Source: Sedimentisphaerales bacterium (GTDB lineage: Bacteria > Planctomycetota > Phycisphaerae > Sedimentisphaerales > Anaerobacaceae). From it: a stretch of 42,878 bases of DNA. The stretch lies in the NCBI GenBank assembly GCA_016934255.1, contig JAFGTG010000533.1, positions 1 through 42,878 on the forward strand. The letters run 5' to 3'. Below the pieces are notes generated by a model that did not search any database, was not told the origin of the DNA, and saw only the letters and a program-made list of their open reading frames with translations. The first letter of the stretch is position 1; the number at the start of each line of letters is the position of its first letter. Shown in pieces: positions 1 to 42,878 of the stretch. The translations under genes and the position numbers were made by a program.

Positions 1-420
1 CGGATTTTAGAAAGAAAAAATCAAGAAAACAGATTTTTTCTTTCCAAAAGTATGCCTAACCTCCAATTTTGCAAAAGTCTTGTTATAATTAAAGTGTTTA
101 CAGTTAAATCGAATTGTTGTTACGGGTCTCCAAGGCACATAACATTCATGCAACAAAAAGACGTTTAGCGTAAGGCAAGTTGCGCTCATAAAGATTACGG
201 TCGAGTGCGCCGTGAAAAGCTTAAGGCTGAAGGGAAAGAACCGACGCCCGAGAGAATTGTCAACATGAAGATCATGGGCAGAAAGTATCTATCACGGAAA
301 CTGAAAACGAAGCGATGCCACCCCGCGAAAGTGAGGATCCAGGTCGAAAAAACCGGATTCCCGCTTTGCCGTAAGGCATGGCCTCGCCATCGCGGGAATG
401 ACAGATAGAACTATCCAACT
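1..420. other. Intergenic region, no convincing gene
   Basis: I see no well-supported gene here. A plus-strand reading frame from a GTG at 205 to 408 encodes a basic, Lys/Arg-rich stretch (residues such as REKLKAEGKEPTPER). It has no ribosome-binding site, and its last third runs through the inverted repeat annotated at 321-404. It could be the decayed tail of a gene, but I do not call it. The first 190 bases are AT-rich. Confidence 0.5.
321..404. repeat. Dispersed inverted repeat of the CGCGGGAATGACAG type
   Basis: CCCGCG (322-327) pairs with CGCGGG (391-396). Inside, TGCCGTAAGGCA forms a small hairpin (367-378). Fourteen bases here (TGCCGTAAGGCATG, 367-380) recur exactly, in inverted orientation, at 37525-37538 in another gene-free stretch. 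This points to a dispersed intergenic repeat family. The outer edges are uncertain. Confidence 0.5.
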
Positions 421-1221
421 TTAATCGGCGAGCTCGCGAACCCAGATATTACGATAACGGACCGGGTTGCCGTGGTCTTGCAGCGAGATCGGCAATCGAT
501 CCTCGTGCGGCTTGAAGTCGGATATCGCGTGCGGACCTCGCCAATCGGTCCCCCCCTGAAGCTCGACGTGATCCTGAACCAACACGCCATTGTGAAAAAC
601 GGTGAATGTTGGCTTCCTGACGACCTTTTTGCCTTTAAAAATTGGACGGTGGAAGACGACGTCGTACGACTGCCACTCGCCCGGCCGTCGGCACGCATTG
701 ACGAGAGGAACGGCCCGGCCATACAGCGCCGCACACTGGCCGTCGGGATACGTCTTATTGTTGTAGGAATCGAGAACCTGAACCTCATAGTTCGCCATTA
801 GGAACACGCCGCTGTTGCCTCGTCCCTGACCGTCTCCTTTGACCGTCGCGGGCGTGGCGAATTCGACGTGCAACTGGCATGAGCCGAACTTGCGCTTGCT
901 TTGAATATAGCCCGAGCCTTTGACGCACTCCATATAGCCGTCGCCCATAATCCACTTCGTGGGATCACCTTTCGTATCCGTCCACTGAGACAAGTCCGTC
1001 CCATCAAACAGAACGATCGCGTCGGAAGGGGCCTTGCCCGGTTGGCCCGGCGTTATCACCGGCGGGGCGGGCCGATTCACATCGTGAATGAGCCAGCGGC
1101 CGGTGTCCGTCTCGACATATTGGCGCACTTCTTTTTTCTCCGCTTTCTCCGACGCCTCCTGCGTCGCGCAACCGGAGACAGTCACCCATAAGCAAATAAT
1201 AGATAGCAGAACGATTCTCAT
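421..1221 (-). CDS. DUF1080 (3-keto-disaccharide hydrolase family) lipoprotein
   Basis: This is a 266-residue exported protein of the DUF1080 family (Pfam 3keto-disac_hyd), a concanavalin-like sandwich; members act on 3-keto-glycosides or related sugars. The N terminus is a lipoprotein signal with lipobox TVSGC (Cys18). The family core starts near residue 66 (IVLFDGTDLSQW). It continues through GNSGVFL, YEVQVLDSY, WQSYDVVFHRP and ends with the usual LQDHG..VRYRNIWVREL. AAAGGAG sits 8 nt before the ATG, fixing the start. It lies 31 nt downstream of the sulfatase gene on the same strand, so the two probably form an operon for polysaccharide breakdown. The substrate cannot be read from sequence. 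Confidence 0.9.
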   Translation of the reverse strand: MRIVLLSIICLWVTVSGCATQEASEKAEKKEVRQYVETDTGRWLIHDVNRPAPPVITPGQPGKAPSDAIVLFDGTDLSQWTDTKGDPTKWIMGDGYMECVKGSGYIQSKRKFGSCQLHVEFATPATVKGDGQGRGNSGVFLMANYEVQVLDSYNNKTYPDGQCAALYGRAVPLVNACRRPGEWQSYDVVFHRPIFKGKKVVRKPTFTVFHNGVLVQDHVELQGGTDWRGPHAISDFKPHEDRLPISLQDHGNPVRYRNIWVRELAD

Positions 1222-1252
1222 AATTCTTTCTCCTTTCCTGATCGCATCTTAT

Positions 1253-2710
1253 CTACCTTCGACGCTGCTCCCACGGTTTGGGATTCTTCGTCTTCTGATG
1301 GTCCTTCATACACAGCTCCATATCCAGCACGTCACCCGGAACGTGCGGCTCGTGAGCTTCGTTTGCGTATCCGATCATTTCCTCAAGCTTAGCCCGATGT
1401 TGTGCTGCGACATTCTTCTTCTCTTCGATATCTTCACTCAAGTCATAGAGTTCCCACTCACCCTTTCTGGGTTTGTAGGCCTTCCAGTGTCCACAGCGCA
1501 CCGCGGTTTGTCCATTAAATTCCCAGTAAAGATATTTGTGATTTTTCTGTGAGTGCCCTCCGAGAAGCGTCGGCACGATAGAAATTCCATCGATATCCGC
1601 CGGGCAATTTACTCCGGCCAATTCCGCAAGCGTCGGCATGATATCCGGAAAATAACCCAGATGTTCACTCACCATGCCCGCCCTGACCTTGCCCGACCAA
1701 CGGACAATAAACGGGATACGCAAGCCGCCCTCATACAGCAAACCCTTTTGGCCTCTGAAAACCTGACCGGTTTTGGGATCGACATTCGGAGCGAAGAAGC
1801 CATGCGGATGCGTTTCATTTTGAAAATATAAATGGCCGCCGTTATCGCCACTGACGATAACCAGGGTATTATCATCAATTTTCAACTCCTCAAGCAGATC
1901 CAAAATTTGGCCAATTTGACGATCGTCCATATGGACCATCGCCGCATATCGTTGTGCTTCATTTTCTTTAATGCTGTAACCGGCATCCCATTGTTTGTCT
2001 TTATACTTTTGCCACGACGGTTCACCCTCCGGGAGGCCCCACACTCCGTGAGGCGGCGTCCAGGGACAGTAGCAGAAGAAAGGCTGATCTTTATTGTCGC
2101 GAATGAATTTCATCGCCTCTTCGAAGATCAACTGATGCGAGAAGGTTTCGCCCTCATACAGGGCACCGGTATTTCCTTTCAACGGCACTTCCTGACTATT
2201 TTTAATCAGATAGGCCGGGAAGTAAGTGTGCGCATGGACCTGGTCATAATATCCGAAGAAAACGTCGAAGCCGTGTTTTTCGGGGACGCCCGTTGTCCCG
2301 CGTCCGCCGCACCCCCATTTACCAAAGCCGCCGGTTACGTAGCCCGCTTTCCGCAGCACGTCCGCAACGGTGACATCCTCGGAACGGAGAGCTTCCTGCC
2401 CCGGATTCCGACGAACGGATGCGTGCCCCAAGTGCTTTCCCGTCATCAGACAGCAGCGCGTCGGCGCGCAGACCGGCGCCCCGGCCAGCATCTGTGTGAA
2501 CCGCATTCCTTCTTTGGCGAGACGGTCGATATTCGGGGTCTCCAGAAGAGGGTGCCCCATACACGACAGTTCGTAGTACCCAAGCTCATCCAACACAATC
2601 AAAACAATATTGGGCCTCTTATGAACTGCTTGAGCCGCCGAATTCGTGTCATGCAAACAGAAAGACGCTCCAACGCCAACCGTCAGTTTGAGAAAGTCTC
2701 GACGTTCCAT
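1253..2710 (-). CDS. Type I sulfatase (formylglycine-dependent), exported
   Basis: This 485-residue sulfatase hydrolyses a sulfate ester, probably on a polysaccharide, outside the cytoplasm. The start MERRDFLK followed by a short hydrophobic stretch is a Tat-like signal. The CxPxR signature (CAPTR, Cys81) is the site converted to formylglycine. Metal-ligand motifs are at residues 41-42 and in SGDNGG (about 287-292). The first motif reads DE where most family members have DD, a conservative change that may or may not affect Ca2+ binding. A strong GGAGG lies just before the ATG. The gene sits 25 nt after the AsmA-like gene and just before the DUF1080 gene. The enzyme needs a maturase (FGE or anSME), which is not in this window. 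Confidence 0.93.
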   Translation of the reverse strand: MERRDFLKLTVGVGASFCLHDTNSAAQAVHKRPNIVLIVLDELGYYELSCMGHPLLETPNIDRLAKEGMRFTQMLAGAPVCAPTRCCLMTGKHLGHASVRRNPGQEALRSEDVTVADVLRKAGYVTGGFGKWGCGGRGTTGVPEKHGFDVFFGYYDQVHAHTYFPAYLIKNSQEVPLKGNTGALYEGETFSHQLIFEEAMKFIRDNKDQPFFCYCPWTPPHGVWGLPEGEPSWQKYKDKQWDAGYSIKENEAQRYAAMVHMDDRQIGQILDLLEELKIDDNTLVIVSGDNGGHLYFQNETHPHGFFAPNVDPKTGQVFRGQKGLLYEGGLRIPFIVRWSGKVRAGMVSEHLGYFPDIMPTLAELAGVNCPADIDGISIVPTLLGGHSQKNHKYLYWEFNGQTAVRCGHWKAYKPRKGEWELYDLSEDIEEKKNVAAQHRAKLEEMIGYANEAHEPHVPGDVLDMELCMKDHQKTKNPKPWEQRRR

Positions 2711-2735
2711 AGGTACCTCCTTCGATTATCCCCGT

Positions 2736-3587
2736 CTAATCTTCTTTCTTCTTTTGCCCCAAGATAGCCTTCATTCCTTCTGAAATCCCCTTGCCGATAT
2801 CTTCGGCGCCTTTCAGAACGCCTTCACCAATCCCTTTACCGGCCCCCGTACCGAAGTCCACCCCAATCCCCAACATCTTAATCAACGCGGCGGGCAATGC
2901 TTCGAGCTTACTCAGCTCCGAAACGAGCGAGCCTAACATTTCGTCCGGCAGCACACCGGCTCCCTGCTCGGCAATCTTACCGGCTATCGCCAGCAAGACC
3001 ACGCGAGTCAAGGCGACGGAATCGAAGCCGTTTTCTCCCCCCAGATCGGTTAACTTAATCGGAGCCAGTTTGAAGCTGAGTGTATCGAGCTTGCCGGGAA
3101 TGGGCAATAATTTGACTTTCACTTCTGCGTTTGTGACTTCAAGGATGTCGATGTGAAGTTTCTTGCCGGTCGGTTCGGGATCCTCCTCGGGGAGTTTCTC
3201 GATAATATCCTGCAAATTATTGCCGGAGACGCCTCTTTGTTCGATGACCACGTTTCCGCTGTCTAAGGTGATATGAGTAATGTTTACTACGTCTTCCAGG
3301 AGGGATTTGGCGTCCAGCAAAACATCGATCCGATTCAATTCGAGAAGCTTGTCATGCTGGTAGCCGGGCGGATTGTCGATCGTAAGATTCTCCAGGCTGA
3401 TTTTGCCTTTTCGAACCGACAGGTCCACATCATCGACACGGACTCCCACGTTTAAAGCTTTGGTCCCCGCCGACTCCACGGCGGCCTTCAGCGTTCGATT
3501 GGCCAAAAAACCGATGGCGACCGCGGCAACCCCCACGATCAGAACAAACGCCAACAGGATCATACGCAAGAATCTGAACAACTTCAT
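2736..3587 (-). CDS. AsmA/DUF748-like membrane-anchored protein
   Basis: This 283-residue protein has an N-terminal membrane anchor (residues about 8-28) followed by a domain resembling the start of AsmA-type proteins: VRVDDVDLSVRKGKISLENLTIDNPPGY. Such proteins sit in the cell envelope, and larger relatives are linked to outer-membrane lipid transport or homeostasis. The C terminus is an unusual Gly-rich amphipathic stretch (about 240-275) with repeated G-x-G spacing, ending in KKKED. Only 6 nt separate it from the upstream DUF481 gene, and I see no clear Shine-Dalgarno, so translation is probably coupled. The precise function is unknown. Confidence 0.7.
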   Translation of the reverse strand: MKLFRFLRMILLAFVLIVGVAAVAIGFLANRTLKAAVESAGTKALNVGVRVDDVDLSVRKGKISLENLTIDNPPGYQHDKLLELNRIDVLLDAKSLLEDVVNITHITLDSGNVVIEQRGVSGNNLQDIIEKLPEEDPEPTGKKLHIDILEVTNAEVKVKLLPIPGKLDTLSFKLAPIKLTDLGGENGFDSVALTRVVLLAIAGKIAEQGAGVLPDEMLGSLVSELSKLEALPAALIKMLGIGVDFGTGAGKGIGEGVLKGAEDIGKGISEGMKAILGQKKKED

Positions 3588-3593
3588 TGACGA

Positions 3594-4622
3594 TTAGAAC
3601 CTGTATCCAACACCCAGGAAGTATTTGACGTCGGTGCTCCCAGCCCCAATTGCCGGCGTGACATCGTAATTGAAAATCACTTTGAACGTTGCGAACATCC
3701 TCTCCGTGAAGTCGGCCCGAATCCCGGCGGTCGTGGTTAAAAAGTAATCGGAGAACTTATCAATGCTTGGATAATAGGTCAAATCGTTCGTGAAGCTGAT
3801 GTTCTTGGCAAGTTGCTTGTCGAAATGGTAGCCCAACTGGATGGATATTTCACTGTTGCTGTCCGTCTGGTTATCATACTTCTCATAGAGAGAGGCCAAA
3901 CCACCTTCCGTTGAGAAGTTCATTTCCGGCGTCTCGATCCATTGATAACCGGCACCGCCACCGATAATCACTCTTCGATCCAACTCGGCGATCGCATCCT
4001 TCTCGTACCGGCCGTCCACAAAAGCGTATAATTTCTTACTGACAAAATAATCGTACTTTCCCTTTGCCCGCCACCAGTCTTCAATGACTTCCTTTTCGCC
4101 GGTATCTTTATCCACCTGTTTGCCTTTGGCATAATCCACCCCGATCGTCGTACGATCGTTGTCCGTGCGTTTCATTAAATTAAGGCTGGCGGTGATCGTC
4201 TCCGTCTTTGTGTTGCCGCGCGTCACGGCCAGTCCGGCCGATATATCGCCCGTCCACTTCGGGATCGGTTTGGGAGGAGGATTGATCGAAACGACATCCC
4301 CGACGGCGAATTCCTGGGCCTTCAAATCTATGCCGCCTTCCACTGAAAACCGTCCGGCCCTGGCGCTCAACAGCTTTTGATTGAAACTCGTACCGTCTTT
4401 GAGATGCACTTCGACCGGATCGACCGTATTGAACGTCTCGATGTTCGATAAATCCACCGTCGTCTCGCCCGCGATGTCGGATTTAAAGAGCATCTTCCCG
4501 TCAACCATACGAACGACCTTGCCCGTCAAGCGATCGCCGTTCTTTAAATGGAGTTCATCCGTGTAGCCCTTCTGAACAATCAACAACAAGCACGCCGCGA
4601 TAATCCATACTCGATAACGCAT
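3594..4622 (-). CDS. DUF481 family (YdiY-like) outer-membrane beta-barrel protein
   Basis: I choose the ATG at 4622 because AAAGGAG lies 8 nt upstream and a signal peptide begins there (MRYRVWIIAACLLLIVQ). The frame stays open upstream to 4760, but that extension has no signal character. The mature 342-residue protein first has two repeated small-barrel units (LHLKNGDRLTGKVV and VHLKDGTSFNQKLL). It then has a DUF481 domain from about residue 95 to the end, with alternating hydrophobic strands and a C-terminal aromatic (GVGYRF), as expected for an outer-membrane barrel. Its function is unknown. It is followed within 6 nt by the AsmA-like gene, suggesting a joint envelope role. Confidence 0.85.
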   Translation of the reverse strand: MRYRVWIIAACLLLIVQKGYTDELHLKNGDRLTGKVVRMVDGKMLFKSDIAGETTVDLSNIETFNTVDPVEVHLKDGTSFNQKLLSARAGRFSVEGGIDLKAQEFAVGDVVSINPPPKPIPKWTGDISAGLAVTRGNTKTETITASLNLMKRTDNDRTTIGVDYAKGKQVDKDTGEKEVIEDWWRAKGKYDYFVSKKLYAFVDGRYEKDAIAELDRRVIIGGGAGYQWIETPEMNFSTEGGLASLYEKYDNQTDSNSEISIQLGYHFDKQLAKNISFTNDLTYYPSIDKFSDYFLTTTAGIRADFTERMFATFKVIFNYDVTPAIGAGSTDVKYFLGVGYRF

Positions 4623-4862
4623 TTTAAATCTCCTTTCATTATGATACCTATCGAGAAAATCCTGCGCCCCCACAAGCAGCGCGTGATTAGAAAAACTACC
4701 TTTTTCTATCCGTAATGTCCAGTTCTTTTTTAAAAGGCTCGACCTTTCCAAACGAATCACTCAAGCATCATGCAGACAATCCATATTGGAGTCCGCAACA
4801 CGTCTCGGCCCCTCAAGCAGCGCACCATGCAGGACAGCGCGCCGCCATGACCTTCGCCGCAC

Positions 4863-6464
4863 TTACTGGTACAAATTCGTCGATTCGGTTTCCTCGACCG
4901 CCCGTGAAAACTCTCCGGTCGTCATAGAGACTTTGAAGAGCACGTCTCCGGCTTTCTCCGCCTGTGTCACCACTTGCCAGATCGCTTTGGTTCTCGGGGC
5001 AAGGCTGGGCAATGGTGCAAACGTAATCTTATTGCCTTCGACCGTACCGGACGTTGCGCCGCTGACCGACACACATTTCACTCTGTCCTCAATCTCACAG
5101 ACGACCTGAATATTGGTACCGGCCGTGGAGCCCTGGTTCGTCGCCGTGATGATATAGGTTCCCTGGCCGCCGACTTCGATCGGATCGCCCACATCGACGA
5201 CCTCCAGAAGGATCGCCGGCACGCCGACGACGGACGTCTGAGCGTTGGCCGTCACCTTCGAGGCACAATACGCCGTCGCGGTCGCTATACTTGATAGCTC
5301 GCCGATCTCCTGCGCCGAATAGGTGATACTGACCTTCTTGTAGTAATTGGGAGGGATCGTTCCTAATTGCCAGGTGGCCTTGGAATCGGAAATCGCGCCA
5401 CCTTCCGAGGCCACAATAGACGCCACGCCCGTCGGAAGGGCATCTTCCAAAACCGTATTTTGCGCCGGGCCGTCACCCAAATTGGCCACGGTGATTTCAT
5501 ACGTGACAGAACGCCCGAGGTACTGTCTCTGCGGACCTTCCTTGCTGACGGACAACACCGGCTGTCGAACCGCCGTCGTCGTTCCTTCGGACTCGACGCT
5601 CAGACCATCGGGCGAAGCGGCCACGGCCCGTGTGATATACGCGCCGGCCCGGGTCGCCTTGAGAACCGCAGAAAACTCTTTCACTTGATTGGGATCCAGG
5701 GTTCCCGCGTCGAAAGAAAGACGCGTCTTGCCGTCCTGGGTCAACAGGCCCTCCGGCAGATCCTCCACGACGGTGACATTCTCCGCCGGACAATTCCCGG
5801 TGTTTTTCACCACGTACTTGACCGGGATCGGCTCACAGAGGAGCACTTCGGCCGGTGCGGTCTTGGTGAGTTCAAGCACCGCCTGAAGAACCCTCACGTC
5901 CGCACGCGCCGAAACTGAGTAATTGACGGTCGCACGACTTGTGAGGCTGCCCGGGCTGGTCGCCATGCCGGAGACTTTAATCTCCTCATTGGCATTCGGC
6001 CCCAAAGAGCCCAGCGACCACCTGAGTGTCGCGCCGTCTTTACTGGCCGAGGGGATAGCGCCGGTGAAGTTAAAACCGTTGGGCACGCGCTCCACCACCA
6101 CCACGTCCTCAAGGGGCATATCGGTTAAATTCGTCACCTTGATGGAATAATCGAAAACGTCCCCCAACTGGACATCCTTCGGCGTTGTTTTTTCGAGCCG
6201 GACAGCCCCCTGCGAAGGGAACGTCTGAGAGATCGTATGAGGTTCAGCTTGAGCAACGAGTTTCTGATCCTCTTCCGGTACGGCCTTGGGTTTGTTCAAA
6301 AGAGGCGCCGCCCAGGCCTTACATTCTTTGGACCAGTGGGCCTTGTGAGCTATTTCCTCGGGGACTGGTCCTATATCTTTCCACCCGTAATACGATTCAC
6401 AACTGCAACCGCCGATCAAGGCGGATACCGCTACAAGAAGCACCCTTAATAGTATCTTTTTCAT
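4863..6464 (-). CDS. DUF11/OmcB-like repeat lipoprotein
   Basis: This is a 533-residue surface lipoprotein. I start it at the ATG at 6464, where AAAGGA is 7 nt upstream and a signal with lipobox LIGGC follows. After about 70 linker residues come several repeats of roughly 110 residues. Each carries the DUF11 pattern of the conserved-repeat (OmcB-like) family: ITVANLGDGPAQNTVLEDALP, YVVKNTGNCPAENVTVVEDLP and IKVTNLTDMPLEDVVVVERVP. These repeats are Ig-like beta sandwiches common in planctomycete surface proteins and chlamydial OmcB. There are few cysteines outside the N terminus, so it is not a disulfide-crosslinked OmcB equivalent. The role is probably structural or adhesive in the envelope. 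Confidence 0.85.
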   Translation of the reverse strand: MKKILLRVLLVAVSALIGGCSCESYYGWKDIGPVPEEIAHKAHWSKECKAWAAPLLNKPKAVPEEDQKLVAQAEPHTISQTFPSQGAVRLEKTTPKDVQLGDVFDYSIKVTNLTDMPLEDVVVVERVPNGFNFTGAIPSASKDGATLRWSLGSLGPNANEEIKVSGMATSPGSLTSRATVNYSVSARADVRVLQAVLELTKTAPAEVLLCEPIPVKYVVKNTGNCPAENVTVVEDLPEGLLTQDGKTRLSFDAGTLDPNQVKEFSAVLKATRAGAYITRAVAASPDGLSVESEGTTTAVRQPVLSVSKEGPQRQYLGRSVTYEITVANLGDGPAQNTVLEDALPTGVASIVASEGGAISDSKATWQLGTIPPNYYKKVSITYSAQEIGELSSIATATAYCASKVTANAQTSVVGVPAILLEVVDVGDPIEVGGQGTYIITATNQGSTAGTNIQVVCEIEDRVKCVSVSGATSGTVEGNKITFAPLPSLAPRTKAIWQVVTQAEKAGDVLFKVSMTTGEFSRAVEETESTNLYQ

Positions 6465-6568
6465 GATCATATCCTTTCCAAAACCTTCTCCAACAAATCT
6501 GCAACGCCTGATATACGGCGCGCATTCAACACCCAAACAACTCTCAGCAATGCTCGTCCTATCGGTCG

Positions 6569-7387
6569 CTAAGAAACACCTCCTTTCATGTGAACATCCA
6601 TCTGCGGATAAGGGATCGTAATGCCATTCTTGTCAAGGGCGATCTTTACGCCCTCCGTGATATTAAAGTACACATCCCAGTAATCCGCCGTTTTCACCCA
6701 GGGTCGCACCACGATGTTGACGCTGCTGTCCGCCAGCTCCGAAACCGCCACGGTCGTCGCCGGTTCGGCAAGAATGCGATTTTCGCCGGCGAGAACCTCT
6801 TCGATGACCTTTTTGGCTTTCTTCAAATCGTCATTGTAGGAAACGCCCACGACCAAATCCACGCGCCGGGTTCCATTGACCGTGTAATTCATAATGTTGC
6901 TGCTCGTAACCTGGCCGTTCGGAACAACGATACGCACATTATCCGGGGAATTCAAAATCGTATTGAAAATCTGAATTTCTTTCACGGTTCCTTTCTGGCC
7001 GGCGAGCTCAACGAAATCTCCCACCTTGAACGGCTTAAAGATAATCAACATCACACCCGCCGCAAAATTAGCCAGGGACCCCTGCAAAGCAAAACCGATC
7101 GCCAAACCCGCAGCGCCAACGACGACTGCGAAAGATGCCGTATCCACACCCAGCTTATTCATCGCCGCAATAATGACAAAGACCAACATGGCGATGTAGG
7201 AAAGATTTTCGACGAAGTTGGTTAGTGTGGCATCGACTTTAGCCCTTTTCATGGCTTTAGCAATTAGCTTCGAAATCAGCTTCGCTAACCAGCGCCCCAC
7301 CACAAAGATAATAATGGCGGCAACAACCTGGAGCCAGTATTTCGCCAGAAACGCTGTTATTGTCTGTAAAATCGTTTCCCAATCCAT
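6569..7387 (-). CDS. Small-conductance mechanosensitive channel, MscS family
   Basis: This 272-residue protein is a minimal MscS channel that opens under membrane tension to release solutes during hypo-osmotic shock. Three membrane segments lie near residues 18-38, 60-80 and 85-115. The pore-lining TM3 has the typical Gly/Ala pattern (GAAGLAIGFALQGSLANFAAG). It is followed by the beta domain motif FKPFKVGDFVEL and by VPNGQVTSSNIMNY. The start at 7387 is chosen because AAAGGAG lies 5 nt upstream. It shares strand with its neighbours, but the 104 nt to the next gene leave operon membership open. Confidence 0.93.
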   Translation of the reverse strand: MDWETILQTITAFLAKYWLQVVAAIIIFVVGRWLAKLISKLIAKAMKRAKVDATLTNFVENLSYIAMLVFVIIAAMNKLGVDTASFAVVVGAAGLAIGFALQGSLANFAAGVMLIIFKPFKVGDFVELAGQKGTVKEIQIFNTILNSPDNVRIVVPNGQVTSSNIMNYTVNGTRRVDLVVGVSYNDDLKKAKKVIEEVLAGENRILAEPATTVAVSELADSSVNIVVRPWVKTADYWDVYFNITEGVKIALDKNGITIPYPQMDVHMKGGVS

Positions 7388-7819
7388 TTCAACTCCTTTC
7401 AAAAGAGGTTAGGTTGTTCTGGTGCGACCTACGCGTTACGACCGCTCGAGGATCTGTTTCGCAAGCGTTGTGAGGCTTTTTTGCGGTCGTCTTATGCAAA
7501 TCCATTTTTCTCTTCGCCATCCTATCCTATCCAAAACTAAGGAGTCCTTTGTCGCAGGTTCTCAGGAGAGGGACTACTGTAAAAAATACCGGTTTTAGGA
7601 GAAAGAATCCCACCGTCATTCTCTAAGCAGCGCCTCCCGATAAAATCCCCATGAGCGGAAACCCACGCCCCTGGAGGTCCTGCTTTTCTCATTCCATCAA
7701 TTCGCTCGTCTCGGCCTCATTGCCCGTCATGCCAAAGCGAATCAATCTATCCGCCGAACCTTCCCTGGTGGCACTGAGCTTTGTCCTTTTCCTTTCACCC
7801 TCATCACCGTTGAGGGTCC
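7388..7819. other. Intergenic region with inverted repeats
   Basis: I see no supported gene in this stretch. ACGACCGC (7438-7445) and GCGGTCGT (7483-7490) form an 8-bp inverted repeat in the presumed 5' leader of the MscS gene. CCCTCA (7798-7803) and TGAGGG (7811-7816) form a short hairpin just after the stop of the DUF1573 gene. It may help terminate that transcript, although no T-run follows. A plus-strand frame at 7651-7857 overlaps these features and has no ribosome-binding site. Confidence 0.45.
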
Positions 7820-8896
7820 TTACGTCGCCTCCGATTGCACTTTTGTCTTCGTTCTAACCGCCGTATAATAGGCGTTGCAGTCTATGGACAACTCCTCACC
7901 ACCTTTCAGGTTAATGGAGAATGTGTCCGTGTATATCGTCTTGCCCTTGACGGCCGGGGCCGTCGGCGTGACTTCCAATTCGATTTCGCAACCGTCCTTG
8001 TCCGGAATCTTTTTTTGTCCCAGTATTTTTACCGCGATGGTGCCGCCTTTCGAGGTGATCGACTCCACTTCGGGAGTCTTTCCAAAGTTGTCGAGCAACT
8101 TGATTTTCCGTGTTATCGGTTTGCCCGGCGCCGCCGCGTAAACGATAAGCAATTGCGGAGTCAGCGTGTACTTGGGCACCACGTCGAAAAGAATCAATGC
8201 TTCACTGCCTTCGGGATGATTCAAGTCAAGGTTCAAGCTCCCTTGGAGATTCTGACGGATTTTCTCCAGGTCCACTTTCGGTTCAAGGACGAATTCCTTT
8301 GCTTCTTTCGACGCGTCAAAATCGGCCGTGATACATTCAGCCGTTGATTTGAGCCCGGTGATTGAAAAAGGCCGTTCGTCAAGGCTCCAAATTCTGATTT
8401 TCGGACAACCGGCGTTTTCTTCCTGGAGACAGAGCTTGAGTCGCTCCGGATCCCAGGTGATTCGCTGCACAAGTTTGGCTTTCATATTCAGGGTAAGAGT
8501 GGGATTCTCCTTGTCGTTACTGTGGAAGGTAACCCGCCAGATCATCATCGTCGGATTAGGTTTCGTCTTCCATTCCATCTCCATTTTACCGGTCTCGCCC
8601 GGCGATAATTCATACTTATCCAGCTTCGTGTGGACGCCGCAGCATCCCTCAACGTTCGTGATTTTCAACAAGGCATCCCCTGTGTTTTGGAATGTGATCT
8701 CGCTCGTCCTCGTCGTATTGACACCTGCTTCACCGAAATCGTAGTCGAGCTTTTCAAACGTAATCTTTGGCGAAGGGCCCGCAGAACCCGTACCGGGTGT
8801 TGTCGTTATTTCCTTGTCCCCATTCTCGCAACCCGCTTGCAGGAACAAAAGGCAACTTACGATAAGAAGCCCTGAAACGACCCATGTCCGTCTCAT
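7820..8896 (-). CDS. DUF1573 domain lipoprotein
   Basis: This 358-residue lipoprotein starts at 8896, where GGAG lies 8 nt upstream and a signal peptide with lipobox LQAGC follows. The N-terminal domain is DUF1573 (FEKLDYDFGEAGVNTTRTSEITFQN, then EGCCGVHTKL and LSPGETGKMEM), an ASPM/SPD-2/Hydin-like Ig fold common in Bacteroidetes and planctomycetes. The remaining 220 residues look like further beta sandwiches with no motif I recognise. The paired cysteines EGCCG sit where DUF1573 proteins usually have a conserved Cys. The function is unknown; it is probably periplasmic or on the surface. Confidence 0.85.
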   Translation of the reverse strand: MRRTWVVSGLLIVSCLLFLQAGCENGDKEITTTPGTGSAGPSPKITFEKLDYDFGEAGVNTTRTSEITFQNTGDALLKITNVEGCCGVHTKLDKYELSPGETGKMEMEWKTKPNPTMMIWRVTFHSNDKENPTLTLNMKAKLVQRITWDPERLKLCLQEENAGCPKIRIWSLDERPFSITGLKSTAECITADFDASKEAKEFVLEPKVDLEKIRQNLQGSLNLDLNHPEGSEALILFDVVPKYTLTPQLLIVYAAAPGKPITRKIKLLDNFGKTPEVESITSKGGTIAVKILGQKKIPDKDGCEIELEVTPTAPAVKGKTIYTDTFSINLKGGEELSIDCNAYYTAVRTKTKVQSEAT

Positions 8897-9123
8897 GTTT
8901 TGTTCTCCATAATAGCCGCTCATGTGACTTCCATCAACCAATAATCTCCAAGGCGAATCCCTTTAACAAAACGCCGAAGAAGCATTTTACGCACTCGAGG
9001 TGCGCAAGTCCATAAAAATATAGTGAAATTTAACCATTTATCTGCGTTTTACGCGATTGCCTCCGCGTACCTGGCCCTCCCAATGGTCCATAATTCCAGT
9101 GGGGACACAACCATACGCGGAAC

Positions 9124-12100
9124 TTACGGACCGAAACAAACCACACAACCGTTCTGTAACGCTGCATAAAGACGTCCCGACGCCGCAACCAGCCCGTCAT
9201 AGACGGGAGGCGCATCGAGCGCATATTCCCATATCTTCTTTCCGTCGGACCTGCCCATCGCGGCGAGAATCCCCCCTTTTCGTCCTTCAAAAGCGCCGAG
9301 GGGGTCTTTCGGATCGACCACATCGGGCGACCCGGCGATAAAAAGGAGGTTTTCAGTGACAACCATTGCATTAATCCGCACGCGGATGCGCCCGGCCCAT
9401 GCCTGTCGACCGTCTGTCTTATCAGAGGCGAATAACAGGTACCCTTTCTTGCCGGGAGTAAAATAAACGTTCGGATCCAGACCTCGTAGTGAATCAAACA
9501 TTCGAACGCAGTACGTGGTCTCGTCGTCGTGAACGAGCAGCCGGGCATAACCGCTTTGGCCATAGGTCCACGGCGTGCGCTTGAAATACGAGCCGTCGAG
9601 CAAGCCGCTTTTGGCCGTTATCAATAGGGGAGTTTTTTTAGGAGGAAGCTTTTGCTCCTCAAGTTCCGCGTTAAACGTTAGATGGCGCATGGAGATAAGC
9701 CGGCCGTCGCTTTGGAGGATATCCGGAAGAGCGCCCATGGGCAATTGATAATTCTGAGACGTGTTTTCGACGTCGTAATGGGGTCCCACCAGCTTCGTCT
9801 GATGGCGGATCCGGCCGCTGAGGGCATCGACGCCATACAGAGTAAGGCCGCCGTCGAGGTGGGAAGACCGCCCTGAGGCAAAATAAGCGACACCGTCACG
9901 AACCAGAACGCCACCGTGAACGGGCCACGCTGACTCGAGCTGGCCAAAGGCGCCGATTTGCCTGTCCCGAGGTGCGGCGCGGAATCGCCAAACAAGCTCC
10001 CCATCGTCGGCACGCACACAATAAACACTCCCGTCGGCCGATCCGAATATCACAGCGCCGCGATAATATGTCGGCGGCGAATCGATCCTACCGCCAGCCG
10101 TAAACTTCCAAATCTTCCCACCATCCTCGACCTTCAGCGCCGCCACACAATGCTCGTCAACCAACGAAAGGAACAGTCGCCCATCCACCGCCGAAGGTTG
10201 TGCCGTTTTTCTCCCAACCTTTTTATTCCAAAGAAGTTGCGGTGAGTCCGGCAAACGCGTTCCGACAGATCCGCTCCGAAGCGCGTCGTGCCGGTAAGCG
10301 GGCCAGTCAGTCATACCCGCATCGGGTCCGCGCACTTGACCGTAAGCGGACCCTCGTTCGAGCTGCTCAGTCGTTTTACTCTCGACCGGACGATAGCAAG
10401 ACGGAATCTGAGGAGCCAGCGCTAACATACCGTTAAGCTTTTCCTCGATATAGCATACACACGGATGCGGAGGAGCGTACTGTAAGCCGTTCGCCGGCAT
10501 CATGCCCACGTGACACGTACCGCGGACCCAGTTTTGGATCGTATGATGACCTTCATTGAGATCCACGTACTCCGTACCCCGCCGACTCGCGAGGATATAA
10601 CGTAATGTGGCCTTATTTCGATAGCACCGATGATGGTGATGCGTCTTGAAAATGTGACCTAACGGAACTTCTTTCCTTAGCTTTCCGGTAAGCAAATCGT
10701 AGCCGTTAGCACTGACCGGCCATACACTTCTGCCCTTAGAGGGCTGACCGTTGACAACGAGCGGCTCTCTGGCGAGCTGACCGCTCCAGGTCCAAACGAG
10801 TCTGTCGATAACAAAAACATCTTTCCATTCGTACCAAAGATGGCCCAGGTATTTCTTCGGCTGTGTCCATAGTATCTTGCCCGTTTGAGCAGAGAAGGCC
10901 GCGAGCTGGTTGGGGCTGGCGTGCACGACGATGTCGTCGCTAACGATTAAAGTCCCCGTCCATACGGTCTGAAGGGCATTAATGCCGCCGGCCTTGTAGT
11001 CCTCTTTGACAAGGGGAAATTTGCCGCGCCATCGCTCTTTCCCATCTTCGAAGTTAATGCCGACCACGTCCTCCCCATCAAGTAAAGCAATCACCTTTCC
11101 ATCCGTTGCGATATTGAGGGTAGGATCGACCTTGGCCGGGGTCACACTGCCGTACATAGCCCGGAACCGGTAGTAATCCGTCGTCGTCCCGCGATAGGCC
11201 TTTTCCGACGACCATCTCATCTTACCGCTTTCGGCATCGACAATTTTGACTCGCGCTCTATCGCCCTCAAGCATGGACAAAATCAATAAACCGTCACGAT
11301 AAAGAATCTCCGCTGCACGATCCGTACCGTCATAGGTCTCAAGCAAACGGCCGGTCTTCGCATCCAGTTGGCTGACCGGCGCCCGATAGCCGAGTGTCAC
11401 GTACACTGTATCATTCACTGCAACCAGCCGTTTTTCAATATTCAGCGGTATTCCGCCCGGCCGCGGCGTGAACCAGGACGGCTTCCACGACCGCCAGCCC
11501 CAATCCTTGATGGGTACCTTCCAAAGCTCAACGCCGTTAAAGGCATCGCGCGCCGTCAGGAACCACTTATCGGGTAAATCATGATCGCCTACAAGGCTGA
11601 TCGGAGCCTCATCGCCGATATAGAACAACCGACCGTGCGAGGTTACCAGCGTCCTGACGCTCGAATCGCTCTCATGGGATCGCATCCAGAGCGGATCTGA
11701 TACCCACTGAAAGTGCTTGGGCGGCGCCACAACCCGGTCCTGCGCCACCGGATTACCGTCGGCGCCGTGGAGGTAATGCGTCCATTCGTCTATTTCCTTT
11801 GGCCAGGGTTTGACCGCTCTGAGCCATCCTCCGGCAAACCGCTTCTGTTCAAATCCCGAATTTAAAAGCTCCTCTTCAAGGCTCCCTGTCCACTCGGTAG
11901 AACGTTTTGACGTATCAATATAAACCGAGCCGAACGGCGTGAGCACTCGAAAGATTTCATCCATCGACAGGCCTTGCCCCACGGCGCTCTCGTAGTCCCC
12001 AATGATGATGATATTGATTAAATTCTCCGCATATGGAAGGGGATCATACTCCGCCTTAATCGCCGAAACCTGTCCGTAAATCCCCCCTGACCGTAATGTA

Positions 12101-12351
12101 TGGCGGACTTTCTCCAAGGAGCCCTCCTCCGTCAGTAAAACCTGGACAACGTATCGGCCCTTTTGGGACACAGCCGTTGCAAAATCGCCGGTTTTATCAC
12201 CGATGATAACGCAAATACCACCAGTGAAACCACTGGATTCGGAGATATTCTTTGCGGAAATCTCAATATTCGACATGCCTCGGACCATCGCCGGCATGGC
12301 GCCAAGATAAACACCCAACCCTACCTGTAATAATCGAGAAAACAACTTCAT
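9124..12351 (-). CDS. Secreted PQQ-type beta-propeller protein with N-terminal methyltransferase-like domain
   Basis: This 1075-residue protein begins with a signal peptide (MKLFSRLLQVGLGVYLGAMPA). Residues about 40-165 resemble a class I SAM methyltransferase fold (VQVLLTEEGSLEKVR, then ADYDPLPY-like and LTPFGSVYID). The glycine-rich SAM loop is poor, so this domain is probably inactive. From about residue 200 comes a long PQQ-like propeller with outer-strand motifs such as AFNGVELWKVPI, DAESGKMRWSSEK, AQTGKILWTQPK and ALKVEDGGKIWKF. The conserved centre HVGMMPANGLQYAPPHPC is typical of this planctomycete family. Its substrate is unknown; it may be an oxidoreductase or a scaffold. The start is 1 nt after the thiE stop, so the two are co-transcribed. 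Confidence 0.85.
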   Translation of the reverse strand: MKLFSRLLQVGLGVYLGAMPAMVRGMSNIEISAKNISESSGFTGGICVIIGDKTGDFATAVSQKGRYVVQVLLTEEGSLEKVRHTLRSGGIYGQVSAIKAEYDPLPYAENLINIIIIGDYESAVGQGLSMDEIFRVLTPFGSVYIDTSKRSTEWTGSLEEELLNSGFEQKRFAGGWLRAVKPWPKEIDEWTHYLHGADGNPVAQDRVVAPPKHFQWVSDPLWMRSHESDSSVRTLVTSHGRLFYIGDEAPISLVGDHDLPDKWFLTARDAFNGVELWKVPIKDWGWRSWKPSWFTPRPGGIPLNIEKRLVAVNDTVYVTLGYRAPVSQLDAKTGRLLETYDGTDRAAEILYRDGLLILSMLEGDRARVKIVDAESGKMRWSSEKAYRGTTTDYYRFRAMYGSVTPAKVDPTLNIATDGKVIALLDGEDVVGINFEDGKERWRGKFPLVKEDYKAGGINALQTVWTGTLIVSDDIVVHASPNQLAAFSAQTGKILWTQPKKYLGHLWYEWKDVFVIDRLVWTWSGQLAREPLVVNGQPSKGRSVWPVSANGYDLLTGKLRKEVPLGHIFKTHHHHRCYRNKATLRYILASRRGTEYVDLNEGHHTIQNWVRGTCHVGMMPANGLQYAPPHPCVCYIEEKLNGMLALAPQIPSCYRPVESKTTEQLERGSAYGQVRGPDAGMTDWPAYRHDALRSGSVGTRLPDSPQLLWNKKVGRKTAQPSAVDGRLFLSLVDEHCVAALKVEDGGKIWKFTAGGRIDSPPTYYRGAVIFGSADGSVYCVRADDGELVWRFRAAPRDRQIGAFGQLESAWPVHGGVLVRDGVAYFASGRSSHLDGGLTLYGVDALSGRIRHQTKLVGPHYDVENTSQNYQLPMGALPDILQSDGRLISMRHLTFNAELEEQKLPPKKTPLLITAKSGLLDGSYFKRTPWTYGQSGYARLLVHDDETTYCVRMFDSLRGLDPNVYFTPGKKGYLLFASDKTDGRQAWAGRIRVRINAMVVTENLLFIAGSPDVVDPKDPLGAFEGRKGGILAAMGRSDGKKIWEYALDAPPVYDGLVAASGRLYAALQNGCVVCFGP

Positions 12352-12352
12352 C

Positions 12353-13405
12353 TTATTTTCCCCGGAAAGTAGAAATCTTCCGTTTCAATTCTCGACATGC
12401 CCCCGCCGGATCGTCAGCACCGGTGACGGCCGAGCAAACGGCAATACTTCTCGCCCCGGCCTCCAGCACCTGATCCACATTTTCCGATGTTATGCCCCCA
12501 ATAGCAACATGGCCTATCCCATGGCGCTCCAGCATTTGAACGGCTTGTTTCACATAGCCCAGTCCGACCGCCGGGGCGCTCGGCTTTGTGTCCGTCGCAA
12601 AGACGGGACCTAATCCCACATAGGTGGGCTGCTCGTCACAGGCGGCCCGAAGTTGTTCGAGCGAATGCGTACTCTTTCCGACAATTAACGGAGCCAGCTC
12701 GAGCTTTCGGGCTTGTGCAACGGGCAAATCGGTCTGACCCAGGTGTACCCCATCGGCCCCCGCGGCTACAGCGATATCCGTCCGGTCGTTGATAATACTC
12801 ACAACCCCGGCTTCTCTACATAGTCTTACAAATTCCACCGCAAGGGCAAAGAGCGTATCATCGTCAACGGTCTTCGCCCGAATCTGGATACAATCGGCCC
12901 CGCCGGCAATACACTTATTTGCTAAAAAGAGAACTTCCGTCGGTAGAACACTGGTTATAACGATATACAACTGCACCTTCTTAAACTTTTGCGCCGTATT
13001 GCTTTGGAGAACAATATCCTTTTCAAGCGTATAGGACGTGTATCTGAGTTCCTCTATCTTCTCAGCATCCGGCTGGTTCTGAATCCTCAGGGCCTCCGCA
13101 AGCACCCGCAATGCTTCACTAAGACGTTTGCAGGCGGCCGTACAACAATCGAATAAATCGCTTCTCGAAAGCTGATGGTCCACTTTCTGCCCGACGCCGA
13201 CGTCACCGAGCGTATCCCTGCTCGAAATGAGTCTTGCCGCGTCGAGCGAACCGATGCAACCAGAGAGTTCATGCCGAATCTGCTTTGCCCGTCCGGCCAG
13301 ACTCTCCGAATTTAAGGCGAACCTGCAAAATTCCTCAATCGTCCGGATCGCCTCGCGCGCCCGATTAAAGTTGGCGTCGATTATCCTGTAAACTGGCCGT
13401 TCCAT
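12353..13405 (-). CDS. ThiD2-ThiE fusion: thiamine-phosphate synthase with N-terminal HMP-P kinase-like domain
   Basis: Residues about 1-125 match the ThiD2 domain (RIIDANFNRAREAIRTIEEFCRFAL), which is known as a monofunctional HMP-phosphate kinase. Residues about 145-345 are ThiE, which joins HMP-PP to thiazole phosphate to give thiamine phosphate. ThiE motifs are GADCIQIRAK, INDRTDIAVAAGADGVHLGQTDLP in parts, YVGLGPVFATDTKP and HVAIGGIT. The fusion would supply HMP-PP directly to the synthase. The ATG at 13405 lacks a good Shine-Dalgarno. A TATAAT on the minus strand (13421-13416) would start transcription only a few bases upstream, so a leaderless mRNA is possible. I found no TPP riboswitch signature upstream. 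The next gene starts 1 nt after the stop. Confidence 0.93.
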   Translation of the reverse strand: MERPVYRIIDANFNRAREAIRTIEEFCRFALNSESLAGRAKQIRHELSGCIGSLDAARLISSRDTLGDVGVGQKVDHQLSRSDLFDCCTAACKRLSEALRVLAEALRIQNQPDAEKIEELRYTSYTLEKDIVLQSNTAQKFKKVQLYIVITSVLPTEVLFLANKCIAGGADCIQIRAKTVDDDTLFALAVEFVRLCREAGVVSIINDRTDIAVAAGADGVHLGQTDLPVAQARKLELAPLIVGKSTHSLEQLRAACDEQPTYVGLGPVFATDTKPSAPAVGLGYVKQAVQMLERHGIGHVAIGGITSENVDQVLEAGARSIAVCSAVTGADDPAGACRELKRKISTFRGK

Positions 13406-13507
13406 ATCGTCGCCTATTATATAAATCAGGGCCAGTTTATAATACTGATAATGTGAAAAAGTGAGGTGTTAAAATTTCGGATTTTATGAACTATCGGCGC
13501 ATAAAAT

Positions 13508-13640
13508 ATGGAGTCGCCCCTCCTCCGGAACGACTCCATGGCACAAAATTTATCAACTCAGAGCCGGGGTCTCCGCCTCTGCGAGACTCAAAATCGGGCG
13601 GACATGTCCTCCTCCGTTAACATGTTTAGGCCGTCCGCCC
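13508..13640. ncRNA. Candidate structured RNA: three hairpins, two with CCTCCTCC loops
   Basis: Three hairpins stand in a row in a gene-free stretch. Hairpin 1 pairs ATGGAGTCG (13508-13516) with CGACTCCAT (13531-13539), 9 perfect pairs, loop CCCCTCCTCCGGAA. Hairpin 2 pairs GTCTC (13569-13573) with GAGAC (13583-13587), loop CGCCTCTGC. Hairpin 3 pairs GGGCGGAC (13596-13603) with GTCCGCCC (13633-13640), extended by ATGT/ACAT, loop CCTCCTCCGTTA. On the plus strand the loops would display anti-Shine-Dalgarno CCUCCUCC. On the minus strand, which leads into thiE, they would display GGAGGAGG. The transcribed strand is not known. Confidence 0.4.
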
Positions 13641-13955
13641 AATATCGTTGCCTCAAAAGGACGAAGAAGTATAGGCTGCAAGAAATATACCAGATAAACA
13701 ATAATCACGGGGGATAGGACTTTTAAAGGAATCTAAATCTCATATTTACAGAAACTTACAAGCATATCCTCCCTCACAATCAACAAGATGAGCACATATC
13801 ACTTTCTAACAGCATGTTTATTTTAATAAACACAAAAAGACAAGAAACACCCCAATTAACCTATACATCCTATTTTATTTCATTTCGCTTGTAAATAGGT
13901 TTGTATGTTTACAAAAAACAACGTGTACAAAAAATAGAAGGATGCCGGAAGAATA
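13641..13955. other. AT-rich intergenic region
   Basis: I see no gene. Near the end of the LTA-synthase-like gene, TTGTAAA (13889-13895) and TTTACAA (13908-13914) form an inverted repeat. On the minus strand a run of T residues follows the stop codon region and may contribute to termination. Confidence 0.4.
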
Positions 13956-15932
13956 TCATTTGTGCGACTCCTTTATATACTTTGAGTAGGAGATGCGATT
14001 GGTCCAACCGCAAAGCCAGCTATCGTATAGCATTTTTTTGCCCGTTCTTTCCTGATTGATACGAATAATCGTCCCCTTACGCCATGACGCGATCTCTTCC
14101 GCGGCCTTCATGATCTGTTCGGTCGGCAACTCAATCCCAACCCTTTCGAGCGGGTCTTTCTCAAGATCATAGACACTGATTGTCTTGCTCACCGGATTAT
14201 GTATAAACTTTCGATGACCTTCCACGAAACCGGCGGGTCCTTCCTGCATCCACCCACTAAAATAAACCCTTCGTTCTCCCGAACCCGGCGCTAAAACATT
14301 AACGCCATCAAAACCTGCAGATTCCGTCTTAAAACCTAATAAGCTCAACAACGTCGGCGTCAGATCGATAGAGCTCACGAGTCGGGATTCCTTCCTCCCA
14401 GCCTCGACAAGGAACGGCGCCCTGATGCAGAACGGGATCCGTAGGGCCTCGTCGAAAGCTATGCGCTCGTGTCCGAGCAAACCATGCTCTCCGAACGCTT
14501 CCCCATGATCGCCAACGACGCAAAAAATCGTCTCTTGAGCTATGTTCAATTGGGTCATCTCCACATCCAAGGCGGCCAGGAATTTATCCGTATAGAAAAT
14601 CGCCTGCCTATATCGATCCAGAAGCTCTTCCGGCACCCCGCCAAACCACTCTGGAACTTCGTATGGATCGTGCGTTACCGAGCAAAGAACGACGAGTAAA
14701 AACGGCCGTTCGTCAGCTTGTATCCATTCTTTGATGGGTTCAAGCATCGTAAATTCATCACAGCCGAGATAACCGAGGTGGCTGTTGGGATCATTCAAAT
14801 CGTCCCGCGCCCAAAATTTATCAAAACCAAGATTGCACACCAATCCCGGCCTGGACTCGAAACTCCCCGCCGCCGACTGGAAAAAAGCCGTTCGGTAATT
14901 CAGCGCATCGTTCAGCTCCGTCGCCAAGCTGGCATAAGGCTTCTTTGCGGGCACGGTTTCCGCGATATCCTGAGACGCAGAGGCGAATCGTCCAGTCAGT
15001 AAAGCAAAAAGGGCCTTCGTCGTATGAGTCAGAGAAGAACGGGCATTCGTAAACTCAACCCCCTGGCTGGCCAAACTTTCCAAATAAGGCGTTAAATGGC
15101 ACGTCTCGTCTGAAAGCGACGTATATTGATATTGAACGCCCTCAAGAATAACGAGAACCACGTTTGGTTTCATACGCGAGGTTCTCGCCGTCATGACCAC
15201 CTGATCGTGCGAAGGGATATGGCGCTTCGGATCGACAACCGTTCGGTAGTCCGGTAAGACAAGGCTCATCAAGGCCCTTAATTGAGAATTATCATGCAAA
15301 CCCACGGCGGTAATTTGAGGAGAGCCCCGCCGGGCGAGCGCTGGACGAGCCGCGATTGAAACAAGAACGAGGGCAAAACATATTAACACCCTGAGAAGAA
15401 AGCGTCGCCGGTCGTAAGACGGCAAAGAAGGACGCGCTAAGGCAAAAAAGAAAAATGCCAAAGCGGCTGCGCTTGGGACGAGAAGAATCGCGGCCATGAG
15501 CGGCATCTTGACAAGATTAACACCGATCATATAAAAAGCACTCACTGGATCGCGAAATAAAGGGAGAAGAACTCTCGGTAGTATCTGTGTCCCCGTTCTG
15601 ATTAACCAGCCGGCGTTCATCACGGACCACGTGCAAATGACCGCGGCGGTAATCATTGCGGTGCGCATAAGCCACTTTTTGGGCCAACGAAAACATGCGA
15701 GCGATAACACGGCCTCGATAACCAGGAAGAAAGAAACGTCGGAAAGAATCCAGCCAACGTATTCGTTGGTCAGGTCATTACGTTTCGAGTGATAAAGTTT
15801 GACGCCAAGCGTACAAAACAATGCGCCAAAAAGAATGACGCTGTGAGCGCGCGGGATAAGAAACTCGCGTAAATAGCGAGCTAATATGGCTTGTTCAGGT
15901 TTGGAGCCGGACTTTGAACATTGAAAATCCAT
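13956..15932 (-). CDS. LTA-synthase-like membrane sulfatase/phosphoglycerol transferase
   Basis: This 658-residue protein has five or so membrane helices in residues 30-195 and then an extracytoplasmic sulfatase-fold domain (about 255-560). Family hallmarks are NVVLVILEG (Glu264, metal ligand), the Thr-rich nucleophile region LTHTTKAL (about Thr304/305) in place of a CxPxR cysteine, and VVGDHGEAFGEHG (Asp475, His476) with a later LGH. Members of the LtaS/MdoB group transfer glycerol phosphate or phosphoethanolamine to lipids or glycans. Planctomycetes are not known for lipoteichoic acid, so the acceptor is more likely a glycan or lipid A-like molecule. No Shine-Dalgarno precedes the ATG, and the best promoter ends 8 nt upstream. 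Confidence 0.85.
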   Translation of the reverse strand: MDFQCSKSGSKPEQAILARYLREFLIPRAHSVILFGALFCTLGVKLYHSKRNDLTNEYVGWILSDVSFFLVIEAVLSLACFRWPKKWLMRTAMITAAVICTWSVMNAGWLIRTGTQILPRVLLPLFRDPVSAFYMIGVNLVKMPLMAAILLVPSAAALAFFFFALARPSLPSYDRRRFLLRVLICFALVLVSIAARPALARRGSPQITAVGLHDNSQLRALMSLVLPDYRTVVDPKRHIPSHDQVVMTARTSRMKPNVVLVILEGVQYQYTSLSDETCHLTPYLESLASQGVEFTNARSSLTHTTKALFALLTGRFASASQDIAETVPAKKPYASLATELNDALNYRTAFFQSAAGSFESRPGLVCNLGFDKFWARDDLNDPNSHLGYLGCDEFTMLEPIKEWIQADERPFLLVVLCSVTHDPYEVPEWFGGVPEELLDRYRQAIFYTDKFLAALDVEMTQLNIAQETIFCVVGDHGEAFGEHGLLGHERIAFDEALRIPFCIRAPFLVEAGRKESRLVSSIDLTPTLLSLLGFKTESAGFDGVNVLAPGSGERRVYFSGWMQEGPAGFVEGHRKFIHNPVSKTISVYDLEKDPLERVGIELPTEQIMKAAEEIASWRKGTIIRINQERTGKKMLYDSWLCGWTNRISYSKYIKESHK

Positions 15933-15940
15933 TGGGCGTA

Positions 15941-15969
15941 AGCATACTAAAATAAACGCCTAAAGGCAA
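15941..15969 (-). promoter_or_regulatory. Candidate sigma-70 promoter giving a near-leaderless mRNA
   Basis: On the minus strand TTGCCT (15969-15964), a 17-nt spacer and TATGCT (15946-15941) precede the ATG at 15932. Transcription would begin about 2 nt before the start codon. This agrees with the missing Shine-Dalgarno sequence. Confidence 0.4.
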
Positions 15970-16335
15970 CGTGTTTTCTGAAATGATACTTACTTTGGGG
16001 GATATTTAATACTTCTAATTGTTTTTAAAAAAGTATTAGATGTCATATACGTTGTGAATTTGTTGGTTTTTGGTCTTCTTTTGTTTGTGATGTGCCTTTA
16101 CAACGAAATTTCTTGCGAAATATCATTAAAAAGGAATGTGGAAAACTTGTTATATCCTGAAAATAATCCTTACGGGCGACTGGACCATTTCTTTTTTGTT
16201 TTTTTTTTATGATTGGAAAAGAAAAGCTTTGATGTGAGGTTCTTTCGTCTGTCACAGTTTTTTTAACAGTTTATACACAGCATTTTTCGAGGTTGTTTTA
16301 GGGATGTGTTTGTTTGTATAGGAGATTGAAGAGGC
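15970..16335. other. AT-rich intergenic region between divergent genes
   Basis: I see no gene. The stretch is rich in poly-T and poly-A runs, including ten T residues near 16200. A minus-strand frame at 16043-16255 has no ribosome-binding site and low-complexity Lys/Phe content. Confidence 0.45.
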
Positions 16336-16363
16336 TTGCAAATGAGGGTTCTCCGGTTATAAT
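16336..16363 (+). promoter_or_regulatory. Candidate sigma-70 promoter of the activase/dehydratase gene
   Basis: TTGCAA (16336-16341), a 16-nt spacer and a perfect TATAAT (16358-16363) lie 76 nt before the GTG at 16440. Transcription from here excludes the more upstream in-frame start at 16314. Confidence 0.5.
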
Positions 16364-16439
16364 GGTTTTTTTCACGGGGTATGGCTATTTAAGAAGTTTT
16401 TGTATTGTTTTATGTATTGAGGATTTAGGAAGGGTAAAT

Positions 16440-19400
16440 GTGGATAAGTTAGGTAAAGGTTTCTTCGTAGGATTTGACGTTGGCAGCAGTTTTGTCCATT
16501 ACACGGTTTTGTCCAGGGATAAAGAGATCGTTTACTCTCCCAAGTCTATCATGCATTTCGCCAATCCCATCGGTGGGATCAAGGAGGCATGGAAGGATGT
16601 TTTAGCGACCTTCGGGCCGGATAAAATCCGAAGCACGGCTTTCACGGGCAGCGGTGCCGAAGCTTTCCCTAAAATCATGGAAGGCGTTTCGTATATATTT
16701 GATAGTGTCGCCATTCCCAAAGGGGTAGAAGGAGCTAATCCTCACGCGCGGTATGTATTCCATATCGGGGCGAAAGATTCGTATTTCTTCGAGCTCAAAC
16801 AGATTGGCGATAAGAAAATTATTCAGGAGTGGAGAACGGGCACAAAATGCGGCGGCGGCTCCGGAACCCTTATTGAGAAACAATGCAGGAGACTTTTTGA
16901 GGGAGAGGTACCGAGTCCGAAACTGGCCGACCCGGCTTCAGCGTCGAGCGCGGAGGAAAAAGAAAAGATCCGAATCGAGAATCGGACGAAGCTCCAAGCG
17001 CGGCTTGAGGAGATGTACCGTCGCGCGGAAGAGGAAGCGTCAAAGGCGAAAGAGCCCAGTGAGTTCTTGGCGAGGTGCGGCGTCGTCATTCAATCCGATC
17101 TGATTCATAAGCAAAATGAAGGGGCGACGAGGCCGGACAATCTCGCCGGTTTGTTTAGAACGGTTGCGAGAAACTACAGGATCGACGTTCTCGGCGCACG
17201 CACAATCGATGGAGACGGAAGTGAAAGCGAAGCTGTTGTGAGCGGCGGCGTTTTTGCCAACGATCTCATCCGGAAAAATATGGAGGAATTTCTGGGCCTG
17301 AAGATTGACAGAGCTAAGCATTACGAAAATACCGCGGCTATCGGAGCGGCGATTAAGGCCATTGAGGAAGACAATCATTTCGTGTTCAATATCGAACAGC
17401 TCGAACGAGTGGCCGCTTACAGCCGGGAAAAAAGGAAATACGCACCCTCACTATCGGTTTTTCTTGTTAAGGTTAACGAGAAAAGTCAAGAACTCGCTGC
17501 AAGCATCAAATCGGGAACGGAAGTCGTACTTGGGATAGACGGCGGCAGCACGACAACCAAGGGTGCTTTGGTCGATCTGAAAACGGGTCGTCTGCTCGAC
17601 AAGCTCTATATTAAAACGCATGGCAATCCTGAAGAATCCTTAAAGCGCGTGCTGAAATACTTAGGGCGGCACAGAGAAAAAGTCATCGTTAAAGGTGTCG
17701 GCGCCACCGGCTCGGCGAGGAAATTGTACGAGAAGATTCTGGTCAGTAAGAAAAAGGCGGAGCGGTTCGCCCAAGAGGGCGTCGAGCTTGCCGACCGGGT
17801 CACCGACGAAATCACGTGTCACGCACTTGGCGTCAAACATTACGACAACGAGGTCGATACGATCTTTGAAGTAGGCGGCCAGGACATGAAGTTCACCAGT
17901 TTTGCACCCGATGGGACGGTCAAGGAAGCAAAGATGAACTATAGCTGCCAGGCCGGATCGGGTCAGACGCTGGAGAATATGGCGGACATTATTAACCTCA
18001 ACGTCGAAGATACGTTGCAGGAAGCGGCGCTGAGGGCAAAGAGAGTCCCGATCATCGACTCGACGTGCGGCGTCTTTATGGAAATGGACGAAAACCGGCT
18101 CATCGCCGAGGGTTTCGATAAGGGCGAAATCGCCGCCGCGATCGTCAGGGGAACCGCGGCGAGCTATTACTATAAATTTGTCGGCGGCTCCGGCCATTCG
18201 GGTCGAAAATGTTCAGCGCAAGGAGGTCCGCCCCTGGGCAAAGCATTCTTAGCGGCTTTAGCCCAAGTTTCTGAGAATGAAATCGAAGCCTTTCCCCACA
18301 GGGAGATGTTCGGAGCGTGGGGCCAGGCCCTCGATATCATAGAAAATATTAAGCGACTTGAAGAGCAGGGAAAACGGTGCGAGACGGCCTTTAGGGGCTG
18401 GGACTTGGTGGATATGCCCTTTGAGAAACGGAAGATCTCGTGTAAGGAGCTTTTCGGCGACAAAAGCTGCGGTATGAGAGATTGCCAGCTCGAAGTCTTC
18501 TCCATCGAGGATGACGAGATCATTACAGGGGGCTTCTGCCCGCGAGGTAATTCAGAAACGTCGAAGAAACCGAAGCCGAATTACGTGGACAAGTACCATA
18601 AAATATACGACAAGCATTTCAAAAAGTTAGGGTGTTTGCAAGAAGACTTGCCGGCCGCGCGAAAAGAAAACGGAGCATTGAGAACGGTCGGGATCAAGAG
18701 AAGCACGGCGACCCTCGGGGAAAAGGGCATCTGGAGTGCGGCGTTTCTCAAAAAGCTTGGTTTCTATCCGGTTGTCTCGCCGCGAACCACGAAGGAAATC
18801 GCTGAGATCGGCGTGGATAATTCGCGGACGGAGTTTTGCATCGCCAGAAAGCTCGCGACGGGTCATGCGGCGGTGCTCAATCGAGATCCGAATATCGACT
18901 ACCTTTTCAATCCGAGCTTCATCGAGCTAAGGACAAGCAGTCCGCCCGATTTAAAGTATTGTATTTATACCGAGTCGGAAGGGTATATTTTGAACGATGT
19001 GTTGTCGCTCGATAAGAGCAAGCAGATCAATCCGATCCTTCACTTCGGCGACGAAGGACTGCTCATCCGCCAGTTAAAGGAAGAATTCGACAGGCTCCAG
19101 TTCGGTATCACGGCCGGACAGATCAAAGAGGCCATCGAATTTGCGAATAACACGGAGCGTGAATTTAAGGAAGAGATTTACGCCGAGGGAGAAAAGTTCC
19201 TCAAGAGAATAGAAGCGGGCAACGATAAGGCTTACGTCGGCATTGGTAGAGATTACGTGCTGCTCGATCCCGAGGCCAGCTCCAACTCCGGGAACATGTT
19301 CTCGCAGATCAGAGGTCTGGATTACATCCCTCAGCAATTTATCGAGCCTCGATTCGAGAATATTTCGCTCAAGGGCATTGTGGAGAACGAATTCTGGGTG

Positions 19401-21122
19401 CAGAGCGTGAAGATACTCAAGGCGAATCTCTACGTGGCGGACCATCCGAACCTGTTCGCAATCCGAATGATGAACTTCGCCTGTGGGCCGGACAGCTTAA
19501 AAATTTATCAGGAAGAAAAGATCCAGCAGGCGGCGGGCAAGCCGCTCCTCGTTTTGCTGACGGACGCCCAGACAAATAACGCCCCGTTTGTGACGAGAAC
19601 GGAGGCCCACGAGCGGGTCGTCGAGCAGAGTAAACCGCATAAATTGAAGATCGATCAGTTAAAACGGCGATCGCGCCAAGGCTCTGAGGAGCGGACGTGG
19701 CTGATTCCCTATATGGGCGATGCGAGCTACGTCGGCGCGGCGGGGTTGAGATATTTCGGTGTCGATAGTCTTGTCTTGCCGACCAATACGGAACGGGGCT
19801 ACGAAGCCGCACGTCGGCATATCTATACGGAAGTATGCCACCCGCTCAAAGGCGTGGTGGGCGACGCCATCGGTTTCCTCGAAGAGAAGATCGAGGAAGA
19901 AGGGGCCGACTACGTGAAGAAGCACTACCTCGTCATGCTGCCGACAACGAGCGGTCCGTGCCGGTTCGGAAAATACACGGAGCTGGTCAGGGAATTTCTG
20001 GATAAGGAGGGCCTTCAGGACGTGCCCGTGGCCGGTCCTTCTTCGGAGACGGATTATCTCGATATTCCCTTCCCGCGAAAGCTCAGCGCCTCAGACAAAA
20101 TGCGGATGCAGCGAATGTTGTTTAAAGGCATAAAGGGATCGGACTTGCTCGAGGATCTCTTTTTGCGGTTTCATCCGTACGTCGAAGACAAAGAGGGCAT
20201 GGCGGAGCTCAGGCAACAACAATTGCGCGAGTTAGAGAAGGTCGTCGAGAGCGGCGCCGAAACGCCGGCCCTGGTCGAATGGGGCAAAAAGACCGTCTAT
20301 TTATTCAAATCCTTTAAGCTGCGGGATCAGGAGCGGTTCCCCCTTGTGCTTTACATCGGCGAGATCTACATGAGGATGCACGATCCTTATACGGATTTCG
20401 TGATTCGCAAGCTGGAAGAAAATGGTCTTGAGGTCGTCCGGGATCCCGTGACGGACTGGCTGGATTACGTGAATAAGATGAACGTCAGGAACGCCAAAAG
20501 AGACCTCGGCTTAAGGTTGAGGGGCTTCGACTTCGGCGCCGTTAGGCGGGTGGCGGGTAAATATGGAAGGTCCATTTTGAAATCGAAGTATATGGCGTCG
20601 GTCGAGAATAAAATCGCCGCGCCGTTCCATGACGTCCTTCACGGAAGGCACGTTCTCCCGAAGCCCATCGAGATTATTAATACCTTGGAGCAAAACCACG
20701 AATTTCACGGCAATATTGAGGGAGAATCGCCGCTAAGTTCGGGGATCGCCTATCACGTTATGAACGATCTGGTGAAGCCGAACGGCGACGCTTATATCTC
20801 CGGTATTTTCCACGTCGGGCCGTTTACGTGCATGCAGGAGGGTGTCGCCACGGCCAAGATGGAAGCGATGGCGAAGGAATTGCGGAAGCGTAAGCCGGAT
20901 TTGGTATTCCCCATCATCCATGCCTTCTTCGGCGATTCCGCCAGCGCCAATCTCGATTCGGAGATCGCCGTTTTCGCGGAGCAGTGCTACCAGAAGCGCG
21001 GTATGCTCAGAGAAAAACAAGCTGGACAGATTCCTCCGAAGGAAACACCCGGTCCAATCGACATTAAGGACGTTTCCAAGTCCGAGCGCGGTACGGAAAC
21101 TTTGACGGAAATTAAGAAGTAA
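16440..21122 (+). CDS. Giant 2-hydroxyacyl-CoA dehydratase activase/dehydratase fusion (BadF/BadG type)
   Basis: I start this 1560-residue protein at the GTG at 16440, which has AGGAAGGG 5 nt upstream and lies after a good promoter. It carries two ASKHA ATPase domains of the activase type. The first starts with FVGFDVGSS (residues 10-18), with Cys137 in KCGGGSG and Cys213 in ARCGVV. The second starts with GIDGGSTTTKG (365-375), with Cys503 in NYSCQAGSG and Cys543 in DSTCGVF. In single activases these two cysteines hold a [4Fe-4S] cluster between two subunits. A DUF2229 region follows (about 745 on: GIKRSTATLGEKG, then SRTEFCIARKLATGH). After that comes an HgdB/FldC-like dehydratase part. It probably drives ATP-dependent one-electron reduction of an unknown CoA ester or related substrate under anoxic conditions. 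Confidence 0.9.
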   Translation: MDKLGKGFFVGFDVGSSFVHYTVLSRDKEIVYSPKSIMHFANPIGGIKEAWKDVLATFGPDKIRSTAFTGSGAEAFPKIMEGVSYIFDSVAIPKGVEGANPHARYVFHIGAKDSYFFELKQIGDKKIIQEWRTGTKCGGGSGTLIEKQCRRLFEGEVPSPKLADPASASSAEEKEKIRIENRTKLQARLEEMYRRAEEEASKAKEPSEFLARCGVVIQSDLIHKQNEGATRPDNLAGLFRTVARNYRIDVLGARTIDGDGSESEAVVSGGVFANDLIRKNMEEFLGLKIDRAKHYENTAAIGAAIKAIEEDNHFVFNIEQLERVAAYSREKRKYAPSLSVFLVKVNEKSQELAASIKSGTEVVLGIDGGSTTTKGALVDLKTGRLLDKLYIKTHGNPEESLKRVLKYLGRHREKVIVKGVGATGSARKLYEKILVSKKKAERFAQEGVELADRVTDEITCHALGVKHYDNEVDTIFEVGGQDMKFTSFAPDGTVKEAKMNYSCQAGSGQTLENMADIINLNVEDTLQEAALRAKRVPIIDSTCGVFMEMDENRLIAEGFDKGEIAAAIVRGTAASYYYKFVGGSGHSGRKCSAQGGPPLGKAFLAALAQVSENEIEAFPHREMFGAWGQALDIIENIKRLEEQGKRCETAFRGWDLVDMPFEKRKISCKELFGDKSCGMRDCQLEVFSIEDDEIITGGFCPRGNSETSKKPKPNYVDKYHKIYDKHFKKLGCLQEDLPAARKENGALRTVGIKRSTATLGEKGIWSAAFLKKLGFYPVVSPRTTKEIAEIGVDNSRTEFCIARKLATGHAAVLNRDPNIDYLFNPSFIELRTSSPPDLKYCIYTESEGYILNDVLSLDKSKQINPILHFGDEGLLIRQLKEEFDRLQFGITAGQIKEAIEFANNTEREFKEEIYAEGEKFLKRIEAGNDKAYVGIGRDYVLLDPEASSNSGNMFSQIRGLDYIPQQFIEPRFENISLKGIVENEFWVQSVKILKANLYVADHPNLFAIRMMNFACGPDSLKIYQEEKIQQAAGKPLLVLLTDAQTNNAPFVTRTEAHERVVEQSKPHKLKIDQLKRRSRQGSEERTWLIPYMGDASYVGAAGLRYFGVDSLVLPTNTERGYEAARRHIYTEVCHPLKGVVGDAIGFLEEKIEEEGADYVKKHYLVMLPTTSGPCRFGKYTELVREFLDKEGLQDVPVAGPSSETDYLDIPFPRKLSASDKMRMQRMLFKGIKGSDLLEDLFLRFHPYVEDKEGMAELRQQQLRELEKVVESGAETPALVEWGKKTVYLFKSFKLRDQERFPLVLYIGEIYMRMHDPYTDFVIRKLEENGLEVVRDPVTDWLDYVNKMNVRNAKRDLGLRLRGFDFGAVRRVAGKYGRSILKSKYMASVENKIAAPFHDVLHGRHVLPKPIEIINTLEQNHEFHGNIEGESPLSSGIAYHVMNDLVKPNGDAYISGIFHVGPFTCMQEGVATAKMEAMAKELRKRKPDLVFPIIHAFFGDSASANLDSEIAVFAEQCYQKRGMLREKQAGQIPPKETPGPIDIKDVSKSERGTETLTEIKK

Positions 21123-21131
21123 TGGGCGTTT

Positions 21132-21206
21132 CGTGTCGAGGGCGTCCCGCCCTCGAATCGCGGGCAAGCCTGTCCCGAGCGGAGCCGAGGGGATGCCCGC
21201 GACACG
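21132..21206. repeat. Branched inverted repeat A (three-way junction)
   Basis: CGTGTCG (21132-21138) pairs with CGACACG (21200-21206). Inside, CGAGGGCG/CGCCCTCG (21137-21144 and 21148-21155, sharing one base with the outer stem) forms one arm, and GCGGGCA/TGCCCGC (21160-21166 and 21194-21200) a second. The element lies between the convergent ends of the activase gene and the fucosidase gene. It may act as a bidirectional terminator or be a small mobile repeat. Confidence 0.65.
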
Positions 21207-21230
21207 TTCTGCGTTTGCTTCCCGTGCAAC

Positions 21231-22559
21231 TCACAATCCGGGTCGGGCGTTAGTAATCTTGATAACGACGGGATTGGGCCACTTGGAGTTGTTATAGATT
21301 CGCTGGGCGCGCATCGCCGTGATATGAAGTCCGTTCTCGTCCTGGGTCCACGTCGCCTTGGGATTGACGTTCGGTTGATATTCGAGAACGCGGCCGGACT
21401 GGCCGAGTATTTCAATCTCCGTCTTGTTGGTCGCGCGAACGCTCTTGAGCGTGAAGGTCTTGCGTCTGCCTTTCGGCCAGTCAGTTTTGGTGACGATGGC
21501 ATACACCGTATCGTCATCTTTCGCTTTCGTGAACCAAATATCGCCTTCGCGAATGACATGCCATGGCCGGATATTGTAGATGGCTTCGCCATTAATGAAC
21601 AGCCAGAGCGCCAATTCGCGGATGCGCCGTTCCTGCTCGAAGGGAATCTCGCCGTCGGGCGTCGGTCCGACATTCAAAAGGAAGTTGCCTCCCTTGGCGC
21701 GTATCTCGATGAGCATTTCGATCAGTTGCTTGCCCGATTTATATTCTTCATTTGTTGGTTTGAATTGCCATTGCGTGCCGAGCGTATAACACGCTTCCCA
21801 AGGGCCCGGCATGGGCTGGTCCGGCGTCTTTTGCTCCGGCGTTTCCATCTGGCCGCGCGTGATAACGAGATTCGGCTGGAGTTGCCATGCTACTTCTTTC
21901 AGCCCGTCGGGCTGGCCGTCGATGAAAAGCACGTCGATCGGACCGTAGCGGGTCAGTAGCTCGCGTAGTTGGGCCTTGTTATGCGCCATGAGTTCGGGAT
22001 TATTGGCGGGCAGCGCTTCGGGCCGTCGCCGGCTCACGTCTTTGCCTTGCTTGTGCAATACCCAGAAATCGTCCGGCGAGAAATAGAAACCGACGCTGAT
22101 ACCTTGTTTGCGAAACGCCTGGACGAGCTGTCGCGTGATATCGCGGGCGTGAGGCGTGTTCATGATGTTGAAATCGGTCGTCTTCGTATCGAACATGCAA
22201 AAGCCGCTATGATGTTTGGTCGTAAAGACGACGTACTTCATCCCGGCCAGTTTCGCCAGACGCGCCCAATCATCGGGATCGAATTTTTTGGGGTAGAAGC
22301 TTTTTGGCAACTCGTTAATAAACCGGTCGAGGTAATCGTCCGAGGCCCCGACCATCGAATGGCTGATGACCGAGCCTAACTGCGAATCGACGCTCCAGTG
22401 GATGAACATACCGAGGGCCTGATCCATGAACCAGTCTTCCCGTTCCGGCTGGTTGGCAAGCTGGGAAGCGTCTGGTTCGGTATTCATATTCGCAACTGCG
22501 CAGGCAGCTAAAAGTGAGATGGTAATGAGTGTTATTAGGATTGTCTTGAAGCGGTTCAT
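21231..22559 (-). CDS. Alpha-L-fucosidase, GH29, lipoprotein
   Basis: This 442-residue enzyme releases alpha-L-fucose from glycans outside the cell membrane. The signal peptide has lipobox LLAAC (Cys20). The GH29 catalytic domain runs from about residue 38 to 345, with GMFIHWS, the sugar-binding KHHSGF (115-120), and the nucleophile Asp214 in IDVLFIDGQPD. GGNFLLNVGPTPDGEIP closes the barrel region. A short C-terminal beta domain follows (about 350-440). AAAGGA is somewhat far (about 11 nt) from the ATG. Branched inverted repeats flank the gene on both sides, at 21132-21206 and 22595-22671. Confidence 0.93.
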   Translation of the reverse strand: MNRFKTILITLITISLLAACAVANMNTEPDASQLANQPEREDWFMDQALGMFIHWSVDSQLGSVISHSMVGASDDYLDRFINELPKSFYPKKFDPDDWARLAKLAGMKYVVFTTKHHSGFCMFDTKTTDFNIMNTPHARDITRQLVQAFRKQGISVGFYFSPDDFWVLHKQGKDVSRRRPEALPANNPELMAHNKAQLRELLTRYGPIDVLFIDGQPDGLKEVAWQLQPNLVITRGQMETPEQKTPDQPMPGPWEACYTLGTQWQFKPTNEEYKSGKQLIEMLIEIRAKGGNFLLNVGPTPDGEIPFEQERRIRELALWLFINGEAIYNIRPWHVIREGDIWFTKAKDDDTVYAIVTKTDWPKGRRKTFTLKSVRATNKTEIEILGQSGRVLEYQPNVNPKATWTQDENGLHITAMRAQRIYNNSKWPNPVVIKITNARPGL

Positions 22560-22594
22560 AATTCTATGTTTCCTTTGTTTAAGTTTTTGTAATC

Positions 22595-22671
22595 GGGTGG
22601 CAGCCTCAAGCGAAGCTTGGGGATGGCTTTTCCCACCATCCCCAAAGCCTTCGGCTTTGAGGATGCCACCC
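22595..22671. repeat. Branched inverted repeat B (multi-arm palindrome)
   Basis: GGGTGGCA (22595-22602) pairs with TGCCACCC (22664-22671). Three inner arms are CAAGCGAAGCTTG, GGGGATGG/CCATCCCC and AAAGCCTTCGGCTTT. The overall cloverleaf plan resembles repeat A at 21132-21206, but the sequence differs. It lies between the thioesterase gene and the fucosidase gene, both on the minus strand. Confidence 0.65.
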
Positions 22672-22715
22672 CGTCCTTGTTTCCTATGAATCTCACCGTT
22701 AGCCGTGAAGATGAC

Positions 22716-23198
22716 TCAACGCATCTTTTTCAGGAGTTCTTTTCTGGCCTGGACGCGAAGTTTAGCGTTTTCGTAGCGTTGTTTTTCATCGTCCGTTTCA
22801 GGGACGACAGGCGGAGCGGGAGTGGGCTTTTTATTCTCGTCCAGGGCGACGAAGGTTAGGAACGCCGTTGTGGCCATAACTTTCTGGCCAGTATAGGGAT
22901 CTTCCCGGACGACCTGGACGCCAACCTCCATCGACGAGCGGCTGACGTAATTGACGGTCGCCTTTAATGCGACGTGATCGCCGATACGGATCGGCTCTTT
23001 GAAGGCCAGCGAGTCAATGCCGGCTGTGACGACTTCTTTGCCACAATGCCGTTGCGCCGCCATGGCCGCGACCATATCGATCCAGGCGACGATGACGCCG
23101 CCGAAGGCCGTCCCCTGCGGATTCGCCTGATGCGGCATGATGAGGTAACGCGTTTCTACGGCGCTTTCACTTGGCCGTTTGCCTTTTGCGCTTTTCAT
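22716..23198 (-). CDS. Acyl-CoA thioesterase, hotdog fold (YciA/BACH-like)
   Basis: This 160-residue protein hydrolyses acyl-CoA to free acid and CoA in the cytoplasm. The hotdog domain (residues about 15-120) has YLIMPHQANPQGTAFGG, with the Asn-Pro-x-Gly-Thr helix start, AWIDMVAAMAA carrying the catalytic Asp, and MEVGVQVVRED on the central strand. A charged tail of about 35 residues follows. It is the last gene of a tight operon: its ATG lies 1 nt after the LemA stop. Its link to LemA and TPM proteins may be incidental or may concern the envelope. Confidence 0.9.
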   Translation of the reverse strand: MKSAKGKRPSESAVETRYLIMPHQANPQGTAFGGVIVAWIDMVAAMAAQRHCGKEVVTAGIDSLAFKEPIRIGDHVALKATVNYVSRSSMEVGVQVVREDPYTGQKVMATTAFLTFVALDENKKPTPAPPVVPETDDEKQRYENAKLRVQARKELLKKMR

Positions 23199-23199
23199 T

Positions 23200-23787
23200 T
23201 TAGAATTCCACTTTAGGCACTTCCGTTTTGGCTTGTTCGGTGGCCTCGAAGTATTCGACCTTCTCTACGCCGGCTCGTTTGCAGAAGAAGGAGCCAAAAA
23301 ACTGTCTTGCGTAAGAGTTAAGTTGTTCGGCGGCTTCGTTATATCGTGTTCGTGCGACATTAATCCGGTTTTCCGTTCCTTCGAGCGCGACCTGAAGGTC
23401 CAGGAAGTTTTGGTTCGCTTTCAGTTCCGGATACCTTTCCTGCAGCACCAGGAGGCGGGAGAGGAAGCCGGTCAATTGATTGGACGCTTCGATTTTGCCT
23501 TCTCTGCTATTGGCATTGAAATAAGCTTCTCTGGACCTGGCGATGTTCTCGAAAAGCTCCTTTTCGTGCGTGGCATATCCTTTGACGGTGTTGACGAGGT
23601 TCGGGATGAGATCGAGCCTGCGTTGCAAAGCCGCATCAATGTCCGACCACGCTTTTTCGGCGCCCTGTTCAAGGTTCACTGCCTTATTGTAGCCGGCGAT
23701 ATACCATCGGAATACACCGATTCCGGCCAGTAAAAGGACGATCAATATTGCGATCAGGACAACCCATACTTTTCCAAAGTTTCTCAT
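23200..23787 (-). CDS. LemA family membrane protein
   Basis: I start this 195-residue protein at 23787, where GGGAGG lies 8 nt upstream; the open frame beyond it is an Arg-rich shadow of the Gly-rich TPM gene. One membrane helix (residues 7-30) is followed by the LemA domain: YNKAVNLEQGAEKAWSDID, then QRRLDLIPNLVNTVKGYATHE and later YNEAAEQLNSY. LemA proteins form an anchored helical bundle; the cellular role is uncertain, but they very often sit next to TPM/DUF2207 proteins, as here. The gap to the TPM gene is 26 nt. Confidence 0.93.
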   Translation of the reverse strand: MRNFGKVWVVLIAILIVLLLAGIGVFRWYIAGYNKAVNLEQGAEKAWSDIDAALQRRLDLIPNLVNTVKGYATHEKELFENIARSREAYFNANSREGKIEASNQLTGFLSRLLVLQERYPELKANQNFLDLQVALEGTENRINVARTRYNEAAEQLNSYARQFFGSFFCKRAGVEKVEYFEATEQAKTEVPKVEF

Positions 23788-23813
23788 TTTAAGATACCTC
23801 CCATATTGTTCTC

Positions 23814-24620
23814 TTACCAACCACCGCTTGCGCCGCCCCCGCCGAAGCCGCCGCCCATGCCGCCCCCGAAGCCGCCGAAACCGCCCCCGAAGCTGCCGCC
23901 GCCGAATGAGCCGGACCGGCCGTAGCCGCCGTGGCCGCCGAAACCGCCGAACATGAACGGGAGCAAAAACCACGTTCCCATGCCTCGGCCCCCTCTCCCT
24001 CCGCCGAAGATCAGGAGAAAAAAAATCAGAGGCAGGATAAGACTACAACAAGGCAAGCTTCTCCTCACGTTTCTGCGCTGGACGGGAGCGGGCGCGACCT
24101 TGGGCATGCCGGTCAACGAAACGCCTGACTCGCTGGCGATTCTTTGGACGATGGTTAAATTCGCTTTATAAATACCTTCGCTGTAATCGCCTTTTTTGAG
24201 ATAAGGCACAAGGACGTCCCTGCCGACGCGCCCGCAGTACTGGTCGGTAATGAAGCCTTCCAGGCCATAGCCGACCTCGAAGCGCCACTTTCGGTCGCTC
24301 TTGGCGATGACGAAAAGCATCCCGTTATCTTTGCCTTTTTGACCGAGTATCCATTTCTCGGCGACTTCAATGGAATATTGCTCGATGGGCAATCCACCGG
24401 TCGTGAGCACGGTCAACACGATATATTGAGCGCCGGTTTTTTGTTCTAATTCCTGAAGGATTCCGTTGAGTGAATGCTCGTCTGAGTCATTTATGACGTC
24501 GGCATAATCTTCGACATAATGATCGGGTTTCTCCGGCAGGTCGATTTTTGCCTGGAGTACCGTCGCTATCGATGTTATGAGTAGTAGGATGATAAAAGAC
24601 TTGGCGGTGCATCGTGGCAT
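23814..24620 (-). CDS. TPM domain protein (YgcG family) with Gly-rich tail
   Basis: This 268-residue protein has a signal peptide (MPRCTAKSFIILLLITSIAT), then a TPM domain (residues about 30-175) with YVEDYADVINDSD, GAQYIVLTVLTTGG, NGMLFVIAKSDRKWRFEVGY and the region GFITDQYCGRVGRDVL. A membrane helix follows (about 190-206), and the tail is almost all Gly/Phe (about 205-268). Relatives are implicated in photosystem repair in plants and in envelope processes in bacteria; the bacterial role is unclear. It starts 2 nt after the stop of the preceding gene and precedes lemA, a standard pairing. Confidence 0.9.
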   Translation of the reverse strand: MPRCTAKSFIILLLITSIATVLQAKIDLPEKPDHYVEDYADVINDSDEHSLNGILQELEQKTGAQYIVLTVLTTGGLPIEQYSIEVAEKWILGQKGKDNGMLFVIAKSDRKWRFEVGYGLEGFITDQYCGRVGRDVLVPYLKKGDYSEGIYKANLTIVQRIASESGVSLTGMPKVAPAPVQRRNVRRSLPCCSLILPLIFFLLIFGGGRGGRGMGTWFLLPFMFGGFGGHGGYGRSGSFGGGSFGGGFGGFGGGMGGGFGGGGASGGW

Positions 24621-24622
24621 GA

Positions 24623-25405
24623 TCAGACCTCAAGCTTATCGACAATGTCGGCTAATTCATCGACCGTCGAGTAAATCGATTCGAAGGCGTTTTCCATTTC
24701 ACTTTCGCCCAAGCGTATTTTTCCGTGACGCCATTGGTTTACGTTTGTAAGAGGATCTGTGTTGATCGAGAAAACATCAGCCGCTTTGCTAAAGGTCATT
24801 GCGGTTTCGCCGGAACGTTCGATGTCTTTGAGCCACAACATTGCGTGGAGGATTGGAACTAAAGCTTTGGCAGTTGAGATCAGAATGTCACGGACGAGCC
24901 TTCGGTTGGCGGCGGAAGCGATATAGCCTTGTCTCAATCGGATGAGCGTAGCCTTTAGCTCTCTCTCACATTGCAGCCGGACATCTTTCTTCTCGAACGA
25001 CAGCGACGCGAAGGGATCCTCGCCCAGCACGGTTTGGTGGGTTAGTTGAAAATCCAGGAATTCCACGCCGAAGACGTCGCGGGATCGCTCGATGTAGGGG
25101 AGAGTCATCAGTAAAGGGGGTGATATTTTTTTCTTACTTATCGGCCTGGTCAGCGAGGCGATGGCATTCAGCGCGCCTGTCGTCTGCTTATCGAGGATCA
25201 AAACAGTATTCATGTCGCTTTGGCCCGGCTTGTAGTCCGCCGTCAGACTGCTGCCGACGACCGTGATGCTTGTTAGGTTATCCCCGAGCGCTTGCGAAAC
25301 TCTCTCGGTAAAATCCTTTACGGACTCGCGGATTTGTATCGGCAAAGCATCCAGGTCAAGCCGCCTTTTAGATGCATTGCTTTGCTCATTTATGTCTTGT
25401 GTCAT
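24623..25405 (-). CDS. Nucleotidyltransferase-like protein, possibly catalytically degenerate
   Basis: I start this 260-residue protein at the ATG at 25405, preceded by GAGGT and AAAGGA. An in-frame TTG at 25450 is possible but less likely. Residues about 35-75 resemble a minimal nucleotidyltransferase fold with VVGSSLTADYKPGQSDMN. Active members have GS...SD-x-D; here the second Asp is Asn, so activity is doubtful. The C-terminal half is helical (LQCERELKATLIRLRQGYIA), as in HI0074-like or KNTase-associated bundles. It is the first gene of the nucleotidyltransferase-TPM-LemA-thioesterase operon. The function is unknown. Confidence 0.75.
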   Translation of the reverse strand: MTQDINEQSNASKRRLDLDALPIQIRESVKDFTERVSQALGDNLTSITVVGSSLTADYKPGQSDMNTVLILDKQTTGALNAIASLTRPISKKKISPPLLMTLPYIERSRDVFGVEFLDFQLTHQTVLGEDPFASLSFEKKDVRLQCERELKATLIRLRQGYIASAANRRLVRDILISTAKALVPILHAMLWLKDIERSGETAMTFSKAADVFSINTDPLTNVNQWRHGKIRLGESEMENAFESIYSTVDELADIVDKLEV

Positions 25406-25494
25406 TTTTCCTTTTACCTCGTGGATTACAAAGGCGGATTTAATTTTCAATCAGTGTACTGTATTTGTTCGGGCCCGACAACCTTGGTACTAAA

Positions 25495-25520
25495 TTGGCA
25501 TAATAAATGCCAAATTGGCA
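25495..25520. promoter_or_regulatory. TTGGCA palindromes upstream of the sigma-54 promoter (candidate activator site)
   Basis: TTGGCA (25495-25500), a 7-nt gap, TGCCAA (25508-25513), one A and TTGGCA (25515-25520) give two overlapping palindromes. They lie about 80-105 nt before the -12 element of the hsp20 promoter, the usual place for a sigma-54 enhancer-binding protein. The first palindrome also has GG and GC 12 nt apart on both strands, so it could itself act as a weak sigma-54 promoter in either direction. Confidence 0.55.
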
Positions 25521-25583
25521 AGCGAAATGAGTGTTTTTCCTATAAAAAGCGGCTTTTTTCAGTGTTTTACGCGTGTTGTTCGA

Positions 25584-25600
25584 TTGGCACGCGTTTTGCA
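25584..25600 (+). promoter_or_regulatory. Sigma-54 promoter of hsp20
   Basis: TTGGCACG, four bases and TTGCA match the -24/-12 consensus closely. GG is at 25586-25587 and GC at 25598-25599, with the required 12-nt phasing. The predicted start is near 25611, giving a leader of about 65 nt before the ATG at 25676. No competing sigma-70 promoter is evident. Confidence 0.75.
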
Positions 25601-25675
25601 AATATTTGTAGTAAAAGTTGATGGTAAAAAAAGAGAAACAAGATAATTGAAAAATTGAGAATAGGAGGTGTTATT

Positions 25676-26119
25676 ATGGCACTGGTACCCTTCAATAAAA
25701 GAGAACGAAATGGTTTGGCACGACTTCATAACGAGATGGACGATTTGTTCGACAGCTTCTTTAGAGGCCTGGATCGGCCGTTCGCCGGGTATAAGGCGTG
25801 GCCCGCGATCGACGTCGCCGAAGAGGAAGACTCCATCACGGTTCGGGCCGAGGTGCCCGGCTGCAAGGCCGAGGATATCGAAATCTCCGTGTACGGCAAC
25901 AAGCTAATCATCAGCGGAGAAAAGAAACTTACGGATGAGAAAAAGGAGAAAGGCTATTACCACGTCGAGAGCACATACGGCAGCTTCCGGCGGGAACTGG
26001 CCCTGCCGACCGACGTAGAGCAGGACAAGATCGAAGCCGAATGCAAAGACGGCGTCCTCTCGATCACGTTGCCGAAAGCCGCCAAGGCCAGGACGGTTAA
26101 GGTCAAAGTCAAAGGATAA
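25676..26119 (+). CDS. Small heat shock protein, Hsp20/alpha-crystallin family
   Basis: This 147-residue holdase chaperone binds unfolding proteins in the cytoplasm. AGGAGGT lies 6 nt before the ATG at 25676, fixing the start. The N-terminal arm has LARLHNEMDDLFDSFF. The alpha-crystallin domain (about 43-138) begins PAIDVAEEEDSITVRAEVPG, contains YGSFRRELALP, and has the signature GVLSITLPKA near the end. Unlike the sigma-32 or HrcA control seen in many bacteria, it appears driven by sigma-54 with an upstream palindromic site. It is a single-gene unit with a terminator after it. Confidence 0.95.
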   Translation: MALVPFNKRERNGLARLHNEMDDLFDSFFRGLDRPFAGYKAWPAIDVAEEEDSITVRAEVPGCKAEDIEISVYGNKLIISGEKKLTDEKKEKGYYHVESTYGSFRRELALPTDVEQDKIEAECKDGVLSITLPKAAKARTVKVKVKG

Positions 26120-26149
26120 ATCTTTAACGGCATGAATTGCGGATAAGCC

Positions 26150-26192
26150 GAAGGACTCCCGGAATGCATCGAGCAACGAGCGGGAGTCCTTC
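26150..26192. terminator. Hairpin between convergent hsp20 and CBS genes
   Basis: GAAGGACTCCCG (26150-26161) pairs perfectly over 12 bp with CGGGAGTCCTTC (26181-26192), with ATTTTC following on the plus strand. The T-run is short, so it may be a moderate terminator for hsp20. It may also slow transcription from the minus side. Confidence 0.65.
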
Positions 26193-26243
26193 ATTTTCCC
26201 GCTTTTCCCAACTCTTTTTTATTGAGTGGACGTCGCGGAAAAT

Positions 26244-26636
26244 TTATAGCGCTTGATTTTTTACCCTGAGAACGCCCTGGATGACGTCCCCTCTGCTGGC
26301 AATGGCATGAAGCTTACCATCGGCTGTGACCGGTACGCTCCTGAAGTTGCTGTCTGTAAGGCAATCGCACAAATCGATCAGGTTTGCATTAACGTCCAGG
26401 CTGAAGATGTCCTTGCACATATAGTCGGCGACCGTTTGTTCGGCGCGATCCCGTGTTTCGGATAGAAGCTCGAGGACGTCCCTTTCAGAAAGAATCCCCA
26501 CGAGGTTCAGATCCGCGTCCACAACGGGCAGATCGGTGATGTTTCTGTTAGCCAAAATCCGAATGGCGTCGTAGATGGGCGCCTCCGGCCTCGTTGTGAT
26601 AACCATTTTGGTTGCGATATTCATGACTTTGAACAT
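26244..26636 (-). CDS. Tandem CBS-domain protein
   Basis: This 130-residue cytoplasmic protein consists only of two CBS domains (residues about 6-58 and 72-125), which together form a Bateman module that binds adenine nucleotides. Typical motifs are RILANRNITDLPVVDADLN, LVGILSERDVL and NFRSVPVTADGKL. Stand-alone pairs act as energy sensors for partner proteins that cannot be named here. GGGAG precedes the ATG. It lies 15 nt after the RRM gene, so both probably share one transcript. Confidence 0.93.
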   Translation of the reverse strand: MFKVMNIATKMVITTRPEAPIYDAIRILANRNITDLPVVDADLNLVGILSERDVLELLSETRDRAEQTVADYMCKDIFSLDVNANLIDLCDCLTDSNFRSVPVTADGKLHAIASRGDVIQGVLRVKNQAL

Positions 26637-26651
26637 AAGGTTCTCCCGAGT

Positions 26652-26981
26652 TTAAAAACACACCTGCTCCGTGGCGGCGTCTTCGGCTACGGCTTTCTTT
26701 TCATGAGCTTCGCTTTTTTTCGAAGAGCGGCGACGTTCCCTTCGCGGTGCGGTTTCGCAGACAATGACCGTGCGGTCCTTGATTCGCGTTCTGTCCAGGC
26801 GGGCGATCGCTTGCCTGGCGGCACTCTCCTCCTCCATTTCGACAAAAGCGAATCCCAGAGGATTGCCGCTGATCTCGTCTTTCATCATGTTAATGGATGT
26901 AACCGAGCCGTACTGCTCGAATCGCTCTGAAAGATCGCGTTGGCTCACATCGAATGAAAGATTCCCGACATAGATGACCAT
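26652..26981 (-). CDS. Single-RRM RNA-binding protein
   Basis: This 109-residue protein has one RNA recognition motif (residues 1-80). RNP2 is IYVGNL (3-8) and RNP1 is PLGFAFVEM (about 41-49); the aromatic residues that stack on RNA are present. The tail is basic and low in complexity (RRERRRSSKKSEAHEKK). Bacterial proteins of this type (Rbp in cyanobacteria, others in planctomycetes) bind RNA and are often cold-regulated. The CBS gene follows at 15 nt. The 5' region holds three small hairpins (27039-27206) that could regulate it. Confidence 0.93.
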   Translation of the reverse strand: MVIYVGNLSFDVSQRDLSERFEQYGSVTSINMMKDEISGNPLGFAFVEMEEESAARQAIARLDRTRIKDRTVIVCETAPRRERRRSSKKSEAHEKKAVAEDAATEQVCF

Positions 26982-27401
26982 TTTATACTCCTAAGACAAT
27001 ATTCCCGTGTTGTCCATAGAAAAGATTGAATGTCATTTCCTCAGGCTAAGTGAGGCTAAACAAATTTCCCTATTTCAGAGGATCGTCCTCTGATGCCCCA
27101 GTTTTCACAGATGGCTGAGGATACTCGCACCTTTTAATACTACTATTGTTTTGTCGGCTGATTTGAAAGTAATTTTTTACCTGGAGTGACAGCCTTATGG
27201 CACTCCGATCGAAAAAAAGCGCCAAAAAGTAAGAAAATTCACCTTTTTTGCATTGCGGTATAGCGAATTCTGGGACGCCGATGAATCCGGCCCAATCTGT
27301 GCGTACACCCAGCGCACCTGAGAATGAGTTGTGTTATAGGACTATATTTTAACTCAAACGGTTCGGTTTCGACGGAAAAGAATCCGCGGGTAAACGTCAG
27401 G
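26982..27401. other. Gene-free region with three small hairpins upstream of the RRM gene
   Basis: CCTCA/TGAGG (27039-27055), CAGAGGA/TCCTCTG with a 3-nt loop (27076-27092) and GGAGTG/CACTCC with inner GCC/GGC (27183-27206) are visible. On the minus strand they would lie in the leader of the RRM transcript if its promoter is far upstream. I see no gene and no clear promoter. Confidence 0.45.
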
Positions 27402-28289
27402 CTACAGGGCAATGATCTTATCGATGCGACTGGAAAGATCCTTTAAATACGCCTCGTCTCCGCCGTGTAGTTCGGTCGTTATGAAACCGTTGTAACCGAT
27501 TTCATCCAGCGCCAGGCGGACCTGCTTCCAGTTTACGTCGCCGTCGAGCAGATTTTTCCACTCATAGCCTTTGCGTTTGAAATCCTTGAGATGGATCTTG
27601 GCGATACGTTTACCCAGCGTACGAATCCAGTCCTGGGCGTATCCGTAGATGATCACGTTGCCGATATCGAAGTATGCTTTGAGCCACGGGCTGTCGAATT
27701 CATCCACGTATCGCGCGAATTCCAGCGGGCTAAGAAGAAATTTATTCCAGACGTTCTCGACGGCGATGATGACGCCGAGTTCCTCGGCCAGCGGAAGCAA
27801 TTTGCGGATACATGCTTGCGAGCGTTTATACGCGTCGCCGTAGGAAACATCTTCTTTGACTACCGCCGGGACGAGCAATACGGTTTCGGCTCCGAGCGCT
27901 TTAGCGCTGTATAACGCCGTTTCCATCCCTTTCATCCCTTTGGCGATCACCTTCGGATCGGGATCGGAGAAAGGTGCTCCCCATCCCCCGTACGAGATGG
28001 AATGAATCGGCACGCCGGCTTCACGCGCCAAGCTGCTCAATCGTCGCGCGGCATCGAGGTCTTCCATCGGAGAGCCTTCGATCCCTTCAAATCCGCATGC
28101 TCTGGCGAGTTTAAATTTATCCGCATCGGAAAGTTGTTTGGGCAACATTCTTAATTGAAGCGCTTTGCGTAACGTGCTGTTGTTGCGCCCGGCCTGTCCG
28201 GCCGACGAGATGTCCGATAACTTTGGTCCAATAACGGCGGCAGTAGCGTATTTTAAGAAATCCCGACGTTCCATTGTTTTATCTTTCAT
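27402..28289 (-). CDS. Sugar phosphate isomerase/epimerase-like TIM barrel, exported
   Basis: I start this 295-residue protein at 28289, with AGGAGA 7 nt upstream. It has a Tat-like signal (MERRDFLKYATAAVIGP), as in the sulfatase at 1253-2710. The rest is an AP-endonuclease-2/xylose-isomerase-like barrel. Metal-site strands are visible as IIAVENVWNKF, KAYFDIGNV, KIHLKDFKRKGYEW and GFITTELHGGDE. The family includes sugar isomerases, epimerases and inosose dehydratases; which sugar is used cannot be told. Its export fits a role in extracytoplasmic sugar conversion, perhaps of keto-sugars handled by DUF1080-type enzymes. Confidence 0.88.
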   Translation of the reverse strand: MKDKTMERRDFLKYATAAVIGPKLSDISSAGQAGRNNSTLRKALQLRMLPKQLSDADKFKLARACGFEGIEGSPMEDLDAARRLSSLAREAGVPIHSISYGGWGAPFSDPDPKVIAKGMKGMETALYSAKALGAETVLLVPAVVKEDVSYGDAYKRSQACIRKLLPLAEELGVIIAVENVWNKFLLSPLEFARYVDEFDSPWLKAYFDIGNVIIYGYAQDWIRTLGKRIAKIHLKDFKRKGYEWKNLLDGDVNWKQVRLALDEIGYNGFITTELHGGDEAYLKDLSSRIDKIIAL

Positions 28290-28591
28290 GACGTTGTCTC
28301 CTAATTGATTGTGCACGTCTTTCGATTGCGACGCGACGTGTTGATTAATACCGGCGCCCATGTTGCACAGGTATGTTTTCAGCAATATAACAGTTTTTTT
28401 GTGGAATCCAAGTTGAAAAAAGAATCATGGGTGTGAGAAGGTTTATCACGACGGCGTCGTTTGAACGTCACGTCGTGGCGAATCGGTGTTCTTTCTTTAT
28501 ACGAGCAAGTCTGTTTTTATTGGCCCGTCCCATAAAAAGATAAAGTTTTTTACTTTTTTTTGCCGATTAAAAAATAGTAGTGGTATTGCTG
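28290..28591. other. Divergent intergenic region with an inverted repeat
   Basis: I see no gene. CACGACG (28447-28453) and CGTCGTG (28471-28477) form a 7-bp inverted repeat that could be an operator for either divergent gene. The rest is AT-rich. Confidence 0.4.
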
Positions 28592-28619
28592 TTGCAGTAC
28601 TGAAAAGAGCTTCTATAAT
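28592..28619 (+). promoter_or_regulatory. Candidate sigma-70 promoter of the parA-CBM48 gene
   Basis: TTGCAG (28592-28597), a 16-nt spacer and TATAAT (28614-28619) lie 47 nt before the ATG. GGAG is 7 nt before that ATG. A weak sigma-54-like GG/GC pair overlaps the -35 box but is a poorer match. Confidence 0.5.
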
Positions 28620-28666
28620 AAGTGGGATTGTTAAGGACGACAAGATTTCCCGGCTGGAGATAGGCT

Positions 28667-29977
28667 ATGAGGACGATAGCAGTTGTCAATCAGAAAGGTG
28701 GCTGTGGTAAGACAACGGTATCCATTAATTTGGCCAGCGCCCTGGCGGGGGCCGGTCAGAGAGTGTTATTGGTTGATATGGATCCCCAATCGCATTGCGC
28801 GGTGGGTCTGGCTGTGCCCGAAGAACAAATCGAGCAGAGCATCTACGACGTGTTAATCAGTCGAAGTCGAAACGAACCGATTAAACTGACGGAGATACTC
28901 TGGCAGGTCAGCGATAATTTAGAAATGGCGCCGGCCAGCATCGACCTGTCGGCGTTCGAGCAGCAGATGGCGGGGATTCCCGATCGGGAATCCTGTTTGA
29001 GGGAGGCCCTCCATGGGGTCAGAGACAGCTACGACTATACGATCGTCGATTGTCCTCCCGCCGTCGGTCTTTTGACCTATAATGCGCTTCGGGCCGCCAC
29101 GGATGTGATCGTTCCCGTTGAAACCGGCTACTTTGCCCTGCATGGGCTGAGCAGACAGCTTGAGACGCTGAGCATTCTTTGTCGGCGATACAGTCAGGAA
29201 GTCAGTGTGAAAGTCCTGGCCAGCATGTACGACGTGCGAACGAAAATGGCCCGTGAGATCCTGGCGGAGCTGCGCAGCCATTTCGACGAGAAAATGTTCA
29301 AAACGGTCGTCAGCTTTAATACGAAGATCAAAGAAGCCTCGAGTTACGGCCAGCCGATCAGCGAGTACGATCCGGCCAGCAAAGGGCGACGAGACTTCAG
29401 CTCGCTGGCCGAGGAGATCCTGGGGGCTCAGAAACAGCAGCAACGACACGAGTTTGTCAATTCACTGGCCGATCAACTCGAATCCATTAGCGCCTCCGCG
29501 GATGAATTGCTGGAATCGACACAGTTATCCGACGAGAGGCTGGACATTTCGATCGGCGAGCCAGACGACGCCGATTCATACCCGGAAGAAACAGCCGACG
29601 TGATGGCGGCGACGGACTCTCAGGAACCTGAACAAAACCGGGAAGAGCTTAAAGCGGCCGATTTTGAGGAACGGCTTTCCGCGAAACTCTCCGATTATTA
29701 CGGCGTCAGCCAAGTGAATGATGCCGTGGTCTTTGTGACGCTCTATCCGCGTGCGGAGTGCGTCCAGGTCGCCGGTGATTTCAACAATTGGAAGCCGGAA
29801 GACAGTCCGCTCCATAAGGTCGGCGAAAGCGGTGTTTGGCAAACGCAAATGAAGCTGCCCGCGGGGCGCTATCGCTACCGGCTGGTCGTGGACGGCCAAT
29901 GGCAACAGGATCCGTATAATGAGTGGACGGAGCTGAATCCATTCGGCGGTTACAACTCGGTGCTGGAAATCAAGTAG
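28667..29977 (+). CDS. Orphan ParA/Soj-type ATPase fused to a C-terminal glycogen-binding (CBM48/AMPK1) domain
   Basis: This 436-residue protein begins with a complete ParA ATPase (residues 1-250). The deviant Walker A is KGGCGKTT (about 10-17), Walker A' is VLLVDMDPQ, and Walker B is YTIVDCPPAVG. An acidic linker follows (about 260-335). From about 345 to the end is an AMPK1-type carbohydrate-binding module: FVTLYPRAECVQVAGDFNNW, then the strand YRYRLVVDGQW and the end NSVLEIK. ParA ATPases position DNA or protein cargo. A CBM48 tail suggests the cargo surface, or an attachment point, is glycogen or another alpha-glucan. No parB or parS is next to it. Confidence 0.92.
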   Translation: MRTIAVVNQKGGCGKTTVSINLASALAGAGQRVLLVDMDPQSHCAVGLAVPEEQIEQSIYDVLISRSRNEPIKLTEILWQVSDNLEMAPASIDLSAFEQQMAGIPDRESCLREALHGVRDSYDYTIVDCPPAVGLLTYNALRAATDVIVPVETGYFALHGLSRQLETLSILCRRYSQEVSVKVLASMYDVRTKMAREILAELRSHFDEKMFKTVVSFNTKIKEASSYGQPISEYDPASKGRRDFSSLAEEILGAQKQQQRHEFVNSLADQLESISASADELLESTQLSDERLDISIGEPDDADSYPEETADVMAATDSQEPEQNREELKAADFEERLSAKLSDYYGVSQVNDAVVFVTLYPRAECVQVAGDFNNWKPEDSPLHKVGESGVWQTQMKLPAGRYRYRLVVDGQWQQDPYNEWTELNPFGGYNSVLEIK

Positions 29978-29995
29978 AAAAAGGCGCCGTTCGTC

Positions 29996-30017
29996 TCTAT
30001 GGCATCATAGATTTTTT
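29996..30017 (+). terminator. Small candidate terminator after parA-CBM48
   Basis: TCTATG (29996-30001) and CATAGA (30006-30011) with a 4-base loop are followed by six T residues. The stem is short and AT-rich, so the call is tentative. Confidence 0.4.
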
Positions 30018-30093
30018 AAAAACTTTCACCTGCCCGAACGTAAGCTTAGGAGGGGAAGCGACTTAATACCTCGAAGAAAAAAAATCTTTTTGT

Positions 30094-30122
30094 TTGTATA
30101 TAACGTCCTATAAGAATATAAT
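30094..30122 (+). promoter_or_regulatory. Candidate sigma-70 promoter for the downstream secreted-protein genes
   Basis: TTGTAT (30094-30099), a 17-nt spacer and a perfect TATAAT (30117-30122) would start a transcript near 30129. That gives a leader of about 350 nt before the gene at 30481 and includes the small frame at 30225-30356. Confidence 0.5.
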
Positions 30123-30224
30123 TATTCGTTACGAAATATAGGATTTTGATAAATGGATTTTTAAAACCGGCGGGCGAGCGGAAGCCTCCCGGGAAATGGG
30201 TGATAACTTGCAGGTTGGTTGAGG

Positions 30225-30356
30225 ATGGACACTCAGGAAAGTTTACAATGGATTGTAGGTATTCTTCTCATCATTGCGGGGGCGAGCTTTTCCACTTTCA
30301 TCACGTCAGCCAACGTTTGCGACGATCTCAATCGGATTGAGAGTGCTCGTTTGTGA
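30225..30356 (+). CDS. Possible 43-residue single-pass membrane peptide
   Basis: This small frame begins with ATG after GAGG (no spacing) and CAGG (about 10 nt upstream). It encodes a polar start (MDTQESLQ), a hydrophobic helix (WIVGILLIIAGASFSTFI) and a polar, charged end (CDDLNRIESARL). The clear helix followed by a soluble tail is what a real small membrane protein looks like. However, the ribosome-binding site is weak and I know no family. It lies in the leader of the next gene, which it might regulate. It could also be chance. Confidence 0.4.
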   Translation: MDTQESLQWIVGILLIIAGASFSTFITSANVCDDLNRIESARL

Positions 30357-30480
30357 CACACGGAGGAAGAAAGGAGGCGAAAAGAACAGTAAGACGACAC
30401 ATGTTTTGCGAGCATCAGGAAGGTGTTTGGAAGGATTAAATTTGGACGAGGAAATGGAATTTCTATTAAGGAGAATCATT

Positions 30481-31749
30481 ATGAGAAGTTTAATAATACG
30501 GTTAGTACCTGTCGTCTTGCTGGTAGTTGGCTCTGGGGCCTATGGGATCGGTGGAAGCAATCACCAGGATCAGGGCGCTACGAACGTTACAGTGGATAAT
30601 CAGGTTCAAGCCAGTCAATCTCAACAGGTTTCCGTGGTCGGCGGCGGCGACGCCGATGCCACAAGCATTTCGCATGGCGGCAGCGCCGACTCCTCTTCGA
30701 GCTCCAGTTCGAGCATTTCGACGACGTCCGTATCGAATTATGAAACCCGTACGGCGCCGCTGGACGTCTTCCCGGCCTACTTGCCGTATTGGAATCATGG
30801 CGGATGGGGAACGGTCAAGGGGTACTTCCCGAACGGGCCGAGCACGAATGATACCGTGTACGAGCAGACATTCGATCCCGAAAATCCCGAGGATATGAAA
30901 ATGCTCAGAGGCGTTCTCACGTCGCTGGATTATGAAGGTCCGCTCGAAACCATCGGGGGTATCCTCAACGGCGTGGGCGCGCTGTTCGGCGGGCCGGATA
31001 ATTATCATCACGGCCGAGGTTTTGAAATATCGAACGCCCTGACACGCCAGCGCAGACCGGATGGAAAGCCTCTGCTGGTCTTTATTGATTCTAATGTGGA
31101 TACAAATCTATTAAGGCAGGCGGGTTATGTCTATGTCGGGGGCGTCAGCTTGGAAGGTAAAGTTGATCGCAACTGGGACCAGGTCTATGACGCGGCGGTC
31201 GCGGAAGCTTTGCCGTGGGATGTGGACGTGCTGCTGATCTCCGGGGGCATGAAAGGGGTAACAGTCGGTTCGAATATTGCCTTTCCCGGTGCCGCCGGGG
31301 CCTATAGCCAGGCCAATTATTCTATATCCTTGCTGGGTTCGGTCTCCAGCGGGATCACGGAAGGGAAAGGCAAGGCCGTCATTAATGCGGTCGGTTATCG
31401 ATTTTGGCCGGATCTCGCCAAACGCAGGCAAATTCCTCAATCGTTCTACGACAGTATCCGGGTACAGGTCATCTCTCAAAATCGGCCCGGTCAACCGTCA
31501 GCCCCGCTACCGCAGCCGGCTGCACCGAGATACAAGCATGTTCCGGAGCGTGAACCGTTGCCGGTTCCTGAGGCGATATCAGCCCGTGAGCCTTTGCCCT
31601 CTGCCCAGTCCAAATCGGAGCCGGTTCATCCCGAGAGAATAACCTCCGCTCCCGTTAAAGCGACCCCCGTTACGACGAGCACGTCGGGAACAAGAAAATT
31701 TTACGGCGTTCAAGTCAGCCAGCGGCTGATTGAAATGGCGGGTTTTTAG
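30481..31749 (+). CDS. Secreted Ser/Gln-rich protein of unknown function
   Basis: I start this 422-residue protein at 30481, with AAGGAG 7 nt upstream and a signal peptide (MRSLIIRLVPVVLLVVGSGAYG). The first 70 mature residues are low in complexity, rich in Gln, Asn, Val and Ser, with a run of eight Ser. A globular middle follows (about 90-310) with YLPYWNHGGWGTVKGYFP, DGKPLLVFIDSNVDTNLL, DVDVLLISGGMKGV and VGYRFWPDLAKRRQIPQSFY. The C-terminal 100 residues are Pro-rich with repeated E-PLP units, ending in VSQRLIEMAGF. I do not recognise a family. It is followed 212 nt later by another Gln/Ser/Gly-rich secreted protein, suggesting a joint surface structure. Confidence 0.8.
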   Translation: MRSLIIRLVPVVLLVVGSGAYGIGGSNHQDQGATNVTVDNQVQASQSQQVSVVGGGDADATSISHGGSADSSSSSSSSISTTSVSNYETRTAPLDVFPAYLPYWNHGGWGTVKGYFPNGPSTNDTVYEQTFDPENPEDMKMLRGVLTSLDYEGPLETIGGILNGVGALFGGPDNYHHGRGFEISNALTRQRRPDGKPLLVFIDSNVDTNLLRQAGYVYVGGVSLEGKVDRNWDQVYDAAVAEALPWDVDVLLISGGMKGVTVGSNIAFPGAAGAYSQANYSISLLGSVSSGITEGKGKAVINAVGYRFWPDLAKRRQIPQSFYDSIRVQVISQNRPGQPSAPLPQPAAPRYKHVPEREPLPVPEAISAREPLPSAQSKSEPVHPERITSAPVKATPVTTSTSGTRKFYGVQVSQRLIEMAGF

Positions 31750-31961
31750 GAATAGAAAGATTCGTGAGACACAGAAACGAAGTATCTGTGTGGGAAAAAA
31801 TATGTCTTAATGGATCAACAAGCGAAAATGATTGTCCTCTGTGGAGAGGAGAAAGGAGAGAACCCGCTATTCAGATGTAAGTGTATCGTGTTGTCGTTGC
31901 CGACAGGATGCTCGGCAATCACAAGGGAATGTGTAACACGTGAAATGAAAAGGAGTTTGCA

Positions 31962-32588
31962 ATGTTGAGAAAGTGTGTGTTTTCTATGACGGTTGCTTTA
32001 TTGCTATCTTCTGGTGTTTTTGCTTGTATCGGGCATGCGCCTTCGTCAATCGGGCACGCGCAGGATTTCGGTATCGACGCGGTTAATGTTGTTCAGCGGG
32101 CCGGGTGCGTCGGCTCGGCGGAAGGAAGTAACACCGCTATGGTCAGCCATACGCAGGAAGCCTACAATACCGCCTCCGGAACCAGTGCCGTTCAGGAAGA
32201 AACGGGAATCCTCACCCAGAGCGGCACGGTTGAAGGCAGAGGCGGCAGGACCATCGTCGCGCAGAATGCGTCCGTCGATGGGGCACAGGAACAGCTTATC
32301 GGCCCCGCCATAGGCTGTTGCGCCAGCGGGCTGAGTTCACAGACGCAATCGCTCGGTGTGAGCCTTGATATGCTGACGAAGAATGCCGGTCGGATCGGCA
32401 CCGCCATCGGTTCCCAGGCTTTTGTTGGCGCTCAGAGTCAGATTGAGATTACCCCCAACAGTATGAGCGCATCAAGCCAGTTCCTCGGGGCGGCGCAGTA
32501 TTCCGCGGTTTCCGGCGTCGCTGCGTCGGTGACGAATATTCTGGATGTGGTGCTCAACCAAAGCCAGTCGGTGGCCGGGGGGCATTAA
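31962..32588 (+). CDS. Secreted Gln/Ser/Ala/Gly-rich repeat-like protein of unknown function
   Basis: This 208-residue protein has AAGGAG 6 nt before the ATG and a signal peptide (MLRKCVFSMTVALLLSSGVFA). The mature part is almost free of charge in long stretches. It alternates Gln, Ser, Ala, Gly and Val in units such as VAQNASVDGAQEQL, SSQTQSLGVSL, GSQAFVGAQSQIEI and SSQFLGAAQYSAV. This recalls curli-like or beta-solenoid polymers, but no exact repeat period is clear by eye. It has four cysteines in the mature part (around 49 and 118-119). A hairpin TTGCCGA/TCGGCAA (31897-31918) precedes the gene. It could form an extracellular fibre with the preceding secreted protein; that is inference. Confidence 0.75.
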   Translation: MLRKCVFSMTVALLLSSGVFACIGHAPSSIGHAQDFGIDAVNVVQRAGCVGSAEGSNTAMVSHTQEAYNTASGTSAVQEETGILTQSGTVEGRGGRTIVAQNASVDGAQEQLIGPAIGCCASGLSSQTQSLGVSLDMLTKNAGRIGTAIGSQAFVGAQSQIEITPNSMSASSQFLGAAQYSAVSGVAASVTNILDVVLNQSQSVAGGH

Positions 32589-32792
32589 CGGCCATAGGAA
32601 AGAAGACGAGACATGGGCAGCGGAGAAAAGGGGCTGCTTAGACATGATTTCGTCGTGTTTTGAGTGAATGTAACTGCGGATACTTTGGATATTCGGCTGG
32701 TTGGGGTCGTTTTGTTGCCCAATGACCCCCAAATAGGGTCCGGTTGAATCTCCAGATATCAGATTTAGACCTTCTTTATGGTTTTGTTGTAC
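32589..32792. other. Gene-free stretch before a strong terminator
   Basis: About 200 bases lie between the stop of the secreted protein gene and the terminator at 32793. GGGGTC (32703-32708) and GACCCC (32724-32729) can pair. The stretch may be a long 3' untranslated region or contain a small RNA. Confidence 0.35.
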
Positions 32793-32838
32793 GGAGCTTT
32801 AAAGTCGGCTTTTGTCGGCTTTAAGGCTCCATTTTTTT
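32793..32838 (+). terminator. Strong Rho-independent terminator
   Basis: GGAGCTTTAAAG (from 32793) pairs with CTTTAAGGCTCC (to 32830), allowing one bulge and an extended CG pair, followed by ATTTTTTT. This is the clearest intrinsic terminator in the window. It ends the transcript of the two secreted-protein genes. Confidence 0.85.
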
Positions 32839-32892
32839 GGGCTTCCGCCTTATCCGGTCGCGCTCGTCGAAAGAGCTTTTGAAACCGGCTCC

Positions 32893-32944
32893 TTGAAAAC
32901 ACGAACGGGATATGGTCTAATTTAACACTCGTATTGATGTTAAA
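32893..32944 (+). promoter_or_regulatory. Candidate promoter with overlapping operator for the cytochrome gene
   Basis: TTGAAA (32893-32898), a 17-nt spacer and TCTAAT (32916-32921) lie just before the gene at 32974. An inverted repeat TTTAACA (32921-32927) and TGTTAAA (32938-32944) covers the predicted start site and would suit a repressor. Confidence 0.5.
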
Positions 32945-32973
32945 GCCGTAAGAAAAGCAATTTGGGGCGATTT

Positions 32974-33771
32974 ATGAAGCGTATTACTCGAAGACAAATG
33001 CTGACGCCGATAGGTCTCGCCGCCGGTTCGTGCGTTCTTTCATCCTGTCTAAGTCGGGATATGGCAACTTCGCCGCCTAAAGACAAACAAGCTGGTTTTC
33101 CCTGGCCTTACGCCAAACTGGATCCGGATATAACGGCCGAACGTGCGTATTCCGATTGTGCCAAAGGACATTGTATGTACGGCGTTTTCGCTTCTGTCAT
33201 AGTACAATTAGCCGAGCAACATGGCGAGCCGTATCAATCGTTTCCCGTTGATATGATGAGATACGGCGCCGGGGGGACAGGCGGTTCGGGCTCTCTGTGC
33301 GGCGCCCTTAACGGTGCGGCTGCTTTGTTCGGGCTCTTCGCCCAGTCGGAAGAGCAAACAAAGCAGTTTATCAGCGAGTTGTTTTTGTGGTATGAACAAA
33401 AGGAATTACCGGCTTTTGTGCCTCGGAAGCCTATTCTCGATGTCGAAGTGCCCTTGTCGGTTTCCGATTCCGTTCTTTGCCATGTTTCGGTGACGAGGTG
33501 GGCCGAGACCTCGGGCTATAAGGCGTTCAGCAAACCGCGAAAAGAGCGGTGCAGGCGCCTGACGGCCGATACTGCTAAGAGAGCTGTCGAGATACTGAAT
33601 ACTAGTTTGTCCGGGAAATACGAAGCCCAGATGGACATGACCGGGGAGGTCAAAGCGTGTGGATCGTGCCATACGAAAGACAGTGAAATGTCCAACACGC
33701 GGGGTACGATGAGTTGCGGGAGTTGCCATTTTTCTCTCGCAAAGGACCACCCGACCGTTCAAAGCGGGTAA
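32974..33771 (+). CDS. Split-Soret-type dihaem cytochrome c (C_GCAxxG_C_C family)
   Basis: This 265-residue protein is exported: MKRITRRQML is a Tat-type twin-Arg start, and a Cys in LSSC could be a lipobox. The C_GCAxxG_C_C-type region (about 50-150) has SDCAKGHCMYGVFASV and SGSLCGALNGAAALFGLF. The C terminus has two haem c motifs, CGSCHTK and CGSCHFS. This layout matches split-Soret cytochromes known from Desulfovibrio, which carry two haems and an iron-sulfur cluster. It is probably a periplasmic electron carrier in anaerobic metabolism. No cytochrome maturation or reductase genes are beside it. Confidence 0.85.
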   Translation: MKRITRRQMLTPIGLAAGSCVLSSCLSRDMATSPPKDKQAGFPWPYAKLDPDITAERAYSDCAKGHCMYGVFASVIVQLAEQHGEPYQSFPVDMMRYGAGGTGGSGSLCGALNGAAALFGLFAQSEEQTKQFISELFLWYEQKELPAFVPRKPILDVEVPLSVSDSVLCHVSVTRWAETSGYKAFSKPRKERCRRLTADTAKRAVEILNTSLSGKYEAQMDMTGEVKACGSCHTKDSEMSNTRGTMSCGSCHFSLAKDHPTVQSG

Positions 33772-33825
33772 TGACGATCGCGATGAGACGGCTGAGTATG
33801 AGCTAAAATAGTGGGGAGGTATATT

Positions 33826-35427
33826 ATGATAAAGGGAAAAAAGTTTCTTTGGGTATTGTTGTTTTGTATGGGTTCGTGTTGTCCGGCGGCTTTAGTCGGA
33901 GAGAAATTGCCGAAGGAACCGCCTGGACGATTCTTCCCATTACGGTCTAAAGATCATTCGGATAGACCTTCGTTCGAGCCGGGCCAGCCGGTGGTCGGGA
34001 CGACCTATTTCTATTGGTACGATATCGACACTCGTAGCCATATCATCGACGGCGATGGGTCGGATGCGCTGACAACCCACCCGGCGGATATGAACGACAT
34101 CAGCTACAAGCGCTCTTCCTGGCACGCGGCGCAATTGAAGGATATGATCGACGCGGGGATCGATTTCTTAATGCCGGTCTTTTGGGGCGTGCCCGGACAA
34201 TACGACGGATGGAGCTTCACCGGATTGCCGCCTTTGGTCGAGGCGCATAGTGATTTAGAGAAGGAAGGATTGAATCCGCCCGCCATCGGTCTTTTTTATG
34301 ATACATCGATCCTCAAATATAACCGCTTCGAGCCGGACGGTGGGAATTATCATGTGGACCTGACGACGGATTTCGGTCGGCGATGGTTTTATACGGCGAT
34401 ACGCGACTTTTTCAGTTTCATCCCACCGGCCAAATGGGCGCGCGTGGATGGCAAGCCGATTATCTTTCTGTACGCTTCGGCCTTCGCCAAGAAACAAGAC
34501 GACTCGCAATTCAACTATGTAAGAGATCGGTTCAAGAACGATTTCGGCGTCGAGCCGTTCATCGTTAAATCCGCCGGTTGGATAGGCCAGGCGGATGCTA
34601 CGTACTCATGGGGCGGCGCCGTGAGCGGGCCGCTGATCTACCGGCAGGTCGTCGCGCTCGGTCCGGGATACGATCACACCGCCGTGCCCGGTCGAATTCC
34701 TCTAATCGTCGATCGTCGGGACGGACAAACCTACATTGATCGTTGGCTGAAAGTGCTCACCCTTCGACCCGAGACGCGCCCGTGGATGGTGCACGTGGAG
34801 ACCTGGAACGAATGGCACGAGGGAACCGACGTCGCGGCGTCGCGCGAGTACGGCCGGTGTTATATCGTTCTAACGCGTTTGTTTTCTGATATGTGGCGGG
34901 CCAAAACGCTTCTGCGTCTCGACTCGTCTTATCTGGATGCCGGAGTGGTAAGCTGGGAGCCGGGCCAATCTCGCGGTCTGAACCTGCGCCCGAGTGACGG
35001 CGACGGCGTGTGGAGAAAGACTGCATTCCAGGAAGATGAAGCGATTGTTTCCCGTCCGAATCCGCATTCACAGACGAGTCGTTATCTCTACTTCGATGTG
35101 GACAATGCATTTGCCTATGATCTACACGACCAGACCGCGGAAGTCGCTGTCGCTTACCGGGATAGCGGATGCGCATCCTTCTACCTCGAATATGATAATT
35201 CGAATCCAACCAAAGGTGTGCACGAAGGGGCCTTTCGCAGGGTCGGCGATGTCACCATCGAGGGCACAAAAACCTGGAAGACGGCGCTGTTCGCGCTGCC
35301 GGATTGTCGTTTTATGAATCGATGTAACAACGCCGATTTTCGTCTCGTAGTTCTCGGCGGCGATCTGGAGTTGGCGGTTCGCAAAGTTATTGTCAAACGC
35401 ATGGAAACAGCGGGAGGTCAAAAATGA
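33826..35427 (+). CDS. Secreted DUF5010/GH99-like glycosidase-type protein
   Basis: I start this 533-residue protein at 33826 with GGAGG 6 nt upstream, followed by a signal peptide (MIKGKKFLWVLLFCMGSCC). The barrel (about 50-350) shows VVGTTYFYWYDIDTRSH, KDMIDAGIDFLMPVFWG, DGKPIIFLY and VHVETWNEWHEGTDVA. These fit DUF5010 and related GH71/GH99-like endo-acting enzymes; the Glu residues of the last motif may be catalytic. A C-terminal beta-sandwich (about 370-530) may bind carbohydrate. Its stop overlaps the start of the next gene by 4 bases (ATGA), indicating coupled translation. The substrate is unknown. Confidence 0.82.
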   Translation: MIKGKKFLWVLLFCMGSCCPAALVGEKLPKEPPGRFFPLRSKDHSDRPSFEPGQPVVGTTYFYWYDIDTRSHIIDGDGSDALTTHPADMNDISYKRSSWHAAQLKDMIDAGIDFLMPVFWGVPGQYDGWSFTGLPPLVEAHSDLEKEGLNPPAIGLFYDTSILKYNRFEPDGGNYHVDLTTDFGRRWFYTAIRDFFSFIPPAKWARVDGKPIIFLYASAFAKKQDDSQFNYVRDRFKNDFGVEPFIVKSAGWIGQADATYSWGGAVSGPLIYRQVVALGPGYDHTAVPGRIPLIVDRRDGQTYIDRWLKVLTLRPETRPWMVHVETWNEWHEGTDVAASREYGRCYIVLTRLFSDMWRAKTLLRLDSSYLDAGVVSWEPGQSRGLNLRPSDGDGVWRKTAFQEDEAIVSRPNPHSQTSRYLYFDVDNAFAYDLHDQTAEVAVAYRDSGCASFYLEYDNSNPTKGVHEGAFRRVGDVTIEGTKTWKTALFALPDCRFMNRCNNADFRLVVLGGDLELAVRKVIVKRMETAGGQK

Positions 35428-37037
35428 TGACGTCAAAATTATCTAAATATGCAGTCTTAACGGGACTCATTGTATTATCAATGGTCATAAAGTGTCAGTC
35501 TCAGCCGCTCTGGGATTTAGCGAATCAGAAAAAGGACCTGCTTCGTATCTCAACCCTCTTCACCGCCCAGAACGTGCGGGACCATTTGTCCGATGAGGAG
35601 GGCCTTAACAAAGCCATCGCATGGTGTAAGAACACCGGCGTGACGCATGTTTTCATCGAGACCTTCAGAAGTAACTATACCGCCGAACGCAACGTGTTGG
35701 AGCGCGCCAAAGCACGGTTCAAGATCGAAGGCTTCGACGTCTCGGGCTGCGTGACAACAACCATCGTCGGCAAGAAATCAACCGGCTGGAACCTGATCTC
35801 GTGCTATACGAATAAAGGAACGCAAAAGAAACTCCGGGAAATCTTTGAGTACACCGCGTCGATCTTCGACGAGATCATGATCGACGATTTTCTCTTTACC
35901 GATTGCGAGTGCGACGAGTGCAAAGCCGCACGCGGCGGCCAATCGTGGTCCGACTACCGTTGCGACCTGATGATCGGAATGAGCCGGGAGAGAATCCTTG
36001 CCCCGGCCCGGGCGGTCAATCCCAACGTCGAGATCATCATCAAGTACCCTCAATGGTACGACGACTTTCACAATCGCGGCTACGAGGTTGTGCGCCAGAC
36101 GGCCGACTACGAAAAGATCTGGGTCGGCACCGAGACGCGCGATTACGACAATCCGCGCTGGGGCGGCAAGGTCCAGTACGAGGCCTATTACATCATGCGC
36201 TGGCTCGGCGAGATCGGCGGCGACAAGACGGGCGGCGGCTGGTTCGATCCCTACGGCACCACGGAGGACACCTACGTCGAGCAGGCGCGCCAAACGGTAT
36301 TAGCCGACGCCAAAGAAATGCTCCTTTTCTGTTATGGCTCATTGCAGGATGACACCGGCCCGGCGAACGTCGAAAAGCTCCGCGCCGAGATCCCCGATCT
36401 GTTCGAACTGGCCGAACTCGTGCGGAATAAGCCGATCAAAGGCGTCATAGCTCCGAAACCGCCCAACAGCGATGCGCACGACGAGCAATACGTCTTCGAT
36501 TTCGTCGGCATGTTGGGCTTGCCTCTTGTGCCGACGGCGAGAATTGACGCCGGCGCCAAAGCCGCGTTCTTCTCGGTTCACGCGCTGAAAGACCCGATAT
36601 TCGCCGACAAGCTCGGCAAAATGCTCCAGGCCAACAAACCCGTGCTCATCACAGACGGCCTCGCTAAACGCATGCCCGGCCTCGATTTAGATAACAAGAA
36701 CCTGACGGTCCTGAAGGTCGGTGGCGAGCCTCGCAATCTGCTGAAGCTGACGCGAGAACAGCTTAAACCCATCCGGGATAAACTCTTAGCACCGTTCGGC
36801 CTAACGTTCGACGCCCCCAATAAGGTTGCTCTCTACATGATCGGCGAGCATAGCCTGATCGTCGAGAATTTCAACGACGAGACTATCGACGCGACCATTG
36901 AATTCACCAAACCGGTCGCGGCGCGCAAGACCCTGGTTCTGCCGGGCGAAGGACAAGTGAATCTTTCCAGCGCCGGTCGAACGTTAAGTCTCAAGAAATT
37001 AGCGCCGCGAACGCTGGCGGCCATCGAATACGAATGA
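35424..37037 (+). CDS. Secreted TIM-barrel protein, putative glycoside hydrolase-like
   Basis: This 537-residue protein has a signal peptide (about 1-27) and a barrel-like region (about 50-320). It contains IAWCKNTGVTHVFIETFRS, FDEIMIDDFLFTDCECDECKAA, NPNVEIIIKYPQWYDDFHNRG and WVGTETRDYDNPRWGG. The paired acidic strand end (IMIDDFL) and ET/KYPQWY motifs resemble clan-A-like glycosidases, but I cannot name the family. The CECDEC motif may bind zinc. The C-terminal half contains a Rossmann-like region (ITDGLAKRMPGLDLD) and a small beta domain at the end. Translational coupling to the DUF5010 gene implies that the two act together, probably on the same glycan. Confidence 0.75.
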   Translation: MMTSKLSKYAVLTGLIVLSMVIKCQSQPLWDLANQKKDLLRISTLFTAQNVRDHLSDEEGLNKAIAWCKNTGVTHVFIETFRSNYTAERNVLERAKARFKIEGFDVSGCVTTTIVGKKSTGWNLISCYTNKGTQKKLREIFEYTASIFDEIMIDDFLFTDCECDECKAARGGQSWSDYRCDLMIGMSRERILAPARAVNPNVEIIIKYPQWYDDFHNRGYEVVRQTADYEKIWVGTETRDYDNPRWGGKVQYEAYYIMRWLGEIGGDKTGGGWFDPYGTTEDTYVEQARQTVLADAKEMLLFCYGSLQDDTGPANVEKLRAEIPDLFELAELVRNKPIKGVIAPKPPNSDAHDEQYVFDFVGMLGLPLVPTARIDAGAKAAFFSVHALKDPIFADKLGKMLQANKPVLITDGLAKRMPGLDLDNKNLTVLKVGGEPRNLLKLTREQLKPIRDKLLAPFGLTFDAPNKVALYMIGEHSLIVENFNDETIDATIEFTKPVAARKTLVLPGEGQVNLSSAGRTLSLKKLAPRTLAAIEYE

Positions 37038-37058
37038 CCAGCCCGTCCGTCTTCATAA

Positions 37059-37437
37059 AATTGGCTTTGTTTTACATAATCATCCTTTCGTTTAAGGTTT
37101 CGGATTTCCAACCAGTGGCTGGAATTGGCTTTGTTTTTCAAATTCGTTTTCGCAATACGCATCACGCAGGATGCAATACGAGCTAAATTGGCTTTGTTTT
37201 TTCATTTTAGATCACGAATAAATCCGATTTTTTGTGTCTTCAGATACGGATTGACACCGATGAACACATGTTTTGAAAGATTAATGTAAATTTTTGACAA
37301 TTTTTGAACACTTTTGAGCAGTTCTGAGCCACGAAGATTTCCGGCTGCTGATTGCTAAATTGGGTTTGTTTTGCACATTCGTTTTCGCAATAGGCATCAC
37401 GCAGGACGCACTACAAACTAAATTGGCTTTGTTTTTT
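37059..37437. repeat. Array of five AAATTGGCTTTGTTTT repeats
   Basis: Copies lie at about 37059, 37123, 37185, 37357 and 37420, with spacings of 62-64 nt within clusters. The fourth copy has one change (GGG for GGC). Copies 2-3 and 4-5, with the sequence between them (TTCGTTTTCGCAATA, GCATCACGCAGGA), form an 80-bp direct duplication of about 85% identity. On the minus strand the unit reads AAAACAAAGCCAATTT, a motif seen repeatedly in planctomycete intergenic DNA. It is not CRISPR-like: no cas genes, and the spacers are related to each other. Confidence 0.7.
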
Positions 37438-37775
37438 CAAATTAGCCGCGAAGACACAAAGGCACTAAGAAGTGATGATTAACTTGGACATTGGGCATTC
37501 ACTGTTCCACCGTAATACCTTGGGCATGCCTTACGGCAGGCGACCCTTAGGGAGATATTTTATCCCTGGTCTCCTGATAACCTGATATCCTCTCTTGTGT
37601 TCTGTCTCCTGTATTCCTTATTATTAATCAATAATCAATTATCATTTAGTTTGGTATTATACTAAATTATTCCTCCGCAGGTCAAGGGAAAAATCCTTTA
37701 AAACTGCGAATTAACAACATCGTAGGGTGTGTCCGCCTTTGGCGGATTGTCCATGCTGACAATGAAAAGGTACGA
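37438..37775. other. Gene-free region with dispersed repeat pieces
   Basis: I see no gene. CATGCCTTACGGCA (37525-37538) matches 367-380 exactly in inverted orientation. At 37722, GTAGGGTG is followed by the hairpin TCCGCC/GGCGGA (37732-37746). The hairpin sequence recurs with one change at 38371-38385 in inverted orientation. A related GTAGGGTG-hairpin element is at 42239-42260. Confidence 0.5.
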
Positions 37776-38287
37776 TCAATCCATCAGCCGGGCGTTGTAT
37801 TGGCGAGGGGTGGCGCGATATCCTTTAAAAGCTTTGGGCGCTAATGGGGATGGTGTATAAATGTAGATCCACCGATCCCACGGGTTGTACAGAACCAACT
37901 CTTCGCACTCGTCCGAGCATACGTTGGCGGGGATACAATGATACCATCGATATCATAAATCGCCGCCGGGCCTGGCCGAATGGGCTGCCCGCCGCCTTCC
38001 CCCACCTTCCACAGAACCTCGCCACTAATATCGAAAGCCCCCAAAAAAACGGGCTTGGTCCCGTCAATATTTCGAAAGACAAGAAAATCGATTATTCCGT
38101 CATTATCCAGATCCCCGATCCGAACATCCCCCCCAAAGGTCTGCATCTTGCCATCTTCATCAACCGATGTCGTTAATAGTTCCTTCGGAATACCCAATTT
38201 CTTATACAAAACCGGTTCACCTATAGGTGCTTTTTGACCATGCCCGTTTGCACAAACAAGCAACATCAGGATTGTTACTATGTTCAT
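37776..38287 (-). pseudogene. Remnant of a secreted FG-GAP/VCBS-type protein, frameshifted and internally deleted
   Basis: The frame from 38287 encodes a signal peptide (MNIVTILMLLVCANGHG) and a domain start with VRIGDLDNDGIIDFLVFRNID, SGEVLWKVGEGGG and RPGPAAIYDIDG, typical of FG-GAP/VCBS or rhamnogalacturonan-lyase-like propellers. It then loses sense and stops. In another frame the same strand continues with LVLYNPWDRWIYIYTP and GYRATPRQYNARLMD, ending at a TGA at 37776, which looks like the true C terminus of such a protein. Intact relatives are much longer, so the middle is missing and the ends are out of frame. Confidence 0.8.
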
Positions 38288-38755
38288 ATCAACCTCAATA
38301 AGGCTTTGTCTTCAGTGTGATTTCTTATGAGGCTATGATGGTTTACCGTTAATGAAATGTCAACATGTGATTCGCCAAAGGCGGATTTCCTTATAAACTG
38401 TTTTTCTTTTCTCTGTATTTTTGCCGAATATCGTTGTTTTGGGCTGCGAATATATGTAGAATACAGATTATGTTTCGGTGTTTGCTTAATTAGAAAAATC
38501 CGTGGTAAAAACACCGTGAGATGACACCTTCGAAAGATCAGCCCAGCGGAACTCAAAATGGCCGAACTGAGGCAGTAAATGAGGGAAAGCAGCGGGTAAC
38601 TTTCCTTATGATGTGCCTGCCAGTAGTCAGGATATCGTTGTGATTTGTAAGGGATAAGATTGCACTTGGAGTGGGGTTGGCTACAATAGGTAGTGTGGGA
38701 AATATAGGATTGTATTTCATGCGGTGTCTAATAGATATCTGTGGTGGCATCTATT
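38288..38755. other. Intergenic region upstream of the methyltransferase gene
   Basis: No strong gene is present. A 40-codon frame at 38521-38643 (plus) encodes SGTQNGRTEAVNEGKQRVTF. This faintly recalls the N terminus of some group II intron reverse transcriptases, but it stops at once and may be a fragment or chance. TTGTAT (38710-38715), a 16-nt spacer and TAGATA (38732-38737) could be the promoter of the downstream genes. Confidence 0.4.
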
Positions 38756-41494
38756 ATGAATGATATTCGCAAAAATCTCAGAGCTTTGGTAAGTGAGTTC
38801 ACTGGGCGAGGCTCCACGCGCATATTTCCTTCTTTCGGACCGAGGCTCGCGGAAACCCTCAAATGGCACAAGAATGGTGGTTTAACACGGACTGAGACTT
38901 TGAAGAAACGAGGACTTCCGTTTACGATCACACAGACGTATCTCGGCGAGGAACCGGCGATACTCTTCGCAAGTCATCAAAGAAGCGAAAGTAAGCGTGT
39001 AGTAGAACAGGTCGCTCTCTGTGCATATCACTCGGCCATCGAGTGGGGAGTTGTCACCAATTTTTCTGAGACCGTCGTATTCAATTCGCATTGGGTGAAG
39101 GATAATGGATGGTTCAGATTCCCCACGATCCAATCCACCAACTTACTGAAGTGTTTTGATTTGCTCGAGGCCTTGACACCAGAGGGCATTCGAAAGAACA
39201 GGATTGAAGAACTGGCTTGTTCGCGAAGTCGACCCGACCATATATTGGTTCCTGTTGATGATCAACTTGTTGATTCTCTTGACACTTGGCGAGACGAGGC
39301 ACTCAGGTTCTCGGAGTCACCTGAGGCCGTTGATGCAAAACTTCAAAATCTTTTTGCTCAATTGTTCATTCTTAGAGCTGTTGAGGATCGGCGTCTAGCT
39401 CCGAAAATACCGCTTCTGTCGTCATGTGTCGATGGCAATAATTCGCTGGATAGGAGAGTGATCCGGGAGATTTTCGACGAAGCAAGAAGGCACATTCAAA
39501 GTGAACTGTTTGAGAGTGACATCCCCAAGAACATTCCGGATTTCATTCTTAAAGGGATTATTGAAGACTTGTATCGGCCTAAGAACTTCCCCATACGAGG
39601 CGTCCAATACAATTTCTCATGGATCGAAGCGGATGTTCTTGGAAGGGCCTACGAGAAGTACCTCTCTTCTGTACTTGTTCCGTCGAGGCAAAGAGACCCA
39701 CAACTTTTCCTTTTTGACCAACCGCTCAGAGAAGTGTCGAGGATTTCAAGAAGAAAAGCCAGCGGAGTCTATTACACCCCGGATTTTGTAGTGCGATACC
39801 TGACTGAGAAATCGCTTGATTACTTCTTTGACAAGACAGCTAACAAGGGCAAAACAAAGTTACCAAGAGTGATCGATCCATCTTGTGGCTCTGGGCCATT
39901 TCTTCGTGCATCGGCTGACTCTTTAATCAGAAGACTCCGTCAAAAGGATGCGAAAAAAAACTGGGGTCGCGAATTGGTGAAAAAGAGGATTATCGTAGGG
40001 ATCGACATTGATCCCAAAGCCATTACCTTAGCCCGCTTATCTTTGTGGCTTAGGCTTGCAGAGGAACCGGATCCCCTTCCGCTTCCCCATCTTAAAAAGA
40101 ACGTAGTATGTGGAGATTCCCTGAGGAATACTACTTGGAAGAACCTGCCGAAAACATATGACATAGTCTTAGGCAATCCACCCTTTTTGGCCGCCGCCGA
40201 AGCCCAGGTCCCTGAGGCTGTGAGGAAAGCGTTTCGTTCTGCTCAGGGACGTTTTGACTTTTCATCTCTCTTCATCGAACAGGCCGTGGCCAAGCTGAAA
40301 GAAGGAGGTTATTTGGGCTATGTCATCCCGAACAGGCTATTTAAAAACACGTACGCCTCAGAGATCCGCAGATTAATCACCGAGAATATGCGCATTCTTA
40401 CTCTTGTTGACTTTGGCAGTACCGAGGTCTTTTCTGGAACAAGCACGTATGTTGGTCTCATACTCGCGGAGAAAGACAAGGATGCCAGTAGGAAAAAGAG
40501 AATTGGGGTGATAGAGGTGAATACCCTGCCGTTTCGCTTTCCAGGAGTCACTCTTGTTTCGGGCGACGTTCGGTATCAAATAGCAATCCCGAATGTCAAA
40601 ATGTATGAGGCCCATCATCCAAACGGGGAAGCGCCTTGGAATTTGCTTTCTGATAAAGCAATAGGACTTCGTGTTCAACTCCAGAACGCGAATCCAACAT
40701 TGGGCTCGCTTGCCACTGTCGTACAGGGGATCAAGACTGGGGCCAACGATATCTTCGTCATAACTATAGGAAAAACACTCGGATCCGGATTGTGCGAAGT
40801 GACAAATGGCTTTGGTGAACATCATCTGATTGAAGAAGGGCTACTCCGTCCGGTAGTCTACGGTTCCGAGATACAGCGATATGACGTGATTGACCCACAA
40901 CGTTTTCTTCTTTATCCGTACTCCCTGAACCGGCCCATCCCTGAGAGTGATTTTCGAGTGCAATATCCCCGCACATATGAATATTTAGAGAGCTATCGCG
41001 ATTTTCTTGCGGTTCGAAGTGGCATTCAAAACACTTCGTATGGCTGGTATGAACTCGTGAGGAAACGCCAGTCAAGTTGGCTGGAATCGAAGAAAATTCT
41101 GATAAGAGAACTGGCCACATACCCGTGTTTTGCTCTGGATGCTCAAGGCGGAACATACCTTATTGGCGGTACTGCAATAGTGCCGATAAACCCTGGTCTG
41201 TTAGAACCGCTGCTGGCCTACTTAAACAGTAGTATCTCCGGTTGGTATCTTGAGAAATCGTCTCCGACTTTTCGAGGAGGTTATAGTAAGTTTGAACCAA
41301 GCACGATACAGCAGATTCCTGTCCCTCAGGTCCTCATCGAATCGGACTCCTTTAGAGAGAAGATTTGTGACGCCGTTCGTGAGTTACTCCGCAAACACAT
41401 AGCTGGTGATCTACTCCAACAGTCCAGAATCGAGAATGAGATTGACGACTTGTTTTACAAGAAACTGGGAATTTCTTTGGACGATATTGATTAA
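38756..41494 (+). CDS. Type IIG-like N6-adenine DNA methyltransferase with degenerate N-terminal nuclease domain
   Basis: I take the ATG at 38756, with GGTGG 8 nt upstream; an in-frame GTG at 38741 is possible. The 912-residue protein follows the Eco57I/type IIG plan. Residues about 60-120 align in shape with the HsdR-like nuclease, keeping YHSAIEWGVVTNFSETVVFN. But the PD and ExK positions read LPFTIT and LFASHQR, so nuclease activity is probably lost. The helical linker has LFILRAVEDRRL. The methylase has motif I IDPSCGSGPFL and motif IV DIVLGNPPF, hence N6-methyladenine. A target-recognition region fills the C terminus, with INPGLLEPLLAYLNSS. Its TAA overlaps the ATG of the PIN gene. By eye the G+C is lower than in genes before 37000. 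Confidence 0.88.
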   Translation: MNDIRKNLRALVSEFTGRGSTRIFPSFGPRLAETLKWHKNGGLTRTETLKKRGLPFTITQTYLGEEPAILFASHQRSESKRVVEQVALCAYHSAIEWGVVTNFSETVVFNSHWVKDNGWFRFPTIQSTNLLKCFDLLEALTPEGIRKNRIEELACSRSRPDHILVPVDDQLVDSLDTWRDEALRFSESPEAVDAKLQNLFAQLFILRAVEDRRLAPKIPLLSSCVDGNNSLDRRVIREIFDEARRHIQSELFESDIPKNIPDFILKGIIEDLYRPKNFPIRGVQYNFSWIEADVLGRAYEKYLSSVLVPSRQRDPQLFLFDQPLREVSRISRRKASGVYYTPDFVVRYLTEKSLDYFFDKTANKGKTKLPRVIDPSCGSGPFLRASADSLIRRLRQKDAKKNWGRELVKKRIIVGIDIDPKAITLARLSLWLRLAEEPDPLPLPHLKKNVVCGDSLRNTTWKNLPKTYDIVLGNPPFLAAAEAQVPEAVRKAFRSAQGRFDFSSLFIEQAVAKLKEGGYLGYVIPNRLFKNTYASEIRRLITENMRILTLVDFGSTEVFSGTSTYVGLILAEKDKDASRKKRIGVIEVNTLPFRFPGVTLVSGDVRYQIAIPNVKMYEAHHPNGEAPWNLLSDKAIGLRVQLQNANPTLGSLATVVQGIKTGANDIFVITIGKTLGSGLCEVTNGFGEHHLIEEGLLRPVVYGSEIQRYDVIDPQRFLLYPYSLNRPIPESDFRVQYPRTYEYLESYRDFLAVRSGIQNTSYGWYELVRKRQSSWLESKKILIRELATYPCFALDAQGGTYLIGGTAIVPINPGLLEPLLAYLNSSISGWYLEKSSPTFRGGYSKFEPSTIQQIPVPQVLIESDSFREKICDAVRELLRKHIAGDLLQQSRIENEIDDLFYKKLGISLDDID

Positions 41495-41982
41495 TGGCGA
41501 CACTTACTCTACAGCAATGTGAAATATACGTTCCCCCCAGAAGTATGTTTCTGGACACTTGTGTGCTCTTTGCCGCCTATTGTCCGGAGGATGCGTATCA
41601 CCAAGACGCAAAGGACTTCATGCTTCAAGAAGATCCATTCCTAGTGCCCTATGTTGTCTTGGGTGAAGCATGGGGACTACTTGTCGGGAGCAGAAAGAGA
41701 CTGGATTGTGGCATAAGAATGATAAACGAACTCAGAGAGCGTCCCAACACGCAATTCGTTCCCGTATGGACAAACCTCCTCAATGACAGTAGGGATCTCT
41801 GTACAAAACATCGCATTGATTTGGTCGACGCATTCTTGATGTGCATGTCATCTTTTTTTATGAAAACGTTGAAGCTGAAATCGCCCATTCCGATTGCAAC
41901 TTATGACACGCGAGACTTCTGCAGGTGCTACAGCGCTCTGCGATTTGGATGTTTCGATATCAAGGAGCGTGCTCTTCTCTGA
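41494..41982 (+). CDS. PIN-domain ribonuclease-like protein
   Basis: This 162-residue protein is a VapC-like PIN domain, a Mg2+-dependent nuclease fold. The acidic cluster is complete: Asp21 in MFLDTCVLFA, Glu58 in VLGEAWGLL, Asp112 in RIDLVDAFLM and Asp138 in IATYDTRDF. Its start codon overlaps the methyltransferase stop (TAATG), so the two are translationally coupled. VapC toxins are usually next to a small antitoxin such as VapB; none is seen here. The methyltransferase may therefore be the control partner. The target (RNA or DNA) is unknown. Confidence 0.88.
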   Translation: MATLTLQQCEIYVPPRSMFLDTCVLFAAYCPEDAYHQDAKDFMLQEDPFLVPYVVLGEAWGLLVGSRKRLDCGIRMINELRERPNTQFVPVWTNLLNDSRDLCTKHRIDLVDAFLMCMSSFFMKTLKLKSPIPIATYDTRDFCRCYSALRFGCFDIKERALL

Positions 41983-41999
41983 CGTCGAGAACCAAGTAG

Positions 42000-42077
42000 G
42001 AGGATATATTGATTCGAGTTATCTCCGCGCGAGACATGGCCGCGAAGGAAAGAAGATTCTATGAAAAACACGCGTAA
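42000..42077 (+). pseudogene. C-terminal remnant of a BrnT-type toxin
   Basis: The frame encodes LIRVISARDMAAKERRFYEK and stops at 42077. IRVISAR followed by a basic KERRxYE tail is the end of BrnT ribonuclease toxins. A stop codon at 41997 closes the frame upstream, so about three quarters of the gene is missing. The end overlaps the start of the BrnA-like remnant, as in intact brnTA operons. Confidence 0.75.
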
Positions 42078-42231
42078 AAAAATACCTCTTTTTAAAAACG
42101 AAGACCAGGAGCGAGACTTTTGGGCGAAGAATTCCCCTTTGGATTTTATGAATGTTCCTTATCAAAGTCTGGTGAAGCTTTACCTGGGCAGGGAAATCCT
42201 CATGGAGCGTCGAGCACTTGAGTCCTCTTAG
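42061..42231 (+). pseudogene. Internally deleted BrnA/CopG-type antitoxin remnant
   Basis: This 56-codon frame encodes an N terminus like CopG/BrnA antitoxins (KKIPLFKNEDQERDFWAKN) joined directly to the family's C terminus (MNVPYQSLVKLYLGREI). The middle part of about 35 residues, which carries the DNA-binding ribbon and first helix of the ribbon-helix-helix fold, is absent. It overlaps the BrnT remnant by 17 nt. It is still open, but is unlikely to neutralise or repress. Confidence 0.75.
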
Positions 42232-42238
42232 AATCGTT

Positions 42239-42260
42239 GGTGCGAATCATCGCACCCTAC
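42239..42260. repeat. GTAGGGTG-hairpin repeat (minus orientation)
   Basis: GGTGCGA (42239-42245) pairs with TCGCACC (42250-42256). With the flanking bases, the minus strand reads GTAGGGTGCGATGATTCGCA, a form of the GTAGGGTG-hairpin element also found at 37722. Confidence 0.55.
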
Positions 42261-42277
42261 AATTGGGAGTCACTTTT

Positions 42278-42878
42278 ATGAGATCAGCTTTTAGTTCAGT
42301 GAACCGTGATTGCGCGAAAGACAAGAGGATTGCTTTTATGCTGCTTTTTGGATTTTTTCTTATGCCGGTGGCTTGGCTTCAAGTGGTATGTGAAGGTCGG
42401 ACGCCGGAGGCGGAGAAGGTGTTGAGCTATCTTAAAGGGATGGGGAATGGGTCCTATCTGTTCGGGCAAATGGCCACCTGGGTGCATAATGAGAATCCGG
42501 ATATGGATCATCCCACCAACTGGCTCAGGAAAGTGGTCGATCATACGGGGAAAATGCCCCGGTACGGCTGTCTCACCTATGATTTTCACGACGATCCCTT
42601 TCCCGATTCGGCGTGGAACGACGGCGTCAAGAAAATGTGGGATCGCGGCTTGATTGTCGGCGTTTTCACGTTTTACGCCAATCCGTCGGGACGGGCGTGG
42701 AACGATCCGATTGATATCGATTTGATTTTTGCCGAGGAGGACAATCCGACCAGGCAGAACTTCTATAAACAGATGGACCGGATGGCCGGGAATCTTCAGT
42801 GGTTGAAGGATCGGGGGATACCCGTTGTTTATACGCCCTTTGTGGAAAGCGACGACCGGAACAAGTGGCACGCCAAGC
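42278..42878 (+). CDS. GH26-like glycosidase, 5' part only (cut by window end)
   Basis: The ATG at 42278 has GGGAG 8 nt upstream. The frame stays open to the window edge (about 200 residues). A hydrophobic signal follows a polar start (IAFMLLFGFFLMPVAWLQVV). The mature part resembles the start of a GH26 beta-mannanase-type barrel: YLKGMGNGSYLFGQMATWVH, MPRYGCLTYDFHDD, GLIVGVFTFYANPSG and WLKDRGIPVVYTPFVE. In GH26 the last strand usually reads RPLHE with the acid/base Glu; here it is TPFVE, so the substrate may differ. The rest of the gene is outside the window. Confidence 0.75.
   Translation, partial: MRSAFSSVNRDCAKDKRIAFMLLFGFFLMPVAWLQVVCEGRTPEAEKVLSYLKGMGNGSYLFGQMATWVHNENPDMDHPTNWLRKVVDHTGKMPRYGCLTYDFHDDPFPDSAWNDGVKKMWDRGLIVGVFTFYANPSGRAWNDPIDIDLIFAEEDNPTRQNFYKQMDRMAGNLQWLKDRGIPVVYTPFVESDDRNKWHAK

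Follow-up and report, generated by a model that had tools for sequence, protein, structure and literature searches.

The region between a sulfatase-family gene and a thiE-type gene in a Sedimentisphaerales genome carries two hairpins whose stems differ and whose loops share a common core, which raises the question of whether these hairpins belong to a functional RNA, and if so on which strand it is read, what switches it on and what it binds. The window analysed here is the whole 42,878-nucleotide stretch of DNA that contains them. As the first-pass annotation had described, the plus strand carries CCTCCTCC twice, at 13519-13526 in the loop of a 9-bp stem, ATGGAGTCG/CGACTCCAT (13508-13539), and at 13608-13615 in the loop of the stem GGGCGGAC/GTCCGCCC (within 13593-13643). 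Counted on either strand, CCTCCTCC is present in five copies in the window against 1.38 expected, and because 2 of 100 shuffles also reach five copies the loop repeats alone are weak evidence. Folding of both strands, a check that the annotation had proposed, gave structures better than dinucleotide shuffles in each case, the minus strand (z -4.73) more so than the plus strand (z -3.07). The decisive evidence comes from conservation, and on this comparative ground the two-loop observation can be taken as confirmed.

Extent and parts of the element

The feature is larger than first described. Positions 13501-13666 of the minus strand appear to form an RNA of ~166 nt, with a 5' hairpin, a variable middle and a 3' terminator-like hairpin, and it is to this small regulatory RNA, uncatalogued so far, that the hairpins seem to belong. 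A covariance model, R1, matches 13501-13643 with an E value of 2.4e-28; the 166-nt length is predicted, as is the start at ~13666, which was set 12 nt beyond the -12 element of the promoter described below. The 5' hairpin, H3 (13593-13643, minus strand), consists of an outer stem, an inner CCU/AGG stem and an apical loop with GGAGG at its end, GGAGGAGG lying in its loop region at 13608-13615. The 3' hairpin, H1 (13508-13539, minus strand), resembles an intrinsic terminator by its fold and presents a GGAGGA hexaloop on CC/GG, with GGAGGAGG in the loop at 13519-13526. Between them the variable middle part (13540-13592, minus strand) corresponds in homologues to helix 3 of R1, the window's copy being atypical. 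Of the three hairpins originally proposed the two outer ones are conserved, and the middle one is a prediction with a variable sequence. A small open reading frame after GGAGGAGG in H3 was considered and rejected, the window's ATG not being kept among homologues when these were compared by eye.

Conservation in related genomes

When the 161-bp element was used as a DNA query, 66 of 99 genomes matched at E <=1, the window's genome included; many of these are chance matches, and the best ones cover both hairpins. R1, which was built from 20 homologues (alignment A1), matches 79 of the 89 genomes of the window's family at E <=0.01, its own genome among them, a covariance search of related genomes having been suggested at the outset. 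When a class-wide sample was searched with R1, 28 of 298 genomes matched, 23 of them belonging to the window's family; the matches in G096, G315 and G332 were discarded as chance, being found on inspection to be without the two GGAGGA loops. A model of the 5' hairpin only, R2, matches 66 of the 161 genomes of the order at E <=0.05, all 66 of them in the window's family, of which it therefore covers only 66 of 89 genomes, and across the phylum it matches two of 392 genomes at E <=0.01, namely the window and one marginal match in G424.

A pattern made of motifs only (TGGCA-N6-TTGC followed by GGAGGA and then GGAGGAGG, with prescribed distances between them) matches 24 class genomes out of 397; 19 of these are among the 43 of the window's family and 5 among the 11 of family f2, which belongs to the same order, the match in G091 of f2 being less convincing by eye. 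None was found in the remaining class genomes of the 397 searched, and reversed-pattern controls gave zero; the window itself is missed because its promoter reads TGGT. In G078, a member of f2, the RNA lies downstream of a sulfatase gene and its 5' stem differs, both GGAGGAGG blocks remaining. Of the 58 homologues with a strict promoter, 53 retain GGAGG in both loops, the selection of these homologues having been made with a model in which the motif is included. The stems change while the loops stay, as the annotation had claimed, and this is clearest in f2, where the motif-only pattern also finds the arrangement. In genus g45 none of the three genomes has an R1 match; two of the three (L123 and L124) have a sulfatase-thiE gap with a GGAGGAGG fragment and no recognisable RNA, the fragment possibly being a decayed copy.

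Double-sided changes are found at 32 of 32 modelled pairs. These changes amount to 353 cells, compared with 79 in shuffles and 60-79 after sliding of the pairing, and 93.3% of cells pair as opposed to 36-51% when slid, in an alignment (A2, 98 rows) that was fitted to the model and that includes six rows of weak extra or opposite-strand matches. As these six rows lie in loci that already have a better match, they were dropped to give the 92-row table used for later counts. RNAalifold applied to an unfitted MAFFT alignment of 20 sequences gives double-sided changes at 16 of 35 pairs. The outer stem of the 5' hairpin is commonly ATTGGGCGGAC/GTCCGCCCGAT, and the inner CCU/AGG stem of H3 shows compensatory changes, to ATTCT/AGAAT in L048 and to CUC/GAG in L055. 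For the terminator hairpin a GGAGGA hexaloop is predicted in 46 of 61 homologues, the hexaloop bases having a predicted average of 0.88-1.00 unpaired versus 0.39 over the whole RNA. The motif in H3 is predicted to be less open, with 0.45-0.71 unpaired for its first five bases, and its second AGG pairs with a conserved CCU.

The transcribed strand

The first-pass annotation offered two readings of the loops, a plus-strand RNA exposing an anti-Shine-Dalgarno sequence in the manner of the CcsR/cuckoo small RNAs, and a minus-strand RNA with GGAGGAGG as a CsrA-type site or ribosome decoy. The former has in its favour that CCTCCTCC sits in two plus-strand loops. The variation at paired positions points the other way. 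In the covariance-model alignment of the top 63 rows, which are the homologues scoring 50 bits or more, G.U cells number 238 and A/C cells, the ones that the opposite strand would read as G.U, number 26; this figure leans towards the minus strand since the alignment was fitted to a minus-strand model. In 55 of the same 63 homologues H1 is followed on the minus side by a T-rich stretch, and in four a T-rich stretch follows H3 when the plus strand is read, the last columns of the model taking in part of the T-rich tail. Within 13300-14000 the sole terminator-like site is on the minus strand at H1, with 0.8 expected by chance, and a weak scan of the same region found on the plus strand no terminator and no promoter-like site upstream of the element. 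By these strand tests CCUCCUCC, the loop sequence of the cuckoo/ar14 type, would not be in the loops of the transcribed strand. The strand evidence favours the minus strand, with which the second reading of the annotation agrees, and because of the pair variation and the side of the T-rich stretch we set aside the plus-strand anti-Shine-Dalgarno RNA, which is hardly credible.

A sigma-54-type promoter and paired upstream sites

Upstream of the predicted RNA is a sigma-54-type -24/-12 promoter, TGGTATATTTCTTGC (13678-13692, minus strand), that fits a strict pattern, TGG[CT][AG][CT]-N5-TTGC, which follows the published sigma-54 consensus. Of the 62 homologues that have at least 50 bits and 80 upstream bases, 58 carry such a site ahead of the 5' hairpin, and the fifth base of the promoter is A in 58 of 58. 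Its distance from the 5' hairpin is 24-42 nt, and 31-36 nt in 49 of the 58. The four homologues with no strict site are L053, which has a near match, L096, L062 and L097, the last being a copy at a Fur locus; amongst the weaker matches 5 of 29 have a strict site. The pattern occurs at 0.0003 per mononucleotide-shuffled 80-mer, both this pattern and that for the palindromes below having been written after the sequences were viewed.

Further upstream there are palindromes of the form GTGTTG-N8-CAACAC, two of them ~90 bp apart in the window and in homologues. The pattern [CT]GTT[GT]-N7-9-CAAC[AG] picks out a palindrome in 55 of the 57 homologues that score 60 bits or more, compared with 1.3% of mononucleotide shuffles, and 5 of the 33 homologues with lower scores have one too. 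Of the 57, 46 have a proximal palindrome (179-202 nt upstream of H3), 51 have a distal one (265-306 nt) and 42 have both. The distal palindrome of the window, ATGTTTACAAAAAACAACGT (13905-13924, no strand assigned), is a candidate site for an enhancer-binding protein, and the proximal one, ATGTTTATTTTAATAAACAC (13814-13833, no strand assigned), is degenerate, falls outside the pattern and was assigned by position and by eye. The pair is likely to be the site pair of an enhancer-binding protein, palindromes together with a -24/-12 site being the layout of an enhancer-activated sigma-54 promoter. In sequence terms the locus resembles that of a sigma-54-dependent small RNA, with a putative -24/-12 promoter at near-constant spacing and candidate activator sites upstream. 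Sigma-54 RNA polymerase would transcribe the ~166-nt RNA from the minus strand, an enhancer-binding protein at the upstream palindromes would activate the promoter, and transcription would end at the RNA's own intrinsic terminator; on comparative sequence evidence we hold these steps with high confidence. The whole would constitute a complete predicted regulatory unit of paired upstream sites, sigma-54 promoter, structured RNA and terminator; as a small RNA family in this lineage it would be a well-supported one.

Neighbouring genes and copies at Fur loci

Both neighbours of the RNA lie outside it. Downstream on the same strand is a gene encoding ThiD2 and TMP synthase domains (thiE-type; 12353-13405, minus strand; Pfam PF02581 and PF17792), for whose product the two named relatives found are from Isosphaeraceae at ~40% identity, and upstream is a gene for a sulfatase-family protein (13956-15932, minus strand; Pfam PF00884, in synteny). 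Of the 63 homologues with 50 bits or more, 46 have by tblastn a thiE gene downstream in the same orientation, at a median distance of 108 nt (range 37-648), 45 have the sulfatase upstream and 32 have both, never on the opposite strand; two of the 18 loci with no sulfatase have less than 260 bases of upstream sequence. In G045 there are two copies of the RNA with a sigma-54-type promoter (L092 and L095), each between a sulfatase gene and a thiE gene.

Such synteny would suit a cis-acting leader or attenuator of thiE, and the annotation had indeed placed the loops in the leader of thiE. This placement is made doubtful by the terminator-like end, with its T-rich stretch after H1 in 55 of 63, by the RNA's own sigma-54-type promoter, by the lack of any riboswitch match in Rfam and by the 17 of 63 loci at which thiE was not found, of which 13 have at least 1500 bases of downstream sequence and four have less than 400. 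Furthermore, a second set of homologous RNAs is found elsewhere, in L097 (2027-2189), L111 (2026-2186), L075 (1501-1654), L074, L102 and L069, and in all five of these paralogue loci that were tested the downstream gene on the same strand is of the Fur family (PF01475), the sequence of the sixth, L102, ending too early for this test. Since 13 sufficiently long loci are without thiE and the paralogues precede a Fur-family gene, it would seem improbable that the RNA is a thiE leader.

The six Fur-type paralogues have no strict sigma-54 site. By eye, the ACTACTATATAGTAGT palindrome is upstream of two of the six and related CTATAT sequences are upstream of all six, and GGAGG is kept in the terminator loop and absent from the 5' loop. 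A model built from the six, R3, also recovers the sigma-54 copies, the window's at an E value of 1.8e-5, and finds a seventh such copy, G050:C10 (L163), with a downstream reading frame that is Fur-like by motif. The copy at the Fur locus is possibly peroxide- or metal-responsive.

CsrA as the candidate target

The loop regions of the 5' hairpin and of the terminator hairpin would each show GGAGGA. With the sigma-54 signal on, the RNA would accumulate and act in trans, sequestering a dimeric GGA-binding translational regulator, for which CsrA is the candidate, with the release of CsrA-bound mRNAs. Such sequestration is the most likely function of a trans-acting RNA of this kind, and is a step that we infer and would put just short of even odds, because the high-affinity ANGGA context is not conserved. 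The best explanation of the whole is a sigma-54-switched trans-acting decoy RNA for CsrA, to which we give a probability of about 0.5.

A CsrA protein (PF02599) is encoded in 75 of the 89 genomes of the window's family, the window's own included, and the Arg of the (H/Y)R motif, which we take to be the equivalent of E. coli Arg44, is kept in all 18 CsrA copies inspected. PMC4005645 describes decoy small RNAs as typically having GGA motifs in hairpin loops, and gives the high-affinity CsrA site as an ANGGAX hexaloop, A(N)GGAX loops that lack the N still being bound. As in such decoys, the GGA motifs here are exposed in hairpin loops of the predicted fold, and AGGAG within GGAGGAGG fits the looser A(N)GGAX form. 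The high-affinity form is not the conserved one: in H1 the first GGA comes after CC in 18 of 20 homologues, and in H3 only 17 of 55 homologues have ANGGA, A occupying at least one of the two positions ahead of GGA in 27 of 55. The RNA has two GGA clusters only, where RsmZ has eight GGA motifs (PMC4005645).

The imperfect match to the high-affinity site, together with the occurrence of the same loop on different stems in families f1 and f2, would also suit an RNA that serves as decoy or scaffold for some other GGA-binding protein, as yet unrecognised, an explanation that we consider distinctly unlikely, as the presence of CsrA in 75 of 89 genomes means that no new protein is needed.

Co-occurrence of the RNA and csrA is weak, and is confounded by the completeness of the metagenome-assembled genomes: 69 genomes have both, 10 the RNA only, 6 csrA only and 4 neither (p 0.047), the same counts for the 32 best genomes being 28, 1, 2 and 1 (p 0.18). 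In genus g45 csrA is found in two of three genomes, one of these being a partial match, yet the RNA is matched in none of the three. The csrA leaders were also inspected as carriers of the RNA's own hairpin, and as GGAGGA was seen by eye within the upstream 220 bases of one of 18 copies (L133) there is no general pattern of this kind. Immediately before the start codon 15 of the 18 csrA copies (among L116-L118 and L130-L144) have AAAAGGA, and in many leaders a GCCGAAATATA-like stretch is seen by eye further upstream; these shared sequences could reflect autoregulation. The second csrA of G010 (L141) has CCTCCTCC, the complement of the RNA's loops, ~190 nt upstream, a single case among the 18 inspected.

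That last case would be in keeping with an RNA whose GGAGGAGG loops pair with CU-rich stretches and not with a protein, whether as a base-pairing small RNA or as a mimic of the Shine-Dalgarno sequence, the possible partners being anti-Shine-Dalgarno helices in mRNA leaders, a CCUCC-type small RNA or 16S 3' ends. Pairing of this kind would also account for GGAGG, the core of the Shine-Dalgarno sequence, being better kept than ANGGA. The extended complement of the anti-Shine-Dalgarno sequence is AAGGAGGU, from which the loop motif differs, and a mimic would presumably need very high levels of RNA to titrate 30S subunits. The RNA does mirror the ar14/NfeR1 RNAs as these are described in PMC10746234, but a dimeric protein would be served at least equally well by two identical loops. 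We regard base pairing as an unlikely alternative, if one deserving serious attention.

Returning to the CsrA decoy, with less confidence it may be proposed that there is a new Csr-like layer, made up of a sigma-54- and enhancer-switched family of GGAGGA decoys and, in a few genomes, a differently regulated copy at the Fur locus, whereby two signals would feed one global post-transcriptional regulator. If true, this would be a new Csr-like layer in a lineage where searches turned up no such RNA, and the testable question that it raises is whether CsrA is controlled by a decoy RNA whose switch is wired to sigma-54.

Comparison with known systems

In the window there is no match at gathering score to any Rfam 15 family, and 18 related loci gave a tRNA only. 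Nor was there a match of the CsrB/RsmZ type, the region 13400-13960 giving two implausible weak matches with E values up to 5, and no account of such an RNA was found in the literature, judged by title and the start of the abstract among the matches listed. We call the RNA a new small RNA family, related in type to known kinds.

Qrr of Vibrio and CrcZ of Pseudomonas are sigma-54-dependent small RNAs, and with these the family shares a predicted sigma-54 promoter and candidate upstream activator sites that would drive a terminated small RNA; we know of no resemblance to them in sequence or structure, the tool comparison being the Rfam scan. In PMC10746234 the ar14/NfeR1 (cuckoo) RNAs of alphaproteobacteria are described as having three hairpins with an identical CCUCCUCCC and differing stems, and thus share with the window's RNA an identical loop motif on hairpins whose stems differ. 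The motif is the complementary one here, GGAGGAGG as opposed to their CCUCCUCCC, and would therefore have other pairing partners, and the lineage is another one. From the CsrB/RsmZ-type RNAs the family differs in having only two GGAGGA loops, no preference for ANGGA, a sigma-54-type promoter and no Rfam match, CsrA binding being a prediction here. What it shares with these is that it is predicted to be short and terminator-ended and to present GGA in hairpin loops, in a family in which 75 of 89 genomes encode CsrA.
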